In this document: piece after piece, positions 1 through 64,000 of the stretch
How positions within the stretch are numbered: the first letter of the stretch is position 1
Layout: each line of letters opens with the position of its first letter
From: Hyphomicrobiales bacterium
GTDB lineage: Bacteria; Pseudomonadota; Alphaproteobacteria; Rhizobiales; Aestuariivirgaceae
DNA length: 64,000 nt
Assembly: GCA_025359045.1 (NCBI GenBank)
Contig: JANYHN010000062.1
Coordinates: 1 to 64,000 of the forward strand
Reading direction: 5' to 3'
The notes under the pieces: generated by a model
What the model was told of the DNA's origin: nothing
The model's input: the letters and a program-made list of their open reading frames with translations, nothing else
Databases searched by the model: none
Position numbers and translations under genes: made by a program

Positions 1-222
1 TTGCAGAAATGGAACGACAAATGTCGATCAGCGAAGATGTTATTCGCTCTTTGACAATATCAGTTGAAAAATTTGAAGAAGGCCCTTCTTCTTCACGACG
101 ACGATCGCGGTCATCACGACGACGCATCATGGCAGAAGGGCCTTCTTCAAATTTTTCAACTGATATTGTCAAAGAGCGAATAACATCTTCGCTGATCGAC
201 ATTTGGCGTTCCATTTCTGCAA
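1..222. repeat. 89-bp near-perfect inverted repeat at the window edge
   Basis: Bases 1-89 are the reverse complement of bases 134-222 with one mismatch (A17 against G206); 44 unpaired bases lie between the arms. The right arm is the distal coding part of rpsF on the minus strand, so the left arm is a second inverted copy of the same rpsF codons. The mismatch is synonymous (CGA/CGC, Arg). A ribosomal protein gene folding back on itself at the very first base is most simply a chimeric hairpin at a contig end, not a biological palindrome. Confidence 0.9.
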
Positions 223-436
223 TCGCTTTGTGCGGGCCAGAAATGTGCATGAATACGAAAAACGCCTTGCGGTTTTTCTTCATGCGGAATGTGAGGGACT
301 TGATACCCCAGTTTTCAACGCGCTCAACCTTGGCACCGCCAGCTGTGAGAACGCCTGTATATTGCTCCAAAAGCGCGTCAACCTGCGCCTGTGTTGCATC
401 CTGGCGAACCAGGAATGTGTGTTCATAAAGACCCAT
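90..436 (-). CDS. rpsF: 30S ribosomal protein S6, C-terminus lost in fold-back
   Basis: Primary S6 protein of the 30S platform, which pairs with S18 around helices 22-23 of 16S rRNA. The minus-strand reading frame begins [16 protein letters not shown] at ATG 436-434 and continues through [32 protein letters not shown] and [15 protein letters not shown], which follow the S6 family closely. The basic tail (SAMMRRR, then DDRDRRR) lies in the spacer of the inverted repeat. Beyond about base 90 the frame re-enters the opposite strand of its own gene, so the true C-terminus and the expected rpsR neighbour are not visible. About 100 residues are trustworthy; alphaproteobacterial S6 is usually 130-160 residues. 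Confidence 0.9.
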
Positions 437-938
437 GTGGGTTTAACCTTTCTCTGTTTCGTTTATCTTTTGAGCACCAGCGCAGAGCCTCAAACAAACC
501 AGGAGGAAGGTTCGAAAGACCGATCGAGATGAGCGGAGACACGGGAAGCCGGGTTTTCATGCCCTAGATGAGTTACCCCACCCCTTCCGTTCAGCCCCCA
601 GCGGGAACTTCAAGATGGCGGCTCTATGGCGGATAACTGGAGTTTAGGCAAGGAGAGAAAATAAATTCCCGTATTTTGAAAATAGTTCTTAATTTGTTCT
701 TTGGTTAGGACTATATGTGGCTTTCGACGGTTCGAAAGGGCCCTGCTGTTTGACATTGTAAATATTTTTTCCCGTAAGACGAGATGGGACCGCCAGAAGC
801 CCCCGGCTGGACGCAGCTTGGGGTGGGATTTTCAAGCGATAGCAGCCACCTGCCAGCTCAACCTTGCAATGAGCTTAAACAGAGCAGATGACATATGGTG
901 TTAGGTGATTTTAGATCAAACAGAAGGTTTGTGCGCTC
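437..938. other. gene-free stretch between rpsF and a LysR gene
   Basis: About 500 bases hold the upstream region of rpsF on the minus strand. No reading frame here has convincing coding character: the one open frame of some length starts at a TTG near 701 and resembles no protein I recognise. The only notable motif is GTTC-N7-GTTC at 685-699. Confidence 0.5.
685..699 (+). promoter_or_regulatory. GTTC-N7-GTTC motif (LexA-like), orphan
   Basis: The sequence GTTC TTAATTT GTTC matches the direct-repeat LexA box known from alphaproteobacteria. No plausible gene starts just downstream on either strand. One or two chance matches are expected in a 64-kb window, so this alone is weak evidence. Confidence 0.25.
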
Positions 939-1847
939 CTAGTTGTTAGTTTTCCCAGAAAGTGCCGCACTCAGTTTTGGTGCTGCAAAATCAATAAAAG
1001 CTCTGACCTTCGGCATAACCATACGACGCTGCGCATAGATGAAATTTACAGGAACAGGTGGCGGTGTAAAATCAGGCAGAACTGGAATCAATCTTCCGTC
1101 GCGAATGGCTTCAGTCACCATGTAAGACAAGGCAATGGTAATGCCTGTGCCACGCTCGGCCGCATCGATACATGCATGGGTATCGTTGATCTCAAAGCGG
1201 GCAGGTAAAGTGATGCGGGCGGGTTTGCCAGCTTTGGCGAATCTCCACTCGCGATTTGGCATGAGTGCTGATTGAGCAATGATTGTGTGCAACAGCAAAT
1301 CATCTGGTGTTTTAGGCACGCCGCGTTTGGCAAGATAGTTGGGGCTGGCAACAAGCAACCGAGTAACATCTCCGACATGCCGCGAAACCAATGACGAGTC
1401 AGGCAAGTTGGCTATGCGCACGGCAAGGTCAAAGCCCTCATCAATCAGGTCTACGACCCTATCAAACAGCAACAGCGAAACATTGATCCGTGGATTGGCG
1501 TCAAGAAAATCCAATATGATGGGTTGCAGCAGAGAGCGGCCAAATGTCAATGAGGCTGTGATGGTGAGATGGCCGCTGGTTATTTTTGACTGACCAGCGA
1601 TGTCTTGTTCTAAATCCTCAAGGTCGCTCAAAACGCGGCGCGCATTTTCCAGAAACCTCATGCCTGGTTCGGTTAGACGCAAGCTACGAGTCGTCCGGTC
1701 AAAAAGGCGAACACCCAAGCGTTCCTCAAGTGAGGCAATAGTGCGCGTCACTGCAGGTGGAGAGCTGAAAATAACGCCAGCTGCCTTTGCCAAGCCACCA
1801 TTATCAGCCACCGCGATGAATACTCGAAGTTCGTGAAACCGATCCAT
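939..1847 (-). CDS. LysR-family transcriptional regulator
   Basis: A standard-length LysR regulator of about 302 residues. The N-terminal winged helix-turn-helix is clear (DRFHELRVFIAVADNGGLAK, then SPPAVTRTIASLEERLGVRL and FDRTTRSLRLTEPG), followed by a LysR substrate-binding domain. I start it at ATG 1847, which gives the usual short lead MDRF and has GGA seven bases upstream; ATG 1859, four codons earlier, is also in frame. It is transcribed away from the AhpD-like gene at 1975, and the spacer between them is full of palindromes, the classic arrangement for a LysR protein that controls its neighbour and itself. The target is inferred from position; the inducer is unknown. Confidence 0.88.
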   Translation of the reverse strand: MDRFHELRVFIAVADNGGLAKAAGVIFSSPPAVTRTIASLEERLGVRLFDRTTRSLRLTEPGMRFLENARRVLSDLEDLEQDIAGQSKITSGHLTITASLTFGRSLLQPIILDFLDANPRINVSLLLFDRVVDLIDEGFDLAVRIANLPDSSLVSRHVGDVTRLLVASPNYLAKRGVPKTPDDLLLHTIIAQSALMPNREWRFAKAGKPARITLPARFEINDTHACIDAAERGTGITIALSYMVTEAIRDGRLIPVLPDFTPPPVPVNFIYAQRRMVMPKVRAFIDFAAPKLSAALSGKTNN

Positions 1848-1852
1848 AGTGA

Positions 1853-1941
1853 ATTCCATTTAATGGAATAATATATTCCGATCAATGAGTATTATTTTAT
1901 TTTTCGGAACAGAATATCTCTCCGGCAGCCGGAATATCCGG
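1853..1941. promoter_or_regulatory. cluster of palindromes, probable LysR operators
   Basis: Three inverted repeats sit in the divergent spacer. ATTCCATT-T-AATGGAAT at 1853-1869 overlaps the upstream candidate start of the LysR gene. GGAATA-ATA-TATTCC is at 1865-1879 and CCGGA-ATA-TCCGG at 1929-1941. The shared GGAATA/TATTCC half-site suggests one regulator binding several times. Assignment to the adjacent LysR protein is inference. Confidence 0.5.
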
Positions 1942-1974
1942 ACATAACATTTCACAGAATTAGGAGAGTATTTC

Positions 1975-2529
1975 ATGTCAAACATTGCAACCCCAGCAAC
2001 CATTGAAGCCAGCCCAGCTGCCTCGCAGCCCCTTTTGCTGGCCGTTAAAAAGATGATTGGAAGTGTCCCCAATCTTTTTCGCATGGTTGGCAACAGTCCG
2101 GCTGCCTTGGAAGGATATCTCGGCCTCAACGGGGCACTAGCTAAAGGCAAACTGGATGCCAAAACCCGCGAGCGTATTGCCCTTGCCGTGGCAGAAATCA
2201 ACGGCTGCAACTATTGCCTGGCAGCGCACACATACATGGGCAAGAATTTGGCAAAACTGGATGATATCGAAATTGCCGCTAACCGCCACGGAACTTCAAG
2301 CGATGTCAAGGCAGATGCAGCAGTGCGCTTTGCTGCAAAGATCACCACAAGCCGCGGTCATGCATCTTTACAGGACTTGCAGGCAACAAAGAATGCTGGG
2401 TTTAGCGACGCGGAAATTATTGAAATCATCTCACATGTGGCGCTGAACACACTGACCAACTACGTCAACAACGTCACAGGAACGGATATCGATTTTCCCG
2501 CCGTTGCAGCTGCTAAGAAGGCGGCTTGA
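1975..2529 (+). CDS. AhpD-like carboxymuconolactone decarboxylase-family protein
   Basis: A 184-residue all-helical protein with the AhpD-type redox centre C78-N-Y-C81 followed by H85, in the context [13 protein letters not shown]. In AhpD-like proteins the CxxC pair and nearby histidine support peroxidase or thiol-disulfide chemistry, often with alkyl hydroperoxide or reactive aldehydes. It is the first gene rightward from the palindromic LysR spacer and has GGAGAG just before its ATG. It is followed by an NTF2-like gene and an FMN-binding gene, a set often seen under LysR control in stress or detoxification loci. The substrate is not determinable. Confidence 0.85.
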
Positions 2530-2544
2530 TTTTATAAAACGACT

Positions 2545-2571
2545 TGGGAGCAGCCTGTTGCGCTGCTCCCA
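2545..2571 (+). other. intercistronic stem-loop
   Basis: TGGGAGCAGC and GCTGCTCCCA form a perfect 10-bp stem with a 7-base loop between the AhpD-like gene and the next gene. There is no U-run after it, so it is more likely an mRNA-stabilising or partial-termination hairpin than a full terminator. Confidence 0.6.
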
Positions 2572-2602
2572 CCCCATTCGCACCAAAATTTGGAGACAGC
2601 AA

Positions 2603-3070
2603 ATGTCAGACAAACCACCACTACCACCATTTACATCTGAAACTGCGATCCAAAAGGCCCGTATTGCTGAGGATGCGTGGAACTCGCGCGACCCGCAGCG
2701 CGTGGCACTTGCTTATACGGTGGATTGCCAATGGCGAAACCGAGTAGAGTTTCCTAAGGGCCGGGATGAGATTGTAACATTCCTCACACGCAAATGGCAG
2801 CGTGAACACGACTATCGCTTGATCAAGGAAGTTTGGGCCTTCCAAGGTAATCATATAGCCGTTCGTTTTGCCTATGAATGGCACGGCGGCAACGGGCAAT
2901 GGTTCCGCTCTTATGGCAATGAGAATTGAAAATTCGATGCACATGGCTTGATGCAACGGCGGTATGCCAGCATCAACGACATGGCCATTAATTCGGATGA
3001 GCGCAAATATCATTGGCCGCTTGGGCCTCGCCCGGCAATTCATCCAGGCCTCACTGAGCTTGGCATTTGA
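2603..3070 (+). pseudogene. DUF1348 / NTF2-like protein gene with in-frame TGA
   Basis: The frame opens with [19 protein letters not shown] and shows the DUF1348 NTF2-like pattern ([51 protein letters not shown]). At 2927-2929 a TGA stands where the family has Trp (NENWxFD). The same frame continues with [18 protein letters not shown] and [10 protein letters not shown] to a normal stop at 3068-3070. One G-to-A change restores a roughly 155-residue protein of the expected length. Either the gene was recently killed, or this is a sequencing error; UGA recoding to Trp is unlikely in this lineage. It lies in the LysR-flanked operon. Confidence 0.85.
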
Positions 3071-3089
3071 TCAACGCGGAGCAAACAGC

Positions 3090-3695
3090 ATGGGTCATAA
3101 ATTTGCAGAGATCGCATTCACCCCGAACGTGAAAAGCCAACAAAAGCTTAACGGTAGTAGGAATAGCTATGCACGATTGGATATAGGCGGCGATCATCAT
3201 GATAAACTAGGGTCGAATGAAGCAGCCTTTATTGCGGAGCGTGACAGCCTTTACATGGCGACAGTCAGCGAAACGGGTTGGCCCTATATTCAACATCGTG
3301 GTGGCCCCGCTGGTTTTGTTCGGATTCTTGACGAGAAGACCATCGGCTTTGCCGACTTTGCAGGCAACCGCCAATTTGTCAGTGTTGGGAACATTCAGAA
3401 CAATGATCGTGTCTCTTTGTTTTTTATGGACTATCCAAATCGGACTCGCCTGAAACTTTTGGGTCGCGTGCGGTTGGTCGCATCCAACGAAACCGAATCA
3501 CTTGAAAAGTTGAAGCTTTCTGACTACCGCGCCCGCGTTGAGCGCGACATGGTGATCAGTATCGAAGGTTTTGACTGGAACTGCCCACAACATATCACGC
3601 CCCGCTTTACTGAGTCACAGGTGGTCGCGATGGTGACGCCTCTGAGAGACAAGATTGCAGAGTTGGAAGCAAGGCTTGTAAGTTTGAGGGAGTGA
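3090..3695 (+). CDS. pyridoxamine 5'-phosphate oxidase-family FMN-binding protein
   Basis: A protein of about 201 residues with the split-barrel flavin-binding fold of the PNPOx family. Family features include FIAERDSLYMATVSETGWPY, QHRGGPAGFVRILDEKTIGF and a conserved DYPNRTRLKLLGRVRL strand. The C-terminus ends in a coiled, charged tail (LRDKIAELEARL). I start it at ATG 3090 (MGHKFAEIAF); a longer in-frame opening overlaps the preceding pseudogene. These proteins are typically flavin- or F420-type reductases of unknown substrate rather than true PdxH. It is the third gene of the LysR-linked set. Confidence 0.8.
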   Translation: MGHKFAEIAFTPNVKSQQKLNGSRNSYARLDIGGDHHDKLGSNEAAFIAERDSLYMATVSETGWPYIQHRGGPAGFVRILDEKTIGFADFAGNRQFVSVGNIQNNDRVSLFFMDYPNRTRLKLLGRVRLVASNETESLEKLKLSDYRARVERDMVISIEGFDWNCPQHITPRFTESQVVAMVTPLRDKIAELEARLVSLRE

Positions 3696-3760
3696 AAGAT
3701 CGATTCATATAACTGGTCGCAAAGAAGAAATTGTTGAGTAGCTAGCTTATATATTCCAGA

Positions 3761-4224
3761 TCAAACAACCGACTTTGATTTTGGATCTGGTTCACCCTTG
3801 CCTGTTTCAATCAGATTACGCAGACTGTCATTCAAATAAAAATTCCAACCCGAGGAACAGCCTTCGAAGCATTCAAACTGTGGCACAAGGCCAGCGTGGG
3901 TGACGTTGAGTTCAGTCTTGTTGCCATCTTTTCCAATCTCGAAAATCACCTCAGTGCCGTCCCACTCTGATTTGTGGGCGACAAAGCTCAACTCGCTCTG
4001 GGTTATTTTCCACACCAATTTTTGTCAGGAACCAGCTCAGTAATTTTCTGTTTGCTAAGATGCAGTTTGCTGTGGCGATAGACGAATTCACCACCGAGCT
4101 TATCAGTCTCGCCTGAAATGCCTTCACCCCACCAAGCACGGGGATTTGTAATGGCAGCAAAAACTTGTTTGGGGGATTGTGCAACGGAAAATGAGGTGGT
4201 GTAACTCGCATTTTTCATCATCAA
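3761..4224 (-). pseudogene. SRPBCC (AHSA1-like) domain protein, single frameshift
   Basis: Two adjacent minus-strand frames encode one START/AHSA1-type domain. The N-terminal part (MMMKNASYTTSFSVAQSPKQ, NPRAWWGEGI) runs into a stop after PDKNWCGK. The C-terminal part resumes as VWKITQSELSFVAHKSEWDG and ends near 3761. Adding one A to the A5 run (T5 on the plus strand, 4019-4023) gives the continuous family pattern PDKKLVWKITQSEL. The gene lies six bases after a second AHSA1 gene and in the ArsR operon. It may be a homopolymer read error or a genuine recent mutation. Confidence 0.8.
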
Positions 4225-4229
4225 CTCTC

Positions 4230-4769
4230 CTATGCGTCTGCTGGAATGCGAGTTTCATATTCAGTCTTATGGGTGCGCCAATGATCCCAGAAATATTCAA
4301 TCTGTGTGCCCGCTGCTCTGGCGGCAAGGACATCAAGATGCGTGTGCCAACCTGTGCTGACGCCCACCATCATGCCGCGGCTCGGCAAGTCTTTGTGTGT
4401 GAGGGTGAGCAGAACCTTGGTGCCTGCGGGCTTCAATTCGAAGACCACCTCAGTATCATTCCAGAACATGAAGCCCAATTTATGAGGCGGATCACATTGC
4501 GTGATGCGCGATGACAACTGCGATTCAGGCGACGACATTGACTCAGGCCTTTTGCCGGGCGGTGTTGTAGTCTCATCGTGATGCCACACCAGTTCAACGG
4601 GTGCGCCTGTTTTCAACTCCATGTCACCAGAAGCCAACCACTGGCGGCGCAGATCGCTTTTGGTCAAATAGTCCCAAATGCGCTCGATAGGCCCGGGCAG
4701 CAGGCGCTGCATTTGCAACGTGCGCGGCGCAACCAATGTGCCGAAATCTTCTTCTGCGGTGAGGTTCAT
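4230..4769 (-). CDS. SRPBCC / AHSA1 domain-containing protein
   Basis: A 179-residue START-like fold protein of the AHSA1 group. Diagnostic stretches are LPGPIERIWDYLTKSDLRRQ near the N-terminus, FWNDTEVVFELKPAGTKVLL in the middle and STGWHTHLDVLAARAAG at the end. Such domains bind hydrophobic ligands in a deep cavity. In bacteria they are frequently paired with an ArsR regulator, as here, where the ArsR stop and this start overlap as ATGA. The ligand is unknown. Confidence 0.85.
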   Translation of the reverse strand: MNLTAEEDFGTLVAPRTLQMQRLLPGPIERIWDYLTKSDLRRQWLASGDMELKTGAPVELVWHHDETTTPPGKRPESMSSPESQLSSRITQCDPPHKLGFMFWNDTEVVFELKPAGTKVLLTLTHKDLPSRGMMVGVSTGWHTHLDVLAARAAGTQIEYFWDHWRTHKTEYETRIPADA

Positions 4770-5137
4770 TTTTTTACTCCTGACTTTGATTTGGGTTTTA
4801 GCTTTTTGGCGTCTTCAGCTTTGAGCAATTCCTCAAGCGCATCGAGACGGTTCCTCCAGAAAATTTCATAATAGGCCAGCCATTGATGCGCATTGGCCAG
4901 AGGCCCCGCATTAAGCCTGCACACATGAACGCGGCCTTGAACATCACGCTTCACCAGACCGGCGGCCTCTAACGCCTTGATGTGTTTGGATGCGGCAGCA
5001 AGAGACATATCGAAAGGCTCCGCCAGTTGCGAAACCGTATGTTCGCCTTTGGCCAGCCTCGCCAGCATCTCCCGCCGCGTGGCATCGCCGAGGGCGTGGA
5101 AGATGGAGTCGAGCTGTGATGCGTGATGTTCAACCAT
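4766..5137 (-). CDS. ArsR-family winged-helix repressor
   Basis: A small (about 123 residues) ArsR/SmtB regulator: FHALGDATRREMLARLAKGE, then TVSQLAEPFDMSLAAASKHI and LEAAGLVKRDVQGRVHVCRL. No metal-binding cysteine cluster of the ArsR type (ELCVC) is present. This fits the non-metal ArsR subgroup linked to AHSA1 genes. The start is set at ATG 5137 (MVEHHASQ), because the longer frame would run through the upstream operator. It is first in a three-gene operon. Two TTCAAC-N6-GTTGAA palindromes cover the start codon and the promoter side, so autorepression is likely. Confidence 0.88.
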   Translation of the reverse strand: MVEHHASQLDSIFHALGDATRREMLARLAKGEHTVSQLAEPFDMSLAAASKHIKALEAAGLVKRDVQGRVHVCRLNAGPLANAHQWLAYYEIFWRNRLDALEELLKAEDAKKLKPKSKSGVKK

Positions 5138-5186
5138 AAAGTTGAATATGGGCCAGGTGAAAATGATTGTCAACTGTTTTGTTGAA
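5129..5186. promoter_or_regulatory. tandem TCAAC-N6-GTTGA operators of the ArsR operon
   Basis: TTCAAC CATAAA GTTGAA lies at 5129-5146 and overlaps the arsR start codon. TCAAC TGTTTT GTTGA lies at 5171-5186. On the plus strand both are followed by TAT. Identical half-sites with identical six-base spacing, four turns of helix apart, make a two-site operator for the ArsR dimer very likely. Confidence 0.75.
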
Positions 5187-5257
5187 TATTATTGACTTCA
5201 TATTTTGCCGCCCGATTGTGCGGTGAATGAAGTGTCAAAATTTAAAAGGTTGCAAAG

Positions 5258-5519
5258 ATGAAAGTTAGATCAAATATCGAAAGTTTCATTGACAATGAAG
5301 CACGCTCGCTGATTAACTCTATGGAATCAAATAATGTTGTGTTCATGAGCCACCTCACTCCGGCGCACAAAAACAAACTGAAGCCATTGCCCGCGCCACA
5401 ATGAATGACGAACGCAAAAAATCACCCTGCGCATTTTCCGCAGTGAATTGTCACGCATCAAATCCATGCAAAAAGGCATGCCTGATCAGGCGCTCATCAA
5501 TTCAATTTTGCGTAAGGCA
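5258..5519 (+). pseudogene. decayed antitoxin, paralogue of the gene at 6006
   Basis: The frame starts MKVRSNIESFIDNEARSL and VVFMSHLTPAHK, matching FVDDEEREL and VFKSHLTPTRKK of the intact antitoxin at 6006. It then shifts twice: IARATMNDERK continues in the next frame and ITLRI, SELSRIKSMQKGMPDQALIN and ILRKA in a third. Each shift is repaired by one extra base, near the A5 run at 5369-5373 and the A6 run at 5416-5421. No toxin gene accompanies it. This is a degenerate duplicate of the antitoxin of the next locus. Confidence 0.75.
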
Positions 5520-5520
5520 A

Positions 5521-5648
5521 AAGTTAAGTGGGGTGTCACCGTAACTCTTATACGGGGCGGCCCCCAAGCCAAACGCGCCTTCGACGCGATGATGCCGATG
5601 ACGAAGATTGATGTGGCGACGATTGCGAAAGCGATTAAGGGGGAGTGA
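5521..5648 (+). pseudogene. C-terminal scrap of a VOC/PhnB-like protein
   Basis: After the antitoxin remnant the open frame runs into GPQAKRAFDAMMPMTKIDVA and ends AIAKAIKGE. This is the characteristic tail of PhnB-like / 3-demethylubiquinone methyltransferase-like VOC proteins (RAMxAMMxMxKIDIA). The rest of that protein is absent. The bases at its left edge (AGTTAAGTG, GTCACCGTAA) also occur after the intact antitoxin near 6280, so the duplication that brought in the antitoxin copy appears to end inside this VOC gene. Confidence 0.55.
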
Positions 5649-5688
5649 TGGCTAAATCTCCTTCAAGCGCGATGCAACGTTTAGCAAC

Positions 5689-5721
5689 TTGACATGCCAT
5701 ACTTTGTCCATACTATGTCAA
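5689..5721 (+). promoter_or_regulatory. promoter inside an inverted repeat, toxin-antitoxin operon
   Basis: TTGACA (5689-5694), a 16-base spacer and TACTAT (5711-5716) form a near-consensus sigma-70 promoter. The ends are an inverted repeat, TTGACAT (5689-5695) and ATGTCAA (5715-5721), that covers both boxes and suggests autorepression. The toxin ATG is at 5723, seven bases after the -10 box, so the mRNA would be essentially leaderless. Confidence 0.65.
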
Positions 5722-5722
5722 T

Positions 5723-6016
5723 ATGATCACGTTTAAGTGGAACGCCGAAAAGAACTTGGCTCTGAAAAGTGCGCCTAACAAAGGCGTTTGTTTTGAGGAC
5801 ATTGTCGCTGCAATTGAAGGTGGTGGATTATTAGATGATGTTTCACGATTAAATAATGTTAAATATTCGCACCAGCGCATTTTTGTGGTGCTATTAAATG
5901 ATTATGTCTACGCCGTGCCTTATGTGCGTGATGGAAGCAGTGTATTTCTGAAGACAGTTTTTCCTAGTCGCAAATTTAAAGCCCTGTATCTGAAGGATTT
6001 GAAAAATGAAACCTGA
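5723..6016 (+). CDS. BrnT-type toxin (RelE-like fold)
   Basis: A 97-residue protein with the BrnT/COG2929 pattern: FKWNAEKNLALKSAPNKGVC, FEDIVAAIEGGGLLDDVSRL, then HQRIFVVLLNDYVYAVPYVR and FLKTVFPSRKFKALYL. BrnT toxins are ribonucleases that inhibit translation and are neutralised by a downstream CopG/BrnA-like antitoxin. That order is seen here: the stop at 6016 overlaps the antitoxin start at 6006. The basic and aromatic residues typical of the fold are retained and the gene is intact. A promoter within an inverted repeat lies immediately upstream. Confidence 0.82.
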   Translation: MITFKWNAEKNLALKSAPNKGVCFEDIVAAIEGGGLLDDVSRLNNVKYSHQRIFVVLLNDYVYAVPYVRDGSSVFLKTVFPSRKFKALYLKDLKNET

Positions 6017-6284
6017 ACCCAAAATCGGCAAGTTCGTCGACGATGAAGAGCGTGAACTGTTTGAGGCCATTGAAGCGAGTGACGCGGTTTTTAAAAGTCA
6101 CCTCACTCCTACGCGCAAGAAAGAAATCATGGCGATTGCAAAAGCAACAATGAATGTTGAGCGCCAGAAAATCACCTTGCGCATTTCACGCAACGACTTG
6201 TCACGCCTCAAATCCAAGGCCATGCAAGAAGGCATGCCTTATCAGACGCTGATCAATTCAATATTGCATAAGGCAGTGAGTTAA
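6006..6284 (+). CDS. BrnA/CopG-type antitoxin
   Basis: A 92-residue antitoxin. The acidic N-terminus (KFVDDEERELFEAIEASDAV) is the probable toxin-binding part. The C-terminal ribbon-helix-helix-like DNA-binding part reads RQKITLRISRNDLSRLKSKA and then EGMPYQTLINSILHKA. The GMPYQTLI segment is a hallmark of this CopG-like group. It overlaps the BrnT toxin gene by 11 bases and should repress the shared promoter at 5689. A frameshifted copy of the same antitoxin lies just upstream of the operon. Confidence 0.82.
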   Translation: MKPEPKIGKFVDDEERELFEAIEASDAVFKSHLTPTRKKEIMAIAKATMNVERQKITLRISRNDLSRLKSKAMQEGMPYQTLINSILHKAVS

Positions 6285-6345
6285 GTGAGGCGTCACCGTA
6301 ATTCGTGAGGAACGGAATTGGATGCAGCGTCACAGTGACCGGAAA

Positions 6346-6771
6346 TCAATAACGAGCCTTAGCTTTGCACACGGCCATGAGCTCCATCGGGGTCGCGGTT
6401 TCACTTAATATTTCACAAGACAAGCTGATACTCTCTGTTATAAAATTGGGTGTTAATTCGGGTTCAATAATCGTAGCAGAAAGCGAGTTGTATTTGAGCC
6501 GTAAATTGTCACGTAATGCTATGGCTTCTGACGATTCAAACTTCACGCCTTTGGCGTTGTATAGTTGTACGTAACACCACATTGGCTTGCTATCCCACGA
6601 AGGAAAACAAGCAGGACTAACTTCCAGTCTGTGTTGTGTTTCAGCTTCCAAAGCTGCGACGATTGCTGTTTCTTGGCGTTTTGCTTGAGCAATTGCTTCT
6701 TTTTCATCAACACCGCATGCGGTCAACATTACAGCTATAGGCGCAACAACTGTAAAACGATAGAACCACAT
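6346..6771 (-). CDS. small putative lipoprotein
   Basis: A 141-residue protein with a lipoprotein signal peptide: basic-aromatic start MWFYRF, hydrophobic VVAPIAVMLTAC with Cys19 in the lipobox LTAC. The mature part is mixed alpha/beta in character and carries three further cysteines (PACFPSW, PMWCYVQL, LSCEIL), which could pair in the periplasm. No family is recognised. Its ATG follows the carA stop by one base, so it is probably co-transcribed with carA, although nothing suggests a shared function. Confidence 0.65.
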   Translation of the reverse strand: MWFYRFTVVAPIAVMLTACGVDEKEAIAQAKRQETAIVAALEAETQHRLEVSPACFPSWDSKPMWCYVQLYNAKGVKFESSEAIALRDNLRLKYNSLSATIIEPELTPNFITESISLSCEILSETATPMELMAVCKAKARY

Positions 6772-6772
6772 C

Positions 6773-7969
6773 TCAAGCCCGCTCCATCATCCCCACAAAC
6801 CTTTTGAACAGGTAATGCGAATCTTGCGGCCCCGGGCTTGCCTCGGGGTGGTGCTGCACGCTGAATACAGGTTTGCCTTCTAGGGCTATGCCGCAGTTGC
6901 TGCCGTCAAACAGGCTCACATGGGTTTCGACCACGCCTTTGGGCAAGCTCTTACGGTCCACCGCAAAGCCGTGGTTCATCGATACGATTTCGACTTTGTT
7001 GGTGGTGTAGTCTTTCACCGGATGATTGGCGCCGTGGTGGCCTTGGTGCATTTTTAGGGTTTTGGCGCCCAATGCAAGTGCTAGCATTTGGTGGCCAAGG
7101 CAAATCCCAAAAATGGGTTTGCCGGAATCGACTAACGCGCGGATTTCTGTAACGGCATATTCGCCTGTGGCGGCAGGGTCGCCCGGGCCGTTCGATAGGA
7201 AAATGCCATCGGGCTTCATGGCCAGAATATCAGCGGCTTTAGCGGTGGCGGGAACCACGGTCACTTTACAACCTGCCGAGGTGAGGCAGCGCAGAATGTT
7301 GCGCTTCATGCCATAGTCAATGGCCACCACGTTAAACTTGCCTTCGCCATGGGTGTATCCGGTTTCCCAATCCCACAACTTCTCATCCCAGCTCATACGC
7401 TGGGTGAGGGAAACATCCTTGGCCAGATCAAGCCCTTCAAGGCCGCCCCAAGCTTTGGCCATGGCGGTGAGTTTCTTGATATCGAATTTGCCCTTGGCAT
7501 TATGGGCGATAACACCATTGGGCATGCCTTTTTCGCGGATCAGATTAGTAAGCTCACGCGTATCAACGCCGGACAAGCCGATGATGCCGCGCGATTTCAG
7601 CCATTTGTCGAAATGGTTTTTGGCGCGGTAATTTGCAGGTTCGGTGATGGGCGCTTTGACGATGCAGCCTTTGACCGCAGCTGATGCGGCGAGGTTTGTG
7701 GTTTCGCCGTCTTCATCATTGGTGCCCACATTGCCGATATGGGGGAATGTGAAGGTAACAATCTGGCCAGCATAGGAAGGATCAGTGAGCACTTCCTGAT
7801 AACCCGTCATGGCCGTGTTGAAGCACACTTCCGCCACCGCCTCGCCTTCTGCGCCAAAACCATAACCTTCTATCACCGTTCCATCGGCCAGAACCAGAAC
7901 GGCTGTGATCTTGGCAACATCCCAGTCACTGAAATGGGGGCGTGGCTTGGCCTTGGCTTTAACGGGCAT
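6773..7969 (-). CDS. carA: carbamoyl-phosphate synthase small chain
   Basis: The glutaminase subunit of carbamoyl phosphate synthase, which supplies ammonia to CarB for arginine and pyrimidine synthesis. The N-terminal CPSase domain contains CFNTAMTGYQEVLTDPSYAG and FTFPHIGNVGTNDED. The C-terminal class I amidotransferase domain has the nucleophile in GICLGHQ (near residue 290) and the His-Glu pair in VQHHPEASPGP. At 398 residues it has normal length, with a short basic N-terminal extension (KAKAKPRP). It diverges from the yqeY-like gene at 8078; carB is not in the window. Confidence 0.97.
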   Translation of the reverse strand: MPVKAKAKPRPHFSDWDVAKITAVLVLADGTVIEGYGFGAEGEAVAEVCFNTAMTGYQEVLTDPSYAGQIVTFTFPHIGNVGTNDEDGETTNLAASAAVKGCIVKAPITEPANYRAKNHFDKWLKSRGIIGLSGVDTRELTNLIREKGMPNGVIAHNAKGKFDIKKLTAMAKAWGGLEGLDLAKDVSLTQRMSWDEKLWDWETGYTHGEGKFNVVAIDYGMKRNILRCLTSAGCKVTVVPATAKAADILAMKPDGIFLSNGPGDPAATGEYAVTEIRALVDSGKPIFGICLGHQMLALALGAKTLKMHQGHHGANHPVKDYTTNKVEIVSMNHGFAVDRKSLPKGVVETHVSLFDGSNCGIALEGKPVFSVQHHPEASPGPQDSHYLFKRFVGMMERA

Positions 7970-8077
7970 ATCTGAGTCTCCGGGATTTGGAGTTGGTTAG
8001 GGGCTGGCCCCTGCTCCGTCAAGGTTGCAGCTTATGCAGAATCCGCCTATTCCCCATGTTTTTAATGAGGTTCCAAC

Positions 8078-8539
8078 ATGTCTCTGCGCGAACAAATCAC
8101 GGCCGATATGAAAGAGGCCATGAAAGCAGGCGATAAACGCCGCACGGCCACTTTGCGCTTGATGAATGCAGCGATCAAAGACAAGGACATCAACAGCAGA
8201 TCAGACGGCCATGATTCAGTGCTCACCAATGATGCAGGCATCATGGAACTGTTCATCAAGATGGTAAAACAGCGTCAAGATTCAATCACCGCCTTTGATG
8301 CAGGTGGCAGGCCCGAACTGGCCCAAGCTGAGCGCGAAGAAATGGCGATCATCCAGCATTATATGCCCAAGCAGATGAATGACGATGATGCAAAGGCTGC
8401 AGTGGCTGGCGTCATTGCTTCCGTGGGTGCCACCAGTGTTAAAGACATGGGCAAGGTGATGGCAGAGCTGAAAACCAAATATGCCGGCCAGATGGACATG
8501 GCCAAGGTTGGTGCCATTGTGAAGGGGTTGTTGGGCTAA
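8078..8539 (+). CDS. GatB/YqeY domain-containing protein
   Basis: A 153-residue YqeY-type protein: MSLREQITADMKEAMKAGDK, LRLMNAAIKDKDIN, then YMPKQMND and VIASVGATSVKDMGKVMAEL and a C-terminal MAKVGAIVKGLL. The domain is homologous to the tRNA-interacting tail of the GatB amidotransferase subunit; the free-standing protein has no settled function. It sits divergently next to carA, an arrangement common in Rhizobiales. Confidence 0.9.
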   Translation: MSLREQITADMKEAMKAGDKRRTATLRLMNAAIKDKDINSRSDGHDSVLTNDAGIMELFIKMVKQRQDSITAFDAGGRPELAQAEREEMAIIQHYMPKQMNDDDAKAAVAGVIASVGATSVKDMGKVMAELKTKYAGQMDMAKVGAIVKGLLG

Positions 8540-8639
8540 AATCCGCCGTAATATTTGTGAAAATTAGGATGATCTCTCGCAGGCAGGAACAAATCGAGTT
8601 GCACTGCGTTAATACTTATATGCAAACAGGAGAGTTCCC

Positions 8640-8987
8640 ATGACCAGATTTACAACAACCAAAAAATTACTTTTATCACTTGTCACGGCAGCGACTATTG
8701 GTGCTGGGCTCATTGCCAGTGCAACAACTGCCGAAGCGCACCACATTCGTCATTATGGTGGTTTTCCAGGTGCTGGCATAGGTTTCTTCTTTGGCTCGCC
8801 AGGCTTTTACAACAATGGTTATTACGGCAACGGTTATTACAATAACGGGTATTATAATGATGGCTATTATGGTGGCTATCCCCATTTCCGTCACGCCTAT
8901 CGCAGCTGCCACATTGGCAAAATCCGTTATCACCACAGAATGCACAAAGCCCGGATTTGCAACGGCCAAGTTACACGGATTTACTGA
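8640..8987 (+). CDS. secreted Gly/Tyr/Asn-rich small protein
   Basis: A 115-residue protein with a Sec signal peptide (KKLLLSLVTAATIGAGLIAS, cleavage near ATTAEA-HH). The mature part has a low-complexity centre made of repeated NNGYYGNGYY-type units and a conserved-looking tail, SCHIGKIRYHHRMHKARICN plus GQVTRIY. The same tail ends the next gene (HRAKVCNGHVTRIY). The two cysteines are shared, so a disulfide is likely. Function unknown; the Gly-Tyr-rich centre suggests a surface or periplasmic structural role. GGAG precedes the ATG. Confidence 0.7.
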   Translation: MTRFTTTKKLLLSLVTAATIGAGLIASATTAEAHHIRHYGGFPGAGIGFFFGSPGFYNNGYYGNGYYNNGYYNDGYYGGYPHFRHAYRSCHIGKIRYHHRMHKARICNGQVTRIY

Positions 8988-9115
8988 ACTTTAACGCTGA
9001 GTCAGAGCGGTCAGGATATTTGACTTTTCTGCAAAAAGTCAAAACGTTCATATAACGACGGAATCCAAATCTTTGCCCGTCCTAGATCTGGGGCATGTTA
9101 TTGGAGACTAAAACT

Positions 9116-9373
9116 ATGCGAAAAATATTCTTATGTGCGGCAGCTTCAGTTGCCTTAATTGCAAGTGTTGCTGCAAATGTTACCAGTGCAGAAGCGAGAC
9201 ACGCTCACGGTCATGGCAGGTTTGTGGTGCATTTCGGTGGTCCGGTATTTCCGGCCTATCGCCACCACTATTTTCGTCCCGTTTTTTTGAGATGTCATAC
9301 TCAAAATATTATCTGGCGACATCACTTGCACCGCGCTAAAGTTTGCAATGGGCACGTAACACGGATCTACTAA
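9116..9373 (+). CDS. secreted small protein, paralogue of the 8640 gene
   Basis: An 85-residue protein with a signal peptide (RKIFLCAAASVALIASVAAN, cleavage near TSAEA) and a His-rich mature part (RHAHGHGRF, PAYRHHYF). Its tail, CHTQNIIWRHHLHRAKVCNG followed by HVTRIY, aligns with the tail of the upstream protein. The Gly-Tyr repeat block is missing. The start is at ATG 9116 with TTGGAG upstream. The pair arose by duplication. The histidines could bind metal, but that is only suggested by composition. Confidence 0.68.
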   Translation: MRKIFLCAAASVALIASVAANVTSAEARHAHGHGRFVVHFGGPVFPAYRHHYFRPVFLRCHTQNIIWRHHLHRAKVCNGHVTRIY

Positions 9374-9386
9374 ATTGAAATAGCGT

Positions 9387-9412
9387 CGTGGCCCCACCGA
9401 AATGGGGCCACG
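9387..9412. terminator. bidirectional stem-loop terminator
   Basis: CGTGGCCCCA and TGGGGCCACG form a perfect 10-bp GC-rich stem with a six-base loop between the convergent 9116 gene and ohr. AACATTTT follows on the plus strand and an AT-rich stretch on the minus side, so it can serve both genes. Confidence 0.8.
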
Positions 9413-9418
9413 AACATT

Positions 9419-9841
9419 TTAAACAATATTTGTTGTCACTTTCACATTGCCTTTGATGGAATGAGAATAAGGGCAAACCACATGGCCGCGCGCAATCAGG
9501 TCTTCAGCTGCAGCTTTATCCATGCCGGGTAATGCAACATCCATCACCACTTCAAGGCCAAATCCTTCGCCATCATCACGAGGACCAATGCTGACATTGG
9601 CTGTAACCAACGCATCTTTGGGCATATCAATTTTGGCCTTGCCAGCCGCAAAGCGCATAGCGCCCAAGAAACAGCCAGCATAACCTGTGGCAAAAAGCTG
9701 TTCCGGATTAGTACCTTTGCCGCTGCCGCCCATTTCTGTTGGCGTTGCAAGAGTAACGGTAACCCGTCCATCATCCGTCTTCGAAAGACCTTCGCGGCCG
9801 CCACCATTTGCTGTTGCATGTGCAGTATATGCAATTTTCAT
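9419..9841 (-). CDS. ohr: organic hydroperoxide resistance protein (Ohr/OsmC)
   Basis: A thiol peroxidase of 140 residues that reduces organic hydroperoxides. The two redox cysteines are in the family contexts GYAGCFLGAM (C57) and HVVCPYSHSIKGN (C123). The N-terminus (YTAHATANGGGREG, RVTVTLATP) and the segment GTNPEQLFATGYA are also diagnostic of Ohr rather than OsmC. No OhrR gene is adjacent. A 24-codon gene and a strong terminator lie immediately upstream on the same strand and might affect its expression. Confidence 0.93.
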   Translation of the reverse strand: MKIAYTAHATANGGGREGLSKTDDGRVTVTLATPTEMGGSGKGTNPEQLFATGYAGCFLGAMRFAAGKAKIDMPKDALVTANVSIGPRDDGEGFGLEVVMDVALPGMDKAAAEDLIARGHVVCPYSHSIKGNVKVTTNIV

Positions 9842-9871
9842 TATACGTTCCTTTTATTTTTATGAAACAAA

Positions 9872-9900
9872 TAAGGGCCACTTCAACGAAGCGGCCCTTA
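9872..9900 (-). terminator. intrinsic terminator after the 24-codon gene
   Basis: On the minus strand TAAGGGCC and GGCCCTTA form the base of a long stem (9893-9900 with 9872-9879), extended inward by GAAG/CTTC pairs with one mismatch. U-rich sequence (TTATTTG) follows. It lies between the small gene at 9937-10011 and ohr, so it ends the small transcript or attenuates ohr. Confidence 0.85.
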
Positions 9901-9936
9901 CCGTGAGAAACCAGGTTTCTACACGAATGCGATTGG

Positions 9937-10011
9937 TTAGAGGGAAGCTGTTCCCGCAGATCCAATGATCCGCACTGCGATAGAACCTGTATTGTTGAAC
10001 TCACTCGACAT
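9937..10011 (-). CDS. 24-residue small protein or leader peptide with extreme SD
   Basis: The frame runs from ATG 10011 to TAA 9937-9939 and starts MSSEFNNTGSIAVRIIG, ending SAGTASL. The support is upstream: GAAAGGAGGTGATCC (10027-10013) is complementary over 15 bases to the 3' end of 16S rRNA, with GGAGG seven bases from the ATG. A promoter-like pair lies 20-30 bases further up and an intrinsic terminator 37 bases after the stop. This defines a compact transcript of about 170 nt. The peptide has no run of one amino acid as in amino-acid leader peptides, and I recognise no family. It may be a functional small protein, an ohr leader or a ribosome-binding RNA. Confidence 0.6.
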   Translation of the reverse strand: MSSEFNNTGSIAVRIIGSAGTASL

Positions 10012-10012
10012 G

Positions 10013-10077
10013 GGATCACCTCCTTTCAGTTGTTAACGACAAGCCAAACCTAGCTCTTGCGCGATTTTTTGCAAGAG
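10013..10077 (-). promoter_or_regulatory. promoter, inverted repeat and hyper-strong SD of the 24-codon gene
   Basis: Read on the minus strand: CTTGCA (10075-10070), a 17-base spacer and TAGGTT (10052-10047) form a plausible -35/-10 pair. CTCTTGC/GCAAGAG (10054-10060 and 10071-10077) is an inverted repeat across the spacer and may be an operator. The Shine-Dalgarno at 10027-10013 pairs with 15 contiguous bases of the anti-SD end of 16S rRNA. Confidence 0.55.
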
Positions 10078-10109
10078 GCCAAAAGGTTAAAAAACCGAGG
10101 GAAGTAAAA

Positions 10110-11759
10110 ATGCCACACGCTGATCTGATTATCACCAACGCCCGCATTATCACGATGAACAAGGCGCAGCCCTTTGCGGAAAGTTTGGCCGTGGCTGGCA
10201 ATAGGATTATCGCCATTGGAAGCCATGAAGATGTGGCGGGATTTAAAGCCAAACACACGCGGATGATTGATGCCCAGGGCAAATCGGTGATTCCGGGAAT
10301 CATCGAAGGCCACGTGCATTTGTTTGGCGGAGCGGCTGAACTTGGCGGCTTAATGGTGAGCCATGTCAAGAGCTTGGCTGAATTTCATGATTCAGTTTCT
10401 CAATACCGCAAAGCCCACCCCGAAGAGAAAATTGTGATCGCACATGGGATTGCTCATGAAAGCTTAGGCAAGGATGGCCCGATCACGCGGCAGATGCTTG
10501 ACCGCATTGTTCCGGACATGCCGTTTTATGTAAATTGTTTTGACCACCACACCGCTTGGGCCAATACCAAGGCGCTGGAAGCGGCTAGCATTATGCGTGG
10601 GCGCGAGCTTCCCGTGGGCAATGAAATTGTCCTTGATTCTGAGGGCAACGCCACCGGTGAACTCAAAGAGCCAGCAGCTTATATGCCTGTGCAAGAATTA
10701 GGATCCACAGGGGGGCGCGAGTTCTTGGGCATGAATACTGGCGGTGACCCCGTTCCACCTGCAACGCCAAGCCAGCGCGCCAGTGATCAAGCGCTTCTGA
10801 AAAAGGGCATAGCGTTTGCCAATTCACTGGGCATTACGACGATGCATAATATGGATGGCAATTGGTATCAGCTGCAGCTGCTCAAAAATATTTTGGACCA
10901 AGGCGAACTTAACGCCCGCATGGAAATTCCGTTTCACCAGAAAAATTATTTTGAAATTGCCCGTGTTGATGAAGCCGCTGAAATGCACGCGCAATACAAG
11001 GGTGACATGCTGCATTCTGGCCGCGTGAAGATTTTCATGGACGGCGTGATGGAAACGCTGACCGCTTTGATGCTGGATGACTATCCGGGCTATCCCGGAA
11101 ATACCGGTGCGCCTCTGTTTACCGCCGCACAATTTAATGAACTGGCCACGCGCATTGATAAACACAAACTGCAAATCAGCGTGCATGCGATCGGAGACGG
11201 CGCAGTACGCAGAACATTGGATGGTTATGAAGTGGCTCAGAAAGCCAATGGGGTTCGAGACTCGCGCCACCGTATTGAACATATTGAATTGATCGATCCG
11301 AGTGATATTCCGCGCATTAAACAATTGGGTGTGATCGCTTCACTTCAACCCGTTGCCGGTGTGGGCGTGCCGTGGATGCCAAAGGAGCCAATTCTCACGC
11401 GGCTTGGCAATAAGTTGGCCTTGTCATATCCGTGGCAAACCATCCGTGAATCTGGCGCCACTGTTGCGTTTTCCTCTGATTGGCCCGTGGCCCCGCTTGA
11501 TCCATTCTTAGGTTTCAAAGCCGCCATGACAGCCGATCATTTTGGCCAGAATCAGAGTTTGATGGACACGTTGCATGGCTTCACGGCGGCGGGCGCGATC
11601 ATGGATTTCACCGAGGATCGCAAGGGCATGTTGAAGGTGGGCTATCTGGCGGATATTGCGGTTTTGAATTCCGATTTAGAGCGCACGGCGGCTGAGGAGA
11701 TGGACCGGGTTAAGCCTGTGATGACGGTGTGTGATGGACGGGTGGTTTGGGAGGCCTAG
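10110..11759 (+). CDS. amidohydrolase family protein (YtcJ-like)
   Basis: A 549-residue metal-dependent hydrolase of the amidohydrolase superfamily. The N-terminal composite domain (ADLIITNARIITMNKAQPFA) leads to the HxH metal motif in PGIIEGHVHLFGG. Later barrel motifs are QISVHAIGDGAVRRTLDGYE, RHRIEHIELI and FSSDWPVAPLDPF; the C-terminus returns to the beta-sandwich (GYLADIAVLNSD). YtcJ-like enzymes hydrolyse amides or esters, and substrates are rarely known. No Tat or Sec signal is visible, so it is probably cytoplasmic. Its TAG stop shares CTAG with the stop of the convergent DUF5615 pseudogene. Confidence 0.88.
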   Translation: MPHADLIITNARIITMNKAQPFAESLAVAGNRIIAIGSHEDVAGFKAKHTRMIDAQGKSVIPGIIEGHVHLFGGAAELGGLMVSHVKSLAEFHDSVSQYRKAHPEEKIVIAHGIAHESLGKDGPITRQMLDRIVPDMPFYVNCFDHHTAWANTKALEAASIMRGRELPVGNEIVLDSEGNATGELKEPAAYMPVQELGSTGGREFLGMNTGGDPVPPATPSQRASDQALLKKGIAFANSLGITTMHNMDGNWYQLQLLKNILDQGELNARMEIPFHQKNYFEIARVDEAAEMHAQYKGDMLHSGRVKIFMDGVMETLTALMLDDYPGYPGNTGAPLFTAAQFNELATRIDKHKLQISVHAIGDGAVRRTLDGYEVAQKANGVRDSRHRIEHIELIDPSDIPRIKQLGVIASLQPVAGVGVPWMPKEPILTRLGNKLALSYPWQTIRESGATVAFSSDWPVAPLDPFLGFKAAMTADHFGQNQSLMDTLHGFTAAGAIMDFTEDRKGMLKVGYLADIAVLNSDLERTAAEEMDRVKPVMTVCDGRVVWEA

Positions 11760-12092
11760 CGATCAATTACCAATAATGCACTTTCTTCATCCTTTAAAAA
11801 TGCAGCAATTTTTCGGGTATTACGTCGAATAATAGTTTCCAACATTGTCGTACTGCAATTACCACAGCGCAACCAAATTGTCTTTGGGTGAGGACCAAAA
11901 ATAAAGCTCATCTGATGAAAATCAGAGTCTTTTGAGATGATTGAAAACCCATTGTCCCGCGCATAATTCCAAATTGCACGATCATTCTTTGCGGCCATAC
12001 CAAGGGTTTTGACATGAAGTGAATTTGGAAAAATATCTGAAAGCGATATTAAAATGCGTGTTGGAAGGTTTTGGACAAAACAGCAGCTTCAC
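11756..12092 (-). pseudogene. DUF5615 (PIN-like) toxin, frameshifted
   Basis: The intact distal frame, AAKNDRAIWNYARDNGFSII then SKDSDFHQM and WLRCGNCSTTMLETIIRRNT, is a DUF5615 PIN-like domain. Upstream, the same frame continues unannotated as QNLPTRILISLSDIFPNSLH and VKTLGM but has no start codon. A GTG at 12092, right after the antitoxin stop, opens MKLLF in another frame. Removing one base from the A4 run at 12077-12080 joins the two. The restored protein would read MKLLFVQNL where the family has a catalytic Asp (LLFDQNL), so it may be inactive even if the frameshift is a read error. Confidence 0.75.
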
Positions 12093-12314
12093 TCAAGCCG
12101 CACCAACCAGCCGCCGCTCACGGTCAGCTGCAAACACCAAACAATTACGAACGTCATCCGAATTCAATTCAGGAAAATCCGCAATGATCTCAGCTTCAGA
12201 CATGCCCGAAGCAAGATATTCCAAAACATCATAGACCGTGATCCGCGTATCCCGGATGCAAGGCTTGCCAGAACGACGGGCGGGATCGATGGTGATAGAT
12301 GTTGTACTCGACAT
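12093..12314 (-). CDS. DUF433 antitoxin
   Basis: A 73-residue DUF433 protein: ITIDPARRSGKPCIRDTRIT, then VYDVLEYLASGMSEAEIIAD and FPELNSDDVRNCLVFAADRE. DUF433 is an MNT/HTH-like domain normally encoded just before a DUF5615 toxin, as here, with the toxin GTG touching its stop codon. The start is placed at ATG 12314 (MSSTTSI); a longer frame reaches 12395 but has no family similarity. The partner toxin is frameshifted. Confidence 0.85.
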   Translation of the reverse strand: MSSTTSITIDPARRSGKPCIRDTRITVYDVLEYLASGMSEAEIIADFPELNSDDVRNCLVFAADRERRLVGAA

Positions 12315-12617
12315 GATTGGATTATGCGGCAAAGATCGGTGGCCGTCAAATCGCCAACCACTTTGCGAAAGTGGTAGTTCGCTGTGTAATGACATAGGGT
12401 TTCAGAAAAAGATAGAAGCTGAAATTTAAACGTTCAATGGAACGATTATCCGAGTTGCAGCAAAGGGAGAGTATAGTTGATGTTGTGGTTTTTGATCTGG
12501 AGTTAAACCACATGGGAATGGGCACTATTGTAGATTGAGGCTACTCAGCCGGAATTGGTATCGCGTGCTATTCGAAAAAATCTGTTTCGTTTGTGCCCGA
12601 AGCTTGAAAGCTCTTGC

Positions 12618-12632
12618 GTTCTCTATACGTTC
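12618..12632 (+). promoter_or_regulatory. LexA (SOS) box upstream of radA
   Basis: GTTC TCTATAC GTTC is an exact match to the alphaproteobacterial LexA operator GTTC-N7-GTTC, 18 bases before the radA ATG at 12651. A repair gene directly downstream makes a functional site considerably more likely than the orphan match at 685. Confidence 0.6.
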
Positions 12633-12650
12633 CATGTTATCACCATTGCC

Positions 12651-14042
12651 ATGGCCAAATCTGCTTCTAATTTCGTTTGCCAAACCTGCGCTGCGATCAC
12701 TCACAAATGGTCGGGGCATTGTGATGCTTGCAATAGCTGGAACACCATTATTGAGGAGCGCGCGGAGGCGCCAGCTTCGGGGGCCAAAGGAGCGTCTTTG
12801 CCCAAGGGCCGTTTGGCCAAGCTTTATGAATTGAAGGGCGAAAGCCCTGCCCCACCGCGCATTGAATCTGGCATCACGGAACTTGACCGGGCCACGGGTG
12901 GCGGATTTGTTCCGGGGTCTGCGGTTCTAATTGGTGGTGATCCGGGAATTGGCAAGTCCACGCTGTTGTTGCAAGCACTCGCTGCAATGGCGCGAAAAGG
13001 CGAGCGCGTGATTTATGTGACTGGCGAGGAAGCCATTGCACAAGTGCGCATGCGGGCAGCGCGTTTGGGGCTTGATGATGCGCCGGTTTTATTGGCGGCT
13101 GAAACCAATGTGTCCGACATCATCGCCACATTGAATGATGGGCCAGAGCCTTCGGTGGTGGTGATCGACTCTGTGCAAACCTTGTGGTCACCCGTCATTG
13201 AATCTGCACCCGGAACCGTTTCACAGTTGAAGGCAGGGTCTGAAGCTTTGGTGCGCTATGCCAAAACCAAGGGCACATGTATGCTGCTGGTTGGCCATGT
13301 GACCAAAGACGGGCAGATTGCCGGGCCAAAAGTGATCGAACATTTGGTTGATACGGTGCTGTATTTTGAAGGTGACCGCGGCCACCAATTCCGCATTTTA
13401 CGCGCTGTTAAAAATCGCTTTGGCCCTACAGACGAAATCGGCGTTTTTGAAATGTCGGATGGTGGCCTCAAAGAGGTGACAAATCCTTCGCGGCTTTTTA
13501 TGGGCGGCTCGGAACACCCAGCCCCCGGCACAGCGGTTTTTGCGGGTGTTGAAGGCACAAGGCCGCTGCTGGTTGAAGTTCAAGCTCTTGTTGCGCCATC
13601 GCCCTTGGGCACACCGCGCCGCACGGCGGTGGGTTGGGATACGACAAGGCTGAATATGATTCTGGCTGTGCTGGATGCCCGCGCTGGCGTTTCACTTTCG
13701 AATCATGATGTTTATTTAAATGTGGCTGGCGGTCTGCGGCTGAAAGAAACAGCAGTCGATTTGGCCGTGGCGGCAGCATTACTTTCGTCTTTGTCAGACA
13801 CTGTGATTCCCCATGGCACAGTGCTTTTTGGAGAAATTGCACTTTCGGGCGCAATTCGCCCTGTCGGGCAAACTGAAGCTCGGCTGAAAGAAGCCCAGAA
13901 ACTAGGCCAGACTGATGCTGTGATCGCAGATCAAGGTGAAAAGGCCCTAAAAGGCACAATTACTACAAAACAACTCTCCACCGTGGCTGATCTGGTGGCC
14001 TGGGTTGCCAGCCGTTCAAAGGGCTTGCGCCGCATAGCCTAA
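12651..14042 (+). CDS. radA: DNA repair protein RadA (Sms)
   Basis: A RecA-like ATPase that drives branch migration in recombination repair. The N-terminal C4 zinc finger (CQTC, then HCDAC, residues about 10-30) is complete. The Walker A is GGDPGIGKSTLLLQ, the RadA signature is VKNRFGPTDEIGVFEM, and the C-terminal Lon-like domain is present (YLNVAGGLRLKETAVDLAVA). The start is set at ATG 12651 (MAKSASNFVCQ), as usual for the family; 32 extra in-frame codons upstream would swallow the LexA-like box. At 463 residues the length is normal. Confidence 0.96.
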   Translation: MAKSASNFVCQTCAAITHKWSGHCDACNSWNTIIEERAEAPASGAKGASLPKGRLAKLYELKGESPAPPRIESGITELDRATGGGFVPGSAVLIGGDPGIGKSTLLLQALAAMARKGERVIYVTGEEAIAQVRMRAARLGLDDAPVLLAAETNVSDIIATLNDGPEPSVVVIDSVQTLWSPVIESAPGTVSQLKAGSEALVRYAKTKGTCMLLVGHVTKDGQIAGPKVIEHLVDTVLYFEGDRGHQFRILRAVKNRFGPTDEIGVFEMSDGGLKEVTNPSRLFMGGSEHPAPGTAVFAGVEGTRPLLVEVQALVAPSPLGTPRRTAVGWDTTRLNMILAVLDARAGVSLSNHDVYLNVAGGLRLKETAVDLAVAAALLSSLSDTVIPHGTVLFGEIALSGAIRPVGQTEARLKEAQKLGQTDAVIADQGEKALKGTITTKQLSTVADLVAWVASRSKGLRRIA

Positions 14043-14116
14043 ACGGCCCAAAGAATAACCTAGAACCTTGCTCAAGAGTTTCATATAAAGGCGACTTCTC
14101 GAACCGGAACAGATTC

Positions 14117-14800
14117 ATGTCCTTTCAAATCTTAGACTTCGTTCTCTTTGGCATCATGTTCATCTCTGGCGTTTTGGCGCTGGCCCGCGGTTTTACCCGC
14201 GAAGTTTTATCGCTCGTTGCTTGGGGTGTTGCAGGCATAGCCGCCTACTTTGCCATCAAGCAGCAAAAGCTCATCGATCTGGCAATGCCTTATGCGGGCA
14301 AGCCCATTATCGCCACGATCGCTGTAGGTCTGATTGTTTTTGTGATCGTAATGGTGATCGTCTCGATTGTCGGTGTCAAAATTTCAGATCGCGTGGTCGA
14401 TAGCCGTGTTGGCGCGTTTGATCGCACGCTGGGTTTCCTTTACGGTTTGGCGCGCGGCTTGGTGCTGGTTTCCATCGCTTATCTATTTTATGGCTGGTTG
14501 ACACCGAGCGACCGTCAAGAAGATTGGGTTAGGAAAGCCCAGTCACTGCCGATCATCGCCCAAGTTGGTAACGTGCTTTTAGGTTTCGTGCCTGCCGATA
14601 TCGCCGACACCCTGTCAAAGACAACGCAAATCAGCAACCCGCAAGGTTCGATTACCAAAACTGTTGAAGCTCCTGCCGATCCTGGAACAACCGTCACTGC
14701 GGGACAAGCCAAGGGATTGGATAATCTGATCGAAGGCAAGGCTGCAGACGGCAAAACCGATCAGCCGGCCTTTGGCCAAGAGGGAACCAAAACCCCATGA
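14117..14800 (+). CDS. cvpA: CvpA family inner-membrane protein
   Basis: A 227-residue membrane protein with four predicted helices in the first 165 residues: the first starts FVLFGIMFISGVLALARGFT, the third covers ATIAVGLIVFVIVMVIVSIV. The family motif RGFTREVLSLVAWG and the later DRTLGFLYGLARGLVLVSIA are present. The C-terminal 60 residues are polar and probably disordered (TAGQAKGLDN). CvpA is required for colicin V production in E. coli; its general role is envelope-related and unsettled. Its stop overlaps the purF start as ATGA, the conserved cvpA-purF coupling. Confidence 0.93.
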   Translation: MSFQILDFVLFGIMFISGVLALARGFTREVLSLVAWGVAGIAAYFAIKQQKLIDLAMPYAGKPIIATIAVGLIVFVIVMVIVSIVGVKISDRVVDSRVGAFDRTLGFLYGLARGLVLVSIAYLFYGWLTPSDRQEDWVRKAQSLPIIAQVGNVLLGFVPADIADTLSKTTQISNPQGSITKTVEAPADPGTTVTAGQAKGLDNLIEGKAADGKTDQPAFGQEGTKTP

Positions 14801-16251
14801 TTGATGACCAAGACCTTGATGGCGATACATTGCGCGAAGAATGTGGTGTCTTTGGCATATTCGGTCACCCAGATGCAGCGGCCTTAACAGCCCTTGGCCT
14901 CCACGCGCTGCAACATCGCGGCCAAGAAGCAGCAGGCATTGTGAGCTATGACGGCGAACGTTTCCACGCCGAACGCCGCATGGGATTAGTGGGTGATCAT
15001 TTCTCATCCGATAAAATCATCAACCGCCTGAAGGGCACACAGGCCATGGGGCATGTGCGCTATTCAACAACCGGCGAAACAATTTTGCGCAATGTGCAAC
15101 CGTTGTTTGCTGAGCTCGCCGTGGGTGGTATTGCAGTTGCCCACAACGGCAACCTCACCAATGGCCTCACCCTGCGCCGCGAGTTGATTGCATCAGGTGC
15201 AATTTATCATTCTACTTCTGACACTGAAGCTATCCTCCATCTTGTGGCGCGTTCAAAAAAGAACCGCATGATCGAGCGTTACATTGATGCGTTGCGCAGC
15301 CTTGAAGGCGCTTATGCTTTGGTATCACTGACCAACAAAAAACTCATCGGAGCGCGGGATCCACTTGGTATTCGACCACTCATGCTGGGCGAGCTTAACG
15401 GTGCCTACATTCTATGTTCTGAAACTGTGGCCCTCGATATCATCGGCGCAAAATTTGTGCGTGAAATTGAAAACGGCGAAGTGGTCGTGATTTCAGAACA
15501 TGGCATTGAATCGCTTCATCCCTTCCCGCGCCAAAAACCACGACCCTGCATTTTTGAATATATTTATTTCTCACGGCCCGATTCCATTCTGGGCGGCAGA
15601 TCAGTTTATAATGTGCGCAAAAATACCGGAACCCAGTTAGCTTTAGAAGCGCCAGCCGATGCTGATGTAGTTGTGCCTATTCCAGATTCCGGTGTTCCCG
15701 CTGCGTTGGGTTATGCGCAAGCGCTAAATATCCCCTTTGAACTGGGCATCATCCGCAATCATTATGTGGGCCGCACTTTTATCGAGCCAACTCAACACAT
15801 TCGCTCACTCGGCGTGAAGTTGAAACACAACGCAAACCGCGCCGTGATTGCGGGTAAGCGAGTGGTATTGGTCGATGATTCAATCGTGCGCGGCACAACA
15901 TCAATTAAGATTGTAAAGATGATGTATGAAGCGGGTGCCAGAGAAGTGCACATGCGGATTGCTTCGCCGCCGATAAAATTTCCAGACTATTACGGCATTG
16001 ATACGCCCGAACAAAAATCTCTGCTGGCCGCTAGCCACTCGCTGGAAGAAATGCGCAAATTCATTGGCGTGGATTCACTGGCATTTGTTTCTGTGGACGG
16101 CATTTATAAAGCCGCCGGCTATGAAGGCCGCGACAATGTGCACCCGCAATTTACCGATCATTGTTTCACAGGCGATTACCCAACACATCTGACTGATTTA
16201 ATCGGTGAGAGCGCCAAACAGCAGCTCTCACTTTTAGCTGAAGCAGGCTGA
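14797..16251 (+). CDS. purF: amidophosphoribosyltransferase
   Basis: First committed enzyme of purine synthesis: PRPP plus glutamine to phosphoribosylamine. The N-terminal Ntn glutaminase domain has its nucleophilic cysteine at residue 16 (EECGVFGIFGH), implying removal of a 15-residue propeptide. HALQHRGQEAAGI and RYSTTGET follow. The PRPP-binding loop VVLVDDSIVRGTTSIK is in the C-terminal phosphoribosyltransferase domain. The length, 484 residues, is normal. It overlaps cvpA by four bases and is followed after one base by an SDR gene. Confidence 0.97.
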   Translation: MIDDQDLDGDTLREECGVFGIFGHPDAAALTALGLHALQHRGQEAAGIVSYDGERFHAERRMGLVGDHFSSDKIINRLKGTQAMGHVRYSTTGETILRNVQPLFAELAVGGIAVAHNGNLTNGLTLRRELIASGAIYHSTSDTEAILHLVARSKKNRMIERYIDALRSLEGAYALVSLTNKKLIGARDPLGIRPLMLGELNGAYILCSETVALDIIGAKFVREIENGEVVVISEHGIESLHPFPRQKPRPCIFEYIYFSRPDSILGGRSVYNVRKNTGTQLALEAPADADVVVPIPDSGVPAALGYAQALNIPFELGIIRNHYVGRTFIEPTQHIRSLGVKLKHNANRAVIAGKRVVLVDDSIVRGTTSIKIVKMMYEAGAREVHMRIASPPIKFPDYYGIDTPEQKSLLAASHSLEEMRKFIGVDSLAFVSVDGIYKAAGYEGRDNVHPQFTDHCFTGDYPTHLTDLIGESAKQQLSLLAEAG

Positions 16252-16252
16252 C

Positions 16253-16987
16253 ATGCAGAAAATGCTTGAGGGCAAAGTGGCTTTGGTCACGGGTGCTTCG
16301 CGTGGTCTCGGTCGCGCCGTTGCGTTAGCACTTGCCAAACAAGGCGCGCACATCATTGCCACTGCCCGCACGCAAGGTGGGCTTGAAGAACTTGATGATG
16401 ATATAAAAGCTGCTGGATCATCGGCCACTTTAGTGCCGATGGATATTATAGATTATCCGGCGATTGATCGCTTGGGTGCGGCCATTTTCGAGCGCTGGAA
16501 AAAGCTTGATATCCTGATTGGCAACGCTGGCCTTCTGGGCAAACTCACGCCGCTTCCTCATATTGAACCTAAATCTTGGGACGATGTGATGGCTGTCAAC
16601 GTGACTGCAAATTATCGCTTGATCCGCTCAATGGATCCCCTGCTGCGCTTGGCATCGCATGGCCGCGCGATTTTTGTGACATCGGGCCTAGCTTACAAAT
16701 GCTTTCCGTATTGGGGCACCTATTCCATTTCCAAAGCCGCCCTTGAAGCCATGGTGAAAACCTATGCTGCCGAAATGGAAACCACTTCTGTGCGCGCCAA
16801 CTGCTTCAGCCCCGGCCCCACCCGCACGAAGATGCGCGCCACCGCCATGCCCGGTGAAGACCCGATGAGCATTCCATCAGCCGAAGAAGTGGCAGAGCAA
16901 ATTGTTCCGATGTGTGTGGAAAAGTTCACCGCCAACGGCGCCGTTTACAAATATGCGGCGACCGGGTTGTTTAAGCAGAATCTTTGA
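16253..16987 (+). CDS. SDR-family NAD(P)-dependent oxidoreductase
   Basis: A classical short-chain dehydrogenase of 244 residues. The cofactor motif is TGASRGLGRAVALALA (TGxxxGxG), then NAG in LIGNAGLLG. The catalytic Ser is in FVTSGLAY and the Tyr/Lys pair in YSISKAALEAMV. The start lies two bases after the purF stop, so it is in the cvpA-purF transcript, a placement conserved in Rhizobiales. The substrate is unknown. Confidence 0.9.
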   Translation: MQKMLEGKVALVTGASRGLGRAVALALAKQGAHIIATARTQGGLEELDDDIKAAGSSATLVPMDIIDYPAIDRLGAAIFERWKKLDILIGNAGLLGKLTPLPHIEPKSWDDVMAVNVTANYRLIRSMDPLLRLASHGRAIFVTSGLAYKCFPYWGTYSISKAALEAMVKTYAAEMETTSVRANCFSPGPTRTKMRATAMPGEDPMSIPSAEEVAEQIVPMCVEKFTANGAVYKYAATGLFKQNL

Positions 16988-16991
16988 GTCC

Positions 16992-17133
16992 TCTCCCGCA
17001 AAGCGGTGGAGGAAAGGGGCCTATTTTGCTTTAGTAAAATGGAATAGGTGAGGGGCAGTGAAACGATTCATACACCCTCATCTATCCCATCTCACTGCGT
17101 TCGATGGGCCCCTTTCTTCTCCCGCAAAGCGGT
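16992..17133. repeat. intergenic repeat element with direct and inverted copies
   Basis: A 16-base direct repeat TCTCCCGCAAAGCGGT occurs at 16992-17007 and 17118-17133. Between the copies GAAAGGGGCC (17012-17021) and GGCCCCTTTC (17107-17116) form an inverted repeat that could fold as a long hairpin. It separates the convergent SDR and der genes. It may act as a terminator, or be a REP-like dispersed element common in this genome. Confidence 0.6.
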
Positions 17134-17144
17134 AAAAGACGATT

Positions 17145-18539
17145 CTACTTATCGTAAGGATTTTTCCCGCCGCGCAGTGAGAATCTGATGGGCACGCCCT
17201 CAAGCCCAAAATCTTTGCGAAGGCCATTCATCAAATAACGCACATAAGTCTGTGGCAACTTATCAAGCTGATTACCAAACACCGCAAATGTCGGCGGCCT
17301 TGCGCTGGCTTGGGTGGCGTAGCGAATTTTGATACGACGGCCTGATGGAGCTGGAGGTGCGTTCTTCTGCACGGCAGCGGTGATCCAACGATTAATCTTG
17401 GATGTTGAAACGCGAATGTTCCATTTGCGGTCCATCTCAATGACAGCATTCATCATCTTATCAACGCCGCGGCCCTGCTTTGCCGACAGTGTGATGATCG
17501 GAAAGCCCTTAATATCAGGCAAAATATTTTCGATAATATCATCGACCTTCTTCATAGCCGCCAATTTATCTTCAACCAAATCCCATTTGCTTAAAACCAA
17601 AACAATGGCGCGGCCTTCGCGGGCCACAAGATCGCACAGTGTCAAATCCTGCTTTTCAATGCTCATCGAAGCATCAACAAGAACCACAACGCAATCGGCA
17701 TAACGAATGGCACGCATTGCATCGGTAACCGAAAGCTTCTCCAGCTTTTCTTTCACTTTGCCTTTGCGGCGAATGCCCGCCGTATCCCAAAGCTTGATCT
17801 CGCGCGTGCCCCATTTCCAATCGCTTGAAATCGCATCTCGCGTGATGCCAGCTTCTGGCCCCGTCAGCATCCGGTCTTCACCCAGCAGGGTATTCACCAG
17901 TGTCGATTTGCCAGCATTAGGTTGACCAATGATGGCAAGGCGCAAGCGCCGCTCTGGCCGATCAGGCCCTTCATATTCGGGGTCATATTCAGCGGGCACA
18001 AATTCTTCGTCTTCATCCGCCGCAGCTTTGCTCGCCTCTTCATCCGCATCAATATAAGGCCGGATCACATCATAGATATGCTCCATGCCCTCGCCATGTT
18101 CGCCTGATATCGGAAGCGGCTGGCCAAAACCCAGCGAATAAGCCTCGCCTACGCCTTGCGCGATACGCAAGATTTCGGCCTTGTTGGCTAGCACTGTGAC
18201 GGGCTTACCCAATTTGCGAATGCGTTCAGCAAACTGCTCATCAATCGGCGTGACACCTGCTCTGGCATCAATCACAAAGAAAATATGATCAGAAAGCCTT
18301 GCAGCCTCTTCGGCTTGCAAACTCATGCGCGCTTCAAGCGTGCCTTTCTTGGCATCATCAAGGCCCGCTGTATCAAACACCCGAAATTCCAAATCACCAA
18401 GCCGCCCCAAGCCTTCGCGGCGATCACGTGTGACGCCGGGTTGATCATCGACCAGTGCGATCTTCTGACCGACAAGACGATTGAACAGTGTGGATTTTCC
18501 AACATTAGGCCGCCCGAGAATGGCTATTGTAACCGTCAT
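17145..18539 (-). CDS. der: ribosome biogenesis GTPase Der (EngA)
   Basis: Tandem-GTPase factor for 50S subunit assembly. The first G domain has GRPNVGKSTLFNRLVG and the second GQPNAGKSTLVNTLLG. Switch regions DTAGLD and DTAGIRRKGK, plus NKAE and SKWD base-recognition motifs, follow. An acidic linker (ADEEASKAAADEDEE) joins the two domains, and the C-terminal KH-like domain is present (KIRYATQASARPPTFAVFGN). The start is at ATG 18539 (MTVTIAILGRPN); nine further upstream codons are in frame but unlikely. It overlaps the preceding lipoprotein stop as ATGA. Confidence 0.97.
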   Translation of the reverse strand: MTVTIAILGRPNVGKSTLFNRLVGQKIALVDDQPGVTRDRREGLGRLGDLEFRVFDTAGLDDAKKGTLEARMSLQAEEAARLSDHIFFVIDARAGVTPIDEQFAERIRKLGKPVTVLANKAEILRIAQGVGEAYSLGFGQPLPISGEHGEGMEHIYDVIRPYIDADEEASKAAADEDEEFVPAEYDPEYEGPDRPERRLRLAIIGQPNAGKSTLVNTLLGEDRMLTGPEAGITRDAISSDWKWGTREIKLWDTAGIRRKGKVKEKLEKLSVTDAMRAIRYADCVVVLVDASMSIEKQDLTLCDLVAREGRAIVLVLSKWDLVEDKLAAMKKVDDIIENILPDIKGFPIITLSAKQGRGVDKMMNAVIEMDRKWNIRVSTSKINRWITAAVQKNAPPAPSGRRIKIRYATQASARPPTFAVFGNQLDKLPQTYVRYLMNGLRKDFGLEGVPIRFSLRGGKNPYDK

Positions 18540-18796
18540 TGCAAAGTCTTTGAAGCAGGCGGGCAAAGCTGTTTTTTAGGATTGCACGGAACAATTGGTT
18601 GATCAGTTGGCACATCCTGTTGAGCTTGGCCCTGCCCGGCTACAATAGGATCTCTTGCAGTCTTCTGATCGTCCGGAATAATTTCTTCGCGCTGCCCGGG
18701 CAAAACCGTATCATTGCTCTGACCAGTCACTTTTTTCAAAGTCGAACAACCCGTGAGCGCCAAGCCTAAACATATGATGAATACGAGCTGCTTCAC
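18536..18796 (-). CDS. small lipoprotein in the usual bamB position
   Basis: An 86-residue lipoprotein starting at GTG 18796: KQLVFIICLGLALTGCS with the lipobox LTGC. The mature part is short, polar and Gln/Pro-rich (VLPGQREEIIPDDQKTARDP) and ends CNPKKQLCPPASKTLQ. In many Rhizobiales the gene between the TPR protein and der is bamB, a beta-propeller lipoprotein with a similar opening (signal, short linker, LPGxR). Here the propeller is absent. It may be a remnant or replacement of BamB, or an unrelated lipoprotein. It overlaps both neighbours by four bases, so translation is coupled. Confidence 0.65.
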   Translation of the reverse strand: MKQLVFIICLGLALTGCSTLKKVTGQSNDTVLPGQREEIIPDDQKTARDPIVAGQGQAQQDVPTDQPIVPCNPKKQLCPPASKTLQ

Positions 18797-19455
18797 TTCT
18801 TCACCAAATTTGGCGCAATCAATTGAATCATGATCTGCGCGCGTTGCTTCATTGAGGGTGTGGCTTCGGCATCACTATAAACTGCCTGCATGTAACGATC
18901 AGCCATCGTATAATCTTTCACGCGCCAAGCACTAAGGCCGAAAATCTCACGTGCCTCTTGCCTCCAAACGGCACCAGCCTTGTCAAATTTTCCAAGCCGG
19001 CTCAGCAATTGATCAGGCGTTGAGCTATCAACTAACAAATAGCCAGCCTTGATGCGCGCCATATCAGCAAGCGCTGGATCGCTATCTGCTTTTGCTGCAA
19101 AGGTATCATATGCTGACACAGCTTTTTCGGTGTCGCCTTTTTTTGCGAGCAGTGCCGCACTTTGCAAAGCTGCCAACTGGCCAAAGCCCGCATGATTAAC
19201 CGCAGCTAACGCTGATAAAGCATCATCCGTCTTGCCATCAGCAGCTTTTTTCAATGCCGCGAAATAAACTGCACCTGCATCCTCAGCTTGCTTTACCTGA
19301 TAATAGCGCCAGCCTTGAAACGCCGCCACAGCAACAATCAGCAAAACGCCAGCGGTCGTAAAATACCTGCCATAACGATCCCAGATTTTTTTGTATTCGT
19401 CTTGGCGAACTTCCTCGTCCACTTCGCGGAATATCGACTCGTCAGTATTAGACAC
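18793..19455 (-). CDS. YfgM-like TPR membrane protein
   Basis: A 220-residue protein that starts at GTG 19455. The cytoplasmic N-terminus DESIFREVDEEVRQDEYKKI leads to one membrane helix (FTTAGVLLIVAVAAFQGWRY, about residues 32-51). The periplasmic remainder consists of helical TPR-like repeats (YFAALKKAADGKTDDALSAL, ALLAKKGDTEKAVSAYDTFA). This matches the COG4649/YfgM group, which in other proteobacteria is an ancillary SecYEG/BAM partner encoded next to bamB and der. It is coupled to the downstream lipoprotein gene. Confidence 0.8.
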   Translation of the reverse strand: MSNTDESIFREVDEEVRQDEYKKIWDRYGRYFTTAGVLLIVAVAAFQGWRYYQVKQAEDAGAVYFAALKKAADGKTDDALSALAAVNHAGFGQLAALQSAALLAKKGDTEKAVSAYDTFAAKADSDPALADMARIKAGYLLVDSSTPDQLLSRLGKFDKAGAVWRQEAREIFGLSAWRVKDYTMADRYMQAVYSDAEATPSMKQRAQIMIQLIAPNLVKK

Positions 19456-19519
19456 TTAAGCTGCGCTCCGTAATTTCAAATGGGGAAGTAAAGCAGCCAG
19501 AGGGCCAAATCAAGGCAAT

Positions 19520-20899
19520 TCAGGTGGTCTCTGAAACCGAGAAAGCTCCGATTAGCCCAGCATCCACCCGCTCGGCTATTAAACTTTGCAAGACCCAAAG
19601 CCCTGAATTATCAGAGATGAAAGCCAATTTCGCAGTGGAAAGACCAGGCACCACGGCTGTATCTGTCCACCCCGAACTATCGATGGTCTGCCCGTCAGTC
19701 TCGATTAATCTCCACACATGGCCATGGATGTGAAGTGGTTGTGGAAAGCTTGTTTTATTCGAAAACTCTAAAATCAGCGTCTCGCCTTTTTTAGCCTCAA
19801 ACAACGGCGGCCCCCCGACACTGGCAATACCGTTAAACGCCCAAGCCAAACCTTTTTCCAAAAGCCCGCGCATATCCAAAGTCACCTCGCCCACCTTTGC
19901 CGATTGCAAACCACCCTTGGCCCCACCCTCTATTTCAATCGGGATACGCCGGGCTAAGGTAAGATCACCCAACACCGCCACAGGATTGTCAGGAAGTTTG
20001 AAACCGCTGGTTACTTGATCTGAAATATTCACGCCGCTGACTTGCAAGAATACGACATCCGTCACATCGTCTAAAACGTCCAGAGCGACTGCTACTTCGC
20101 GGGACATTTCCGTCAATAACAAATCGGCGCGTTGGCCGGGCATCAATTTTAACCCGTTTTCATAAACCGCCTTCAGCGCGACGGGTTGACCATCCAATGC
20201 CATCACTTGAGGAGAAGCACCCTTAAATATGATATTCATTGTGCGCGCGTTGGCCGCGTTGAGCATGCGCAAACGTAAGGGTTTGTCGAGTGTCACTTTA
20301 ATTTTTGATTTGAATGTGCTGTTGACCGTGAACCAATCCCCCAACCTGCCATCACCAATGGCCGTTTCCAAATCGCCAAATTTGCCACGTTGACGCCCTT
20401 GATCATCAACCATCCAATCGTCAAAAATCAGGGGCACATCATTAAACGCTGGCACAAGCGGTGTTGCCTCTTCGACAATCAACATTCCGTAGAGCCCCAT
20501 GTCGCGCTGCTGAGAAGCATGCGTCATAGGCCCAAACCAAAATGTACCAGCATCAGGTGGTGTGAAAGCAAACGCCACCGCATTGGCATCACCCGGCAAT
20601 ACGTTCAATGTCATTTGTGTCGATGCGCCGCGCACGCCAAACCAATGCAACCAAATTTCTTGGTCGAGATGATTAATAATTCGGCCCTTGAACTCTTGTC
20701 CTTGCTTGGCGCGCAGCACACAAGTGGGCTGTTCTTTCATAAACCGCCAAGCCGGAGTTTTGGCCCCGCCCCGCCCCACAATGGGCATCGCAGATTTTTC
20801 AGCGGTTAGAGTGATTTCGCCGACAACTTGCGCAACAGCAAAGCGCGGCAAGCCCAAAGCCATTGCACCAGCAATCACATCGCGACGATTGAAATTCAT
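19520..20899 (-). CDS. multicopper-oxidase-fold protein lacking most copper ligands
   Basis: A 459-residue three-cupredoxin protein with a Tat-type signal (NFNRRDVIAGAMALGLPRF). Four copper-binding blocks define active multicopper oxidases. Here block one is LHWFGVR (84-90) where LHWHGxR is normal, block two WFGPMTH (121-127) where WYHxHxH is normal, block three retains HIHGH (390-394), and block four is VLQSLIAERVDAGLIGAF where FHCHxxEHxxxGM is normal. Both the T1 Cys and its axial region are lost. It therefore resembles FtsP/SufI, a copper-free cupredoxin that stabilises the divisome. Enzymatic oxidase activity is unlikely. Confidence 0.8.
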   Translation of the reverse strand: MNFNRRDVIAGAMALGLPRFAVAQVVGEITLTAEKSAMPIVGRGGAKTPAWRFMKEQPTCVLRAKQGQEFKGRIINHLDQEIWLHWFGVRGASTQMTLNVLPGDANAVAFAFTPPDAGTFWFGPMTHASQQRDMGLYGMLIVEEATPLVPAFNDVPLIFDDWMVDDQGRQRGKFGDLETAIGDGRLGDWFTVNSTFKSKIKVTLDKPLRLRMLNAANARTMNIIFKGASPQVMALDGQPVALKAVYENGLKLMPGQRADLLLTEMSREVAVALDVLDDVTDVVFLQVSGVNISDQVTSGFKLPDNPVAVLGDLTLARRIPIEIEGGAKGGLQSAKVGEVTLDMRGLLEKGLAWAFNGIASVGGPPLFEAKKGETLILEFSNKTSFPQPLHIHGHVWRLIETDGQTIDSSGWTDTAVVPGLSTAKLAFISDNSGLWVLQSLIAERVDAGLIGAFSVSETT

Positions 20900-20943
20900 G
20901 ATCCACGAGGATGGAATAACTCTATGTCAAAAAAGAGTCAGAG

Positions 20944-21762
20944 CTAATCCTTCACTTCATAAGTATTCTCAACGCCTGGAAAAGTTCGCGAGCGGACATC
21001 TTCAGCATAAGTTTTAATCGCCCCCTCAATGGCGATGCCGACTTTACCAAATTCTTTGACGAACCGCGCCACCTTCGGCGAAAGCCCCAACATATCTTCC
21101 ATCACCAAAATCTGCCCATCGCAAGAAGCTGAGGCCCCGATGCCAATCGTCGGAATTGAAATTGCTTTGGTAATTTTCGCCGCCAGAGGCTCAGCCACAG
21201 CTTCAAGAACCACGGCAAAAGCGCCAGCCTCAGTCACGGCGCGTGCATCTTCTTCAATAATCGGCCAGCCGGCACGTTCGCGGCCCTGCGCTTTAAATCC
21301 ACCCAGTACGTTGATTGATTGCGGTGTCAAACCAATATGCGCCATAACCGGAATGCCGCGTTCAGTTAGAAACTTGATCGTCTCGGCCATGCGCGACCCG
21401 CCTTCAAGCTTGATAGCACCACATTCAGTTTCTTTAATAACACGTGCAGCATTACGAAACGCCTGCGCCGGGCTTTCCTCATAAGAACCAAATGGCATAT
21501 CGACAACGACAAGTGCATGCTTGGCGCCGCGTGTGACCGCGCGCCCATGCATAATCATCAACTCAAGCGGAACAGGCAATGTTGTTTCAAACCCGTGCAT
21601 CACCATGCCCAGTGAATCACCCACCAGCAGAAAGTCCACATATTTGTCGGCAATCGCTGCCGTGTGCGCGTGATACGACGTGAGCGAAACAATAGGCTCG
21701 CCGCCTTTGCGGGCGCGAATATCAGGAGCAGTGATGCGTTTTTGAATTGAATGTTGAGACAT
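20944..21762 (-). CDS. panB: 3-methyl-2-oxobutanoate hydroxymethyltransferase
   Basis: First enzyme of pantothenate synthesis: transfers a hydroxymethyl group from methylene-tetrahydrofolate to alpha-ketoisovalerate. Hallmarks are [61 protein letters not shown] and [20 protein letters not shown] (metal and substrate site). At 272 residues it is of normal length. It is in the same orientation as, and upstream of, the cupredoxin, TPR and der genes. panC is not in the window. Confidence 0.96.
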
Positions 21763-21822
21763 GTTATTATCTTAGACGCTGCAAGCATTGCGGGCAACAG
21801 CACCTCCGTCTAATGATTAACT

Positions 21823-22383
21823 ATGGCTACAATTACACTTCTCGACGACAGCACGCGCCCAATAGCCCCAAAACTGGAAGGTGCAACTGCGCATCACGAA
21901 CTGCCCGGCAAGCATCTCAAAATGATTCACCGCTATCATCTTCAAGAATTGAACCAAGTCCGTCGATTTTTGGATGAATTTGAAGCAGGTGAGCCAAAAC
22001 TCGCCGAACTAAGCAAAGCAGCTTCGACGCTGAAGATGCATGCGTCTATGCGTTTATTCGGCAATCTCTGCGGTCAAGAATGCGAAATGCTAAATGCCCA
22101 TCACAGCATAGAAAGCCAGATGATGTTCCCCGTCCTGCACAATCGCGGCAATGATGGCATTAAGAGAGTGGTTGAACGGCTGATGGCCGAGCACGACATC
22201 ATCCACTATTTTCTCAAAGAATTGGAAATCAAAGCGAACAAAATCCAGCAAAACCCAGCCACAGAAAATTTTGAAAGCCTAAAAGAGACTTTCAAAAATC
22301 TCGAAAAAATTATCCGCTCTCATTTCAAATATGAGGAAACACAATTGGAAGTGGCGCTCGGGTTCTATGGCGTTGAGATTTAA
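21823..22383 (+). CDS. hemerythrin domain-containing protein
   Basis: A 186-residue four-helix-bundle protein with the non-haem di-iron ligand pattern of hemerythrins: HRYHLQELNQVRRFLDEFE, HHSIESQMMFPVLHNRG, MAEHDIIHYFLKELE and HFKYEETQLEVAL. The di-iron site can bind O2 or NO, or act in iron-sulfur repair. Standalone cytoplasmic versions are common in alphaproteobacteria without known role. It is transcribed divergently from panB with about 60 bases between; no operon partner follows. Confidence 0.87.
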   Translation: MATITLLDDSTRPIAPKLEGATAHHELPGKHLKMIHRYHLQELNQVRRFLDEFEAGEPKLAELSKAASTLKMHASMRLFGNLCGQECEMLNAHHSIESQMMFPVLHNRGNDGIKRVVERLMAEHDIIHYFLKELEIKANKIQQNPATENFESLKETFKNLEKIIRSHFKYEETQLEVALGFYGVEI

Positions 22384-22411
22384 ACTCTCGCATTTTCAGT
22401 ATCGAATGAAA

Positions 22412-22813
22412 TCACTTAAAAAGTTCAAAACGTCTCAGTTTATCCCAGAACGAATATTGCTCTTTCCTGTCCGAACTTTGGCTGGCGGTAGGTGAAACCA
22501 CGATCTTACCGTATCGGCGAAAGGTCGTGAGGTGTGCGACCCTCCTCCCCATCTTTGGCTTATACAGCTTTGACACCCTTACGACTCGTTTTGCGACCGG
22601 ATTAGCAACATGTGGGGTTTGTGGTGCAACGTTCGCATTGACGGCTAACGCTGGAACGTTGGTAATCGCAGCGTTCTGCGCGGGCACTTCAAGAGCCGAC
22701 GCCCGAGTTCCAGTAAATGGCGGTTCAACGAAGCGACAATCATGTTGTACAACTGAGCCATGCGGAACTGCTGTAACAAGAGTTGTGCAGAAAAGAATTG
22801 CGGCAGGTGTCAC
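22412..22813 (-). CDS. hypothetical secreted basic protein
   Basis: A 133-residue protein of no recognised family. The start is GTG 22813, supported by GGAGG seven bases upstream. A hydrophobic start (PAAILFCTTLVTAVPHG) acts as a signal peptide. The mature part begins with a cysteine-containing HDCRFVEPPFTGTRA, passes through an Ala/Val/Pro-rich linker and ends in a basic region (VRVSKLYKPKMGRRVAHLTT). The composition suggests a cell-wall- or polyanion-binding periplasmic protein, but nothing more specific can be said. Confidence 0.55.
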   Translation of the reverse strand: MTPAAILFCTTLVTAVPHGSVVQHDCRFVEPPFTGTRASALEVPAQNAAITNVPALAVNANVAPQTPHVANPVAKRVVRVSKLYKPKMGRRVAHLTTFRRYGKIVVSPTASQSSDRKEQYSFWDKLRRFELFK

Positions 22814-23001
22814 GATGCGTCCTCCAATTTGAGTAATTCAGTCTGCCAATTAATTTTAGAACCAAAATTTCGATTGCGCAGAAATACCGAATTGATTTTC
22901 AAAATAGTCGCTCTTTCAACTCGTCCCATGATGTGACCACGAGCCGGGTTTAACAATTTGGTACCGTTGAGATGTGAGAAATTCGCTTGCTGTAGTTTCA
23001 T
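22810..23001 (-). CDS. possible 63-residue protein, doubtful
   Basis: An open frame starting MKLQQANFSHLNGTKLLNPA whose stop overlaps the GTG of the next gene as GTGA. The overlap suggests translational coupling, but there is no family similarity, no signal peptide and no clear SD. It may be part of the leader of the 22412 gene. Confidence 0.25.
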   Translation of the reverse strand: MKLQQANFSHLNGTKLLNPARGHIMGRVERATILKINSVFLRNRNFGSKINWQTELLKLEDAS

Positions 23002-23167
23002 CGACCAGTCTCTTCAAAAAATGTTCCGTAATTCAATTTCTTTGCCGACGGCTATTTGCAGTATCAAAAAACCAAGCGGTATCGGCTCTCGTCAATCAAA
23101 CGAGATAATTCCAAAAATCAAGATTTTCAAAAGTGACAGGCTTTGATGACTGTCAAAGTGCGGCAGA

Positions 23168-23965
23168 TCAGCTCGACATTGATCTGCCTACACGCAAGCC
23201 TAATATGCGATCTGAAAAATCAGCAAAACCTTCAGAGATGCTGTCAAAATCTTGAGTTCTTTCGGCTTTCATATGAGCTGCATATGTAGCCAATTTATTT
23301 TCCAATTTTAAAAGATTTCTCTCATCATTTGCAGTTGTTGAAATCTCAAGCTCATCAATGCGTTTTGTGAAATATGTCAGCAAGTTCTGCTGATCTTCGG
23401 CCGTCCGTGCGGCAAGATTTGAAACACGCTCATTGAGCGCGTTAGAATGCTGCTGAAAATTAGCTTCAACTCTTTGAAACATATCTTTAAGCGCTTCGTT
23501 GATATCTTGGACAGCATTCACAAGATCAGTATCTTGTTGTGCAGCCGTTGTGCGTAAGGATTCATTTGTTTGCGCGATGCTTAATTGATTTCTTTCGCAC
23601 ATTGAAAGGAGTTCGTCGCCGCGCAAGTTCAAGTCTGTAACAGATTGTCGGTTGCCGCGATCGGCTTCCTCAAATATTGATAGTAATTCTTCAATACGTG
23701 CCTCATGCAGACGGGCGACCGGGCCCATCAACAATCCGCGGATGTCGGATAGAGACTCCGACGCATCCGATTCTTCTTTCAAAGCTTGCAGTATACGCGG
23801 GCTTACCACATGCTCGTTGGCGGGAACAATGTGGAGCGGTGGAATTTCAGCGGTTGCAAGAGGCTTTTTAGCGGTTTCATCTTTTTGTTGATGTTTAACC
23901 TTGTTGACCCTCAAAGGCATAACCTTTCGGTTTGACTTGGCGGCTGTAGCACTGACTTGTTGCAA
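23168..23965 (-). CDS. hypothetical coiled-coil protein
   Basis: A 265-residue soluble protein starting at TTG 23965, with TAGGAG upstream; no ATG is in a better place. The first 60 residues are basic and probably disordered (KSNRKVMPLRVNKVKHQQKD). Residues about 70-250 are heptad-rich helices (LHEARIEELLSIFEEADRGN, LVNAVQDINEALKDMFQRVE, FTKRIDELEISTTANDERNL), suggesting a long coiled coil. No membrane segment or enzyme motif is seen and no family is recognised. It stands alone, with AT-rich flanks. Such proteins in alphaproteobacteria can be polarity or chemosensory scaffolds, but that is conjecture. Confidence 0.6.
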   Translation of the reverse strand: MQQVSATAAKSNRKVMPLRVNKVKHQQKDETAKKPLATAEIPPLHIVPANEHVVSPRILQALKEESDASESLSDIRGLLMGPVARLHEARIEELLSIFEEADRGNRQSVTDLNLRGDELLSMCERNQLSIAQTNESLRTTAAQQDTDLVNAVQDINEALKDMFQRVEANFQQHSNALNERVSNLAARTAEDQQNLLTYFTKRIDELEISTTANDERNLLKLENKLATYAAHMKAERTQDFDSISEGFADFSDRILGLRVGRSMSS

Positions 23966-24152
23966 GATGAAACACTCCTATATGACAAACTTTTAAATGC
24001 CCCCATTTATTAAAAATTGACATTATCTAAGTTGCAATTTTAATCCAGTTTTCGATGATTTTTTGGTAAAACCTTAACCTTACTCGTCAACGCTATTTCT
24101 TAAGCGATCGGCTGCAAATGTTATGCGAAGGACAACAAGATCACGTTTTTAA

Positions 24153-24719
24153 TCAACCAAAAATTTTCACGCCGAGTACGTAAGGATGAAATATAAAAAG
24201 CATGACCGCATAGACCAAAAAGCCTGCCAAAACAGCAACGATATCGGATGCGACGCGCGGCTCAAACATCGGTTTGTTGCGCCTCACCATGTTGTTGATA
24301 ATATCAAGTGCAGCAATAACCAATAGCGTCAGATAAATTAGAACCACAGGCGTCTTGCCGTTTGCAATCAAATGCCCAATTGACCAAAGGCAAACACCAA
24401 TTGAAAATGGGTTTTGCAGCCACTTTCGGATATAGCCATTGCCATAAGGCGCTGACATGCAAATGAATCCTAGCAGCACCAGCAGCATGGTGACATGCCG
24501 TGCACCATTTGATGGAAAATAAAGCATCTCGCCATTGTCGCGGGATAAAACGTAGCCCCAACCCATCAACCCAATGCCAGCCACTGAGACCAATGAGTAG
24601 AGCCCCTTAAACCGCGCCTCGCCCAGCCACGCCTGGAGGCGATTACGGACCGACGGCAACAGAACCGAAAACAAGTGACTGCCGCCAAAGAGAATAATAC
24701 CGACTAGTAGAATTGTCAT
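24153..24719 (-). CDS. NnrU family membrane protein
   Basis: A 188-residue integral membrane protein with five or six hydrophobic helices (TILLVGIILFGGSHLFSVLL, YSLVSVAGIGLMGWGYVLS, VTMLLVLLGFICMSAPYGNG, IVAVLAGFLVYAVMLFIFHP). The N-terminal GGSHLFSVLLPSVRNRL is the NnrU signature. NnrU was found near nitric-oxide/nitrite reductase genes and is related to isoprenoid/methyltransferase-like membrane folds, but its role is unproven. No denitrification genes are near, though the hemerythrin 1.8 kb away could be an NO-linked neighbour. Confidence 0.85.
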   Translation of the reverse strand: MTILLVGIILFGGSHLFSVLLPSVRNRLQAWLGEARFKGLYSLVSVAGIGLMGWGYVLSRDNGEMLYFPSNGARHVTMLLVLLGFICMSAPYGNGYIRKWLQNPFSIGVCLWSIGHLIANGKTPVVLIYLTLLVIAALDIINNMVRRNKPMFEPRVASDIVAVLAGFLVYAVMLFIFHPYVLGVKIFG

Positions 24720-24850
24720 ATTAACGCTCCATCAAAGGCATCCAAGCGAAAAATCAAACCATATAAACACACCCAGTGCAGTCTATACGCAGACCATATC
24801 ACATGCTAGAGACGGTCAGATAAGATGCGGAACAATCGAGGGGCTTAACA

Positions 24851-25597
24851 ATGAAACCAACACTTATTCTGGTCGGCGCAGATAAAGGCGGCGTCGGCAA
24901 AACCACTATTTCAAGGGCATTGCTCGACTATTTCGCGCGCAAAAATGTGCTGACCCGCGCCTTTGACACAGAAAATCCCCGTGGCTCGCTACGCCGGTTT
25001 TACCCGACAATTACTGAAGTGATTGATTTGGGACATGTGGCAGATCAGATGAAGGTTTTAGACACGATGGAATCGGCCAATGTGCCTGTCACCGTGGTTG
25101 ATTTTAAAGCTGGTAATTTGTCGTTTGCGCTAGACCTGTTTGAGCGCATCGGCGTTCTCGAAGCAGCGCGTAATGGTGTCTTTAATCTGGGCCTCATGCA
25201 TGTGGTTGGGCCGTCGATTGCTTCGCTCGACGAAATTGGCGAAATCGCGAAATATCTTCAAGGCGTTTCCTATGTTGTGGCGCGCAACTCCATCAACGAA
25301 ACCAATTTTTTTGAATGGGATGAAGCAACCCACCGCAAATATTTCTCAGCTATTCCGAAGGCTCAAGAAATCAATCTGCCAAAACTTAATGAAATGGCTT
25401 ACGAGCAAGTTGATGTGGCAGGTGTAACCTTCAAAGATTTCATCGAAAACAAATCTGCTGATGGCACCGCAGGCAAGTTTTCTTTCGTGCTGCGCGGCTA
25501 TGTGCGCAAGTGGTGTTCTGAAATTGATGCTGAATTTGCTCGCGTGCAAATGTTGGCTGACATCATTTCTGGCGGCCGCGCGCCGGGCCACAATTAA
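24851..25597 (+). CDS. ParA/MinD-like P-loop ATPase
   Basis: A 248-residue protein opening with LILVGADKGGVGKTTISRAL. This has the deviant Walker A KGGVGKTT with the signature lysine of the ParA/MinD group, followed by FDTENPRGSLRRFYP. The rest is typical alpha/beta (VPVTVVDFKAGNLSFALDLF). No ParB gene or parS array is near, so it is an orphan ParA-like ATPase. A second gene 14 bases downstream encodes a diverged relative with the same domain order, which suggests a pair working together. Cargo unknown. Confidence 0.75.
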   Translation: MKPTLILVGADKGGVGKTTISRALLDYFARKNVLTRAFDTENPRGSLRRFYPTITEVIDLGHVADQMKVLDTMESANVPVTVVDFKAGNLSFALDLFERIGVLEAARNGVFNLGLMHVVGPSIASLDEIGEIAKYLQGVSYVVARNSINETNFFEWDEATHRKYFSAIPKAQEINLPKLNEMAYEQVDVAGVTFKDFIENKSADGTAGKFSFVLRGYVRKWCSEIDAEFARVQMLADIISGGRAPGHN

Positions 25598-25611
25598 AAA
25601 GGTCTAACCCC

Positions 25612-26292
25612 GTGGCCAACACCCCCACGGTCTACATCACCGTATCAGACCAGCACCGCAACGGCAAAACTTTGCTGGCGCGGCTGCTGGCTGATTACTT
25701 GCTGCTAGATGGTCGCGATCCGTTTATGATTGACACCGACGCGCCCGAAGGCCCATTGCGCCAATTCTTCCCCGGTCGCACAGCACTTGCCGATTTTGCT
25801 TCAATAGCAGGCCAGATGAAATTATTCGATACGATCATTGCCTCGCCCGGCAGAGATTATGTCGTTGATCTTCCGGCCAGACATACTGATGGGTTTTTCA
25901 AAGCCGCGGAAGAGTTGAACTTTTTTGACGAGTTAAAGAAGCTCGGATTTCGGATCATCGTGTTCTACGTGGTTGATCGACACGCCGCTTCACTCAGGGC
26001 GGCCAAAGCCATACAAAAATTTCCAGACATCGATCTTTTTGTGCCTGTTGAAAACCAGCATGTTGGTTCCTTTTGGCCAAAGACTGAAGGCGACCTTACT
26101 ATTCCAGCCTTGCCCCAAGCTTTGGCCATTGCGATTGCTGATAAGCGCTTCTCATTGCGGGCCTTCGTGCTGGGGGATACCCAACATCTAGCAGAAGAAT
26201 ATCAACCAATATTGAGCAACTTTCTATTTGAGGTTTTGAACAACCTCGGCAACCTTGAACCTCTTGTCACTTTGCAAAACCTTAAAGAGTGA
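25612..26292 (+). CDS. ParA-like protein with degenerate Walker A
   Basis: A 226-residue relative of the preceding ATPase, starting at GTG 25612. The P-loop position reads SDQHRNGKTLLARLLADYLL, keeping GKT but lacking KGG and the signature lysine. The motif after it, FMIDTDAPEGPLRQFFPGRT, aligns with FDTENPRGSLRRFYP of the first protein, as does ASIAGQMKLFDTI with GHVADQMKVLDTM. Thus the two are ancient tandem duplicates in which the second may bind but not hydrolyse nucleotide. They probably form one operon. Function unknown. Confidence 0.72.
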   Translation: MANTPTVYITVSDQHRNGKTLLARLLADYLLLDGRDPFMIDTDAPEGPLRQFFPGRTALADFASIAGQMKLFDTIIASPGRDYVVDLPARHTDGFFKAAEELNFFDELKKLGFRIIVFYVVDRHAASLRAAKAIQKFPDIDLFVPVENQHVGSFWPKTEGDLTIPALPQALAIAIADKRFSLRAFVLGDTQHLAEEYQPILSNFLFEVLNNLGNLEPLVTLQNLKE

Positions 26293-26340
26293 AAACCACG
26301 ATAAGGGATTTTTGCACTATTCGGTCAGTGTGAATGGAAG

Positions 26341-27258
26341 TCAGGCTTTGCTCATCACAACATCCCACGTCACTTCGCGAAACGGGTTGGGTAGGCCCAA
26401 TTTTGTTGCGCGCTGCTGATCATCCGTCCATTTGAAATCAGCAATCAGGCTTTCCTTAACGCCAAACACTGCATCCTCTTTTAGCCACGGGCAATCAGGA
26501 GTGAAAATGTGTGTGACCAACTTTTCATACCCCGGTGCAGACACCATGAAATGCAAATGCGCCGGACGGTTAGGGTTGCGGTCCAATGATTTCAGCATAT
26601 CACCAACGGTGCCATCATAAGGAATGGGATAAAACCGCGGATATGCAGAAAGAAAACTATATTGGCCCTTTGAGTCTGAAGTGAACACGCCGCGCAGATT
26701 GTTTTCAGGCTGGATGCCTTTTTGCTGCACATCATAAAAACCGTCTTCATTGGTTTGCCAAACTTCCAACTTGGCTCCGGAAATTGCCTTACCCTTGGCA
26801 TTGACAACTTTTCCGTGAACCAAAACCGGCTCACCTTTACCGTCCAAACAGATATTTGCGCCATTTTCATAATGCGGCGCATCAGGGATATAAAATGGCC
26901 CAAGAACCGTTGACTCTGTTTCACCCGACATTTTGTCGTGGTTCAACGTTTCAACCAGCATTGAAATGCCCAGCGCATCCGACAGCAAAATAAACTCTTG
27001 CCGCCAGTCCGTTGAAAGATGTCCAGTGCGGGTCAAAAAATTAATGCCGTACATCCACTCTTCCATGGTCGGTTTCGTTTCTTTGACGAAAGCATGGAGG
27101 TGTTTCACCAAGGAATCGACCAGAATTTTTGTGCGCTTATTTGCTTTAGGTCCGGAACGTTCCTGTACAACTTTCACCGAGTCTTTGGCCGTAAAATATG
27201 GTGAGGCTTTGCGCTTGGGCTTTATAGGTTTGGATTTCTTTGCGATCGCTTTTGCCAT
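26341..27258 (-). CDS. intradiol ring-cleavage dioxygenase (hydroxyquinol/catechol type)
   Basis: An Fe(III) dioxygenase of about 305 residues that cleaves the aromatic ring between two hydroxyls. The N-terminal dimerisation domain includes MEEWMYGINFLTRTGHLSTD. The catalytic barrel follows: STVLGPFYIPDAPHYENGAN, ISGAKLEVWQTNEDGFYDVQ, then YPRFYPIPYDGTVG and RPAHLHFMVSAPGYEKLVTH with the Tyr and His iron ligands. The set matches hydroxyquinol 1,2-dioxygenases best, and a maleylacetate reductase in the same operon supports this. The basic N-terminal KKSKPIKPKRKA is unusual. The start is ATG 27258; TTG 27264 also lies in frame. Confidence 0.85.
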   Translation of the reverse strand: MAKAIAKKSKPIKPKRKASPYFTAKDSVKVVQERSGPKANKRTKILVDSLVKHLHAFVKETKPTMEEWMYGINFLTRTGHLSTDWRQEFILLSDALGISMLVETLNHDKMSGETESTVLGPFYIPDAPHYENGANICLDGKGEPVLVHGKVVNAKGKAISGAKLEVWQTNEDGFYDVQQKGIQPENNLRGVFTSDSKGQYSFLSAYPRFYPIPYDGTVGDMLKSLDRNPNRPAHLHFMVSAPGYEKLVTHIFTPDCPWLKEDAVFGVKESLIADFKWTDDQQRATKLGLPNPFREVTWDVVMSKA

Positions 27259-27260
27259 GA

Positions 27261-29018
27261 TCAATATCCCAAAATCTTTTTGAGAGCTGCGGAAAGGTGT
27301 TTTTCAGCATCGGATGGAGCTTTAAAACTGCGCCAAGCCACATGCTGGTCTGGCCGCACCAGCAAACAACCCCCATCACTGATCTCACGGGTGCGTGCCC
27401 AATCACCTGTATGATCTTCGAATTCACGGCGTGGCCCAATGACGCGCGTTTTGATTTCGATGCCAAAGGATTTGCCCAAAATCTGAGCGGCCTCAACCCA
27501 TGCCTCTCCGCCGATACCCGTGAGAATGGTGAAGTGCCCCTTGCCCGTAATATCCAGCGTCGAAACTTGTTTTCCAAGTTTGTCGAATATCCAGATATGA
27601 GGCAACCTTGCGCCCGGCCAAGTGGTGGGGGCGTAATGCAGTTCCTTATCTTTTTCAAATTCAGGTTCTTTTTGACCGTCAGCATCAATGGCACCAGAAA
27701 CATAGCGCTGGTTCATTTCCACGCCATGACAATCAAATTCATATTTCTTGAAATCGATAGCCTTGCGTAAGGCCTCGCGTTGCTTTTCCGCTGCCGGTGT
27801 TGCGTCTGCCCGCCCATCCATGTTGCGTTTGATCTTATCATGATCAACACCACCATCCATACCAAGGGCTTCAAAGATCGGTCCAAATTCACCAATCGAT
27901 TGATTTGCGCGGGTAACGATCTGCTTGGCAATGGGCGCACGCTCTTGGCTGTAACTTTCCAGCAACTTGGGTTTTGCTTGGCCTTTTACAACGGCTGCCA
28001 ATTTCCAAGCCAAATTAAAGGCGTCTTGGATCGATGTATTTGAACCTAAGCCATTGGATGGCGGATGACGATGGGCGGCATCCCCCATGATGAAGACGCG
28101 GTCTTTTTGCATATGGGTCGCATACATATTGTTGACGGTCCAAACGCTTGCTGAGATTAGTTCTATTTCAAGCGCTGGATCACCAACCAGTTGGCGGGCC
28201 ACTGTTGTGGCAAGTTCTTTATCGACCACTGGAGCTGGTTGATTGATGTCATAACCCCAAACAATCAACCATTCGTTCCAAGGTCTGACCATGCGCACCA
28301 GCCCCATGCCAATGCCGCCTACGTCGGCGCCGGGCTGCATCACCCAATACAAAACCGAAGGACGATGAGCCACATACTTTGAAAGATCAGCGCGAAATAA
28401 AATATTCATGGAACCGCCAACTCCCATCTTTCCTTCGAGTGGCAAACCAGCGTGTTCCGCCACAAGTGAATTGCCTCCATCGGCACCCACCAGATATTTG
28501 GCGCGCACAGTGAAATTCTTCTCCATGAGACGGTCCTTCACAGTTACCGTCACACCATCCGCGTCCTGAACATGAGATACATATTCGCAAGACATGCGCG
28601 ATTGCGCTCCACGCGAGCAGGCTGTTTTAAATAACAGAGGCTCCATAAAAGTTTGTGGCAAATCATTCATGCTGCAAGGCGAAGATAATTGATGTTCAGC
28701 ACGCGATAGCGGATGTTTGCCCCAGCTTTTCATGCGGCCAAGTTCTTCACCCGCCAAGCTTTCGCAGAACACATTCTCGCCCATCAAATCTTGTTCGGTG
28801 GCTTGTTGGTAAGCCTCTTCTTCAACCGTTTCTCCCAAATCGCGCAACACTTCCATGGTGCGTTGGTTGGTGATGTGGGCACGAGGGGTAGTTGCCAGCC
28901 AGCGGTAACGATTGATGATGAAGCAGTCTATGCCATAAGATCCCAGCAAGGCCGCAGTGGCGCTGCCAGCGGGGCCTGTGCCAATCACCATCACATCTGT
29001 TGTGATATCTGCCATCAT
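27261..29018 (-). CDS. FAD-dependent aromatic monooxygenase (PheA/TfdB-like)
   Basis: A 585-residue group A flavoprotein hydroxylase. The FAD-binding fold is VMVIGTGPAGSATAALLG at residues about 9-26. The second FAD motif is DRVFIMGDAAHRHPPSNGLG near residue 310, followed by NTSIQDAFNLAWKLA. A C-terminal thioredoxin-like domain completes the phenol-hydroxylase architecture (WARTREISDGGCLLVRPDQH). Such enzymes add a hydroxyl ortho to a phenolic group using NADPH and O2. With the downstream intradiol dioxygenase two bases away, conversion of a resorcinol-type compound to hydroxyquinol is a natural guess. GGAGA precedes the start. Confidence 0.87.
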   Translation of the reverse strand: MMADITTDVMVIGTGPAGSATAALLGSYGIDCFIINRYRWLATTPRAHITNQRTMEVLRDLGETVEEEAYQQATEQDLMGENVFCESLAGEELGRMKSWGKHPLSRAEHQLSSPCSMNDLPQTFMEPLLFKTACSRGAQSRMSCEYVSHVQDADGVTVTVKDRLMEKNFTVRAKYLVGADGGNSLVAEHAGLPLEGKMGVGGSMNILFRADLSKYVAHRPSVLYWVMQPGADVGGIGMGLVRMVRPWNEWLIVWGYDINQPAPVVDKELATTVARQLVGDPALEIELISASVWTVNNMYATHMQKDRVFIMGDAAHRHPPSNGLGSNTSIQDAFNLAWKLAAVVKGQAKPKLLESYSQERAPIAKQIVTRANQSIGEFGPIFEALGMDGGVDHDKIKRNMDGRADATPAAEKQREALRKAIDFKKYEFDCHGVEMNQRYVSGAIDADGQKEPEFEKDKELHYAPTTWPGARLPHIWIFDKLGKQVSTLDITGKGHFTILTGIGGEAWVEAAQILGKSFGIEIKTRVIGPRREFEDHTGDWARTREISDGGCLLVRPDQHVAWRSFKAPSDAEKHLSAALKKILGY

Positions 29019-29030
29019 CGTGTCTCCAGT

Positions 29031-30065
29031 TTAAAGTTGCGGGCGGCGGCCATGATAGGCGTCGTCCAAAAGTTGGCGAATAGCGTTTCGTTCAAGGGCG
29101 CGAGGGTTTGGATAAGGATTGGCCACGGCAATCTCGGCAGCTTTGTCGAGCCCGTCTTCTGGCATACCAATATCTTTAAGCGTCAAAGGAGCATTTAGTT
29201 TCTTTGCGAGATCATAAAGTCCGGCGGCTGCTGTGTTGCTTCGAAGGGCACGACATATCCGTTGCATGGCGTCAGGCGAACTCGCAGAATTATAAGCCGT
29301 AGCGTGAGGCAAAATAACAGTGTGCGTTTCGGCATGTGGCAAGTTGAAACTGCCGCCGAGCACATGACAAAGCTTGTGGTGCAAAGCCATCGAAACAGAA
29401 CCTAATACCGTTGCACAAAGCCACGCCCCATAGAGCGCCTCATCATGCCCGGCCTTACCCATTGGTATAGCAGATGCGAGCGCCCTGATCCCCTCCTCAG
29501 CCATAAGGGAAACAATTGGGTTCCCATCAACGGCATACAGCCCTTCGACGGCGTGGGCGATGGCATTCAGGCCTGACGTTGCCGCAAAATTGTCTGGGAG
29601 TGTATCCAATAAATCCGCATCATAGATCACAGATTCTGGCTGGATTTTTGGATCGCGTTGAGTGGTCTTTGTACCACCTGCGGTTTCTCCCAAAATGTTT
29701 GTCATCTCTGATCCAGCGTAACTCGTAGGGATCACCAGTTGTGGCAAATCAGTTCGTAATGCGATGGCTTTGCCCAGGCCCGTGGATGAACCGCCTCCTA
29801 GAGCAATGGTGCCATCACAGCCCTCGGCGCTAACCAAGGCAAGCGCCTCTTCAGTCACATTCGAAGGTGTGTGCATGGCCGCACCAGCAAATGCTACGCC
29901 GCCGGACTTTTCAATAATAGCAAGACCAGAAGAAGCCTGATGTTTGGTGGTGATCACAAGCGGGCGTTTCATACCCAACCGCATTGCCTCAGTCGCAACT
30001 TCAGAAATCTTACCGCGCCCAAAAATCACCCGCGTTGGCAAAGCAGCGTAAATAAATGGCGTCAT
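29031..30065 (-). CDS. maleylacetate reductase
   Basis: An iron-type alcohol dehydrogenase-fold enzyme of about 344 residues that reduces maleylacetate to 3-oxoadipate with NAD(P)H. The start is set at ATG 30065 (MTPFIYAALPTRVIFGRGKI), the usual family start. Diagnostic segments are GGSSTGLGKAIALRTDLPQL, VIPTSYAGSEMTNILGETAG and the histidine-rich HHKLCHVLGGSFNLPHAETH. It sits between the BKACE-type pseudogene and the flavoprotein hydroxylase. Maleylacetate is the product expected from hydroxyquinol cleavage, so this gene anchors the pathway assignment. Confidence 0.9.
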   Translation of the reverse strand: MTPFIYAALPTRVIFGRGKISEVATEAMRLGMKRPLVITTKHQASSGLAIIEKSGGVAFAGAAMHTPSNVTEEALALVSAEGCDGTIALGGGSSTGLGKAIALRTDLPQLVIPTSYAGSEMTNILGETAGGTKTTQRDPKIQPESVIYDADLLDTLPDNFAATSGLNAIAHAVEGLYAVDGNPIVSLMAEEGIRALASAIPMGKAGHDEALYGAWLCATVLGSVSMALHHKLCHVLGGSFNLPHAETHTVILPHATAYNSASSPDAMQRICRALRSNTAAAGLYDLAKKLNAPLTLKDIGMPEDGLDKAAEIAVANPYPNPRALERNAIRQLLDDAYHGRRPQL

Positions 30066-30066
30066 C

Positions 30067-30996
30067 TCAAAAGCCCACCCTGTCGCCACCTTTGAGCGCA
30101 AGAATTTCCCGCGCCTCCGTTGGTGTCGCAATTTCAAGACCAAGTTCTTCAAGGATGTGACGGATTTTTGAAACTTGCTCGGCATTCGATGTGGCGAGTT
30201 TGCCTCTGCCGATATAGAGCGAGTCCTCAAGCCCCACACGCACATTGCCGCCCATCAAAGCAGCTTGGGTGCAGAAGGGCATTTGGTTTTTACCAGCAGC
30301 AAGAACCGACCAGCGATAATTATTGCCGAACAATTTATCCGCCGTTTCCTTCATGAACATCAGATTGCGCATATCTGCACCAATGCCACCCAGAATCCCA
30401 AAAATCATTTGCACAAAAAACGGCGGTTTGATCGCACCCTTATCCACGAAATGCGCCAGATTATAGAGGTGGCCTACATCATAACATTCATGTTCAAATC
30501 GCGTGCCGTGTTGCTCACCTAAGTTTTTCAGAATGCGCGCAATGTCTTTGAATGTGTTGCGAAAAATAAAATCGTCGGTGCCTCGCAAATATGGTTCTTC
30601 CCATGAATGTTTCCAACCCTTTTAACGATCGGCAAGGCCGTGCAATGCGAAGTTCATCGATCCCATGTTCAGTGAACACATTTCAGGCTTTGCCACCATG
30701 GGAGCAGCAAGGCGTTGATCAACCGTCATGTTTAATCCACCCCCTGTCGTGATGTTGATCACGGCATCGCAGTTCTGTTTGATGCGCGGCAAGAACTGCA
30801 AGAACACTTCGGGATCAGGTGTTGGCCTTCCGTCTTTCGGATCGCGGGCGTGAAGGTGAATAATTGAAGCTCCAGCTTTTGCAGCAGCAATTGACTGCTC
30901 GGCTATTTGATCAGGGGTTATGGGCAAATGTGGCGACATGGTCGGCGTGTGAATGCCGCCGGTGATTGCTACAGAGATGATAACTTTATTGGCCAT
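30067..30996 (-). pseudogene. BKACE (DUF849) beta-keto acid cleavage enzyme with in-frame TAA
   Basis: The frame reads VIISVAITGGIHTPTMSPHL, ASIIHLHARDPKDGRPTPDP and ends LNMGSMNFALHGLADR at a TAA (30622-30624). The same frame then continues KGWKHSWEEPYLRGTDDFIF, RNTFKDI and so on to 30067. The family has Phe or Tyr at the stop (ADRFKDW). One base change restores a full-length protein of about 309 residues with the Zn-binding HLHARD and catalytic regions. BKACE enzymes condense a beta-keto acid with acetyl-CoA and split it to acetoacetate and a CoA ester. Acting on 3-oxoadipate would complete this pathway, which makes the disruption notable. Confidence 0.85.
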
Positions 30997-30999
30997 GGT

Positions 31000-31995
31000 T
31001 CAATCCTTAATATGCACGCGGTAACCCGTGGGGAAAAGTGAAACGTTCCAGCGCCTCGCAATGAACCCCCAAATACCCTTCGGGGCGACCAGCATAATAA
31101 TGATCGCAAGCACGCCGAGAATCATCAAATAAATACTGCCAAGATCAGCCAAAAATTCGCGCAACAGAAAATAGATAATCGTGCCAATAATCGGCCCCTC
31201 TATCGTTCCAATGCCACCGATCACCACAATGAAAATCACAAACGCCGTCCAGTCATTCACGCTGAAAGCAGCATCTGGCGACACCCTAATTTTTTGCAAT
31301 GAGATTAGCGAACCCACCATCGCAGTCATTCCAGCCACAGCAACGTAAACGGCATATTTCACGCGTTCGATTTTAATACCGAGGCTTGAAGAGGCAATTT
31401 CACTGTCGCGAATTGCTGTGAGCGCCAAGCCAATGCGTGACCTGAGCAGACCGTAAACCAAAGCCAGCGCGCCAAATCCAAGCGCCAAGGCTAACCAGTA
31501 AATCATCGCTTCACGCCAGAACTTTGTTTCGGCCATAGTCTTCAACACAGTGGCGGGCAAACTAATGCCCGAACCGCCGCCCATGATGGTGACTTGTGCG
31601 GCAACCAACCTGAACACTTCTGCCACCACCCAAGTGCCGATCGCAAAATATGCCCCTTGCAAACGGAACACTAGTTTTCCAACGGGCAGCGCAATAAGCA
31701 CAGCAACGAATCCTGCAATCGGCACAGCAATCAATGGATGAAGGTCCATAAACATCGCAAGTGCGACCAGTATATAGCCACCCAAACCCACAAAAGCCTG
31801 TTGGCCCACAGATACCAAGCCTGTGTAGCCGGCCAATAAATTCCACAAGCTGGCCAACGCCAAATAGACCATGAACTCACCCAGCAAGCGCAGAGTTGAT
31901 GTAGCGCCCCACCACGGCGCAGCAAGTAGCGCCACAAAAAGCAACACAGCCATGACGGCGGCTATGCGACTGGCTGGTGTGCTGCGCGTGATCAT
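31000..31995 (-). CDS. branched-chain amino acid-type ABC transporter permease (LivM-like)
   Basis: A 331-residue inner-membrane permease with about ten helices (ASLWNLLAGYTGLVSVGQQA, FVGLGGYILVALAMFMDLHP, LVFRLQGAYFAIGTWVVAEV). The cytoplasmic EAA-like loop lies around ALTAIRDSEIASSSLGIKIE. It overlaps the LivH-like gene as ATGA and belongs to a complete five-gene importer. Liv-type importers often carry aromatic or dicarboxylic acids rather than amino acids when encoded in catabolic clusters. Confidence 0.92.
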   Translation of the reverse strand: MITRSTPASRIAAVMAVLLFVALLAAPWWGATSTLRLLGEFMVYLALASLWNLLAGYTGLVSVGQQAFVGLGGYILVALAMFMDLHPLIAVPIAGFVAVLIALPVGKLVFRLQGAYFAIGTWVVAEVFRLVAAQVTIMGGGSGISLPATVLKTMAETKFWREAMIYWLALALGFGALALVYGLLRSRIGLALTAIRDSEIASSSLGIKIERVKYAVYVAVAGMTAMVGSLISLQKIRVSPDAAFSVNDWTAFVIFIVVIGGIGTIEGPIIGTIIYFLLREFLADLGSIYLMILGVLAIIIMLVAPKGIWGFIARRWNVSLFPTGYRVHIKD

Positions 31996-32858
31996 CCCTC
32001 AATCCTCGGGAAAAGTCCTTTGGGGCGAATGGCCAAAACCAGTAGGAAAACCAAATGGCCCGCCAGGACTTGCCATCCTGGATTAATTTGCGCTCCTATG
32101 GCTTGCGACACACCCAAGATTACGCCTCCAATCAACGTGCCCCATAAATTACCCAATCCGCCAATGATCACCGCTTCAAAACCGAAAATCAGCCGCCCTG
32201 GCCCCATGAATGGATCAAAGTTTGAGCGCACACCCAGAAACACGCCTGCAATTGCAACAACGCCCATGCACAGTGCCATGGCCCACGCATAAACCTTTCG
32301 CTGATCAAGCCCCATCAGCAAAGCTGTTTCAGAATCGTCTGACGTGGCACGGAAAGCCCGACCCAAGGCCGTATTGTAAAACAAATATTGCAGCCCCCAG
32401 ATTACGGCGACGGCGACGATAAATTGCAATAGTGGCAAATAGCCGATTGCAACATCGGGCAGCAGAGGAAAGCTTGCAGTTTCAACAACACCAGCATTGA
32501 GCTTGCGGCTATCGGCAGTAAAAACTGCAAGCAACCCATTCTGTAAAATAATCGACAACCCAAAAGTCACCAACAGAGGTGGCAAGATGTCTTTGCCTAA
32601 TGTGCGGTTGAGGATCCATTTTTGCAGTGCATATCCAAATGCCATGGCAAGCGGCACGACAACAATCAGGCTGAACAATGGATTGAGGCCCGTCGCTTGC
32701 ACCACAACCCAAGCCAAAAATGCGGCTGCAACAATAAAATCACCATGCGCAATGTTAACCAGCCTCATCACCCCAAAGATCAATGAAAGACCTGCCGCAA
32801 ACAAAGCGTAGAGTCCCCCTACCAAAATACCCTGAATGATGATGTTGACCCAAATCAT
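31992..32858 (-). CDS. branched-chain amino acid-type ABC transporter permease (LivH-like)
   Basis: A 288-residue permease: INIIIQGILVGG-type start, then YALFAAGLSLIFGVMRLVNI and AHGDFIVAAAFLAWVVVQAT, which is the LivH signature. The conserved loop ATSDDSETALLMGLDQRKVY is present near residue 180. Together with the LivM-like subunit it forms the membrane channel. The gene begins two bases after the LivF-like stop. Confidence 0.92.
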   Translation of the reverse strand: MIWVNIIIQGILVGGLYALFAAGLSLIFGVMRLVNIAHGDFIVAAAFLAWVVVQATGLNPLFSLIVVVPLAMAFGYALQKWILNRTLGKDILPPLLVTFGLSIILQNGLLAVFTADSRKLNAGVVETASFPLLPDVAIGYLPLLQFIVAVAVIWGLQYLFYNTALGRAFRATSDDSETALLMGLDQRKVYAWAMALCMGVVAIAGVFLGVRSNFDPFMGPGRLIFGFEAVIIGGLGNLWGTLIGGVILGVSQAIGAQINPGWQVLAGHLVFLLVLAIRPKGLFPRIEG

Positions 32859-32860
32859 CT

Positions 32861-33565
32861 TTACATTCCAAAATAGGCAGCTGAAATTTGATCTTTGGTA
32901 AATGCCTTAGGCGCACCCCCCAGCGATATGCGGCCTTCTTGAATGCATAAAAACTGCTGGCTCGACGCCAAAGCCCGCGTCACATCTTGTTCGACCAAGA
33001 TCGCCGTCAATCCGTTGCCAATAATTTTGGGGAGCATGTCGTAAATATCCTTGATCACAATGGGTGCCAAGCCAAGACTCAACTCATCAAGCAAAATAAG
33101 ATCGGGATTAGACATCAGCCCCCGGCCAATCGCCACCATCTGCTGTTGCCCGCCCGATAGTGAAGTAGATGGTGCATTTCTTTTTTCTTTAAGAATGGGA
33201 AACAGGTTATAAATCGCACTAAGGCTCCAAGGGCCTTTGCGACCCACATTGCCGCCAAGGATCAGATTTTCTTCTACCGACAATGACGGAAAAAGTTTTC
33301 GTCCTTCTGGCACCAGCGCAATGCCCTTGGCCACAATATCATTCGCGACAAAGGAAGTGATCACTTCATTCTTGAATGATACCCGCCCCGTCTTCTTCTG
33401 CAACAAACCACAAATACACTTGAGCAAAGTGCTTTTGCCTGCGCCATTGGATCCAATAAGCGCCAGCACTTCGCCTTGTTTCAATTGAAAGGAAAGGCCA
33501 TGCAAAACCTTGGCATCGCCATACCAGGCCTCAAGATTTTCCACGCTGAGCAAAACCTCAGACAT
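32861..33565 (-). CDS. ABC transporter ATP-binding protein (LivF-like)
   Basis: An ABC ATPase of about 234 residues. The Walker A is ALIGSNGAGKSTLLKCICGL, the ABC signature STSLSGGQQQMVAIGRGLMS and the Walker B PDLILLDELSLGLAP, the latter with the LDELSLGLAP form typical of LivF. The start is ATG 33565 (MSEVLLSVENL), which has GAGG six bases upstream; ATG 33571 is also possible. It overlaps the LivG-like gene. Confidence 0.92.
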   Translation of the reverse strand: MSEVLLSVENLEAWYGDAKVLHGLSFQLKQGEVLALIGSNGAGKSTLLKCICGLLQKKTGRVSFKNEVITSFVANDIVAKGIALVPEGRKLFPSLSVEENLILGGNVGRKGPWSLSAIYNLFPILKEKRNAPSTSLSGGQQQMVAIGRGLMSNPDLILLDELSLGLAPIVIKDIYDMLPKIIGNGLTAILVEQDVTRALASSQQFLCIQEGRISLGGAPKAFTKDQISAAYFGM

Positions 33566-34277
33566 GCGCATCCTCGCCCAGATAAACGCTTTTCACATCA
33601 CGACTGTTCATCACAGCATCGGGTTTGCCATCGGCAATCAACTTGCCGAAATTAAGCACAATAAGCCTCTGCGCCACCGAGAGAAGCGCATGAACAACAT
33701 GTTCAATCCAGATAATTGTAACACCAGATGAATGCACATCGCGAATAGCAGACAGCAATGATTGGCATTCACGTTCCGTAAGGCCGCCCGCAATTTCGTC
33801 CAGCAATAACAGTTCCGGTGCTGTCGCCAGAGCGCGCGCAAGCTCAAGCCGCTTGCGTTCAAGCAGCGTAATTGAACCAGCAAGTTGATTGGCTTTTGAC
33901 TTCATGCCCGTGAGTTCCATCACTTGAAGCGCGTGCCTTTCGGGATCGGCCGTGACGCGCCCGAATGTTGCACCCACCAAAATATTTTCAAAAACCGTCA
34001 TACCGCCAAAAGGATGTGGCACTTGAAAGGACCGAGAAATTCCGCACTTGCACCGCAAGGCTGCATCATTTTTTGAAACATCTTCGCCGTTAAACAATAC
34101 GCTGCCCGAATCGGGGCGCACGGTGCCCGCAATCAGATTGAACAAAGTCGTTTTGCCAGCACCATTGGGCCCTAGGATTCCCACAATTTCGCCCTTGGCC
34201 ACATTAAAGCTGATCGCGTCGGTCACCACCAACGCGCCATAACGCTTATTCAATTTCTCGAGGGTCAAGAGGGACAT
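33558..34277 (-). CDS. ABC transporter ATP-binding protein (LivG-like)
   Basis: A 239-residue ABC ATPase with Walker A GILGPNGAGKTTLFNLIAGT and Walker B ELLLLDEIAGGLTERE. The signature helix reads GSITLLERKRLELARALATA, where the usual LSxGQ is replaced by SITLLERKR, a variation seen in the LivG branch (LxLxxRRRLE). The C-terminal RLIVLNFGKLIADGKPDAVM is typical. It is the second nucleotide-binding subunit of the importer. Confidence 0.9.
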   Translation of the reverse strand: MSLLTLEKLNKRYGALVVTDAISFNVAKGEIVGILGPNGAGKTTLFNLIAGTVRPDSGSVLFNGEDVSKNDAALRCKCGISRSFQVPHPFGGMTVFENILVGATFGRVTADPERHALQVMELTGMKSKANQLAGSITLLERKRLELARALATAPELLLLDEIAGGLTERECQSLLSAIRDVHSSGVTIIWIEHVVHALLSVAQRLIVLNFGKLIADGKPDAVMNSRDVKSVYLGEDAHV

Positions 34278-34320
34278 CTGCGTGGCAGAGGGCGGCGCGA
34301 ACCGCCCTCTTCACCTTTGA

Positions 34321-35580
34321 TCAGTTCAACAACCTCACTTTGCCCGCCACTGGGATCAAAGCTTGCTGAACATTTGTTGTGATCATCAGATCATAACCTT
34401 TATCACCTTTCGTCCATTGACCGCCCACGAGAGGCGTTTTGCAAACATTCTTCACCGGAACATTTGGCCCTGCTTTCCAACTGATTGGCCCAGTGATCGT
34501 TTGCAGATCAGTTTCGGTGATTGCCGCCAAAATGGACTCAGGGTCATTTAGATCTTTAGTGCGTTTGATCACATCAAATGCAACTTCAAAAATTGAATGC
34601 GCAAAACCAAGCGGCTGAGTCCACGGCTTGCCGCTGGCCGCAGTGTAAGCATCAGCCAATTCCTTCGCAGACTGACCAGTCAGACTCGACTTGAATGGAT
34701 GATTAGGCGACCACCAAATTTCCGATGTCAAACCATCGCCACGATCACCCAATGCTTCCACTGAAGCAGGAAACAGCAGCGCCTTACCAATGGTTACAAC
34801 CTTTGGCTTAAAACCCTGTTGAGCTGCTTGCGCCCAGAACGTTGCAAAATCAGGCGGGATCATCACACCTGTTACAATTTCAACACCTGCCGCTTTAAAC
34901 GCTGCAATCTGTGACGAGAAATCATTGTTCAAAGGCTGATAGCGACCAGGATCAACCAAGTCATAGCCTGCAGCCTTCAATGGGCCCGGCAAACCATGTT
35001 CTTTGTCGCCCCAGGCATTGCCATCAGCATCGTTTGGAAACAATCCGCCCACTTTTTTGGCCGCACCCGATTGATCCCAAATGCCAACAAAATTTGCGAT
35101 CACATCTTCAAGGCCCCAGAAATAATGATAAGTCCATTTAAAGCCCGTCGCAGGGTTGCCGTTGCGGCCAAAGAAATAGGGCTGCCATGGGCAGTTATTG
35201 GTTATGCACGGAACTCCGTTAAGCTCTGCCTGATCTGCCACAGGGTTTGTGGTGTCTGGTGTATCTTTACCAAGCAATAATTTCACGCCGTTTTTTTCAA
35301 TCAACTCAGTTGCCACTTCAGCGGCCCGATTTGGATTTGATTGCGAATCTTTTGCGATAATTTCAATGGGTACAGGAAGCTTGCTCATCGCATCTTTCAG
35401 ACCTGCGATCACCCAATCTTGCGCCTCACCAAAGCCAGCCAGCGGGCCAGTCAGAGGGCTTACAAGACCAACTTTGAATGTGTCGGCGGCATAAGCGCGG
35501 CGCAAAAATGCAGGTGCAGCAACAATTCCTGCTCCGGCCTTGATGATTGAACGGCGATTAAGAACTATTTTTTTAGACAT
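34321..35580 (-). CDS. periplasmic substrate-binding protein of Liv-type ABC importer
   Basis: A protein of about 419 residues in the type I periplasmic-binding fold. The Tat-like signal is NRRSIIKAGAGIVAAPAFLR, cleaved near RRAYA-AD. The mature start FKVGLVSPLTGPLAGFGEAQ and AEVATELIEKNGVKLLLGKD match amide/urea- and aromatic-acid-binding relatives of LivK. The start is ATG 35580 (MSKKIVLNRRS); a longer frame is spurious. It is the first transport gene of the operon. Ligand specificity cannot be read from sequence. Confidence 0.9.
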   Translation of the reverse strand: MSKKIVLNRRSIIKAGAGIVAAPAFLRRAYAADTFKVGLVSPLTGPLAGFGEAQDWVIAGLKDAMSKLPVPIEIIAKDSQSNPNRAAEVATELIEKNGVKLLLGKDTPDTTNPVADQAELNGVPCITNNCPWQPYFFGRNGNPATGFKWTYHYFWGLEDVIANFVGIWDQSGAAKKVGGLFPNDADGNAWGDKEHGLPGPLKAAGYDLVDPGRYQPLNNDFSSQIAAFKAAGVEIVTGVMIPPDFATFWAQAAQQGFKPKVVTIGKALLFPASVEALGDRGDGLTSEIWWSPNHPFKSSLTGQSAKELADAYTAASGKPWTQPLGFAHSIFEVAFDVIKRTKDLNDPESILAAITETDLQTITGPISWKAGPNVPVKNVCKTPLVGGQWTKGDKGYDLMITTNVQQALIPVAGKVRLLN

Positions 35581-35591
35581 TGTTTTTCTCC

Positions 35592-36494
35592 CTAATTTCC
35601 AAGCAAATTTTTCATTGTTTTTAAATGTTGGAGAACAAGTTCGCGCAATGCGTCCTTCTTCTCGTTGGTCCACGACTTAAAACCTTGGTTGGATTTGAAG
35701 CCGAGATTTCCTTCGCGCACAAGCCCAATCAAATAGGGGCTGGGCTTATGTGTATCTTCGAGATGACTGAGAACCGCATGATGAATATCGAGTGTAAGGT
35801 CCGTGCCAACAAGATCGGCATTTTCCAGCGGCCCTAACACAGCAAGCCTGCGGCCAAAGCTGTTCTTCACCACAAGATCAACCGTCTCGGCATCACACAC
35901 GCCATTTTCGACCAGCGAAATTGCTTCGCGCCACAGAGCATGTTGCATGCGATTGCCAACAAACCCGGGAACATCTTTTTTGACATGCACAGGAACTTTG
36001 CCAAGCTGCCGCAGGAGCGCCATTGTGGCGTCGATCACATCGGGTGAAGTGTCAGCAGTTTGAATAACCTCGACCAGTGGCACCAAGTATGGCGGATTCC
36101 ACCAATGAGTACCAATAGCGCGATGCTTGGTTTTGACCAAAGCCATGATCTGTGTGATAGGGATCACGGATGTATTTGTGGCCAGTATGGCATCACTTCG
36201 TGCAACACTTTCAATTTTTGCAAAAAGCTGTTGTTTCAATTCAAGTTTTTCGGGTGCCGCTTCGATGATGAAATCAGCATTTGCGACCGCTTCTTCGAGC
36301 GTGGCGACAGTTTTAACGCGATCAACTACGAAGACATTTCGCTCTAAAGATTTCAATGTGCTGGTGATGCGCGATTTAACAGTGAGCAAGGTTTCGGCAA
36401 AAGTATCGGTGATACAAACGCTATGGCCGCCCTCAGCAAATACGAGTGCGAGCCCGTGGCCCATTGACCCCGCACCGATGACTGCCACCTTCAC
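35592..36494 (-). CDS. 3-hydroxyacyl-CoA dehydrogenase family protein
   Basis: An NAD-dependent dehydrogenase of about 300 residues. The Rossmann motif is KVAVIGAGSMGHGLALVFAE. The catalytic region ATNTSVIPITQIMALVKTKH leads to GTHWWNPPYLVPLVEVIQTA with the catalytic His, and VPGFVGNRMQHALWREAISL follows. The WWNPP variant resembles L-carnitine/lambda-crystallin-type dehydrogenases more than the fatty-acid enzyme (HFFNP). It starts at GTG 36494, overlapping the hydrolase stop (GTGA) with GAGG upstream. A BKACE next to a carnitine-DH-like enzyme also occurs in carnitine catabolism. Confidence 0.87.
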   Translation of the reverse strand: MKVAVIGAGSMGHGLALVFAEGGHSVCITDTFAETLLTVKSRITSTLKSLERNVFVVDRVKTVATLEEAVANADFIIEAAPEKLELKQQLFAKIESVARSDAILATNTSVIPITQIMALVKTKHRAIGTHWWNPPYLVPLVEVIQTADTSPDVIDATMALLRQLGKVPVHVKKDVPGFVGNRMQHALWREAISLVENGVCDAETVDLVVKNSFGRRLAVLGPLENADLVGTDLTLDIHHAVLSHLEDTHKPSPYLIGLVREGNLGFKSNQGFKSWTNEKKDALRELVLQHLKTMKNLLGN

Positions 36495-37129
36495 CAATGC
36501 ACCTCTTGGCCAGACACAAGTTGATTCAGAGCAGATTGGAGAACAGCAATTTCAGTGTCGCTCACTTCATGGGCGCGTCCTGGGAAAACATCCGTGCGCA
36601 ACCGCGCTTGCGCTGAGCCAAGATCAAGTGCTGCAGATGCAAATGCAGGAAGTGGAATCCAAGGATCTTTATCGCCACAACTTAAATAAACGGGAAGCCC
36701 AGCAAGTTGATGGTTTGACCGCTCGTCAGCCGGAACACCAACCCGACATCCAGTCAAGCTCAACATAGCTCCACGCCAAGGGCCAAAACGGAACGCATAT
36801 TCAAGCGTTAGACAGGCCCCCTGACTGAATCCTACCATCACCACGGGAACGCCAGCGCGAGCCATTGTTGCGGCATGCTTTAACTGCTCCAATGACTTCG
36901 CAAGCTGCTCGCGTGTTTTATCACTCAGCGGATCAATAGCACGAGCATCATACCAACTGCCCAATTCAGCCCGCGGCAAAACAAAAGCCACACCCTTCGC
37001 ATTCAAACGATCTACGATGTGCTCTGCCATCATCTCTGGTGATTGGCCGCGTCCATGCGTTACCACACACACCAGCGCCGCGCTTTGAAGCGCCTCGCCA
37101 AGCATCAATGGTGTGGCGTTTTGGGTCAT
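36491..37129 (-). CDS. alpha/beta hydrolase (MhqD-like carboxylesterase)
   Basis: A 212-residue serine hydrolase of the phospholipase/carboxylesterase group. The oxyanion-hole segment is CVVTHGRGQSPEMMA, the nucleophile elbow VVMVGFSQGACLTLEYA, the acid in LPVYLSCGDKDPWIPLPAFA and the His in FPGRAHEVSD. It overlaps the downstream-transcribed dehydrogenase and the upstream ring-cleaving dioxygenase by four bases on each side. The hydrolase plus VOC dioxygenase pair resembles Bacillus MhqD/MhqO, which act on hydroquinone- or catechol-type compounds. Confidence 0.85.
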   Translation of the reverse strand: MTQNATPLMLGEALQSAALVCVVTHGRGQSPEMMAEHIVDRLNAKGVAFVLPRAELGSWYDARAIDPLSDKTREQLAKSLEQLKHAATMARAGVPVVMVGFSQGACLTLEYAFRFGPWRGAMLSLTGCRVGVPADERSNHQLAGLPVYLSCGDKDPWIPLPAFASAALDLGSAQARLRTDVFPGRAHEVSDTEIAVLQSALNQLVSGQEVHW

Positions 37130-38088
37130 ATATCGAAATTCGCTGGCTCCAATCCAGCCACCATCTCGGCGCGTCGATCTTCAAACCACGGCGGGAACAC
37201 CAGTGTCTTGCCGATTGATCCCGGCGCTTCATCTTTAGCCCAGCCTTCAGGCACCGTCCACGCAATTTCAAATAGTGCCCCACCAGGAGAACGCACATAG
37301 CAGCTCTTGAAATAATTGCGGTCTTTCTGCTCGGAAATATCTGTGAAACCCAAGCCTTCGATATGCGCCCGCAATTTCAACTGGTTTTCTTCATTTCCGG
37401 TATTCAAAGCAATATGATGGATAGTGCCGCCGGATAAAGTCCACGTACCTTGAGGCCTTTCGGGCTCATGCAAAACTTCGACAACCGAATGAAGGCCATT
37501 ATTTTCTGGAACAGCAAAAGCCAAGCCTTCATGATTATCAGCAAGTTTTTTCATGGGTATTGCGATGGTGAAAAAATCATCCATAGCCGTGCGGTCAGCT
37601 ACTGAAATAGCAACACCATAAATGCCTTTGATGCCATGTTCCTTGCCAATACCTTGCTTGTCATTGGTGATGGACTCTCGCATATCACCCGGATTTTCGA
37701 CGAGTTCAAAAGGAATACCGCATGGGTGCTCAAGGGCAACGCGCGGCATACCGAAACGGCTGATTTTTGTGGCTTTAACACCGCGCTCGTTCAGACGGTT
37801 CACCCAAAACTCAGATGAACCGATTGGAATGGCGGCTTGGATAATTTTAGATTGGTTGGTGCCCCGTCGGCCAAACACGCCTGGCTTGCGGAATGGAAAT
37901 GTTGTGAAAATAGTAGAAGCATCACCATTCTTAGAGCCATAATAGAGGTGATAGACCGGCAGCACCCCATCAAACAAAACGGTGCGTTTGACCGAATGCA
38001 GACCTAGATCTTTTGAGAAAAAATCGAAGTCCTCCTGAGCGCCGTCCGTGCTCATGGTAAGGTGGTGATAACCACTGATAAGTGTCAT
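37126..38088 (-). CDS. VOC-family ring-cleaving dioxygenase (MhqO/LinE-like)
   Basis: A 320-residue two-module VOC protein. The N-terminal metal His is in ISGYHHLTMSTDGAQEDFDF. The second module has TLSGGTIHHIALNTGNEENQ and the metal Glu in SPGGALFEIAWTVPEGW. That His/His/Glu Fe(II) set is that of hydroquinone dioxygenases such as LinE, PcpA and MhqO. The C-terminal GKTLVFPPWFEDRRAEM is also family-typical. It is first in the minus-strand operon and diverges from a LysR gene, so it is likely induced by a quinol-type effector. Confidence 0.87.
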   Translation of the reverse strand: MTLISGYHHLTMSTDGAQEDFDFFSKDLGLHSVKRTVLFDGVLPVYHLYYGSKNGDASTIFTTFPFRKPGVFGRRGTNQSKIIQAAIPIGSSEFWVNRLNERGVKATKISRFGMPRVALEHPCGIPFELVENPGDMRESITNDKQGIGKEHGIKGIYGVAISVADRTAMDDFFTIAIPMKKLADNHEGLAFAVPENNGLHSVVEVLHEPERPQGTWTLSGGTIHHIALNTGNEENQLKLRAHIEGLGFTDISEQKDRNYFKSCYVRSPGGALFEIAWTVPEGWAKDEAPGSIGKTLVFPPWFEDRRAEMVAGLEPANFDI

Positions 38089-38207
38089 GTGTAGGCCTCC
38101 CTTTTGATGTAGCGATGCGTCAAGCGCACCTTGTTATTGGGAGCCAAGCTAAACCTAAAAAACCTCGCTGTTGATAAAAATACGCACATTGAATATATCA
38201 TATTGTT

Positions 38208-39197
38208 ATGAAGATTGATGAAAGACACCTTTTGCAATTGGCGGCGGTTGTTGAAGCTGGCGGGGTCACCGAAGGTGCGGCGTTGATTGGCCAGTCGCAA
38301 CCTGCTGTATCGCGAACACTTTCGATGCTGGAAAAACGCATCGGTGAGCGTTTGTTTGTGGCTGGTAAGCGGCCACTGCAGCCCACGGCTCTTGGCCGTC
38401 AATTGGCCATTCACGGCAAAGCCATTCTTGCTGCATCGCGCAAAGCCACAGAAACTGTTGCCAGTTTTCGTGGTGGTGGGTCGGGCCGTATGCGCGTCGG
38501 TGGCGTGCCTTTCTTTATGGACGCCATCGTATCTAGCGTGATTGCTGGATTTCAAGTGAAAGAACCCGGCATTCATTTTGACCAATCTTATGGCCATTAC
38601 GGCGATTTGATCAGCGCGTTGACGGCTGGCGAAATTGATCTTGCAGTGACACCTGCGGGCACGCAAGAAATCAGTGCTGAACTGGTATTTGAACCTTTGA
38701 TACCAGCACGAAACGTTGTGGCTTGCAGCGCTGTTCACCCGTTGCTCGGAAAAAAGAAACTGACGAAGGCTGATTTTTTGGCTTACCCGTGGGTGGCTCC
38801 TCTGCCCGGCTCGCCCCTGATGTTGGATTTGACAAACATTTTGCTCACGCTTGGAATAAGCGAACTGGCCATCCGCTATGCTGGGGGTTCTTTGCATTCG
38901 GTCTTGAACTATTTGGCTGCAACCAAAGCCTTGGCCATCATGCCCTTGTCGGTCATCCGTTCGCTGGAGCAAGATAACCGCGTAGCCATTTTGCCCCTCA
39001 ACATCCCTCAGCCCGAACGCATGATCGGCATGATTTATCGACGTCAGTCTGCAATCGACCCAGTCAATCGCAAGTTCATTACCCATCTGCGTGCCAATCT
39101 CGAAAATCTCAGCCGCGTTGTGGCGCGCCATGAAGCTTCCGTGAAATGGCAGTTTGGCCCCTTCATGCATGACCGAGGCAATTTGCTGGAAGTGTGA
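38208..39197 (+). CDS. LysR-family regulator of the catabolic operon
   Basis: A 329-residue LysR protein: MKIDERHLLQLAAVVEAGGV, then AALIGQSQPAVSRTLSMLEK and RIGERLFVAGKRPLQPTALG form the winged HTH. The effector domain begins at GRMRVGGVPFFMDAIVSSVI. It is transcribed divergently from the MhqO-like gene, with about 120 bases between, an AT-rich spacer suited to LysR binding. Inferred to control the operon from 38088 leftward. Its 3' end abuts the convergent SDR gene 13 bases away. Confidence 0.9.
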   Translation: MKIDERHLLQLAAVVEAGGVTEGAALIGQSQPAVSRTLSMLEKRIGERLFVAGKRPLQPTALGRQLAIHGKAILAASRKATETVASFRGGGSGRMRVGGVPFFMDAIVSSVIAGFQVKEPGIHFDQSYGHYGDLISALTAGEIDLAVTPAGTQEISAELVFEPLIPARNVVACSAVHPLLGKKKLTKADFLAYPWVAPLPGSPLMLDLTNILLTLGISELAIRYAGGSLHSVLNYLAATKALAIMPLSVIRSLEQDNRVAILPLNIPQPERMIGMIYRRQSAIDPVNRKFITHLRANLENLSRVVARHEASVKWQFGPFMHDRGNLLEV

Positions 39198-39209
39198 ACC
39201 TTGCATTTG

Positions 39210-40004
39210 TCACCCGGCCGTATATCCGCCATCGGCATAAAGCACATGGCCCGTATAAAAATCAGACGCGCGGGAAGTCAGAAATAAAAGCGGCCCCGCT
39301 AAATCAGATGGCTCACCTAAGCGACCTTTTGGAACACGCGCTAAAAAACCAGCCCGAGTGGCTTTGGCCTTATCATCATCAGCAAACATCCATGCAGTGA
39401 GAGGTGAACGAAACACAGTTGGCGCAATTGCATTGACGGTAATACCGGTTGGGCCGAGTTCACAACCCAAAGCTTTTGTCATTCCGTCAATAGCGGCTTT
39501 TGAAGCGCAATAGGCGGTGTAACCCGCTGGGTGGCCGAGCAAACCACGCGCCGATGACATGAGAACAATTTTTCCGCCTTCGCCCTGTTTCATCATTTGC
39601 GCCGTTACGGCCTTGGCCATCAACCAACTTTGCGTAACATTGGCATCCATCACGTCCAGAAAACGTTCAGGCGTCATATCAACAATTTTGGAAACATCGT
39701 TTTTGCCAGATGCAACAATTAGTATGTCAACGCGACCAAAGCGTTCAACGGCTTTGGTAATAATCGCATTGCAGTTTGCTTCGGTAGAGGGACGAATGTT
39801 TACGGTTTCAGCGTCGCTCCCACATTCTGAAGCTATCGCCGCAAGCTCAGCTTTCTTGCCAGCGCTCAGCACCAGCTTGCAACCTGCCCCTGCCATAACT
39901 TTTGCAGCCAATGCGCCAAATGCTCCAGATGCGCCGGTGATGACCGCAACTTTGCCTTTTACATCAAAAAGCGAAAGCGGATTTTTCAGCCAGTCATCGC
40001 TCAT
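39210..40004 (-). CDS. SDR-family oxidoreductase
   Basis: A short-chain dehydrogenase of about 264 residues. The start is ATG 40004 (MSDDWLKNPLSLFDVKGKVA), leading to VITGASGAFGALAAKVMAGA (TGxxxAxG). Catalytic parts are VLMSSARGLLGHPAGYTAYC with Ser and Tyr, then ASKAAIDGMTKAL with Lys. The C-terminus YTGHVLYADGGYTAG is canonical. It overlaps the cupin gene as ATGA and forms a three-gene operon with the cyclase. The proposed role is oxidation of a cyclic alcohol or reduction of a ketone in the pathway. Confidence 0.88.
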   Translation of the reverse strand: MSDDWLKNPLSLFDVKGKVAVITGASGAFGALAAKVMAGAGCKLVLSAGKKAELAAIASECGSDAETVNIRPSTEANCNAIITKAVERFGRVDILIVASGKNDVSKIVDMTPERFLDVMDANVTQSWLMAKAVTAQMMKQGEGGKIVLMSSARGLLGHPAGYTAYCASKAAIDGMTKALGCELGPTGITVNAIAPTVFRSPLTAWMFADDDKAKATRAGFLARVPKGRLGEPSDLAGPLLFLTSRASDFYTGHVLYADGGYTAG

Positions 40005-40351
40005 GATTTTGTGCCCGGAGGATAAGGTATGACGACCAGCATTTTGCAAACTGAGTTCGAACGGTTGATAATCTCGCGTACTTCACCCGGTTGGATAGTG
40101 CAGCTATCCATTTTCCCGAGAACAGTTTCAGTGCCACCAACAAGCACCGTCATCTCACCCTCAAGCACGACATAGACTTTTTCAAATGGCGTCGAGTCTG
40201 GCCCAGCCCCGCCACCTGGCAAAAATTGCGAGTAACCCACCCATTGGTTTTTAGGCCCGCCCTCTTCAAAGCCCTGAAGCCGTAAGCCCACAACACCGCG
40301 ATGGTTGGGAGCTTCATATTTTTGCGCATCAGCAAATCGCTTCACCAGCAT
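40001..40351 (-). CDS. cupin domain-containing protein
   Basis: A 116-residue single-cupin protein: QWVGYSQFLPGGGAGPDSTP, FEKVYVVLEGEMTVLVGGTE, and SCTIQPGEVREIINRSNSVC. The first cupin motif, normally G(X)5HXH(X)3,4E, lacks both histidines here (GGGAGPDSTPFEKVYVVLEG), so canonical metal binding is doubtful. It overlaps the SDR start and the cyclase stop. Non-metal cupins in such clusters may be sugar- or effector-binding, or accessory isomerases. Confidence 0.8.
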   Translation of the reverse strand: MLVKRFADAQKYEAPNHRGVVGLRLQGFEEGGPKNQWVGYSQFLPGGGAGPDSTPFEKVYVVLEGEMTVLVGGTETVLGKMDSCTIQPGEVREIINRSNSVCKMLVVIPYPPGTKS

Positions 40352-41187
40352 CAGAAATGATCTCCGCGCTCGATCCGGTAATTCTGCGAAGGATCAGTGA
40401 TCGCAACGAGGCGGATGATGCAACCATCGCCCCTGTCCCAATTCCACGGGAAGAATGCAAACGTACAGCGCTTGCCCGTGACAGAATCTAAATCGCCACC
40501 CACATTTTCAATTCCAAGAATACCATTCTTAAAAAGTATTTGGTGCACAGGCTCCCAATCTGGAAAATCCTTGGCCCAATCTTTGCCACCCGACCATTCA
40601 AAATATTCTTTTTCCAAATGCGGCAACAAAGGCCCATTGCGCTGCGGGCCAATGGCTGTGGCCAGCGGATGATCATTAGCCTGCGTATCATGGCCAACCA
40701 CTTTGACTTGATGATCCACCATCCATTGTCCAGCAGAAGGAACAAACCCCGGGCAGTATGCAAAGTAGTCACCGTCCTCATAAACTTTATGCCAGCCTGT
40801 GTTGAGGATCAAAACATCATGCGGGCGAATAGATTTGCCGCAAGCTTTTTCCAAATCATCGGCGGTAATCGATTCCCACTTTTTTTTCGGCATTGGCACA
40901 ACAATGCCAGAGCCAAAAAAATGTGGCAGTGGCACTTCGTCGATGAATGGCGTTCCTTGCACAACATGGGCTGGTGCATCAATATGCGTTGTCGAATGCA
41001 TCGACGTGGTGATGCGTTGTGACAACACGCCAGATTTGGCCATGTAATGAATGCGCTCGATTTTCACATCCGGAAAATACGGCCAGTTCGGACACTGAAA
41101 ACCCCACCGATGCGATAGGTTGGTAAACTGAAGCCCCATCGGATTATCTAGGTTGGCCTGAAATTCAATACCTCGCACTTTGACCAT
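40351..41187 (-). CDS. cyclase-family hydrolase (kynurenine formamidase/isatin hydrolase fold)
   Basis: A metal-dependent hydrolase of about 278 residues, with start ATG 41187 (MVKVRGIEFQ) and GGAAGG before it. The metal motif H64-STT-H68-ID70-AP (SMHSTTHIDAPAH) is complete. The C-terminal part has the HDTQANDHPLATAIGP-type second region. Family members hydrolyse amide or C-C bonds in cyclic or aromatic compounds (kynurenine formamidase, isatin hydrolase). Its presence with an SDR suggests opening of a cyclic intermediate that is distinct from the intradiol route. Confidence 0.87.
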   Translation of the reverse strand: MVKVRGIEFQANLDNPMGLQFTNLSHRWGFQCPNWPYFPDVKIERIHYMAKSGVLSQRITTSMHSTTHIDAPAHVVQGTPFIDEVPLPHFFGSGIVVPMPKKKWESITADDLEKACGKSIRPHDVLILNTGWHKVYEDGDYFAYCPGFVPSAGQWMVDHQVKVVGHDTQANDHPLATAIGPQRNGPLLPHLEKEYFEWSGGKDWAKDFPDWEPVHQILFKNGILGIENVGGDLDSVTGKRCTFAFFPWNWDRGDGCIIRLVAITDPSQNYRIERGDHF

Positions 41188-41296
41188 GTTGCTGACCTTC
41201 CCATATTTGTTGTTTTGCAATACGGTACGATGGAGCCGAAACACTTGTCAATACGAAATTCTTGAACTGCATTGCGATACAGTATAAGAGACATAG

Positions 41297-42037
41297 ATGC
41301 GCAAACTCGGCATTCAGGTCATCTCAAGAGCAGCAGCCATATTGCGGGTATGCAGCGCTTCCAAAGCAGGTTTAAGCCTTGGTGAAATTGCCGCCGAACT
41401 CGCACTGCCCCGGTCAACTGTGCAGCGCATCGTCAACGCGCTCGTCACCGAAGGCTTGCTTCAAACCAATGGCAGCCATCACAGCATTCGCATCGGTATT
41501 GGACTTCACGCAATTGCTTTGGCACAGCGTGTTGATGTCGTCGAAATAGCCCACACCTTTCTCAAGGAGCTCTCGCAGAAAACCGGCGAAACCGTAGACC
41601 TCGCGGAACTTAAGAGTGATCACTTGGTGTTTGTTGATCAAGTATCAGGCAGCCAACGACTACGCACGATTTCTTCAGTTGGCGAAATTTTTCCGCTCCA
41701 CAACACTGCCAATGGCAAAGCAGCGCTTTCATTCATGACTGATAATGATGTGGTGAGCAGACTGCGCTCAACAATTGATATTAAACCCGCCAGCCTAAAT
41801 CTCTTGCTGAGCGAAATCCAACTTGCGCGTCTTAAGGGATTTGCCGAAGACAATGACGAACACATGGAAGGCATCAGCGCGATAGGCACTGCATTCCAAA
41901 CGAGAACCGGAAACATTTTCGCAATTTCAATCCCAATGCCCTCAGTACGTTTCCAATCAAAAAAACAACAACTGGCAGAGATGCTCATGTTGTTCCGCCG
42001 CAAAATTGAAGATGCGTTAAACGCTAAGAAGGCGTGA
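41297..42037 (+). CDS. IclR-family transcriptional regulator
   Basis: A 246-residue IclR regulator with N-terminal winged helix (AAAILRVCSASKAGLSLGEI, AAELALPRSTVQRIVNALVT). The C-terminal effector-binding GAF-like domain has TGETVDLAELKSDHLVFVDQ, LPLHNTANGKA-like PLHNTANGKAALSFMTDN and AIGTAFQTRTGNIFAISIPM. It diverges from the cyclase-cupin-SDR operon with a spacer of about 110 bases and probably controls it. IclR proteins commonly respond to aromatic acids. Confidence 0.92.
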   Translation: MRKLGIQVISRAAAILRVCSASKAGLSLGEIAAELALPRSTVQRIVNALVTEGLLQTNGSHHSIRIGIGLHAIALAQRVDVVEIAHTFLKELSQKTGETVDLAELKSDHLVFVDQVSGSQRLRTISSVGEIFPLHNTANGKAALSFMTDNDVVSRLRSTIDIKPASLNLLLSEIQLARLKGFAEDNDEHMEGISAIGTAFQTRTGNIFAISIPMPSVRFQSKKQQLAEMLMLFRRKIEDALNAKKA

Positions 42038-42124
42038 CACTGAAGCTCATGCAGTGATGCCTTTTCCTTTTTTTAATATGCGCCTGATAGTGCGAACAAG
42101 AATTGGAAATCTTCAATAAAATTC

Positions 42125-42520
42125 CTAAAGAAGTCGAGCCGACTGCCCAACCCCAAGTGCCAGTTTTATGGCTTTTTTATCGAACGAAACAAATTCTTCG
42201 GCTCCCAATTGATAGCCGTCAAATGCAATCACACCATCTGCAAAATCACCGCCCGCTTCCAACATATTCAGGCCTGTGGCAACGGCTGGGAAATTTACAA
42301 TAACATTTTTTGCAGCAATCAGATTTGAAATTGCTTTTGCAATCTCCGAATTGGATATCTTGTAACCTTGGCTCATGACCCAGACCATTTCACAAAACGC
42401 AGAAACTGAAATGCAGACAGATGTGGCCGCCTTCAATTCATTTTCAACAATGGCGGCCTGTCGTTTGTTGTCGCCCAACATCACCCGCAATAACACATTG
42501 GTGTCGACGGCAATATTCAC
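42125..42520 (-). CDS. VapC-type PIN-domain toxin
   Basis: A 131-residue PIN RNase. The acidic residues are in place: Asp in IAVDTNVLLRVML, Glu in SAFCEMVWVMSQGY, then GGDFADGVIAFDGYQLGAEE and FVSFDKKAIKLA. VapC toxins cleave specific tRNAs or rRNA. The start is GTG 42520, overlapping the antitoxin TGA. Notably the antitoxin reading frame upstream is broken twice while this toxin is intact. Confidence 0.88.
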   Translation of the reverse strand: MNIAVDTNVLLRVMLGDNKRQAAIVENELKAATSVCISVSAFCEMVWVMSQGYKISNSEIAKAISNLIAAKNVIVNFPAVATGLNMLEAGGDFADGVIAFDGYQLGAEEFVSFDKKAIKLALGVGQSARLL

Positions 42521-42766
42521 CGTTTACCAGCCCAACCATCGGCAATGATCTTGTTAATCCGCGCTATGCTGAGTCTTTTTTGTCCAGGTTTTTCAATATC
42601 CCAAACACAGCGGAAATATCGCCCGTCTTCTTTTCAGCGCTGACGGCAATTTGCCCATTAGGCATCAACTCTACAGCAACTTTTTCACCGGGCTGCACGC
42701 CAAGGTGTTTCAGTAGTCTTTGCGCAAGGTAACTTGGCCTTTGGATGTGATTATGAGAGATTGCAT
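42517..42766 (-). pseudogene. AbrB/SpoVT-type antitoxin with two frameshifts
   Basis: The three frame pieces in order are MQSLIITSKGQVTLRKD (from ATG 42766), LLKHLGVQPGEKVAVELMPN then QIAVSAEKKTGDISAVFG, and LSIARINKIIADGWAGKR ending at 42517. Together they are a complete swapped-hairpin AbrB antitoxin; the last piece is the toxin-binding tail. One missing base near 42714-42718 and one at the T6 run 42576-42581 separate them. Both are repaired by adding one base. It is the upstream partner of the intact VapC. Confidence 0.8.
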
Positions 42767-42790
42767 ATTGCAATGTAAGGCAATTTTGCC

Positions 42791-43134
42791 TTACGGTCAC
42801 TGGAAAATCTGGATCGCGAAATAGGGGATGCGGAGCTGAATTTAGAAAATATTGTAAGACGTTTTTTAACAGTTGATGAAAACAAACTAACGCAACTGTA
42901 TTTAGTTAATCCATACCTCGCCGCTCTGAAAATCAATTCAACGAATTAAGTAGGCTCAGACAGTTTGCAAAACATCCAGCACACAATGCAGATGCTTTTC
43001 ACATATGGGTCTGTGAACTTAACAACATTGATTACTATGTCACAACAGATCGGAAGATCAAAAGATCTTTCGCCGACACTTTAAAAGTTAAAACAATTAC
43101 GTTTGCGATGTCAGTGCTCGATTTGAACGACTAA
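42791..43134 (+). pseudogene. truncated, frameshifted PIN-like protein remnant
   Basis: Plus-strand codons from 42791 read LRSLENLDREIGDAELNLEN, IVRRFLTVDENKL and YLVNPYLAALK to a stop at 42947. A second frame continues FNELSRLRQFAKHPAHNADA, FHIWVCELNNIDYYVTTDRK and ends VLDLND at 43132-43134. One extra base in the A4 run near 42929-42932 joins them. The segment NADAFHIWVCELNNIDYYVT followed by TDRK resembles the second half of PIN domains. No start is visible upstream, where the antitoxin gene begins on the other strand. It is a broken remnant. Confidence 0.55.
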
Positions 43135-43156
43135 AAAGGACAGTGATTTTTTTCGC

Positions 43157-44704
43157 TCACTCCCACTCAATCGTCCCCGGCGGCTTACTCGTCACATCAT
43201 AAACCACACGGCTCACACCCTTCACTTCATTGATAATGCGCGTGGCAGTGCGGCCTAGAAAATTCATGTCAAACTGATAGAAATCTGCCGTCATGCCATC
43301 AACCGAAGTCACAGCGCGAAGTGCCAATACGCGGTCATAGGTGCGGCCATCGCCCATCACGCCAACCGAGCGCACGGGCAGCAACACCGAGAAGGCCTGC
43401 CAAATCTTATCGTACAAACCAGCTTTGCGAATTTCGTCAATGTAAATCGCATCCGCTTTTTGTAAAATCTCAAGCTTCTCGCGCGTCACGCCACCGGGCA
43501 AACGGATCGCAAGGCCAGGTCCGGGGAACGGGTGGCGGCCAATAAAATGTGCAGGTAATCTAAGCTCTTGGCCTAGTTTTCTCACCTCATCTTTGAAGAG
43601 TTCACGAAGTGGTTCAACCAGCTTCATATTCATGCGCTCAGGTAATCCACCCACATTGTGATGTGACTTGATAGTGACAGACGGCCCACCCGTGAACGAA
43701 ACGCTTTCGATCACATCTGGATACAATGTGCCTTGCGCCAGAAAATCTGCGCCGCCGATCTTCTTGGCCTCGCGCTCAAAAACTTCGATGAAAAGCCGAC
43801 CAATAGTCTTGCGCTTCTTCTCCGGATCTTCTTCGCCGTCGAGCGCCGTAATGAATTCGTCTGATGCATCAACATGCACCAAACGTAAATTATAATGTTC
43901 GCGGAACATTTGAACCACATCGGCAGCCTCATTCAGGCGCATCAAACCATGGTCAACCAAAACACAAGTCAGTTGGTCACCCACCGCCTCATGCAGAAGC
44001 AAAGCTGCCACCGATGAATCAACGCCGCCCGAAAGCCCACATAACACGCGGCCTGTTCCAACTTGCGCACGAATTTTGGCGATGGCTTCCTCGCGGAAAG
44101 CCTTCATCGTCCAATCCGGCTTCAGGCCTGCCACTTTGAGCAGAAAGTTTTTGATCAGCGCCGCTCCGTCAGGCGTGTGCACCACTTCGGGATGAAACAT
44201 AGTGGTAAAAATTTTACGTGCCTCGTCCGAGGCAATGGCGAAAGGCGCATTTTCTGAGGTTGCCTTCACAGTGAATCCAGCAGGCAACTTCGTCACGCGG
44301 TCACCATGGCTCATCCAAACGGGATAGTGTTTGCCCACATCCCACACCCCGTCAAACAGAGCGCTTTTCTCAAGCACCTCAATCTCAGCGCGACCAAACT
44401 CCGCCGCGTGGCCTCCTTCAACTTCGCCGCCCAATTGAATCGCTGTCGTCTGTTGGCCATAACAAATTGAAAGAATGGGTAGCTTGGAATCAAAAATAAT
44501 TTGTGGCGCACGAGGCGATCCATCACGCGTAACCGAGTCAGGCCCGCCCGAAAGGATGACAGCTTTAGGTTTCAATCGGTAAAATGCGGCTTCCGCACTT
44601 TGAAACGGAATAACTTCCGAATAAACCCCAGCCTCACGCACACGGCGCGCGATGAGCTGGGTAACTTGGGAGCCAAAATCGATGATTAAAATGTTTTCCT
44701 GCAT
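43157..44704 (-). CDS. guaA: GMP synthase (glutamine-hydrolysing)
   Basis: Converts XMP to GMP with glutamine and ATP. The class I amidotransferase domain has the Cys nucleophile in [20 protein letters not shown] and the His/Glu in [13 protein letters not shown]. The ATP-pyrophosphatase domain has the PP-loop [20 protein letters not shown]. The C-terminal dimerisation domain includes [20 protein letters not shown] and ends [16 protein letters not shown]. At 515 residues it is normal. guaB lies 3.1 kb away on the same strand. Confidence 0.98.
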
Positions 44705-44741
44705 GGCGGGCGATTAAGGCATTGGGGCAGAGTCTGCAAGA

Positions 44742-46073
44742 TTAGATCAAAATATCCCACAGCAGTTTAAAATTGAGCCCAATGATCAATAAGGCGATTG
44801 CGGCAGCTATTGCAGTCAACCAGCGCGGCGAAACCATTTCGCCCATTTTTGCTTTACTGGCCGTGAACATCACCAATGGCACCACCGCAAAAGGCAATTG
44901 AAACGCAAGCACCACTTGGCTGAAAATGAGTAGGAAACCCGTGCCACTTGCACCATAGTAAATCGTAACCGCCGCCGCTGGAACAATGGCGACTGCGCGT
45001 GTGATCAGACGGCGCATCCAAGCAGGCAGACGAATGTTGAGGAACCCCTCCATCACAATCTGACCTGCCAGTGTTGCTGTAACTGTGGAATTCAAACCGC
45101 AGCATAAAAGCGCAATGGCAAAAAGTTTCGGGGCCAGCAATGAACCAACCAATGGGGCCAGCATCTTATGAGCGTCGCCAATTTCCGCAACGTCAAAGTT
45201 ACCCGCTTTATGAAATGTGGCCGCCGCCAATATCAAAATAGAAGCGTTCACAATCAACGCAAAACATAATGCAAAAGTGGAATCAAACGTAGCAAAACGT
45301 AACGCCGATTTTTTCTCGGCCAAACTATCACCATAAGCCCGTGTTTGAACAATGCCAGAATGCAAATATAAATTATGCGGCATCACCGTCGCCCCAATAA
45401 TGCCAAGCGCCAGATAAAGCATCGCAGGATCACGGAGCAAATTTGTGGTAGGAGCAAAACCGCGCAGCACGCCGCCCCAGTTTGGATCAGCAAGCGCAAT
45501 CTGAAACATAAAGCAGGCAAAAATCACAGCTAATAGTGAAATGACAAATGCTTCGACCCAGCGGAACCCTAAGCGCTGTAACAGCAAGATCACAAACACA
45601 TCAAGCGCTGTAATAATCACGCCAATTTCGAGTGGGATGCCAAACAGCAAATTGAGACCAATCGCAGTGCCCACCACTTCCGCAACATCTGTGGCAATGA
45701 TGGCGATTTCGGCAAACACCCAAAGCATAAAGGCCACCGACTTTGGAAATGCATCACGACAGGCCTGCGCCAGATCGCGGCGCGACGCGATGGCCAGTCG
45801 CGCACAAAGTGATTGCAATATGATCGCCATAATATTCGAAAGCAGCGCCACAAACAGCAGCGCATAACCATATCGCGCACCGCTGGCAATCGCGGTAGCC
45901 CAATTGCCCGGGTCCATATAACCCACGGAAACGAGAAATCCAGGCCCAACAAATGCCAAAGTGCGCTTTAGAAAACTCGCGTTTGCCAAAACGGGGATAG
46001 AGCGAAAAACGTCCATCAGCGAAGCCTCCCCCGCAGAGCTTCGCCATTTTCCTGTGTTAGTTAGTCGGTCCAT
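44742..46073 (-). CDS. mntH: Nramp-family Mn2+/Fe2+ transporter
   Basis: A 443-residue proton-coupled divalent metal importer with about 11 helices. The metal-site motif of TM1 is [20 protein letters not shown] (DPGN), and TM6 has [20 protein letters not shown] (MPHN). It diverges from an MntR gene with palindromic boxes between, so manganese repression is expected. The start is at ATG 46073; an alternative ATG lies at MDVFRSIPV. The short soluble N-terminus is typical of bacterial MntH. Confidence 0.94.
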
Positions 46074-46081
46074 AGAAAATG

Positions 46082-46116
46082 TTTAGCATAGACTAAACTT
46101 TATGCAATAGGCTAAA
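46082..46116. promoter_or_regulatory. MntR-type operators between mntH and mntR
   Basis: TTTAG CATAGA CTAAA is a perfect 16-base palindrome at 46082-46097. A weaker copy, TATGCAATAGGCTAAA at 46101-46116, shares ATAG-CTAAA in the same phase. Both lie in the 51-base spacer between mntH and the regulator, exactly where a manganese repressor would close both promoters. Confidence 0.7.
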
Positions 46117-46124
46117 TCAACACC

Positions 46125-46562
46125 ATGAAATCCAAGCGCCTCCAATCTGCCAAACTTCGGTCTGCTGCATTCAAGCGCACAAGAGCGGATCATCAGGTCG
46201 AAATTTCGGAAGATTATGTTGAGTTGATTGCCGAACTCATTGATGAAAAAGGTGAGGCGCGCGGCACTGATATTGCATTGAGATTAGGAGTCGCAAATGC
46301 CACAGTGGTCAACACACTAAAACGATTGCAGAACCAAGGTTTGGTAACGCAAGAGCCCTACCGTGCAATCTTTTTAACGATCGATGGTTGGAAGATGGCC
46401 GAGGACGGCAAACGCAAACACGATATCGTTGAAAAGTTCCTGTTAGCAATCGGTGTTCCCGAAGCCACGGCGCGCATCGACAGTGAAGGTATCGAGCATC
46501 ACGTGAGCACAGAAACACTCAAAGCCATGGCAAGGTTTTTAATCCGCAAGCCGATCAACTAA
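46125..46562 (+). CDS. mntR: manganese-responsive regulator MntR (DtxR family)
   Basis: A 145-residue metalloregulator. The N-terminal winged HTH covers EDYVELIAELIDEKGEARGT, DIALRLGVANATVVNTLKRL and GLVTQEPYRAIFLTIDG. The C-terminal dimer domain with metal ligands has HDIVEKFLLAIGVPEATARI and DSEGIEHHVSTETLKAMARF. There is no SH3-like third domain, as expected for MntR. It is divergent from mntH with operators between. Its stop overlaps the convergent rsmB stop by four bases. Confidence 0.92.
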   Translation: MKSKRLQSAKLRSAAFKRTRADHQVEISEDYVELIAELIDEKGEARGTDIALRLGVANATVVNTLKRLQNQGLVTQEPYRAIFLTIDGWKMAEDGKRKHDIVEKFLLAIGVPEATARIDSEGIEHHVSTETLKAMARFLIRKPIN

Positions 46563-47848
46563 ACAACCTTCTGCATCACCGCGACAAAAAATCCGTCCGT
46601 GCCATGCATCGCAGGTGTCAGCAACAATGTGTTGGCTGACCCATCAGCGGATTTCGGAACTTCGCCACCAATTGCATGTTTCCATTGCTCAGCATATGGA
46701 ACAATTTTAAAATTCTTGTTTGAAGCCAGAAAAGCTTTCACTTGATCGGTGTTTTCTTCAGCCAGAACGGAACAAGTGATATAAATCATACGGCCACCCG
46801 CTTTCACCAAAACAGCCCCTTGTGCCAACACATCGCGCTGATCTTTCTGACGTTGCTCAAGTTGCTTAGGCTGCAAACGCCATTTAGCATCTGGCTTGCG
46901 CCTCCACGCACCAGAACCCGAACAAGGCGCATCGATCAAAACACAATCAAACCCGCCCATTTCACCCAATTTCGCACCTTCATCAGCAGCCACGATTTCG
47001 ATGTTGGTGGCACCTGAACGATTGACACGTTCAAATATCGGACGAAGACGGTGCTTGTCTTGATCATGGGCCACAAGTCGGCCTTTGTTTTTCATTATCG
47101 CAGCCAGTGCTAATGTCTTGCCGCCCGCACCAGCACAAATATCAATCACTGACTCGCCCGGCTGAACGCCAGACAACAGAGCAGCAATTTGCGATGCCTC
47201 ATCCTGCACTTCAAACCAGCCAAGACCATGGGCAGGTTCAACTTCCACATTCACATTGCGTGTCTCAAGTGTCGGCGACTCAATGCGCACGCACAATGGC
47301 GAAAGCGAGCCCGCAGTCGCATTGTGCTTGGCAAATGCTTCCAACAATTGTTCTCTACTGGCCTTCAACGTATTCACGCGCATATCAATCGGCGCACGCA
47401 TTGAAAGAGCCGCACCCTCCTCTGCAGCGCGCTCACCAAATACCGTTTGCAACGAAGGATCCAACCATTCTGGGTAATCCCCCTGAATATGAGATGGTAA
47501 ATCATCGCGCATTTCGCGTTCAAGTGCAGTTTTTTCTTTGGCCGTCAAAACACCAGGCCCAAATTGCTCCGTACACAGAGTTTCAATTTCAACTGGCGGC
47601 ATATTCCAAACATCACGAAGCACACCCAGCGCCAAAGCGCGCGGACGCCCGTCCCCCATGCGCGATGAAGCCGTATTGCGTCTGCGCAACACATCATAAA
47701 CCAGTGTGCCAATGGCATGCCGGTCAGTCGATCCAGCAAAACGATGCGCCTTGCCCCAATCCTTCAGCGCCTCAGAGGCGGGGCGGTGCTGTGTAAAAAT
47801 ATCGTTCAAAATTTCGATCGCCGCGGCAACCCGTCCAGCAAGTCTCAT
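46559..47848 (-). CDS. rsmB: 16S rRNA (cytosine(967)-C5)-methyltransferase
   Basis: A 429-residue methyltransferase with an N-terminal NusB-like RNA-binding domain (VAAAIEILNDIFTQHRPASE) and a C-terminal SAM domain (VIDICAGAGGKTLALAAIMK). Catalytic cysteines are in DAPCSGSGAWRRKPDAKWRL and MIYITCSVLAEENTDQV, the two-cysteine mechanism of m5C enzymes. RsmB and related RsmF-like proteins are hard to tell apart, but the NusB domain supports RsmB. It is followed closely by guaB upstream (three bases), probably one operon. Confidence 0.88.
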   Translation of the reverse strand: MRLAGRVAAAIEILNDIFTQHRPASEALKDWGKAHRFAGSTDRHAIGTLVYDVLRRRNTASSRMGDGRPRALALGVLRDVWNMPPVEIETLCTEQFGPGVLTAKEKTALEREMRDDLPSHIQGDYPEWLDPSLQTVFGERAAEEGAALSMRAPIDMRVNTLKASREQLLEAFAKHNATAGSLSPLCVRIESPTLETRNVNVEVEPAHGLGWFEVQDEASQIAALLSGVQPGESVIDICAGAGGKTLALAAIMKNKGRLVAHDQDKHRLRPIFERVNRSGATNIEIVAADEGAKLGEMGGFDCVLIDAPCSGSGAWRRKPDAKWRLQPKQLEQRQKDQRDVLAQGAVLVKAGGRMIYITCSVLAEENTDQVKAFLASNKNFKIVPYAEQWKHAIGGEVPKSADGSANTLLLTPAMHGTDGFFVAVMQKVV

Positions 47849-47851
47849 AAC

Positions 47852-49324
<1,473 letters not shown>

Positions 49325-49394
49325 TCATTGGAAACGGTAGGATTCGACTGGTTGACGGCTGCCCTTAACACCCGTGTGACAGGCAATGCAAGCC

Positions 49395-50099
49395 CTAGCT
49401 TTCGCTACCCCTATACCCCAGCGCCAGCACAAACAGTTCAGCTGAATCGTCGCGGCTGGCCATCGGCTTTACGTGCTTGACCGTTTCAAAATCTTTCTTG
49501 AGTAATTTCAAAATTTCATTCTCTGTGCCACCGCGCAAAACTTTGGCCAGATACATGCCTCCCGGTTTCAAAACTTCCTTTGCGAAGTAATATCCAGCCT
49601 CAGCCAGTGCAATAATATTGATCACATCCGTCTGCCTATGCCCTGTGGCGTGGGCGGCCATATCGGATAAAACACAATCAGCCTTGTCGCCACCTAATGC
49701 TTCAATCAAAAGCGATGGCGCATCATTATCATAAAAATCTTTCTTGAAAATCGTAACGGCGGTGATGGGCTCCATGCCGTGCATATCAATGGCAACCACT
49801 TTGCCCTTGCCTTCTTCTGCCTTCACACGCTTGGCCGCAACTTGGCTCCAACCACCTGGTGCAGCGCCCAAATCAACGACGCGGCCACCCGATTTCAAAA
49901 ACTTGAACTTGTCATCAATCTCAATCAACTTGAAAGCCGCGCGCGAGCGATAGCCCAGCTTCTTGGCCTCATGCACGTAAGGATCATTGAGCTGCCGCTC
50001 AAGCCAGATTTTCTGCGACGCAGTTTTGCCCTTGCCAGTTTTTACCCGCACTTTAAGGCTTTTGCCTGCTGGCTTGCTGCCCATGCCCGGCCTGCTCAT
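49395..50099 (-). CDS. rlmE: 23S rRNA (uridine(2552)-2'-O)-methyltransferase
   Basis: An FtsJ/RrmJ-type methyltransferase of 234 residues. The K-D-K-E tetrad is visible: Lys in YRSRAAFKLIEIDDKFKFLK, SAM motif VVDLGAAPGGWSQVAAKRVK, Asp in ADCVLSDMAAHATGHRQTDV, Lys in GGMYLAKVLRGGTENEILKL and Glu in the SAELFVLALGYRG tail. The basic N-terminal extension (KSLKVRVKTGKGKTASQKIW) is normal for alphaproteobacteria. It overlaps the Ppx/GppA gene as ATGA. Confidence 0.94.
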   Translation of the reverse strand: MSRPGMGSKPAGKSLKVRVKTGKGKTASQKIWLERQLNDPYVHEAKKLGYRSRAAFKLIEIDDKFKFLKSGGRVVDLGAAPGGWSQVAAKRVKAEEGKGKVVAIDMHGMEPITAVTIFKKDFYDNDAPSLLIEALGGDKADCVLSDMAAHATGHRQTDVINIIALAEAGYYFAKEVLKPGGMYLAKVLRGGTENEILKLLKKDFETVKHVKPMASRDDSAELFVLALGYRGSES

Positions 50100-51223
50100 G
50101 AAACCAATCCCTTCACGCGGTCAGCCGCAATCATCTGCATCAAAATCCCTTCGCGTAGTCCACGATCAGCCACGCGAATGCGCTGTGCTGGAAACGCACA
50201 TCTAATTTCTTCTAAAATTGCACAGCCAGCCAAAACCAAATCCGCGCGCTCGCGGCCAATGCAGCCATTGCCCATCCGCTCATCGTAAGTCATTGCCAAA
50301 AGTCGGGCCGTCACTTGCCCCGCACCTTCGCTATCAAGCCAACACCCATCAACCTTTGAGCGATCATAATGCCGCAGTCCCAAATGCACACCCGCAATCG
50401 TCGTCACGGTGCCAGACGTGCCAAGCAAATGCGTCGGCACAGGCCTTTGCCCATAAAGCTCCGAAACTTTCCGAACAAACGGCGACAGCAATTCGTTCAC
50501 ATGTGCGCGCATGCTTGCAAATGTTTCAACAGAAACGTCGCGGCCACCATCATGTCTCTCAGACAACGTCACAACACCTGCGGCCAGTGAAATCCAAGCC
50601 TTCAATTCATACTTGCCGCCCTCCAGCTGCATCCACATCACTTCTGTCGAACCGCCACCAATATCAAAGATCACAGCACTTGAGGCTTCGGCATCAATCA
50701 GCGGTTCGGCCCCTGAAGCAGCAAGGCGCGCCTCAGTCTCGCGGTCGATGACTTCCAGCTTCAAACCCGTTTCAAGCTCAACGCGATGAATAAATTCAGC
50801 GCCATTGGCGGCCAATCTGCAGGCTTCTGTTGCAATGAGACGGCGCTGCCCAACCTTGTGCCAGATCAGTTTATTCGAACACACGCGCAAAGCTTCAATC
50901 GTGCGGCGCATCGCATCTTCAGACAAATGCCCCGAACGGCTGACCCCTTCACCCAAGCGCACAATTCTGGAAAACGCATCGATGACAGAAAGCCCTGAAG
51001 CCGACGGATGGGCAATCAGCAACCGACAATTATTCGTCCCTAAGTCGAGCGCGCCATAGGGCAAAACCGCCTCCGGACTATTTGGCCCTCGGCGAGGCTT
51101 AAAAACACCCCTTTTAGCGCGTCCCGCGGGAGAAATTCTCCCCTGATTGGTCGCGTACACTCTAAATTTCCTTTGAATGCCATTTTCGTCATCAACCAAA
51201 GCGGGCCGGCCAAAAAGCAGCAT
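50096..51223 (-). CDS. Ppx/GppA phosphatase family protein
   Basis: An actin-fold exopolyphosphatase or pppGpp phosphatase of about 375 residues. The phosphate loop is LPYGALDLGTNNCRLLIAHP, the second AVIFDIGGGSTEVMWMQLEG and the third LLGTSGTVTTIAGVHLGLRH. The protein is shorter than E. coli Ppx, as is usual for the single-domain alphaproteobacterial form that precedes rlmE. The start is uncertain: I chose ATG 51223, but the first 65 residues are poorly conserved and a later start is possible. Confidence 0.88.
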   Translation of the reverse strand: MLLFGRPALVDDENGIQRKFRVYATNQGRISPAGRAKRGVFKPRRGPNSPEAVLPYGALDLGTNNCRLLIAHPSASGLSVIDAFSRIVRLGEGVSRSGHLSEDAMRRTIEALRVCSNKLIWHKVGQRRLIATEACRLAANGAEFIHRVELETGLKLEVIDRETEARLAASGAEPLIDAEASSAVIFDIGGGSTEVMWMQLEGGKYELKAWISLAAGVVTLSERHDGGRDVSVETFASMRAHVNELLSPFVRKVSELYGQRPVPTHLLGTSGTVTTIAGVHLGLRHYDRSKVDGCWLDSEGAGQVTARLLAMTYDERMGNGCIGRERADLVLAGCAILEEIRCAFPAQRIRVADRGLREGILMQMIAADRVKGLVS

Positions 51224-51555
51224 TCCTAAACATTGCGTTGAAACCACAATAACAGGTTCCACCCTGAGGTAAAGGCATTGTGGGATGGGGAGCACGGATG
51301 GTTTGGGACGGAAATAAAGCATTCGGCAAACAATTTATGATGTCGGCGGATACCCCAATAACAGAAAAACGATTGCCGTTTTGCATTCGAAAGGAAGTTG
51401 ACCGCGATGAATAAAGTACAAAATCATTGGCATTTAGGAAAAAGGTGGCGAATAACACATTAAAATCGTCGCTATTTGTCAAAATATTGCATTTTTATTT
51501 CACGTATTGATTTTCTGAAATCAAAATGATACAGAAACAGAAGGAGAATTGAATA

Positions 51556-51780
51556 ATGAGCAATGTAGTCCCAGTCCATCCACCTCAGCCACTTTTGGCA
51601 GGATATCTCAGAGTAGGCCACGATGGGCACAGGCGTCTGCCACACATGCTCAGTGTTGGTCGATTAAAGTACAAGCGATTTGTAATTGACGCCGCTTACA
51701 TTGATTCACAGACCGACCTGCTTAAGTCGCTTCAAGCAGCGGGCGGCAAAAATAAAAATAACGCTGTTATGGCAATATAA
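51556..51780 (+). CDS. 74-residue hypothetical, possibly a truncated gene
   Basis: The frame starts MSNVVPVHPPQPLLAGYLRV with AAGGAG seven to eight bases upstream, and continues GHDGHRRLPHMLSVGRLKYK, RFVIDAAYIDSQTDLLKSLQ. It then becomes low-complexity (AAGGKNKNNAVMAI) and stops just before the Xre gene. The first 60 residues look like the opening of a longer protein whose remainder has been lost where the toxin-antitoxin pair begins. No family is confidently recognised. Confidence 0.45.
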   Translation: MSNVVPVHPPQPLLAGYLRVGHDGHRRLPHMLSVGRLKYKRFVIDAAYIDSQTDLLKSLQAAGGKNKNNAVMAI

Positions 51781-51781
51781 A

Positions 51782-52120
51782 ATGTCAACCGCTGTCGCAA
51801 AAATTATTGATGGTCTGCGTGAATATGGTGGACTTAAGGGGTCTGATGTTGCCAATGCTGTAGATGTTTCTCCGGCTACCGTTTCGCGCTGGACGAATGG
51901 TACGGCATTTCCTCATCCCAAAACGCAGCTTGTTATTTCCGATTTGAGATTTGTGGTCGATCGATTGGCGGATTTTTATTCGCCGGAAGAGGCACGACTT
52001 TGGCTTTACTCAAAGCATCGCTTGTTGGGTGATGCACGGGCCATTGATCTCATCCATGAAGGCCGCACCGACGAAGTTCTAGGGGTGATTGAAAGTCTTG
52101 ACGAAGGTACATTCACCTAA
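51782..52120 (+). CDS. Xre/MbcA/ParS-type antitoxin
   Basis: A 112-residue antitoxin of the RES-Xre class. The N-terminal HTH is KIIDGLREYGGLKGSDVANA and VDVSPATVSRWTNGTAFPHP. The C-terminal DUF2384/MbcA-ParS-Xre toxin-binding domain covers LADFYSPEEARLWLYSKHRL, LGDARAIDLIHEGRTDEVLG. The start is ATG 51782, one base after the preceding stop. The toxin gene follows after two bases. Confidence 0.88.
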   Translation: MSTAVAKIIDGLREYGGLKGSDVANAVDVSPATVSRWTNGTAFPHPKTQLVISDLRFVVDRLADFYSPEEARLWLYSKHRLLGDARAIDLIHEGRTDEVLGVIESLDEGTFT

Positions 52121-52122
52121 AC

Positions 52123-52629
52123 ATGACTGATGCCCTTCGACACGACCGCGCGTTACTTGACGCACTAGACGTAGTGACCATTCCCTTCAGTGGAACTGTT
52201 TGGCGAATTACCCAAGTAGGGCGAGATCCTCTGATGGGCTCAGCGCTTTCGGGCCGTTGGAGTGGTGGAGATTATTCAGTTCTTTACACGGCTTGCGAGA
52301 AAGATGGTGCATTAGCCGAAATCGGATTCAGGCTTTCATTGGAACCAATCTGGCCCAGCCGACTCCAGCATTCGCTACACGAAATCAAAGTCGAGTGTGA
52401 CAAAGTACTTGATCTCAGCGACCTTCCTTCTCTTGAAAGACTAGGGGTAACGACTTCAAAATATCAAAGCTTGGACTATTCTGTCACCGCACGCATTTCG
52501 GCTGCAGCAGCTTTCTTGGAGTATGATGCAATGTTGGTGCCTAACGCCCGATTTACATGCAAAAATTTGGTAATTTTCAACGAAAGACCGAACAGTTTGG
52601 AGCTTGTCAAGTCTTTGCCAGTCGATTGA
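52123..52629 (+). CDS. RES-domain toxin (NAD+ phosphorylase family)
   Basis: A 168-residue RES protein. The domain core is GTVWRITQVGRDPLMGSALS, GRWSGGDYSVLYTACEKDGA and LAEIGFRLSLEPIWPS, with the Arg, Gly-Arg-Trp and Glu of the RES name region. RES toxins degrade NAD+ by phosphorolysis, causing stasis until the Xre antitoxin neutralises them. The gene is intact and closely coupled to its antitoxin. Confidence 0.87.
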   Translation: MTDALRHDRALLDALDVVTIPFSGTVWRITQVGRDPLMGSALSGRWSGGDYSVLYTACEKDGALAEIGFRLSLEPIWPSRLQHSLHEIKVECDKVLDLSDLPSLERLGVTTSKYQSLDYSVTARISAAAAFLEYDAMLVPNARFTCKNLVIFNERPNSLELVKSLPVD

Positions 52630-52885
52630 AATGCCTGGCAGTCAAGGAAATAACTTCGTCAGCGATTTCGTAGGGGTTTACGTTGTAGCTATTTGTGAAT
52701 AATATGGCCAAACGAGGTAGCCTGAGGTCGTGCGCTTCAGTTCCAACAATGGATAGAGATGTTTAGTCTCTTGTCAAAAACAGAAATTCCAACTCTTGTG
52801 CCCCTAAACCCTCAATATTTCTATTGAAAATTAACCAAGAATTGAGAACCCGCGCCCTATTCTGCAAATTCGGGGCGGGGTTTGT

Positions 52886-53749
52886 ATGCGTACATTTGGC
52901 AAAACATGGTTCAAGCAAGGTTCTTTGATCGCCGATTATGGCGAGCATTTCGGCCAGGGTGTTCGTGCCCACAAAAGCGCAGTTGCCTTGGAAGCCTCCA
53001 AAGTCGATGCCGAACTGGCGTCCAAAGCCAAATCCGAATTCATCGCCAATATGAGCCACGAGTTGCGAACGCCGCTCAACGCCATTATCGGATTTTCAGA
53101 TATGCTCGCCACCAAGACGGTCACCGGGCCTGAGAAAGTTGTGCAATATGCCGCTTACATCCAACAAGCAGCTGAGCATTTACTTGCGCTGATCAATGGC
53201 ATCCTCGATGTATCGAAAATTCAAGCAGGCAAATTGGGCGTCGATTTAGAACCCGTTAGTTTGATGCAAGTGCTTGAGCCTTGTCTCTTGATCACTGACG
53301 CTAAGGCCAAAGAAAAAAACGTTGTCATTGAAACACATTTTTCCGAACAACTGCCGCTTCTCTTGGCTGATCCTCTACGCCTCAAACAGATTTTGATTAA
53401 CCTTCTGAGTAACGCCGTAAAATTCACGCCGGAGTGGGGCCGCGTTAGCATTGAGGCAAGCGTTCGTTCTGCTGATTTTGTGACCATTACCATAACCGAC
53501 ACAGGAATTGGCATGACCCCGCAGGAGATCGACACAGCCATGCGGCCCTTTGGGCAAGTTGAATCCGGATTTAACAAGCGTCACGAAGGTACGGGCCTCG
53601 GACTGCCCATTGCTTACGCTCTCGCAAAATTACACCGCGGCGATTTGCAAATCCAATCGACCAAAGGCACTGGCACGCGTGTGACAGTTCTTATTCCGCT
53701 GGCTGCCAGTGAAAACCAAATCAACTTACCAAACGCCACAAAGCATTGA
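52886..53749 (+). CDS. soluble sensor-less histidine kinase
   Basis: A 287-residue histidine kinase with no membrane segment or PAS/GAF domain. The phospho-acceptor His58 is in [19 protein letters not shown]. The ATPase has the N box ([20 protein letters not shown]), G1 ([14 protein letters not shown]) and G2 ([20 protein letters not shown]). The first 40 residues ([20 protein letters not shown]) are all that remains for input sensing, so it is likely controlled by a partner or is a truncated product of a larger kinase. It is 16 bases before the HerA-like gene; no response regulator is adjacent. Confidence 0.85.
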
Positions 53750-53765
53750 AGGGCTTTAAATAACA

Positions 53766-55724
53766 ATGACGACGGCAACAGCACTTTCAATAGACCCGAG
53801 AACAATCCCCAACCGCTTACGTTCAGACGAACGCATGGGTCGCATTGTTGCTGTAACGGGTGCACATGCCATTATCTTGCTCGATGCAACAGACGGCTTT
53901 TTTGATGAGAATGTTAAAGGTGCTGAAATCGGCACATTGATGAAAGTCGAAACGCCAACGTCAATTACTCTTGCTTTGATCTCTGCACTAAGCTCGCCTA
54001 CGCCGTCTCACAGTTCGCAAGAACAAGAGCTACGCATTGTCGAAGTTGAGTTCATCGGCGAACTTCCAAAAGACGAACACGGCAATCCAAAGTCTTTCCG
54101 CCGTGGTGTTTCGAACTACCCCTCATTAGGAGATTTGGTTTACCGCGCCAATCGCAACGAGCTTGCAATGGCTTACGCCTGTGATGCTGAAACCGCGGTC
54201 CGCGTGGGCTACATCCAGCAAGACCCGACCATTCCGGCCATGATCAAGGTTGATGAAATGCTGGGGAAGCATTTTGCCATTCTCGGAACTACCGGCACAG
54301 GTAAATCTTGTACGGTTGCCCTTATTCTGCGCCGCATTCTGGAGAAAAACCCACAAGCTCATATTTTGCTTTTGGATGTTCACCGTGAATATGCCCAAAG
54401 TTTTAAGGGCATGTCGGAAATCATAACCCCAGATAATATGGCCCTGCCATTTTGGCTTTTAAACTTTGATGAAGCTGTGGAAATTTTGGTTGGCCAACAG
54501 GCCAACCGCGATACTGATGTGGAAGTTTTGCGCGAAATCATTCCGATCGCCAAAGCGCGTTACATGAGTAACCAACGCCGCGATAAAACCCGCACGCGCG
54601 ACGTGCTGGTCGAAAATAACATTGGCGTCGACACGCCAATACCCTACCGCACCTCCGATCTCACAGGTGTTCTTGAAGAATATATCGGCAAGCTTGAACT
54701 GCGCGGCGAACTGGCCCCCTATAAGCGCATTAAAGCGCGCATTGAGGCCATCTCGCGCGATCCGCGTTATGCCTTCATGTTCGGCAGCTTGACTGTGCAA
54801 GATAACATGGCCGCCGTACTTGCCCGCCTGTTCCGCATTCCGGTGAACGGGAAACCGATTGCTATCCTCGAACTGGGTGGCCTGCCATCTGAAATTATCA
54901 ACGTGGTGGTTTCCGTTCTTGCACGGCTCGCCTTTGACTTTGGCGTGTGGAGCGCTGGCAAAGTGCCAATCACTTTTGTTTGTGAAGAAGCCCATCGCTA
55001 TGTTCCAAACGATAGATCATCAGGATTTGAACCCACCAAGCGCGCGATCTCTCGCATCGCCAAAGAAGGCCGCAAATATGGCGTGTCGCTGTGCATCGTA
55101 AGCCAACGCCCAGCTGAGCTTGACCCAACAATCCTGTCACAATGCAATACCATTTTCTCGATGCGCCTCACCAATGAGCGCGACCAGGAAATTCTGCGCG
55201 CCGGTATTTCAGACGCCGCCGCCAGCTTGCTTGAATTCATGCCAACCATGGGTGCGGGCGAGGCTATCACCTTTGGTGAAGGCGTAGCACTGCCAACGCG
55301 CATCAAGTTTGATCTCTTGCCCGCGGGTGAATTGCCGCGCAGCAACACGGCTTCATTCACCAAGAATTGGGCCAAAGATTTGCCCGACGATAAATTCTTG
55401 CATGAGGTCGTCAGCCGTTGGCGCGCCCAAACTTATAACCCAGATAGCGCAGGTTATTCGATTGATGAGGCAACCGCCGCCGAAGCAGGCCAAACGCCAT
55501 CAGCTCCGCCAGATTCCCCTGCCCTACAGCCACGCCCATCGCTGCGCCGCGATAGCTTTATGACCCCACAAATCAGCGCACCCCCAATCCAAACTGCCCC
55601 TCAGCAGCCAATGGGCTTCGGCAAAATGACGCCCGCCGCAGCCGCTGCGACGCCAACGCCAATCCCCCCCCAAACAGACTCGCAGCAAAGCCTTGCCAGC
55701 CTGATCAAACAGTTCCGCACATAA
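53766..55724 (+). CDS. HerA/DUF87-like ATPase
   Basis: A 652-residue hexameric-type ATPase of the FtsK-HerA class. The HAS-like barrel occupies the first 130 residues (GRIVAVTGAHAIILLDATDG). The Walker A is FAILGTTGTGKSCTVALILR (about residue 174) and the Walker B-like ITFVCEEAHRYVPNDRSSGF (about residue 404). The sensor motif GVSLCIVSQRPAELDPTILS and arginine-containing MRLTNERDQEILRAGI are typical. The last 90 residues are Pro/Gln-rich and disordered. In archaea HerA works with NurA in end resection; in bacteria it also pairs with DUF4297/Sir2 in defence. No NurA gene is adjacent here. Confidence 0.87.
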   Translation: MTTATALSIDPRTIPNRLRSDERMGRIVAVTGAHAIILLDATDGFFDENVKGAEIGTLMKVETPTSITLALISALSSPTPSHSSQEQELRIVEVEFIGELPKDEHGNPKSFRRGVSNYPSLGDLVYRANRNELAMAYACDAETAVRVGYIQQDPTIPAMIKVDEMLGKHFAILGTTGTGKSCTVALILRRILEKNPQAHILLLDVHREYAQSFKGMSEIITPDNMALPFWLLNFDEAVEILVGQQANRDTDVEVLREIIPIAKARYMSNQRRDKTRTRDVLVENNIGVDTPIPYRTSDLTGVLEEYIGKLELRGELAPYKRIKARIEAISRDPRYAFMFGSLTVQDNMAAVLARLFRIPVNGKPIAILELGGLPSEIINVVVSVLARLAFDFGVWSAGKVPITFVCEEAHRYVPNDRSSGFEPTKRAISRIAKEGRKYGVSLCIVSQRPAELDPTILSQCNTIFSMRLTNERDQEILRAGISDAAASLLEFMPTMGAGEAITFGEGVALPTRIKFDLLPAGELPRSNTASFTKNWAKDLPDDKFLHEVVSRWRAQTYNPDSAGYSIDEATAAEAGQTPSAPPDSPALQPRPSLRRDSFMTPQISAPPIQTAPQQPMGFGKMTPAAAAATPTPIPPQTDSQQSLASLIKQFRT

Positions 55725-55778
55725 AGCCTTGTATAGGCTGGCAGCGAAGGCTATCAACACAGCGCTCAGGCAATAGCT

Positions 55779-55852
55779 TGGGGGATCGGCTAACGGTAGG
55801 CCCTCAGACTCTGACTCTGATTGTCTAGGTTCGAATCCTAGTCCCCCAGCCA
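55779..55852 (+). tRNA. tRNA-Gln (CUG anticodon)
   Basis: The sequence folds as a cloverleaf. TGGGGGA and TCCCCCA make a 7-bp acceptor stem. TCAGA-CTCTGAC-TCTGA is a 5-bp anticodon stem with loop anticodon CTG, and CTAGG-TTCGAAT-CCTAG is the T arm. The discriminator G and CCA are encoded. Anticodon CUG reads CAG (Gln). It separates the HerA-like gene from the restriction-modification locus and is a typical site for island insertion. Confidence 0.95.
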
Positions 55853-56054
55853 ATTTTTCCTATAATTTCCGATATTTACAATTTTTATTCATAATTTTGA
55901 AAAAATTGCTTGACAGCGTACGGTGAAGGTGCTATTCGTCGTCATAATCCAGCATTGGGTTAAATCTTCCACAGCCACCAAACAACAAGTCTTGCAAGCC
56001 CAAGAAGACGACGTTGATTTGGGGGTGCACAAAAGCTTTGGCGGAATGAGTGGG

Positions 56055-56315
56055 TTAGGCAGCGTCTAACGCCCGCATGCGTTCGGTTTCTCTGTTATAA
56101 ACCCGCATCATTTCTTCCTGCTCTTCGGCAGGAAGATATTTCAGATACTTGGCGAAATCGCTCTCAGCACTTTCGCGCCGTTCTTCACTCCAAGGATATA
56201 CTGCGTTCTTCAACGAATAAAGATGGCGGCCCAATATCTTGCGAAAAATGTCCAAATTCGTCGGACGTTTTTCGACAGGATTAGCAGGCGGATCAAAAAG
56301 CGAAGGCTGGCGCAT
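56055..56315 (-). CDS. small protein downstream of the restriction enzyme
   Basis: An 86-residue acidic-basic helical protein: MRQPSLFDPPANPVEKRPTN, DIFRKILGRHLYSLKNAVYP, FAKYLKYLPAEEQEEMMRVY. It starts nine bases after the RM stop and is probably co-transcribed. The N-terminal QPSLFDPP segment recalls sliding-clamp or partner-binding short motifs (QxxLF), but that is speculative. It may be an accessory or control factor of the RM system. No family is recognised. Confidence 0.55.
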   Translation of the reverse strand: MRQPSLFDPPANPVEKRPTNLDIFRKILGRHLYSLKNAVYPWSEERRESAESDFAKYLKYLPAEEQEEMMRVYNRETERMRALDAA

Positions 56316-56324
56316 GCCACTATT

Positions 56325-59300
56325 TTACAGCAGTGCCTGCCGCTTGCAATCGTCTTCGATCAAACCCTGTTCTTCTGGGGATAAGTTGTAGAGCTTATAA
56401 AGAGCTTGGTTCATTTCACTTTCAAGCTTGGAGATAAGTTTGGTTTCTTTGATCAAGCTTTCTACACGTTCAACAAATTGCCGTGCTGCTGGCAGTTCAG
56501 GCGATTCAGGAATTTGCGCTAGGTGCTTGGCAAAGCTGCTGGCGTGTTTAGGTTTTTTCAAAATCAAAAACCGCCAATAGGTTTCAGCCATTTGGCCTTC
56601 GGTCTCGTCCAAGTAAATTTGCGCCAGGATCGGTCGGCTATCGGCGTTCAGGCGAAGTTCACCTTTTTTGAAATGAGCCTCAAGTGGCTCGCCCGATTTG
56701 AGATAGCCTTGCAGGGCTTCTATATGCGCGTCAACCATGTCGTTCCGTTGCTTTGTGGCCCGCTCGGTTTTTTCAGTATCGTGCAGCTTTTTTGGGGCAT
56801 TCAATTTTAACTCGGTGATGCTCGGTAGATCGGGCCACAGGAAATCCAGTCTATATGGACGCCGAGCCAAGACGCCAAGGCGCGCTTCAGCCTCGGCCAG
56901 AAGATCGCGCCGCGCCGTCCACTTTTCTTGCAGCTGTTTGGCGCGCTTGCCAATCTCGGCCTGTTGCTTTTTATCGGCATGCGGAATGGGCAACGGCGCA
57001 ATGAATTGCTTGTTGGCCGACCAATAGCCATTTTGGAATGGTTTGGAAATTCGGCGGAAAACAAAATTGCAAACTGGAGAATTCAAATTTCCTAACAGAA
57101 ATTCCGGATTTGTTGAGGTTGCACTTAACACTCCACCCGCATCAACATTGTCGAGGCAAAACTCTGCCTTCGAGTCAAACGATGCGCAAAGGTCTGTGAC
57201 TAGGCGCGGAACAACTATTTTTGGAAGGTCTTGTTTATCAATGTTTTGGCTGCGGCCAAATCTATACCACTGTTCATCGTCGAAAGACTTGCTTTCTCTT
57301 GCACGCAATTCTTTCTCAATGGACTTTAGATATTTCAAACTTTTGGGAAATTTACTCCTCAATTCGCTTTCCGAATAGAGCTGCATATTTCCTTTGTTGT
57401 CTCGAAAATATGGGAAAAGAATATAAGTGTTTGTTTCAAAATTTTCGTAGCGCTGAGCTTCAGTGCCAGAAACAAGAGGGCGCATAACTTCGTCTTCTAG
57501 CGCCACTTCAAATGAAACACCCTTTGGGGGCTTGCATACGTATTTATGGGAACCAGATTTGATGAGATGATAAAAATGATCGGCGCTGGTTTGTACCCCT
57601 ACAGTTATACCTGAAGTCAACTTTGCATCATCCAATCTTAGACTGTCACGTCGCAGCCGGAATACCAAATCCCGTTCTTTTCCAGCTAACATTACCCATG
57701 CAGCATCTGCAGGCAGCTGTTGAACAGGAATTGCGAGAGCTGGCTCAAACCATTCAATTTCACCAGTTTCTCCCTCAGGTGAGATTACAACTTGAACTGT
57801 CTCATTTACCTCCGCCGTGAAAAACTGCAGCGCTGTGTATGTGATCGCCTCCTCAAATACTTGGAAGGATTTGAAATCCAGCCAGCGTTCCAATTGCTTC
57901 GTGCGGTGGATTAAACTACGCAGGCCTTGGCCATAATCATTGACCGTCCATAAGCTTGGCGCTATAAAAGCCATGCGGCCGCCTTCGCTCAATAGCCACA
58001 GGCCCTTTTCGATGAACGGCAGATAAAGATCAAAATTTCCAGTCTGTGCGCTTTCATAAGTTCCTACTTCACGCTTCTTGCGCAGGTAAGCCACCACGTC
58101 AGGATCAACCTTCATCAAGTTTTGCAGCTTCACGTAAGGCGGGTTGCCCAGCACGATGTCGAATTTAAATTTAAAAGCTTCATCCCAATCAAACGGGTTG
58201 ATGCGGGCATCGGCTTCCGGCGTTTTGGCAATCATCGCCCAGCAATCATGCGCCACTAAGCTGTTGCCGCAGCGGATGTTATCATCCAGCGTTGAGAGTG
58301 GCGATTTGGCCCGCGCCGAATGCAGCCACAAAGCCAGCTTGGCAATTTCCACTGAAGATGGATTGATATCCACGCCATAGATATTGTGTTTGAGAATATC
58401 AGCCACGAGGGCGGATTCATCATAGCCCACGCCACTCGCATCTTTCACAGCTATGGCCTGCATCTGCTTAGCCAGTGTCATGCGTTCATCCAGCAATTTG
58501 CGGAAGGCTGAAATCAGAAACGCACCGGAGCCGCAGGCGGGATCAACAATCTTCATGGCCCGCAGTTTCGCTAGATAATCATTGAGTTGCTGGCCTGTAG
58601 GTTCATCTTTCACGCCGCTGGAAGCACGGGCGGCGGCAAACCAAGGCTCCATGGTTTCAAATACCAGATAATTCACCACCCATTCAGGCGTGTAATAAAC
58701 CCCATCACGCTTGCGCTTGGACAGCTTGGCAATTGTATCACGGCCTTCCAACTCACCGACGCGATATTCCAACTCAGTGATGGACTGTTCGAAAATGCGG
58801 CCCAAAGTGTAAAGCGTAAGGCTTTCTTTGGCCCCGCCTTTGGCAGCATAATCATAATAGGCCGAGAGGAAAAGCAGCGTCTCTTTATCCTTCGACAACG
58901 AAACCGCATTTGTTCCCTGTCCATGTGCAGCAAACACATGATTTGGAATCATAAGGTTGTCGATCAAAGGATCTTCTGCAAAAAGACCACCATTAATTTT
59001 TGGAACTTGCTGCCGCCCCAAGGTTCCGCCATCATTCATAAATGTGAAAAGTCTGCGCATGAAAACCCAGATTTCATCGCCATCTGTTTCATAATAGGCT
59101 TCAATGCTGCGATTGCTGAGATACTCTTTCAAAAACTGCGGAGGAAACAACATGCGTTCGCCCATGTCTTCACAGTAAAAGGCGAAGATGAAACGATCGA
59201 GCAGTTTCTGTGAAATGCGCAACAAGTCGGTCTGCGTGCCCGTAAAATTGGGATTGTGTGTGACGAGGACGCGGAAGAGCCGTTCCCGCACGCCCTTGTA

Positions 59301-60065
59301 GTGATCGTAAAACTCATCTTCGATTTTCTTTTCGCGCGTACCTTGCCGTTGCGTCATGCGCCACAATGCGGGGCGACCCGATTCTGAAATCAGCATGTCA
59401 CGCTTGAAAAGTTTTTCAAAAAGGAAGCGATCAAACTGCGCGTCATTACTCTCAGAAAGCAGATCATGCTTAACAAATAAGTCTTTGTTTTTGATACTGA
59501 TTGTAAACTTCAAATGTTGCGGAACGCGGTCCCACCAATAAAGGCGAAACTCGTTCATATCAGTCACCAACGCCCACCACGGCTGCACCGGTTCATTGCC
59601 AAACATATTTCGCCGAGCACCACGCACATAGCTCAGGCATTGCTCAACCGGCGTGAAGTTGGCTCCCTTGCGGTTTTGCTTCGCGTCAAGGCCCGATTTG
59701 ATATCTTTGAATTCACATAGCACATGCGGCACGGCATCATCGCGCCCGCGAAACCAGCCAAGCGCTAAATCAGCAATACCCTTACCGCCGCTGGCACCCG
59801 CATTGGGAATGCTGAACTTAGCGTTGATGGTGTGATCGTCATTCACCGCCCGGCCCGTTTGGCCGTAACCCCAAAGTTCTTCAAAGAAAGTTTGGGCAAA
59901 AGCTCCTTCGGCCTGGGTTTCAGATTGCTTTACCCGCTCGCTCCAGCTTTTTAGCTTAGCCAAAACAGCAGCATCGCGCCCTTCGTCCACATAAGCGCGA
60001 AACTCAAAATCCAAATTGGATTGCAAAAATGAGCGGCCGATAAATGAGCGCGAATCGTCAAACAT
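56325..60065 (-). CDS. single-chain restriction-modification enzyme (type IIG-like)
   Basis: A 1246-residue protein that joins nuclease and N6-adenine methyltransferase. The N-terminal PD-(D/E)xK part is KGIADLALGWFRGRDDAVPH then VLCEFKDIKSGLDAKQ (near residue 117). The SAM motif I is MKIVDPACGSGAFLISAFRK (near 507) and the catalytic NPPY is in FDIVLGNPPYVKLQNL (near 640). The C-terminal half, YICKPPKG-like with KYVCKPPKGVSFEVALEDEV, is the target recognition region. The layout is that of Eco57I/MmeI-like enzymes that need no separate subunit. No cognate separate methyltransferase is present. Confidence 0.87.
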   Translation of the reverse strand: MFDDSRSFIGRSFLQSNLDFEFRAYVDEGRDAAVLAKLKSWSERVKQSETQAEGAFAQTFFEELWGYGQTGRAVNDDHTINAKFSIPNAGASGGKGIADLALGWFRGRDDAVPHVLCEFKDIKSGLDAKQNRKGANFTPVEQCLSYVRGARRNMFGNEPVQPWWALVTDMNEFRLYWWDRVPQHLKFTISIKNKDLFVKHDLLSESNDAQFDRFLFEKLFKRDMLISESGRPALWRMTQRQGTREKKIEDEFYDHYKGVRERLFRVLVTHNPNFTGTQTDLLRISQKLLDRFIFAFYCEDMGERMLFPPQFLKEYLSNRSIEAYYETDGDEIWVFMRRLFTFMNDGGTLGRQQVPKINGGLFAEDPLIDNLMIPNHVFAAHGQGTNAVSLSKDKETLLFLSAYYDYAAKGGAKESLTLYTLGRIFEQSITELEYRVGELEGRDTIAKLSKRKRDGVYYTPEWVVNYLVFETMEPWFAAARASSGVKDEPTGQQLNDYLAKLRAMKIVDPACGSGAFLISAFRKLLDERMTLAKQMQAIAVKDASGVGYDESALVADILKHNIYGVDINPSSVEIAKLALWLHSARAKSPLSTLDDNIRCGNSLVAHDCWAMIAKTPEADARINPFDWDEAFKFKFDIVLGNPPYVKLQNLMKVDPDVVAYLRKKREVGTYESAQTGNFDLYLPFIEKGLWLLSEGGRMAFIAPSLWTVNDYGQGLRSLIHRTKQLERWLDFKSFQVFEEAITYTALQFFTAEVNETVQVVISPEGETGEIEWFEPALAIPVQQLPADAAWVMLAGKERDLVFRLRRDSLRLDDAKLTSGITVGVQTSADHFYHLIKSGSHKYVCKPPKGVSFEVALEDEVMRPLVSGTEAQRYENFETNTYILFPYFRDNKGNMQLYSESELRSKFPKSLKYLKSIEKELRARESKSFDDEQWYRFGRSQNIDKQDLPKIVVPRLVTDLCASFDSKAEFCLDNVDAGGVLSATSTNPEFLLGNLNSPVCNFVFRRISKPFQNGYWSANKQFIAPLPIPHADKKQQAEIGKRAKQLQEKWTARRDLLAEAEARLGVLARRPYRLDFLWPDLPSITELKLNAPKKLHDTEKTERATKQRNDMVDAHIEALQGYLKSGEPLEAHFKKGELRLNADSRPILAQIYLDETEGQMAETYWRFLILKKPKHASSFAKHLAQIPESPELPAARQFVERVESLIKETKLISKLESEMNQALYKLYNLSPEEQGLIEDDCKRQALL

Positions 60066-60163
60066 CCAAGAGTTCCTAAAGCATCCGGTTTATAGCTTTA
60101 GACTAGTCGGATTCGGGGTTCGATCACAGCGCATTTAACGCTCACAGCATGCCACGTCTTCGC

Positions 60164-61207
60164 TCACTGCCCCACAAGTTCCACACGCCGATTTTTGGCT
60201 TGGCCGGCATCCGTTTTATTGGAGGCCAGAGGGGCCAGCGGGCCAACGCCTTTGGCGGTCAAGCGGCTCGCATCAACGCCTGCCCCAACCAATGCGGCGA
60301 CAACTGATTTGGCGCGCGCAGTGGAGAGTTGGAGATTGTAATCGATCTCGCCCTTGTTGTCGGAATGGCCGACGACATAAACATGCGCGGCCGGATCAGC
60401 TTTGAGATAGGCAATCATCTGTGCCAGTTGCGGCTGAGATTCAGGTTTGATTGTTGCTTTATCAAAATCAAAATACAAACCATAAATCACCACACGACCC
60501 TCAGCGCCAATGCTGTTGCCAATTTCATCTGCGGTCAGCGTCACGATTTTTTCTTCGCGCTCACCAGGCTCTACCACTTCAATCAACACACCAACGCGAG
60601 AGCGCAGTGCCTTTGATACGTCGCCAAAACTGCCGCCGGAATTTTGGCCCGCAAACACGGCAACATAAGTTTCCTTGCCCGCATCACCTTTTTTCAACAA
60701 CGCATAGCGCGGATCAACTATTTTGCTGAACATGCCATTCGAGAGAAACGTGCGGCGCGTGCTGGCTTTTTCTGAAAGAACAGTTTTCGTAGGATCGTTA
60801 GCCCTATATTTAAGGTCTTTGAAATTTGCACCACAGGTGGCATTATCGCATTCAAACACGGCGATAAAACCCTTGGCTTTCAAAGCATCGACATAATTTC
60901 CAAAAACTTCAAGCGACGAACGCTCTTCGGGTGAAACATAAAGTGTGCGCAAAACCGCACCTTTTTGCGCTACTGTTTTAGAAAATGCCTTGGATTTAGG
61001 ATCAGCAGGCCCAGCCGGCAAAGTGAGTTCATCAAATTTCTTAGACGTTTGGCCAACGATTGTTGAACCCTCATAACGGCCAGTGAATGGGCTGTCTGCT
61101 GCGCCCTCCGCATCGGCTGCCATCTCAGCCGTATAATCAGCAGGTGCAGCATAAGCCAAATTGGCAAATAGCAATCCAATAACAAAACATAATTGACGTA
61201 AAAACAT
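60164..61207 (-). CDS. OmpA-family outer membrane-associated protein
   Basis: A 347-residue secreted protein with signal peptide (FLRQLCFVIGLLFANLAYAA). The C-terminal OmpA/Pal peptidoglycan-binding domain runs LYFDFDKATIKPESQPQLAQ, VYVVGHSDNKGEIDYNLQLS, TARAKSVVAALVGAGVDASR. It includes the diaminopimelate-binding Asp and Arg. The N-terminal 220 residues (a cysteine pair FECDNATCGANF) form an unidentified domain. It likely links the envelope to peptidoglycan. GGAGAG precedes the ATG. Confidence 0.87.
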   Translation of the reverse strand: MFLRQLCFVIGLLFANLAYAAPADYTAEMAADAEGAADSPFTGRYEGSTIVGQTSKKFDELTLPAGPADPKSKAFSKTVAQKGAVLRTLYVSPEERSSLEVFGNYVDALKAKGFIAVFECDNATCGANFKDLKYRANDPTKTVLSEKASTRRTFLSNGMFSKIVDPRYALLKKGDAGKETYVAVFAGQNSGGSFGDVSKALRSRVGVLIEVVEPGEREEKIVTLTADEIGNSIGAEGRVVIYGLYFDFDKATIKPESQPQLAQMIAYLKADPAAHVYVVGHSDNKGEIDYNLQLSTARAKSVVAALVGAGVDASRLTAKGVGPLAPLASNKTDAGQAKNRRVELVGQ

Positions 61208-61303
61208 AATCTCTCCTTGCTGCCCCGCACAATGCTACGATGACAACAAAAGCGATGAATCGTCAACCCTGCTCCGTCAAGGTGGCGGTGCGTGAAAATA
61301 TTT

Positions 61304-62026
61304 TTATGTCTTTTGTTGCAGCGCTGGCAAAGTGCATTTTAGATCAACATCTGCCACGAGTGGCAAATGGTCAGACGCCACTCTTGCAAGGTGAGTGTTA
61401 TGAACAGCAAAATGCGTGATCAAACCTGGTGGCCAATCGAGAATGCGGTCCATCGGCAATAGGGGCAGACGCGACGGGAAACTGGCTTGCACGGGCAGCG
61501 AACCAAACACAGGTTCAAGCACAGCCAGTGCCGAACGCCGCACACGCCGCCACTCATTAAAATCACCCAGCATGATTGTGGGCATGGGCGTAATGGCCTG
61601 AAAAATATCCAACAATGCTTTGGCTTGCAGGATCCGCGATCTGCGCAACAGACCTAAATGAACGGCAATCACCCGAAACCTACCGTCACCCAAATCTAGT
61701 TCGGCAAAAACCGCACCACGCGGCTCAATGCCCGGAAGGTGAATGCGCGAGCGGTGATAATGCAGCGGCTCGCCACGCACCAAAAGCGCATTGCCATGCC
61801 AGCCATGACCATCAACAACATCCGATTGAACCAATAATTTTAGGCCCGTCTCTTCCTCGATGTGGGCGGGATTCAAAAGTCCTGTTCGTGTTCCGATGCG
61901 GTGATCGACTTCCTGAAGTGCCACCAAATCAGCGCCCAGTTCTTTTATCACGGCAACAATGCGCTCTGGACTTACCAGCCCATCGACGCCGCGGCATTTG
62001 TGAATATTATAAGATGCAACTCTCAT
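61304..62026 (-). CDS. endonuclease/exonuclease/phosphatase (EEP) family protein
   Basis: A 240-residue DNase I-like protein: MRVASYNIHKCRGVDGLVSP, LGADLVALQEVDHRIGTRTG, PTIMLGDFNEWRR and ARVASDHLPLVADVDLK carry the Asn, Glu, Asp and His residues of the catalytic site. It has no signal peptide. Next to cardiolipin synthase, 21 bases away on the same strand, it may act on phospholipids or inositol phosphates; EEP proteins beside cls occur in many alphaproteobacteria. Confidence 0.88.
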   Translation of the reverse strand: MRVASYNIHKCRGVDGLVSPERIVAVIKELGADLVALQEVDHRIGTRTGLLNPAHIEEETGLKLLVQSDVVDGHGWHGNALLVRGEPLHYHRSRIHLPGIEPRGAVFAELDLGDGRFRVIAVHLGLLRRSRILQAKALLDIFQAITPMPTIMLGDFNEWRRVRRSALAVLEPVFGSLPVQASFPSRLPLLPMDRILDWPPGLITHFAVHNTHLARVASDHLPLVADVDLKCTLPALQQKT

Positions 62027-62047
62027 GAGGGGCTCATCTTAATTGGC

Positions 62048-63439
62048 TTAAAGATAAGGCAGCAGCAGCCGTGTTGCTGCATCACGACATTTCACAGCAA
62101 ATGACCGAGCTTCCAATTCTTCCTTAGTGAGCGGCACGAGACTACTTTGATCGATAATCGAAGATAACTTTTCAGCTAGAACCGTATCATACGCTTCAAT
62201 GGCCATCTCGAAATTAAGACGCATGCTGCGCGTGTCCCAATTGGGACTACCGAATAGACACCAAGCGTCATCGACCACCATTAATTTGGAATGATTAAAG
62301 GGCAGTGGCGCTCTTAAAATTTTGCAACCAGCGTGCAAAAGCGGCCCCACGTGAGCACGCATGGCCCAATCCATCGGAGCATGATCACTGATTGCCGGGA
62401 TGACGATGCGAACGTCTATGCCGCGCGTGGCCGACAATTGAAGCGCCACCATCAATATTTCAGCAGGCAAGAAATAGGGCGTTGCTATTTTTATCGATTT
62501 CTGTGCGGCAGAAATTGCCGAAAGTAACACCATCATGAGTTGTTCAGTTTCTTGATCAGGACCAGAAATGATGATGCGCGACTGTATTTCCCCAAACGCT
62601 TGGTTATCGGGATTCCACAATGCTTGTGGCAATTCTTCACCCGTTGTAAACAGCCAGTCGTCAAGAAAATCAGTGGTGATTTGCTTAACGACTGGCCCGC
62701 TGATTTTGAAGTGCGTATCACGGACTTTTATTTTTTTTCGCTGGCGGCCAGTGTTTTCATCGGCAATGTTCAAACCACCGATGAAGGCTGTGACACCGTC
62801 AATAACAAGAATTTTTTTGTGTTGCCGCAAATTCAAAAATTGCATGCGCCACGGCAAGACCGAGTTCATAAATCGTGCCACGGTTACGTTTTGTTTTCGG
62901 AAGAGATTATAGGTTACTCTCCCACTTCCAAAACCATCAATGAGCACCCGAACCATAACGCCGCGATGGCTCGCTATAGCAAGTGCATCGATAAACTCTT
63001 GACCAATTTTATCGGAGCGAAAGATGTAAGAAGTAAGTCCAACAGTTGTTTTGGCATTATTGATTGCGGCAAGCATCTGCGGATAGGCATCATCTCCGTC
63101 CTGTAATGGCAGCGATATATTCGAAGCCGCCAAAGCTCGGTTGGTCAATGCTCCGACAGTTGCCTTGAGATTGGCAAACGGATCGGAGTTTGAAAAACTG
63201 TCGCTAAAACGCGGGAGCTGCGATTTTGCCGAGGGCCGAAGGATTTGAGCGCGCCTCTGAACGCGGTTAATGCCAAAGGTAAAGTAAAGAATTGCGCCGA
63301 CAAGTGGCGAAAGCCAAGCCAAGCCAATCCAACCAATCGCGGATGTAACGTTTCGCTTTCTCAGCAATACGTGGATGGTGATGGCTGCCGCGATAAAAAA
63401 ATCCAACCCAAGAATTATGATACTCGAAGCATCCCACAT
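62048..63439 (-). CDS. cls: cardiolipin synthase
   Basis: A 463-residue phospholipase D-type synthase joining two phosphatidylglycerols. Two N-terminal membrane helices (SIIILGLDFFIAAAITIHVL and SAIGWIGLAWLSPLVGAILY) precede two catalytic HKD motifs: LRQHKKILVIDGVTAFIGGL and PFNHSKLMVVDDAWCLFGSP. Both have HxKxxxxD. The length is typical for bacterial Cls. It is the first gene of the cls-EEP pair. Confidence 0.94.
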   Translation of the reverse strand: MWDASSIIILGLDFFIAAAITIHVLLRKRNVTSAIGWIGLAWLSPLVGAILYFTFGINRVQRRAQILRPSAKSQLPRFSDSFSNSDPFANLKATVGALTNRALAASNISLPLQDGDDAYPQMLAAINNAKTTVGLTSYIFRSDKIGQEFIDALAIASHRGVMVRVLIDGFGSGRVTYNLFRKQNVTVARFMNSVLPWRMQFLNLRQHKKILVIDGVTAFIGGLNIADENTGRQRKKIKVRDTHFKISGPVVKQITTDFLDDWLFTTGEELPQALWNPDNQAFGEIQSRIIISGPDQETEQLMMVLLSAISAAQKSIKIATPYFLPAEILMVALQLSATRGIDVRIVIPAISDHAPMDWAMRAHVGPLLHAGCKILRAPLPFNHSKLMVVDDAWCLFGSPNWDTRSMRLNFEMAIEAYDTVLAEKLSSIIDQSSLVPLTKEELEARSFAVKCRDAATRLLLPYL

Positions 63440-63583
63440 CTTAAGCCTTCGCTAGGATCGGTTGATGCTGCATCATTGAACTAAACAAACTTGAACTGGT
63501 TTTTGTTCCATGCGTTAACAACAGCCTTTTTTAAACCTAAAAACAACTCCTGATCGCCAAATTTCGATGCAATATTTTATAGC

Positions 63584-64000
63584 TTAAGCTGGTTTTGCAG
63601 CTTTCAAACCAGCAAAAACGCCAGCACTCAAGCCAACTGCATGAAGCATTGCCGTAGCAATTACAAATCCAACGCCATAGCCAAAGCCTGTGGCATCAAC
63701 GGGCATTTCGGAGCCATGGGCAAATCCGTGGAACACTGCAAAGAATCCGCACAAGCCCATCGCCACGCTAAGAGAAGTGTTCCACCGCAATGCTATAACA
63801 GCCGATAAAACGATGACTGAAGCAAAAATACCAATTTCAACATATGGCACAACAAAACCGCTGAGCGCCAGTCCAGCACCCACCGTCATCATTGCAACAA
63901 AGCTTGTAGGAACCAAATAACGCGCACGACCGCCCAGCATGGCTGCAAACAAACCCACAGCCACCATGGCCATAATATGGTCTATGCCAGTGAAGGGGTG
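63584..64000 (-). CDS. HupE/UreJ-like membrane protein, 5' end beyond window
   Basis: The visible part (about 138 residues) begins at the right edge with HPFTGIDHIMAMVAVGLFAA, the conserved N-terminal segment of HupE, so the true start lies outside the window. Five or six helices follow (VIVLSAVIALRWNTSLSVAM, FFAVFHGFAHGSEMPVDATG, VGFVIATAMLHAVGLSAGVF). The paired histidines HPFTGIDH and FHGFAHG suggest Ni2+ binding. HupE/UreJ proteins are nickel or cobalt permeases linked to hydrogenase or urease, but no such enzymes are visible here. Confidence 0.85.
   Translation of the reverse strand, partial: HPFTGIDHIMAMVAVGLFAAMLGGRARYLVPTSFVAMMTVGAGLALSGFVVPYVEIGIFASVIVLSAVIALRWNTSLSVAMGLCGFFAVFHGFAHGSEMPVDATGFGYGVGFVIATAMLHAVGLSAGVFAGLKAAKPA

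Follow-up and report, generated by a model that had tools for sequence, protein, structure and literature searches.

What does a short, sealed transcription unit do with a ribosome-binding site that can pair with the 3' tail of 16S rRNA over 15 nt? Such a unit lies on the minus strand of the window, by which we mean the whole 64,000-nt stretch of the Hyphomicrobiales contig JANYHN010000062.1 that we analyzed. An earlier note on this DNA had described an extended Shine-Dalgarno (SD) sequence, a short ORF, a promoter and a terminator within one sealed unit. We confirmed this observation (Table 1). Both the 15-base anti-SD match placed before ATG 10011 and the U-tailed hairpin taken to be the unit's own terminator can be read directly. 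The terminator scan is to be taken with caution, as it found one site against a mean of 0.9 in shuffles; a terminator-like hairpin is present in 193 of 199 family copies. The transcript probably starts near 10040-10035. A plasmid or phage origin was rejected, blastn against plasmid and phage collections being without match.

Table 1. Features of the unit and its immediate surroundings, in window coordinates.
Feature	Position	Strand	Basis
Whole transcription unit	10040-9870	-	Direct reading: sigma-70-like promoter, SD complementary to the 16S 3' tail over 15 nt, 24-codon ORF, terminator
-35 element CTTGCA	10075-10070	-	Direct reading; aligns with CTTGAC of relatives
-10 element TAGGTT, 17 nt from -35	10052-10047	-	Direct reading; columns of alignment A1
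Inverted repeat CTCTTGC...GCAAGAG over -35, operator-like in the genus	10054..10077		Direct reading; relatives
RNA body, end-to-end match to RF01867 (CC2171) positions 1-159	9874..10035	-	Covariance model
Extended SD GAAAGGAGGTGATCC, complement of the 16S rRNA 3' tail	10027-10013	-	Direct reading, uniqueness, relatives, duplex energy
24-codon ORF MSSEFNNTGSIAVRIIGSAGTASL, ATG (10011)...TAA	10011-9937	-	ORF list; in-frame stop conserved, peptide not
Helix P1, 5' arm GUGAG = codons 3-5	10000..10004	-	Pairing tests, predicted fold
Helix P1, 3' arm CUCAC, adjoins terminator stem	9907-9903	-	Direct reading, pairing tests, fold
Intrinsic terminator, U-tailed, 15-pair stem, loop of 3	9902-9870	-	Hairpin scan; family copies
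ohr, TIGR03561 at 164 bits	9841-9419	-	Profile match; start 28 nt past terminator stem
Divergent amidohydrolase-like gene	10110-11759	+	Only sub-cut-off amidohydrolase model matches, among the matches listed

The promoter and the overlapping inverted repeat that the earlier note had claimed were likewise found, though a sigma-70 scan of the window did not list CTTGCA-17-TAGGTT. The promoter is supported by the conservation of CTTGAC or CTTGCA ~49 nt upstream of the SD in most genus and family copies. In the 25-row alignment A1, the column holding the A of TAGGTT is invariant and the one holding its final T nearly so. As for the repeat, CTTG-N12-CAAG sits at a constant place over the -35 element in 15 of 20 genus and family copies (window, loci L007-L039) and in 0 of 156 elsewhere, which suggests a lineage-specific regulator; its frequency in shuffles is 0.4%. 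CTTG-N12-CAAG is perhaps an operator.

A gathering-level Rfam scan of the window returned tRNA only. The Caulobacter sRNA family RF01867 (CC2171), a connection absent from the first reading, exceeded its cut-off in 5 of the 18 relative loci scanned, each time at the homologous unit (Methylobacterium, Bosea, an uncultured Caulobacterales, Brevundimonas and a Rhizobium MAG), and among the matches listed these five have the same SD, start and ORF. The window unit matches the model from position 1 to 159 of 159 at 38 bits (E 1e-6 when 351 bases are searched, E 2.2e-6 against the whole genome) and does not reach the gathering threshold of 75 bits. Because it has about half the gathering score, we regard it as a divergent homologue and not as a formal Rfam member; homology itself is well supported and very likely. 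Length, a 5' CAACAA-GAAAGGAGGUGAUCC-RUG, a terminator and a closing helix from the ORF start to the pre-terminator segment are common to both. The helix is CAUUGUC/GACAAUG in the model and GUGAG/CUCAC in the window.

Landt 2008 is said to be the source paper for CC2171. The Rfam 15 paper names RF01867 in a table (PMC11701678), and a list of Mesorhizobium huakuii sRNAs gives MH_s33 with RF01867 and RNA-seq coordinates (PMC5596092); as far as that table and that list go, neither source discusses the ORF, the pairing with the 16S tail or the occurrence across the class. The excerpts returned by our literature search provide RF01867 with its Rfam name and describe no function, ORF or 16S-tail match. 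One further RNA family came up in the relatives, a Whalefall-1 RNA (RF01762, 44 bits) at 7753-7804 of locus L123 from Inquilinus limosus.

How widely is the unit distributed? The nucleotide search across relatives that the earlier note had proposed found it by BLAST in 30 of 61 genomes; the genus accounts for 25 (of 37, own included) and the rest of the order for 5 (of 24). The motif AAAGGAGGTGATCNNRTGTC, with at most one mismatch, was detected in 155 of 297 order genomes, where its reversed control matched 1, and in 94 of 385 class genomes. In a phylum sample it was present in 51 of 86 Alphaproteobacteria and in 8 of 213 other genomes, none of these 8 being exact. One and the same one-mismatch form, CAAGGAGGTGATCTGATGTC, recurs in four genomes of other classes (G774, G732, G741 and G798), where it may be an unrelated gene start. 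An exact motif scan of named contigs gave at least 117 stretches, and the 80 titles among the matches listed cover Rhizobiales, Rhodobacterales, Sphingomonadales, Acetobacterales, Caulobacterales, Azospirillum, other Alphaproteobacteria and a few "Proteobacteria" MAGs.

The RF01867 model matched 85 of 385 class genomes, 13 of them over the cut-off, and it picked out Caulobacter vibrioides among 14 control genomes. At E 0.1 it matched 5 of 14 control genomes, one of them over the cut-off. Nine of 19 inspected weak matches have no SD within 3 mismatches and appear to be terminator only; 85 of 385 therefore overstates membership. Conversely, 13 genomes over the cut-off against 94 with the motif suggests that the Rfam cut-off misses most members. 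Within the genus, 12 of 37 genomes gave no copy by BLAST, a looser pattern or the Rfam model, and none of the 10 pattern matches and 3 weak model matches in these genomes had an SD, a start and the unit. One of these genomes is 100% complete in 4 contigs. The unit is thus dispensable in the genomes of the genus that have no copy.

The counts on 176 copies below come from a set of 199 units that remained once duplicates (L001, L209, L061, L032-L038) were dropped; 6 units without a clear terminator were then removed, and the rest were reduced to 176 distinct copies. BLAST contributed 23 of these, the motif scans 20 (order) and 105 (genome contigs), and the Rfam model 28. The set may include a few non-members, 125 of its 176 copies came via a motif that demands the SD and RTG, and its copies are related, so that counts are not independent. 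Some further loci were inspected and left out of the counts.

The body of the RNA is predicted to form an arch. In helix P1, codons 3-5 pair with a motif that adjoins the terminator, and the two strands vary together: CAUUGUC/GACAAUG, CAUGGUU/GACCAUG, GUGAG/CUCAC (the window), GAAAG/CUUUC, CAUGAAU/AUUCAUG, CAUCG/CGAUG and others. RNAalifold on a mixed alignment returned little beyond the terminator and a small SD hairpin because the middle of the RNA is unalignable; we therefore compared the pairing of each copy with its own partner and with swapped partners. At a fixed rule, P1 forms in 120 of 176 copies (56 are without it) against 11% of swapped partners. Counted on distinct 5' strands it forms in 18 of 49 (31 without), whereas 5000 permutations averaged 6.7 and never exceeded 16. 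Its helix score reached z 5.7, and control regions going further into the RNA scored 4.6, 2.9, 0.2 and -0.4. We read the 4.6 and 2.9 as a second helix, P2. At a score of at least 14, P2 is found in 96 of 120 copies versus 42% of swapped partners (12 of 17 versus 28% in the genus), and in 21 of 120 copies the own partner scores among the best 5% when ranked with swapped partners; P2 is only moderately supported. As judged from the paired strands, P1 is kept by compensatory changes across the family.

An sRNA acting in trans would have its 3' part regulate mRNAs, and heavy ribosome loading at its 5' end would only set its stability or switch it off. The unit is free-standing with its own terminator, Rfam catalogues the family as an sRNA, and known sRNAs such as Spot 42 and SgrS have short ORFs, all of which would fit. 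However, the arch is kept by compensatory change and not as a fixed seed, and among the alignments and matches listed no segment other than the SD with the start codon and the terminator is conserved across orders. We consider a trans-acting sRNA unlikely, although it is the alternative that survives best, ahead of a sponge for anti-SD sRNAs, a peptide gene and an ohr attenuator, in this order.

Is the length of the SD meaningful? We took as pairing partner the 16S tail of S. meliloti, GGCUGGAUCACCUCCUUUCU (PMC6943124), standing in for the host's own. The 13-mer AAAGGAGGTGATC occurs a single time in the 3.18 Mb assembly, so the match is not a matter of chance. The duplex with the S. meliloti tail has a predicted energy of -28.8 kcal/mol, whereas the 69 window ORFs with 150 codons or more, scored from their best starts, have a median of -8.9 and a best value of -15.8 kcal/mol. 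In some relatives the complement reaches 17 nt. Variants point in the same direction: 37 of 44 listed rows with a single change in the 13-mer (order and class scans; rows of related genomes are not independent, and start or second-codon mismatches, 4 order-scan and 5 class-scan rows, are left out) keep a standard or G-U pair with 16S rRNA, and 7 break one. All 37 pairing-preserving changes are A to G; by chance, 6 of 39 single changes or 6 of 13 transitions would preserve pairing. The best 30 copies found with the RNA model either retain the 14 bases GAAAGGAGGTGATC or differ from them only in G-U-compatible ways, and ATG or GTG follows; four weaker copies have TTG. The SD has most likely been selected for pairing with 16S rRNA.

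GGAGG is predicted to be only partly unpaired (median 0.33, window 0.39). An internal SD partner of at least 7 nt is found in 0 of 20 copies of the window group, in 2 of 36 MSS, 2 of 48 MSHC/MSHR and 1 of 28 MSHG copies; the Rhodobacterales type has one in 13 of 19 copies and the "other" group in 9 of 25. In these last two groups the SD may therefore be paired in part within its own RNA, and the internal anti-SD may be a lineage-specific lock on the SD. The L130 RNA contains an internal 11-nt mimic of the 16S tail, GGATCACCTCC, as if able to lock its own SD. We rejected intramolecular pairing as the cause of the SD length since it is seen in some lineages only.

The same conservation bears on whether the unit could be a sponge for regulatory sRNAs with anti-SD (CCUCC) loops, as alphaproteobacterial anti-SD sRNAs have them; Caulobacter SisA-D are reported to carry an anti-SD signature (PMC12559287). 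Loops of this kind would find a partner in the conserved GGAGG core. Yet conservation goes beyond the CCUCC loop and spans UGAUCC and GAAA with 16S-compatible wobbles, and a sponge would need neither a start codon nor a stop. This makes a sponge improbable.

We then consider the reading frame. In 173 of 176 copies the frame runs into its first stop 14-27 codons after the start. A stop in this interval is found in 32 and 27 of 176 copies in frames +1 and +2, and in 24% of shuffles. The effect holds in the 51 copies found by BLAST or the RNA model (51 in frame versus 6 and 5 in the other frames). The peptide behaves differently: pN/pS was 1.08 when computed over 447 equal-length pairs and 0.93 when 55 disjoint nearest pairs were used, values that give no sign of purifying selection on the peptide, and differences per codon position 1, 2 and 3 were 0.20, 0.21 and 0.17, a test limited by related copies and by RNA pairing, neither of which alone yields the frame effect. 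Because the in-frame stop is kept while pN/pS is about 1, translation and not the peptide looks conserved. We conclude that the ORF is probably translated and the peptide unimportant.

The earlier note had proposed a small-protein gene and had asked whether peptide or structure is conserved. The compensatory changes in P1 speak for the structure, and pN/pS speaks against the peptide. A gene whose product is the peptide could explain why start codon, frame and stop are kept and why, among the matches listed, starts with MSS or MSH recur. It would not explain why codon positions 1 and 2 differ as often as position 3, nor why compensatory base changes alter amino acids, and we regard it as a shade more improbable than the sponge.

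A leader that couples ribosome occupancy to read-through into ohr, also raised by the earlier note and in line with the 28-nt spacing in the window and with ohr directly following in the nearest relative (L003), is very improbable, and we rejected it because the genes that follow the unit vary from one relative to another: of 30 loci (own included), 4 have an ohr-like ORF in the ~1.5 kb downstream and 2 have it directly after the unit, and the nearest downstream ORFs of 112 class-wide loci, crudely called, fall into 84 clusters, the largest of 6. These ORFs are on the same strand in 54 loci and on the opposite strand in 58, and the divergent amidohydrolase-like gene is present in 16 of the 30 loci. 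In the predicted fold of the window RNA, P1 adjoins the terminator stem without overlapping it and both form together, so P1 does not appear as an antiterminator competing with the terminator.

We favor the idea that the product of the unit is a structured sRNA which is translated and exerts its effect by engaging 30S subunits, either as a decoy or as a ribosome-availability sensor of free 30S, and we give this reading a probability of roughly 45%. The 16S complement, the start codon, the early in-frame stop and the arch are kept class-wide, which fits brief translation after 30S capture. According to this model, the host would transcribe an autonomous, mRNA-like structured RNA of ~165 nt, whose 5' end would present the 15-nt complement of the 16S tail with the start codon at once behind it. 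The remainder would fold as the arch, codons 3-5 being paired with the motif next to the terminator hairpin. The extended SD would capture a 30S subunit in vivo, and the captured subunit would either stay docked before the closed arch or open it, translate 14-27 codons and leave. Selection would keep capture and translation, not the peptide, and the likely physiological role would be binding or sensing free 30S, as a decoy or a ribosome-availability switch, though the RNA may instead use ribosomes to open the arch to some other end.

Parts of this reading differ in strength. The sequences themselves establish the homology, the SD, the ORF, the arch and the autonomy of the unit. That the unit acts through 30S engagement is plausible, with the odds somewhat against it. 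More tentative still, and on balance unlikely, is a class-wide "ribosome-engaging" sRNA, in which the full 16S-tail complement with the start codon would be the only class-conserved segment, translation would be required, the peptide would be irrelevant and the RNA would sense or buffer free 30S. A ribosome-titrating RNA, as in the first reading, is possible.

Known systems share some of these features. Spot 42/SpfP and SgrS/SgrT are dual-function structured sRNAs with a short translated frame; here, too, a structured sRNA has a short frame, but the frame is conserved and the peptide is not. Extended SD starts in Staphylococcus aureus likewise pair past the core towards the start codon, but they are described as general to many mRNA starts (PMC13009471), whereas here a single autonomous RNA combines a 15-17-nt match with an arch over the ORF. 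The trpL/peTrpL leader-peptide attenuators likewise have a strong start, a short ORF and a terminator; unlike them, the window unit has no conserved downstream gene and no antiterminator was seen, P1 only being examined. With its conserved complement to the 16S tail, its obligatory frame and its neutral peptide, a family known by its Rfam name becomes a testable example of an sRNA that would act via translation or 30S holding. Such RNAs span a large bacterial class, including genetically tractable hosts such as Caulobacter.

Several neighbors of the unit deserve mention. An ArfB-like ribosome-rescue hydrolase adjoins it downstream in L076, L089, L098, L101 and L140 and upstream in L113; the L140 copy matches NF006718 at 190 bits, the others were assigned by cluster, and one of the loci is from Hyphomonadaceae. 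This ribosome-related neighbor is perhaps there by chance. In Rhodobacterales, a queuosine-precursor transporter is kept upstream, which gave no functional lead. Near the unit in the window, two short ORFs on the minus strand, at 11756-11998 and at 12093-12395, resemble by eye a DUF5615/DUF433 toxin-antitoxin pair. On the plus strand, 8640-8987 and 9095-9373 encode two related small His-rich proteins of the same cluster, which by eye have signal-peptide-like starts and which end alike, in NGQVTRIY and NGHVTRIY.
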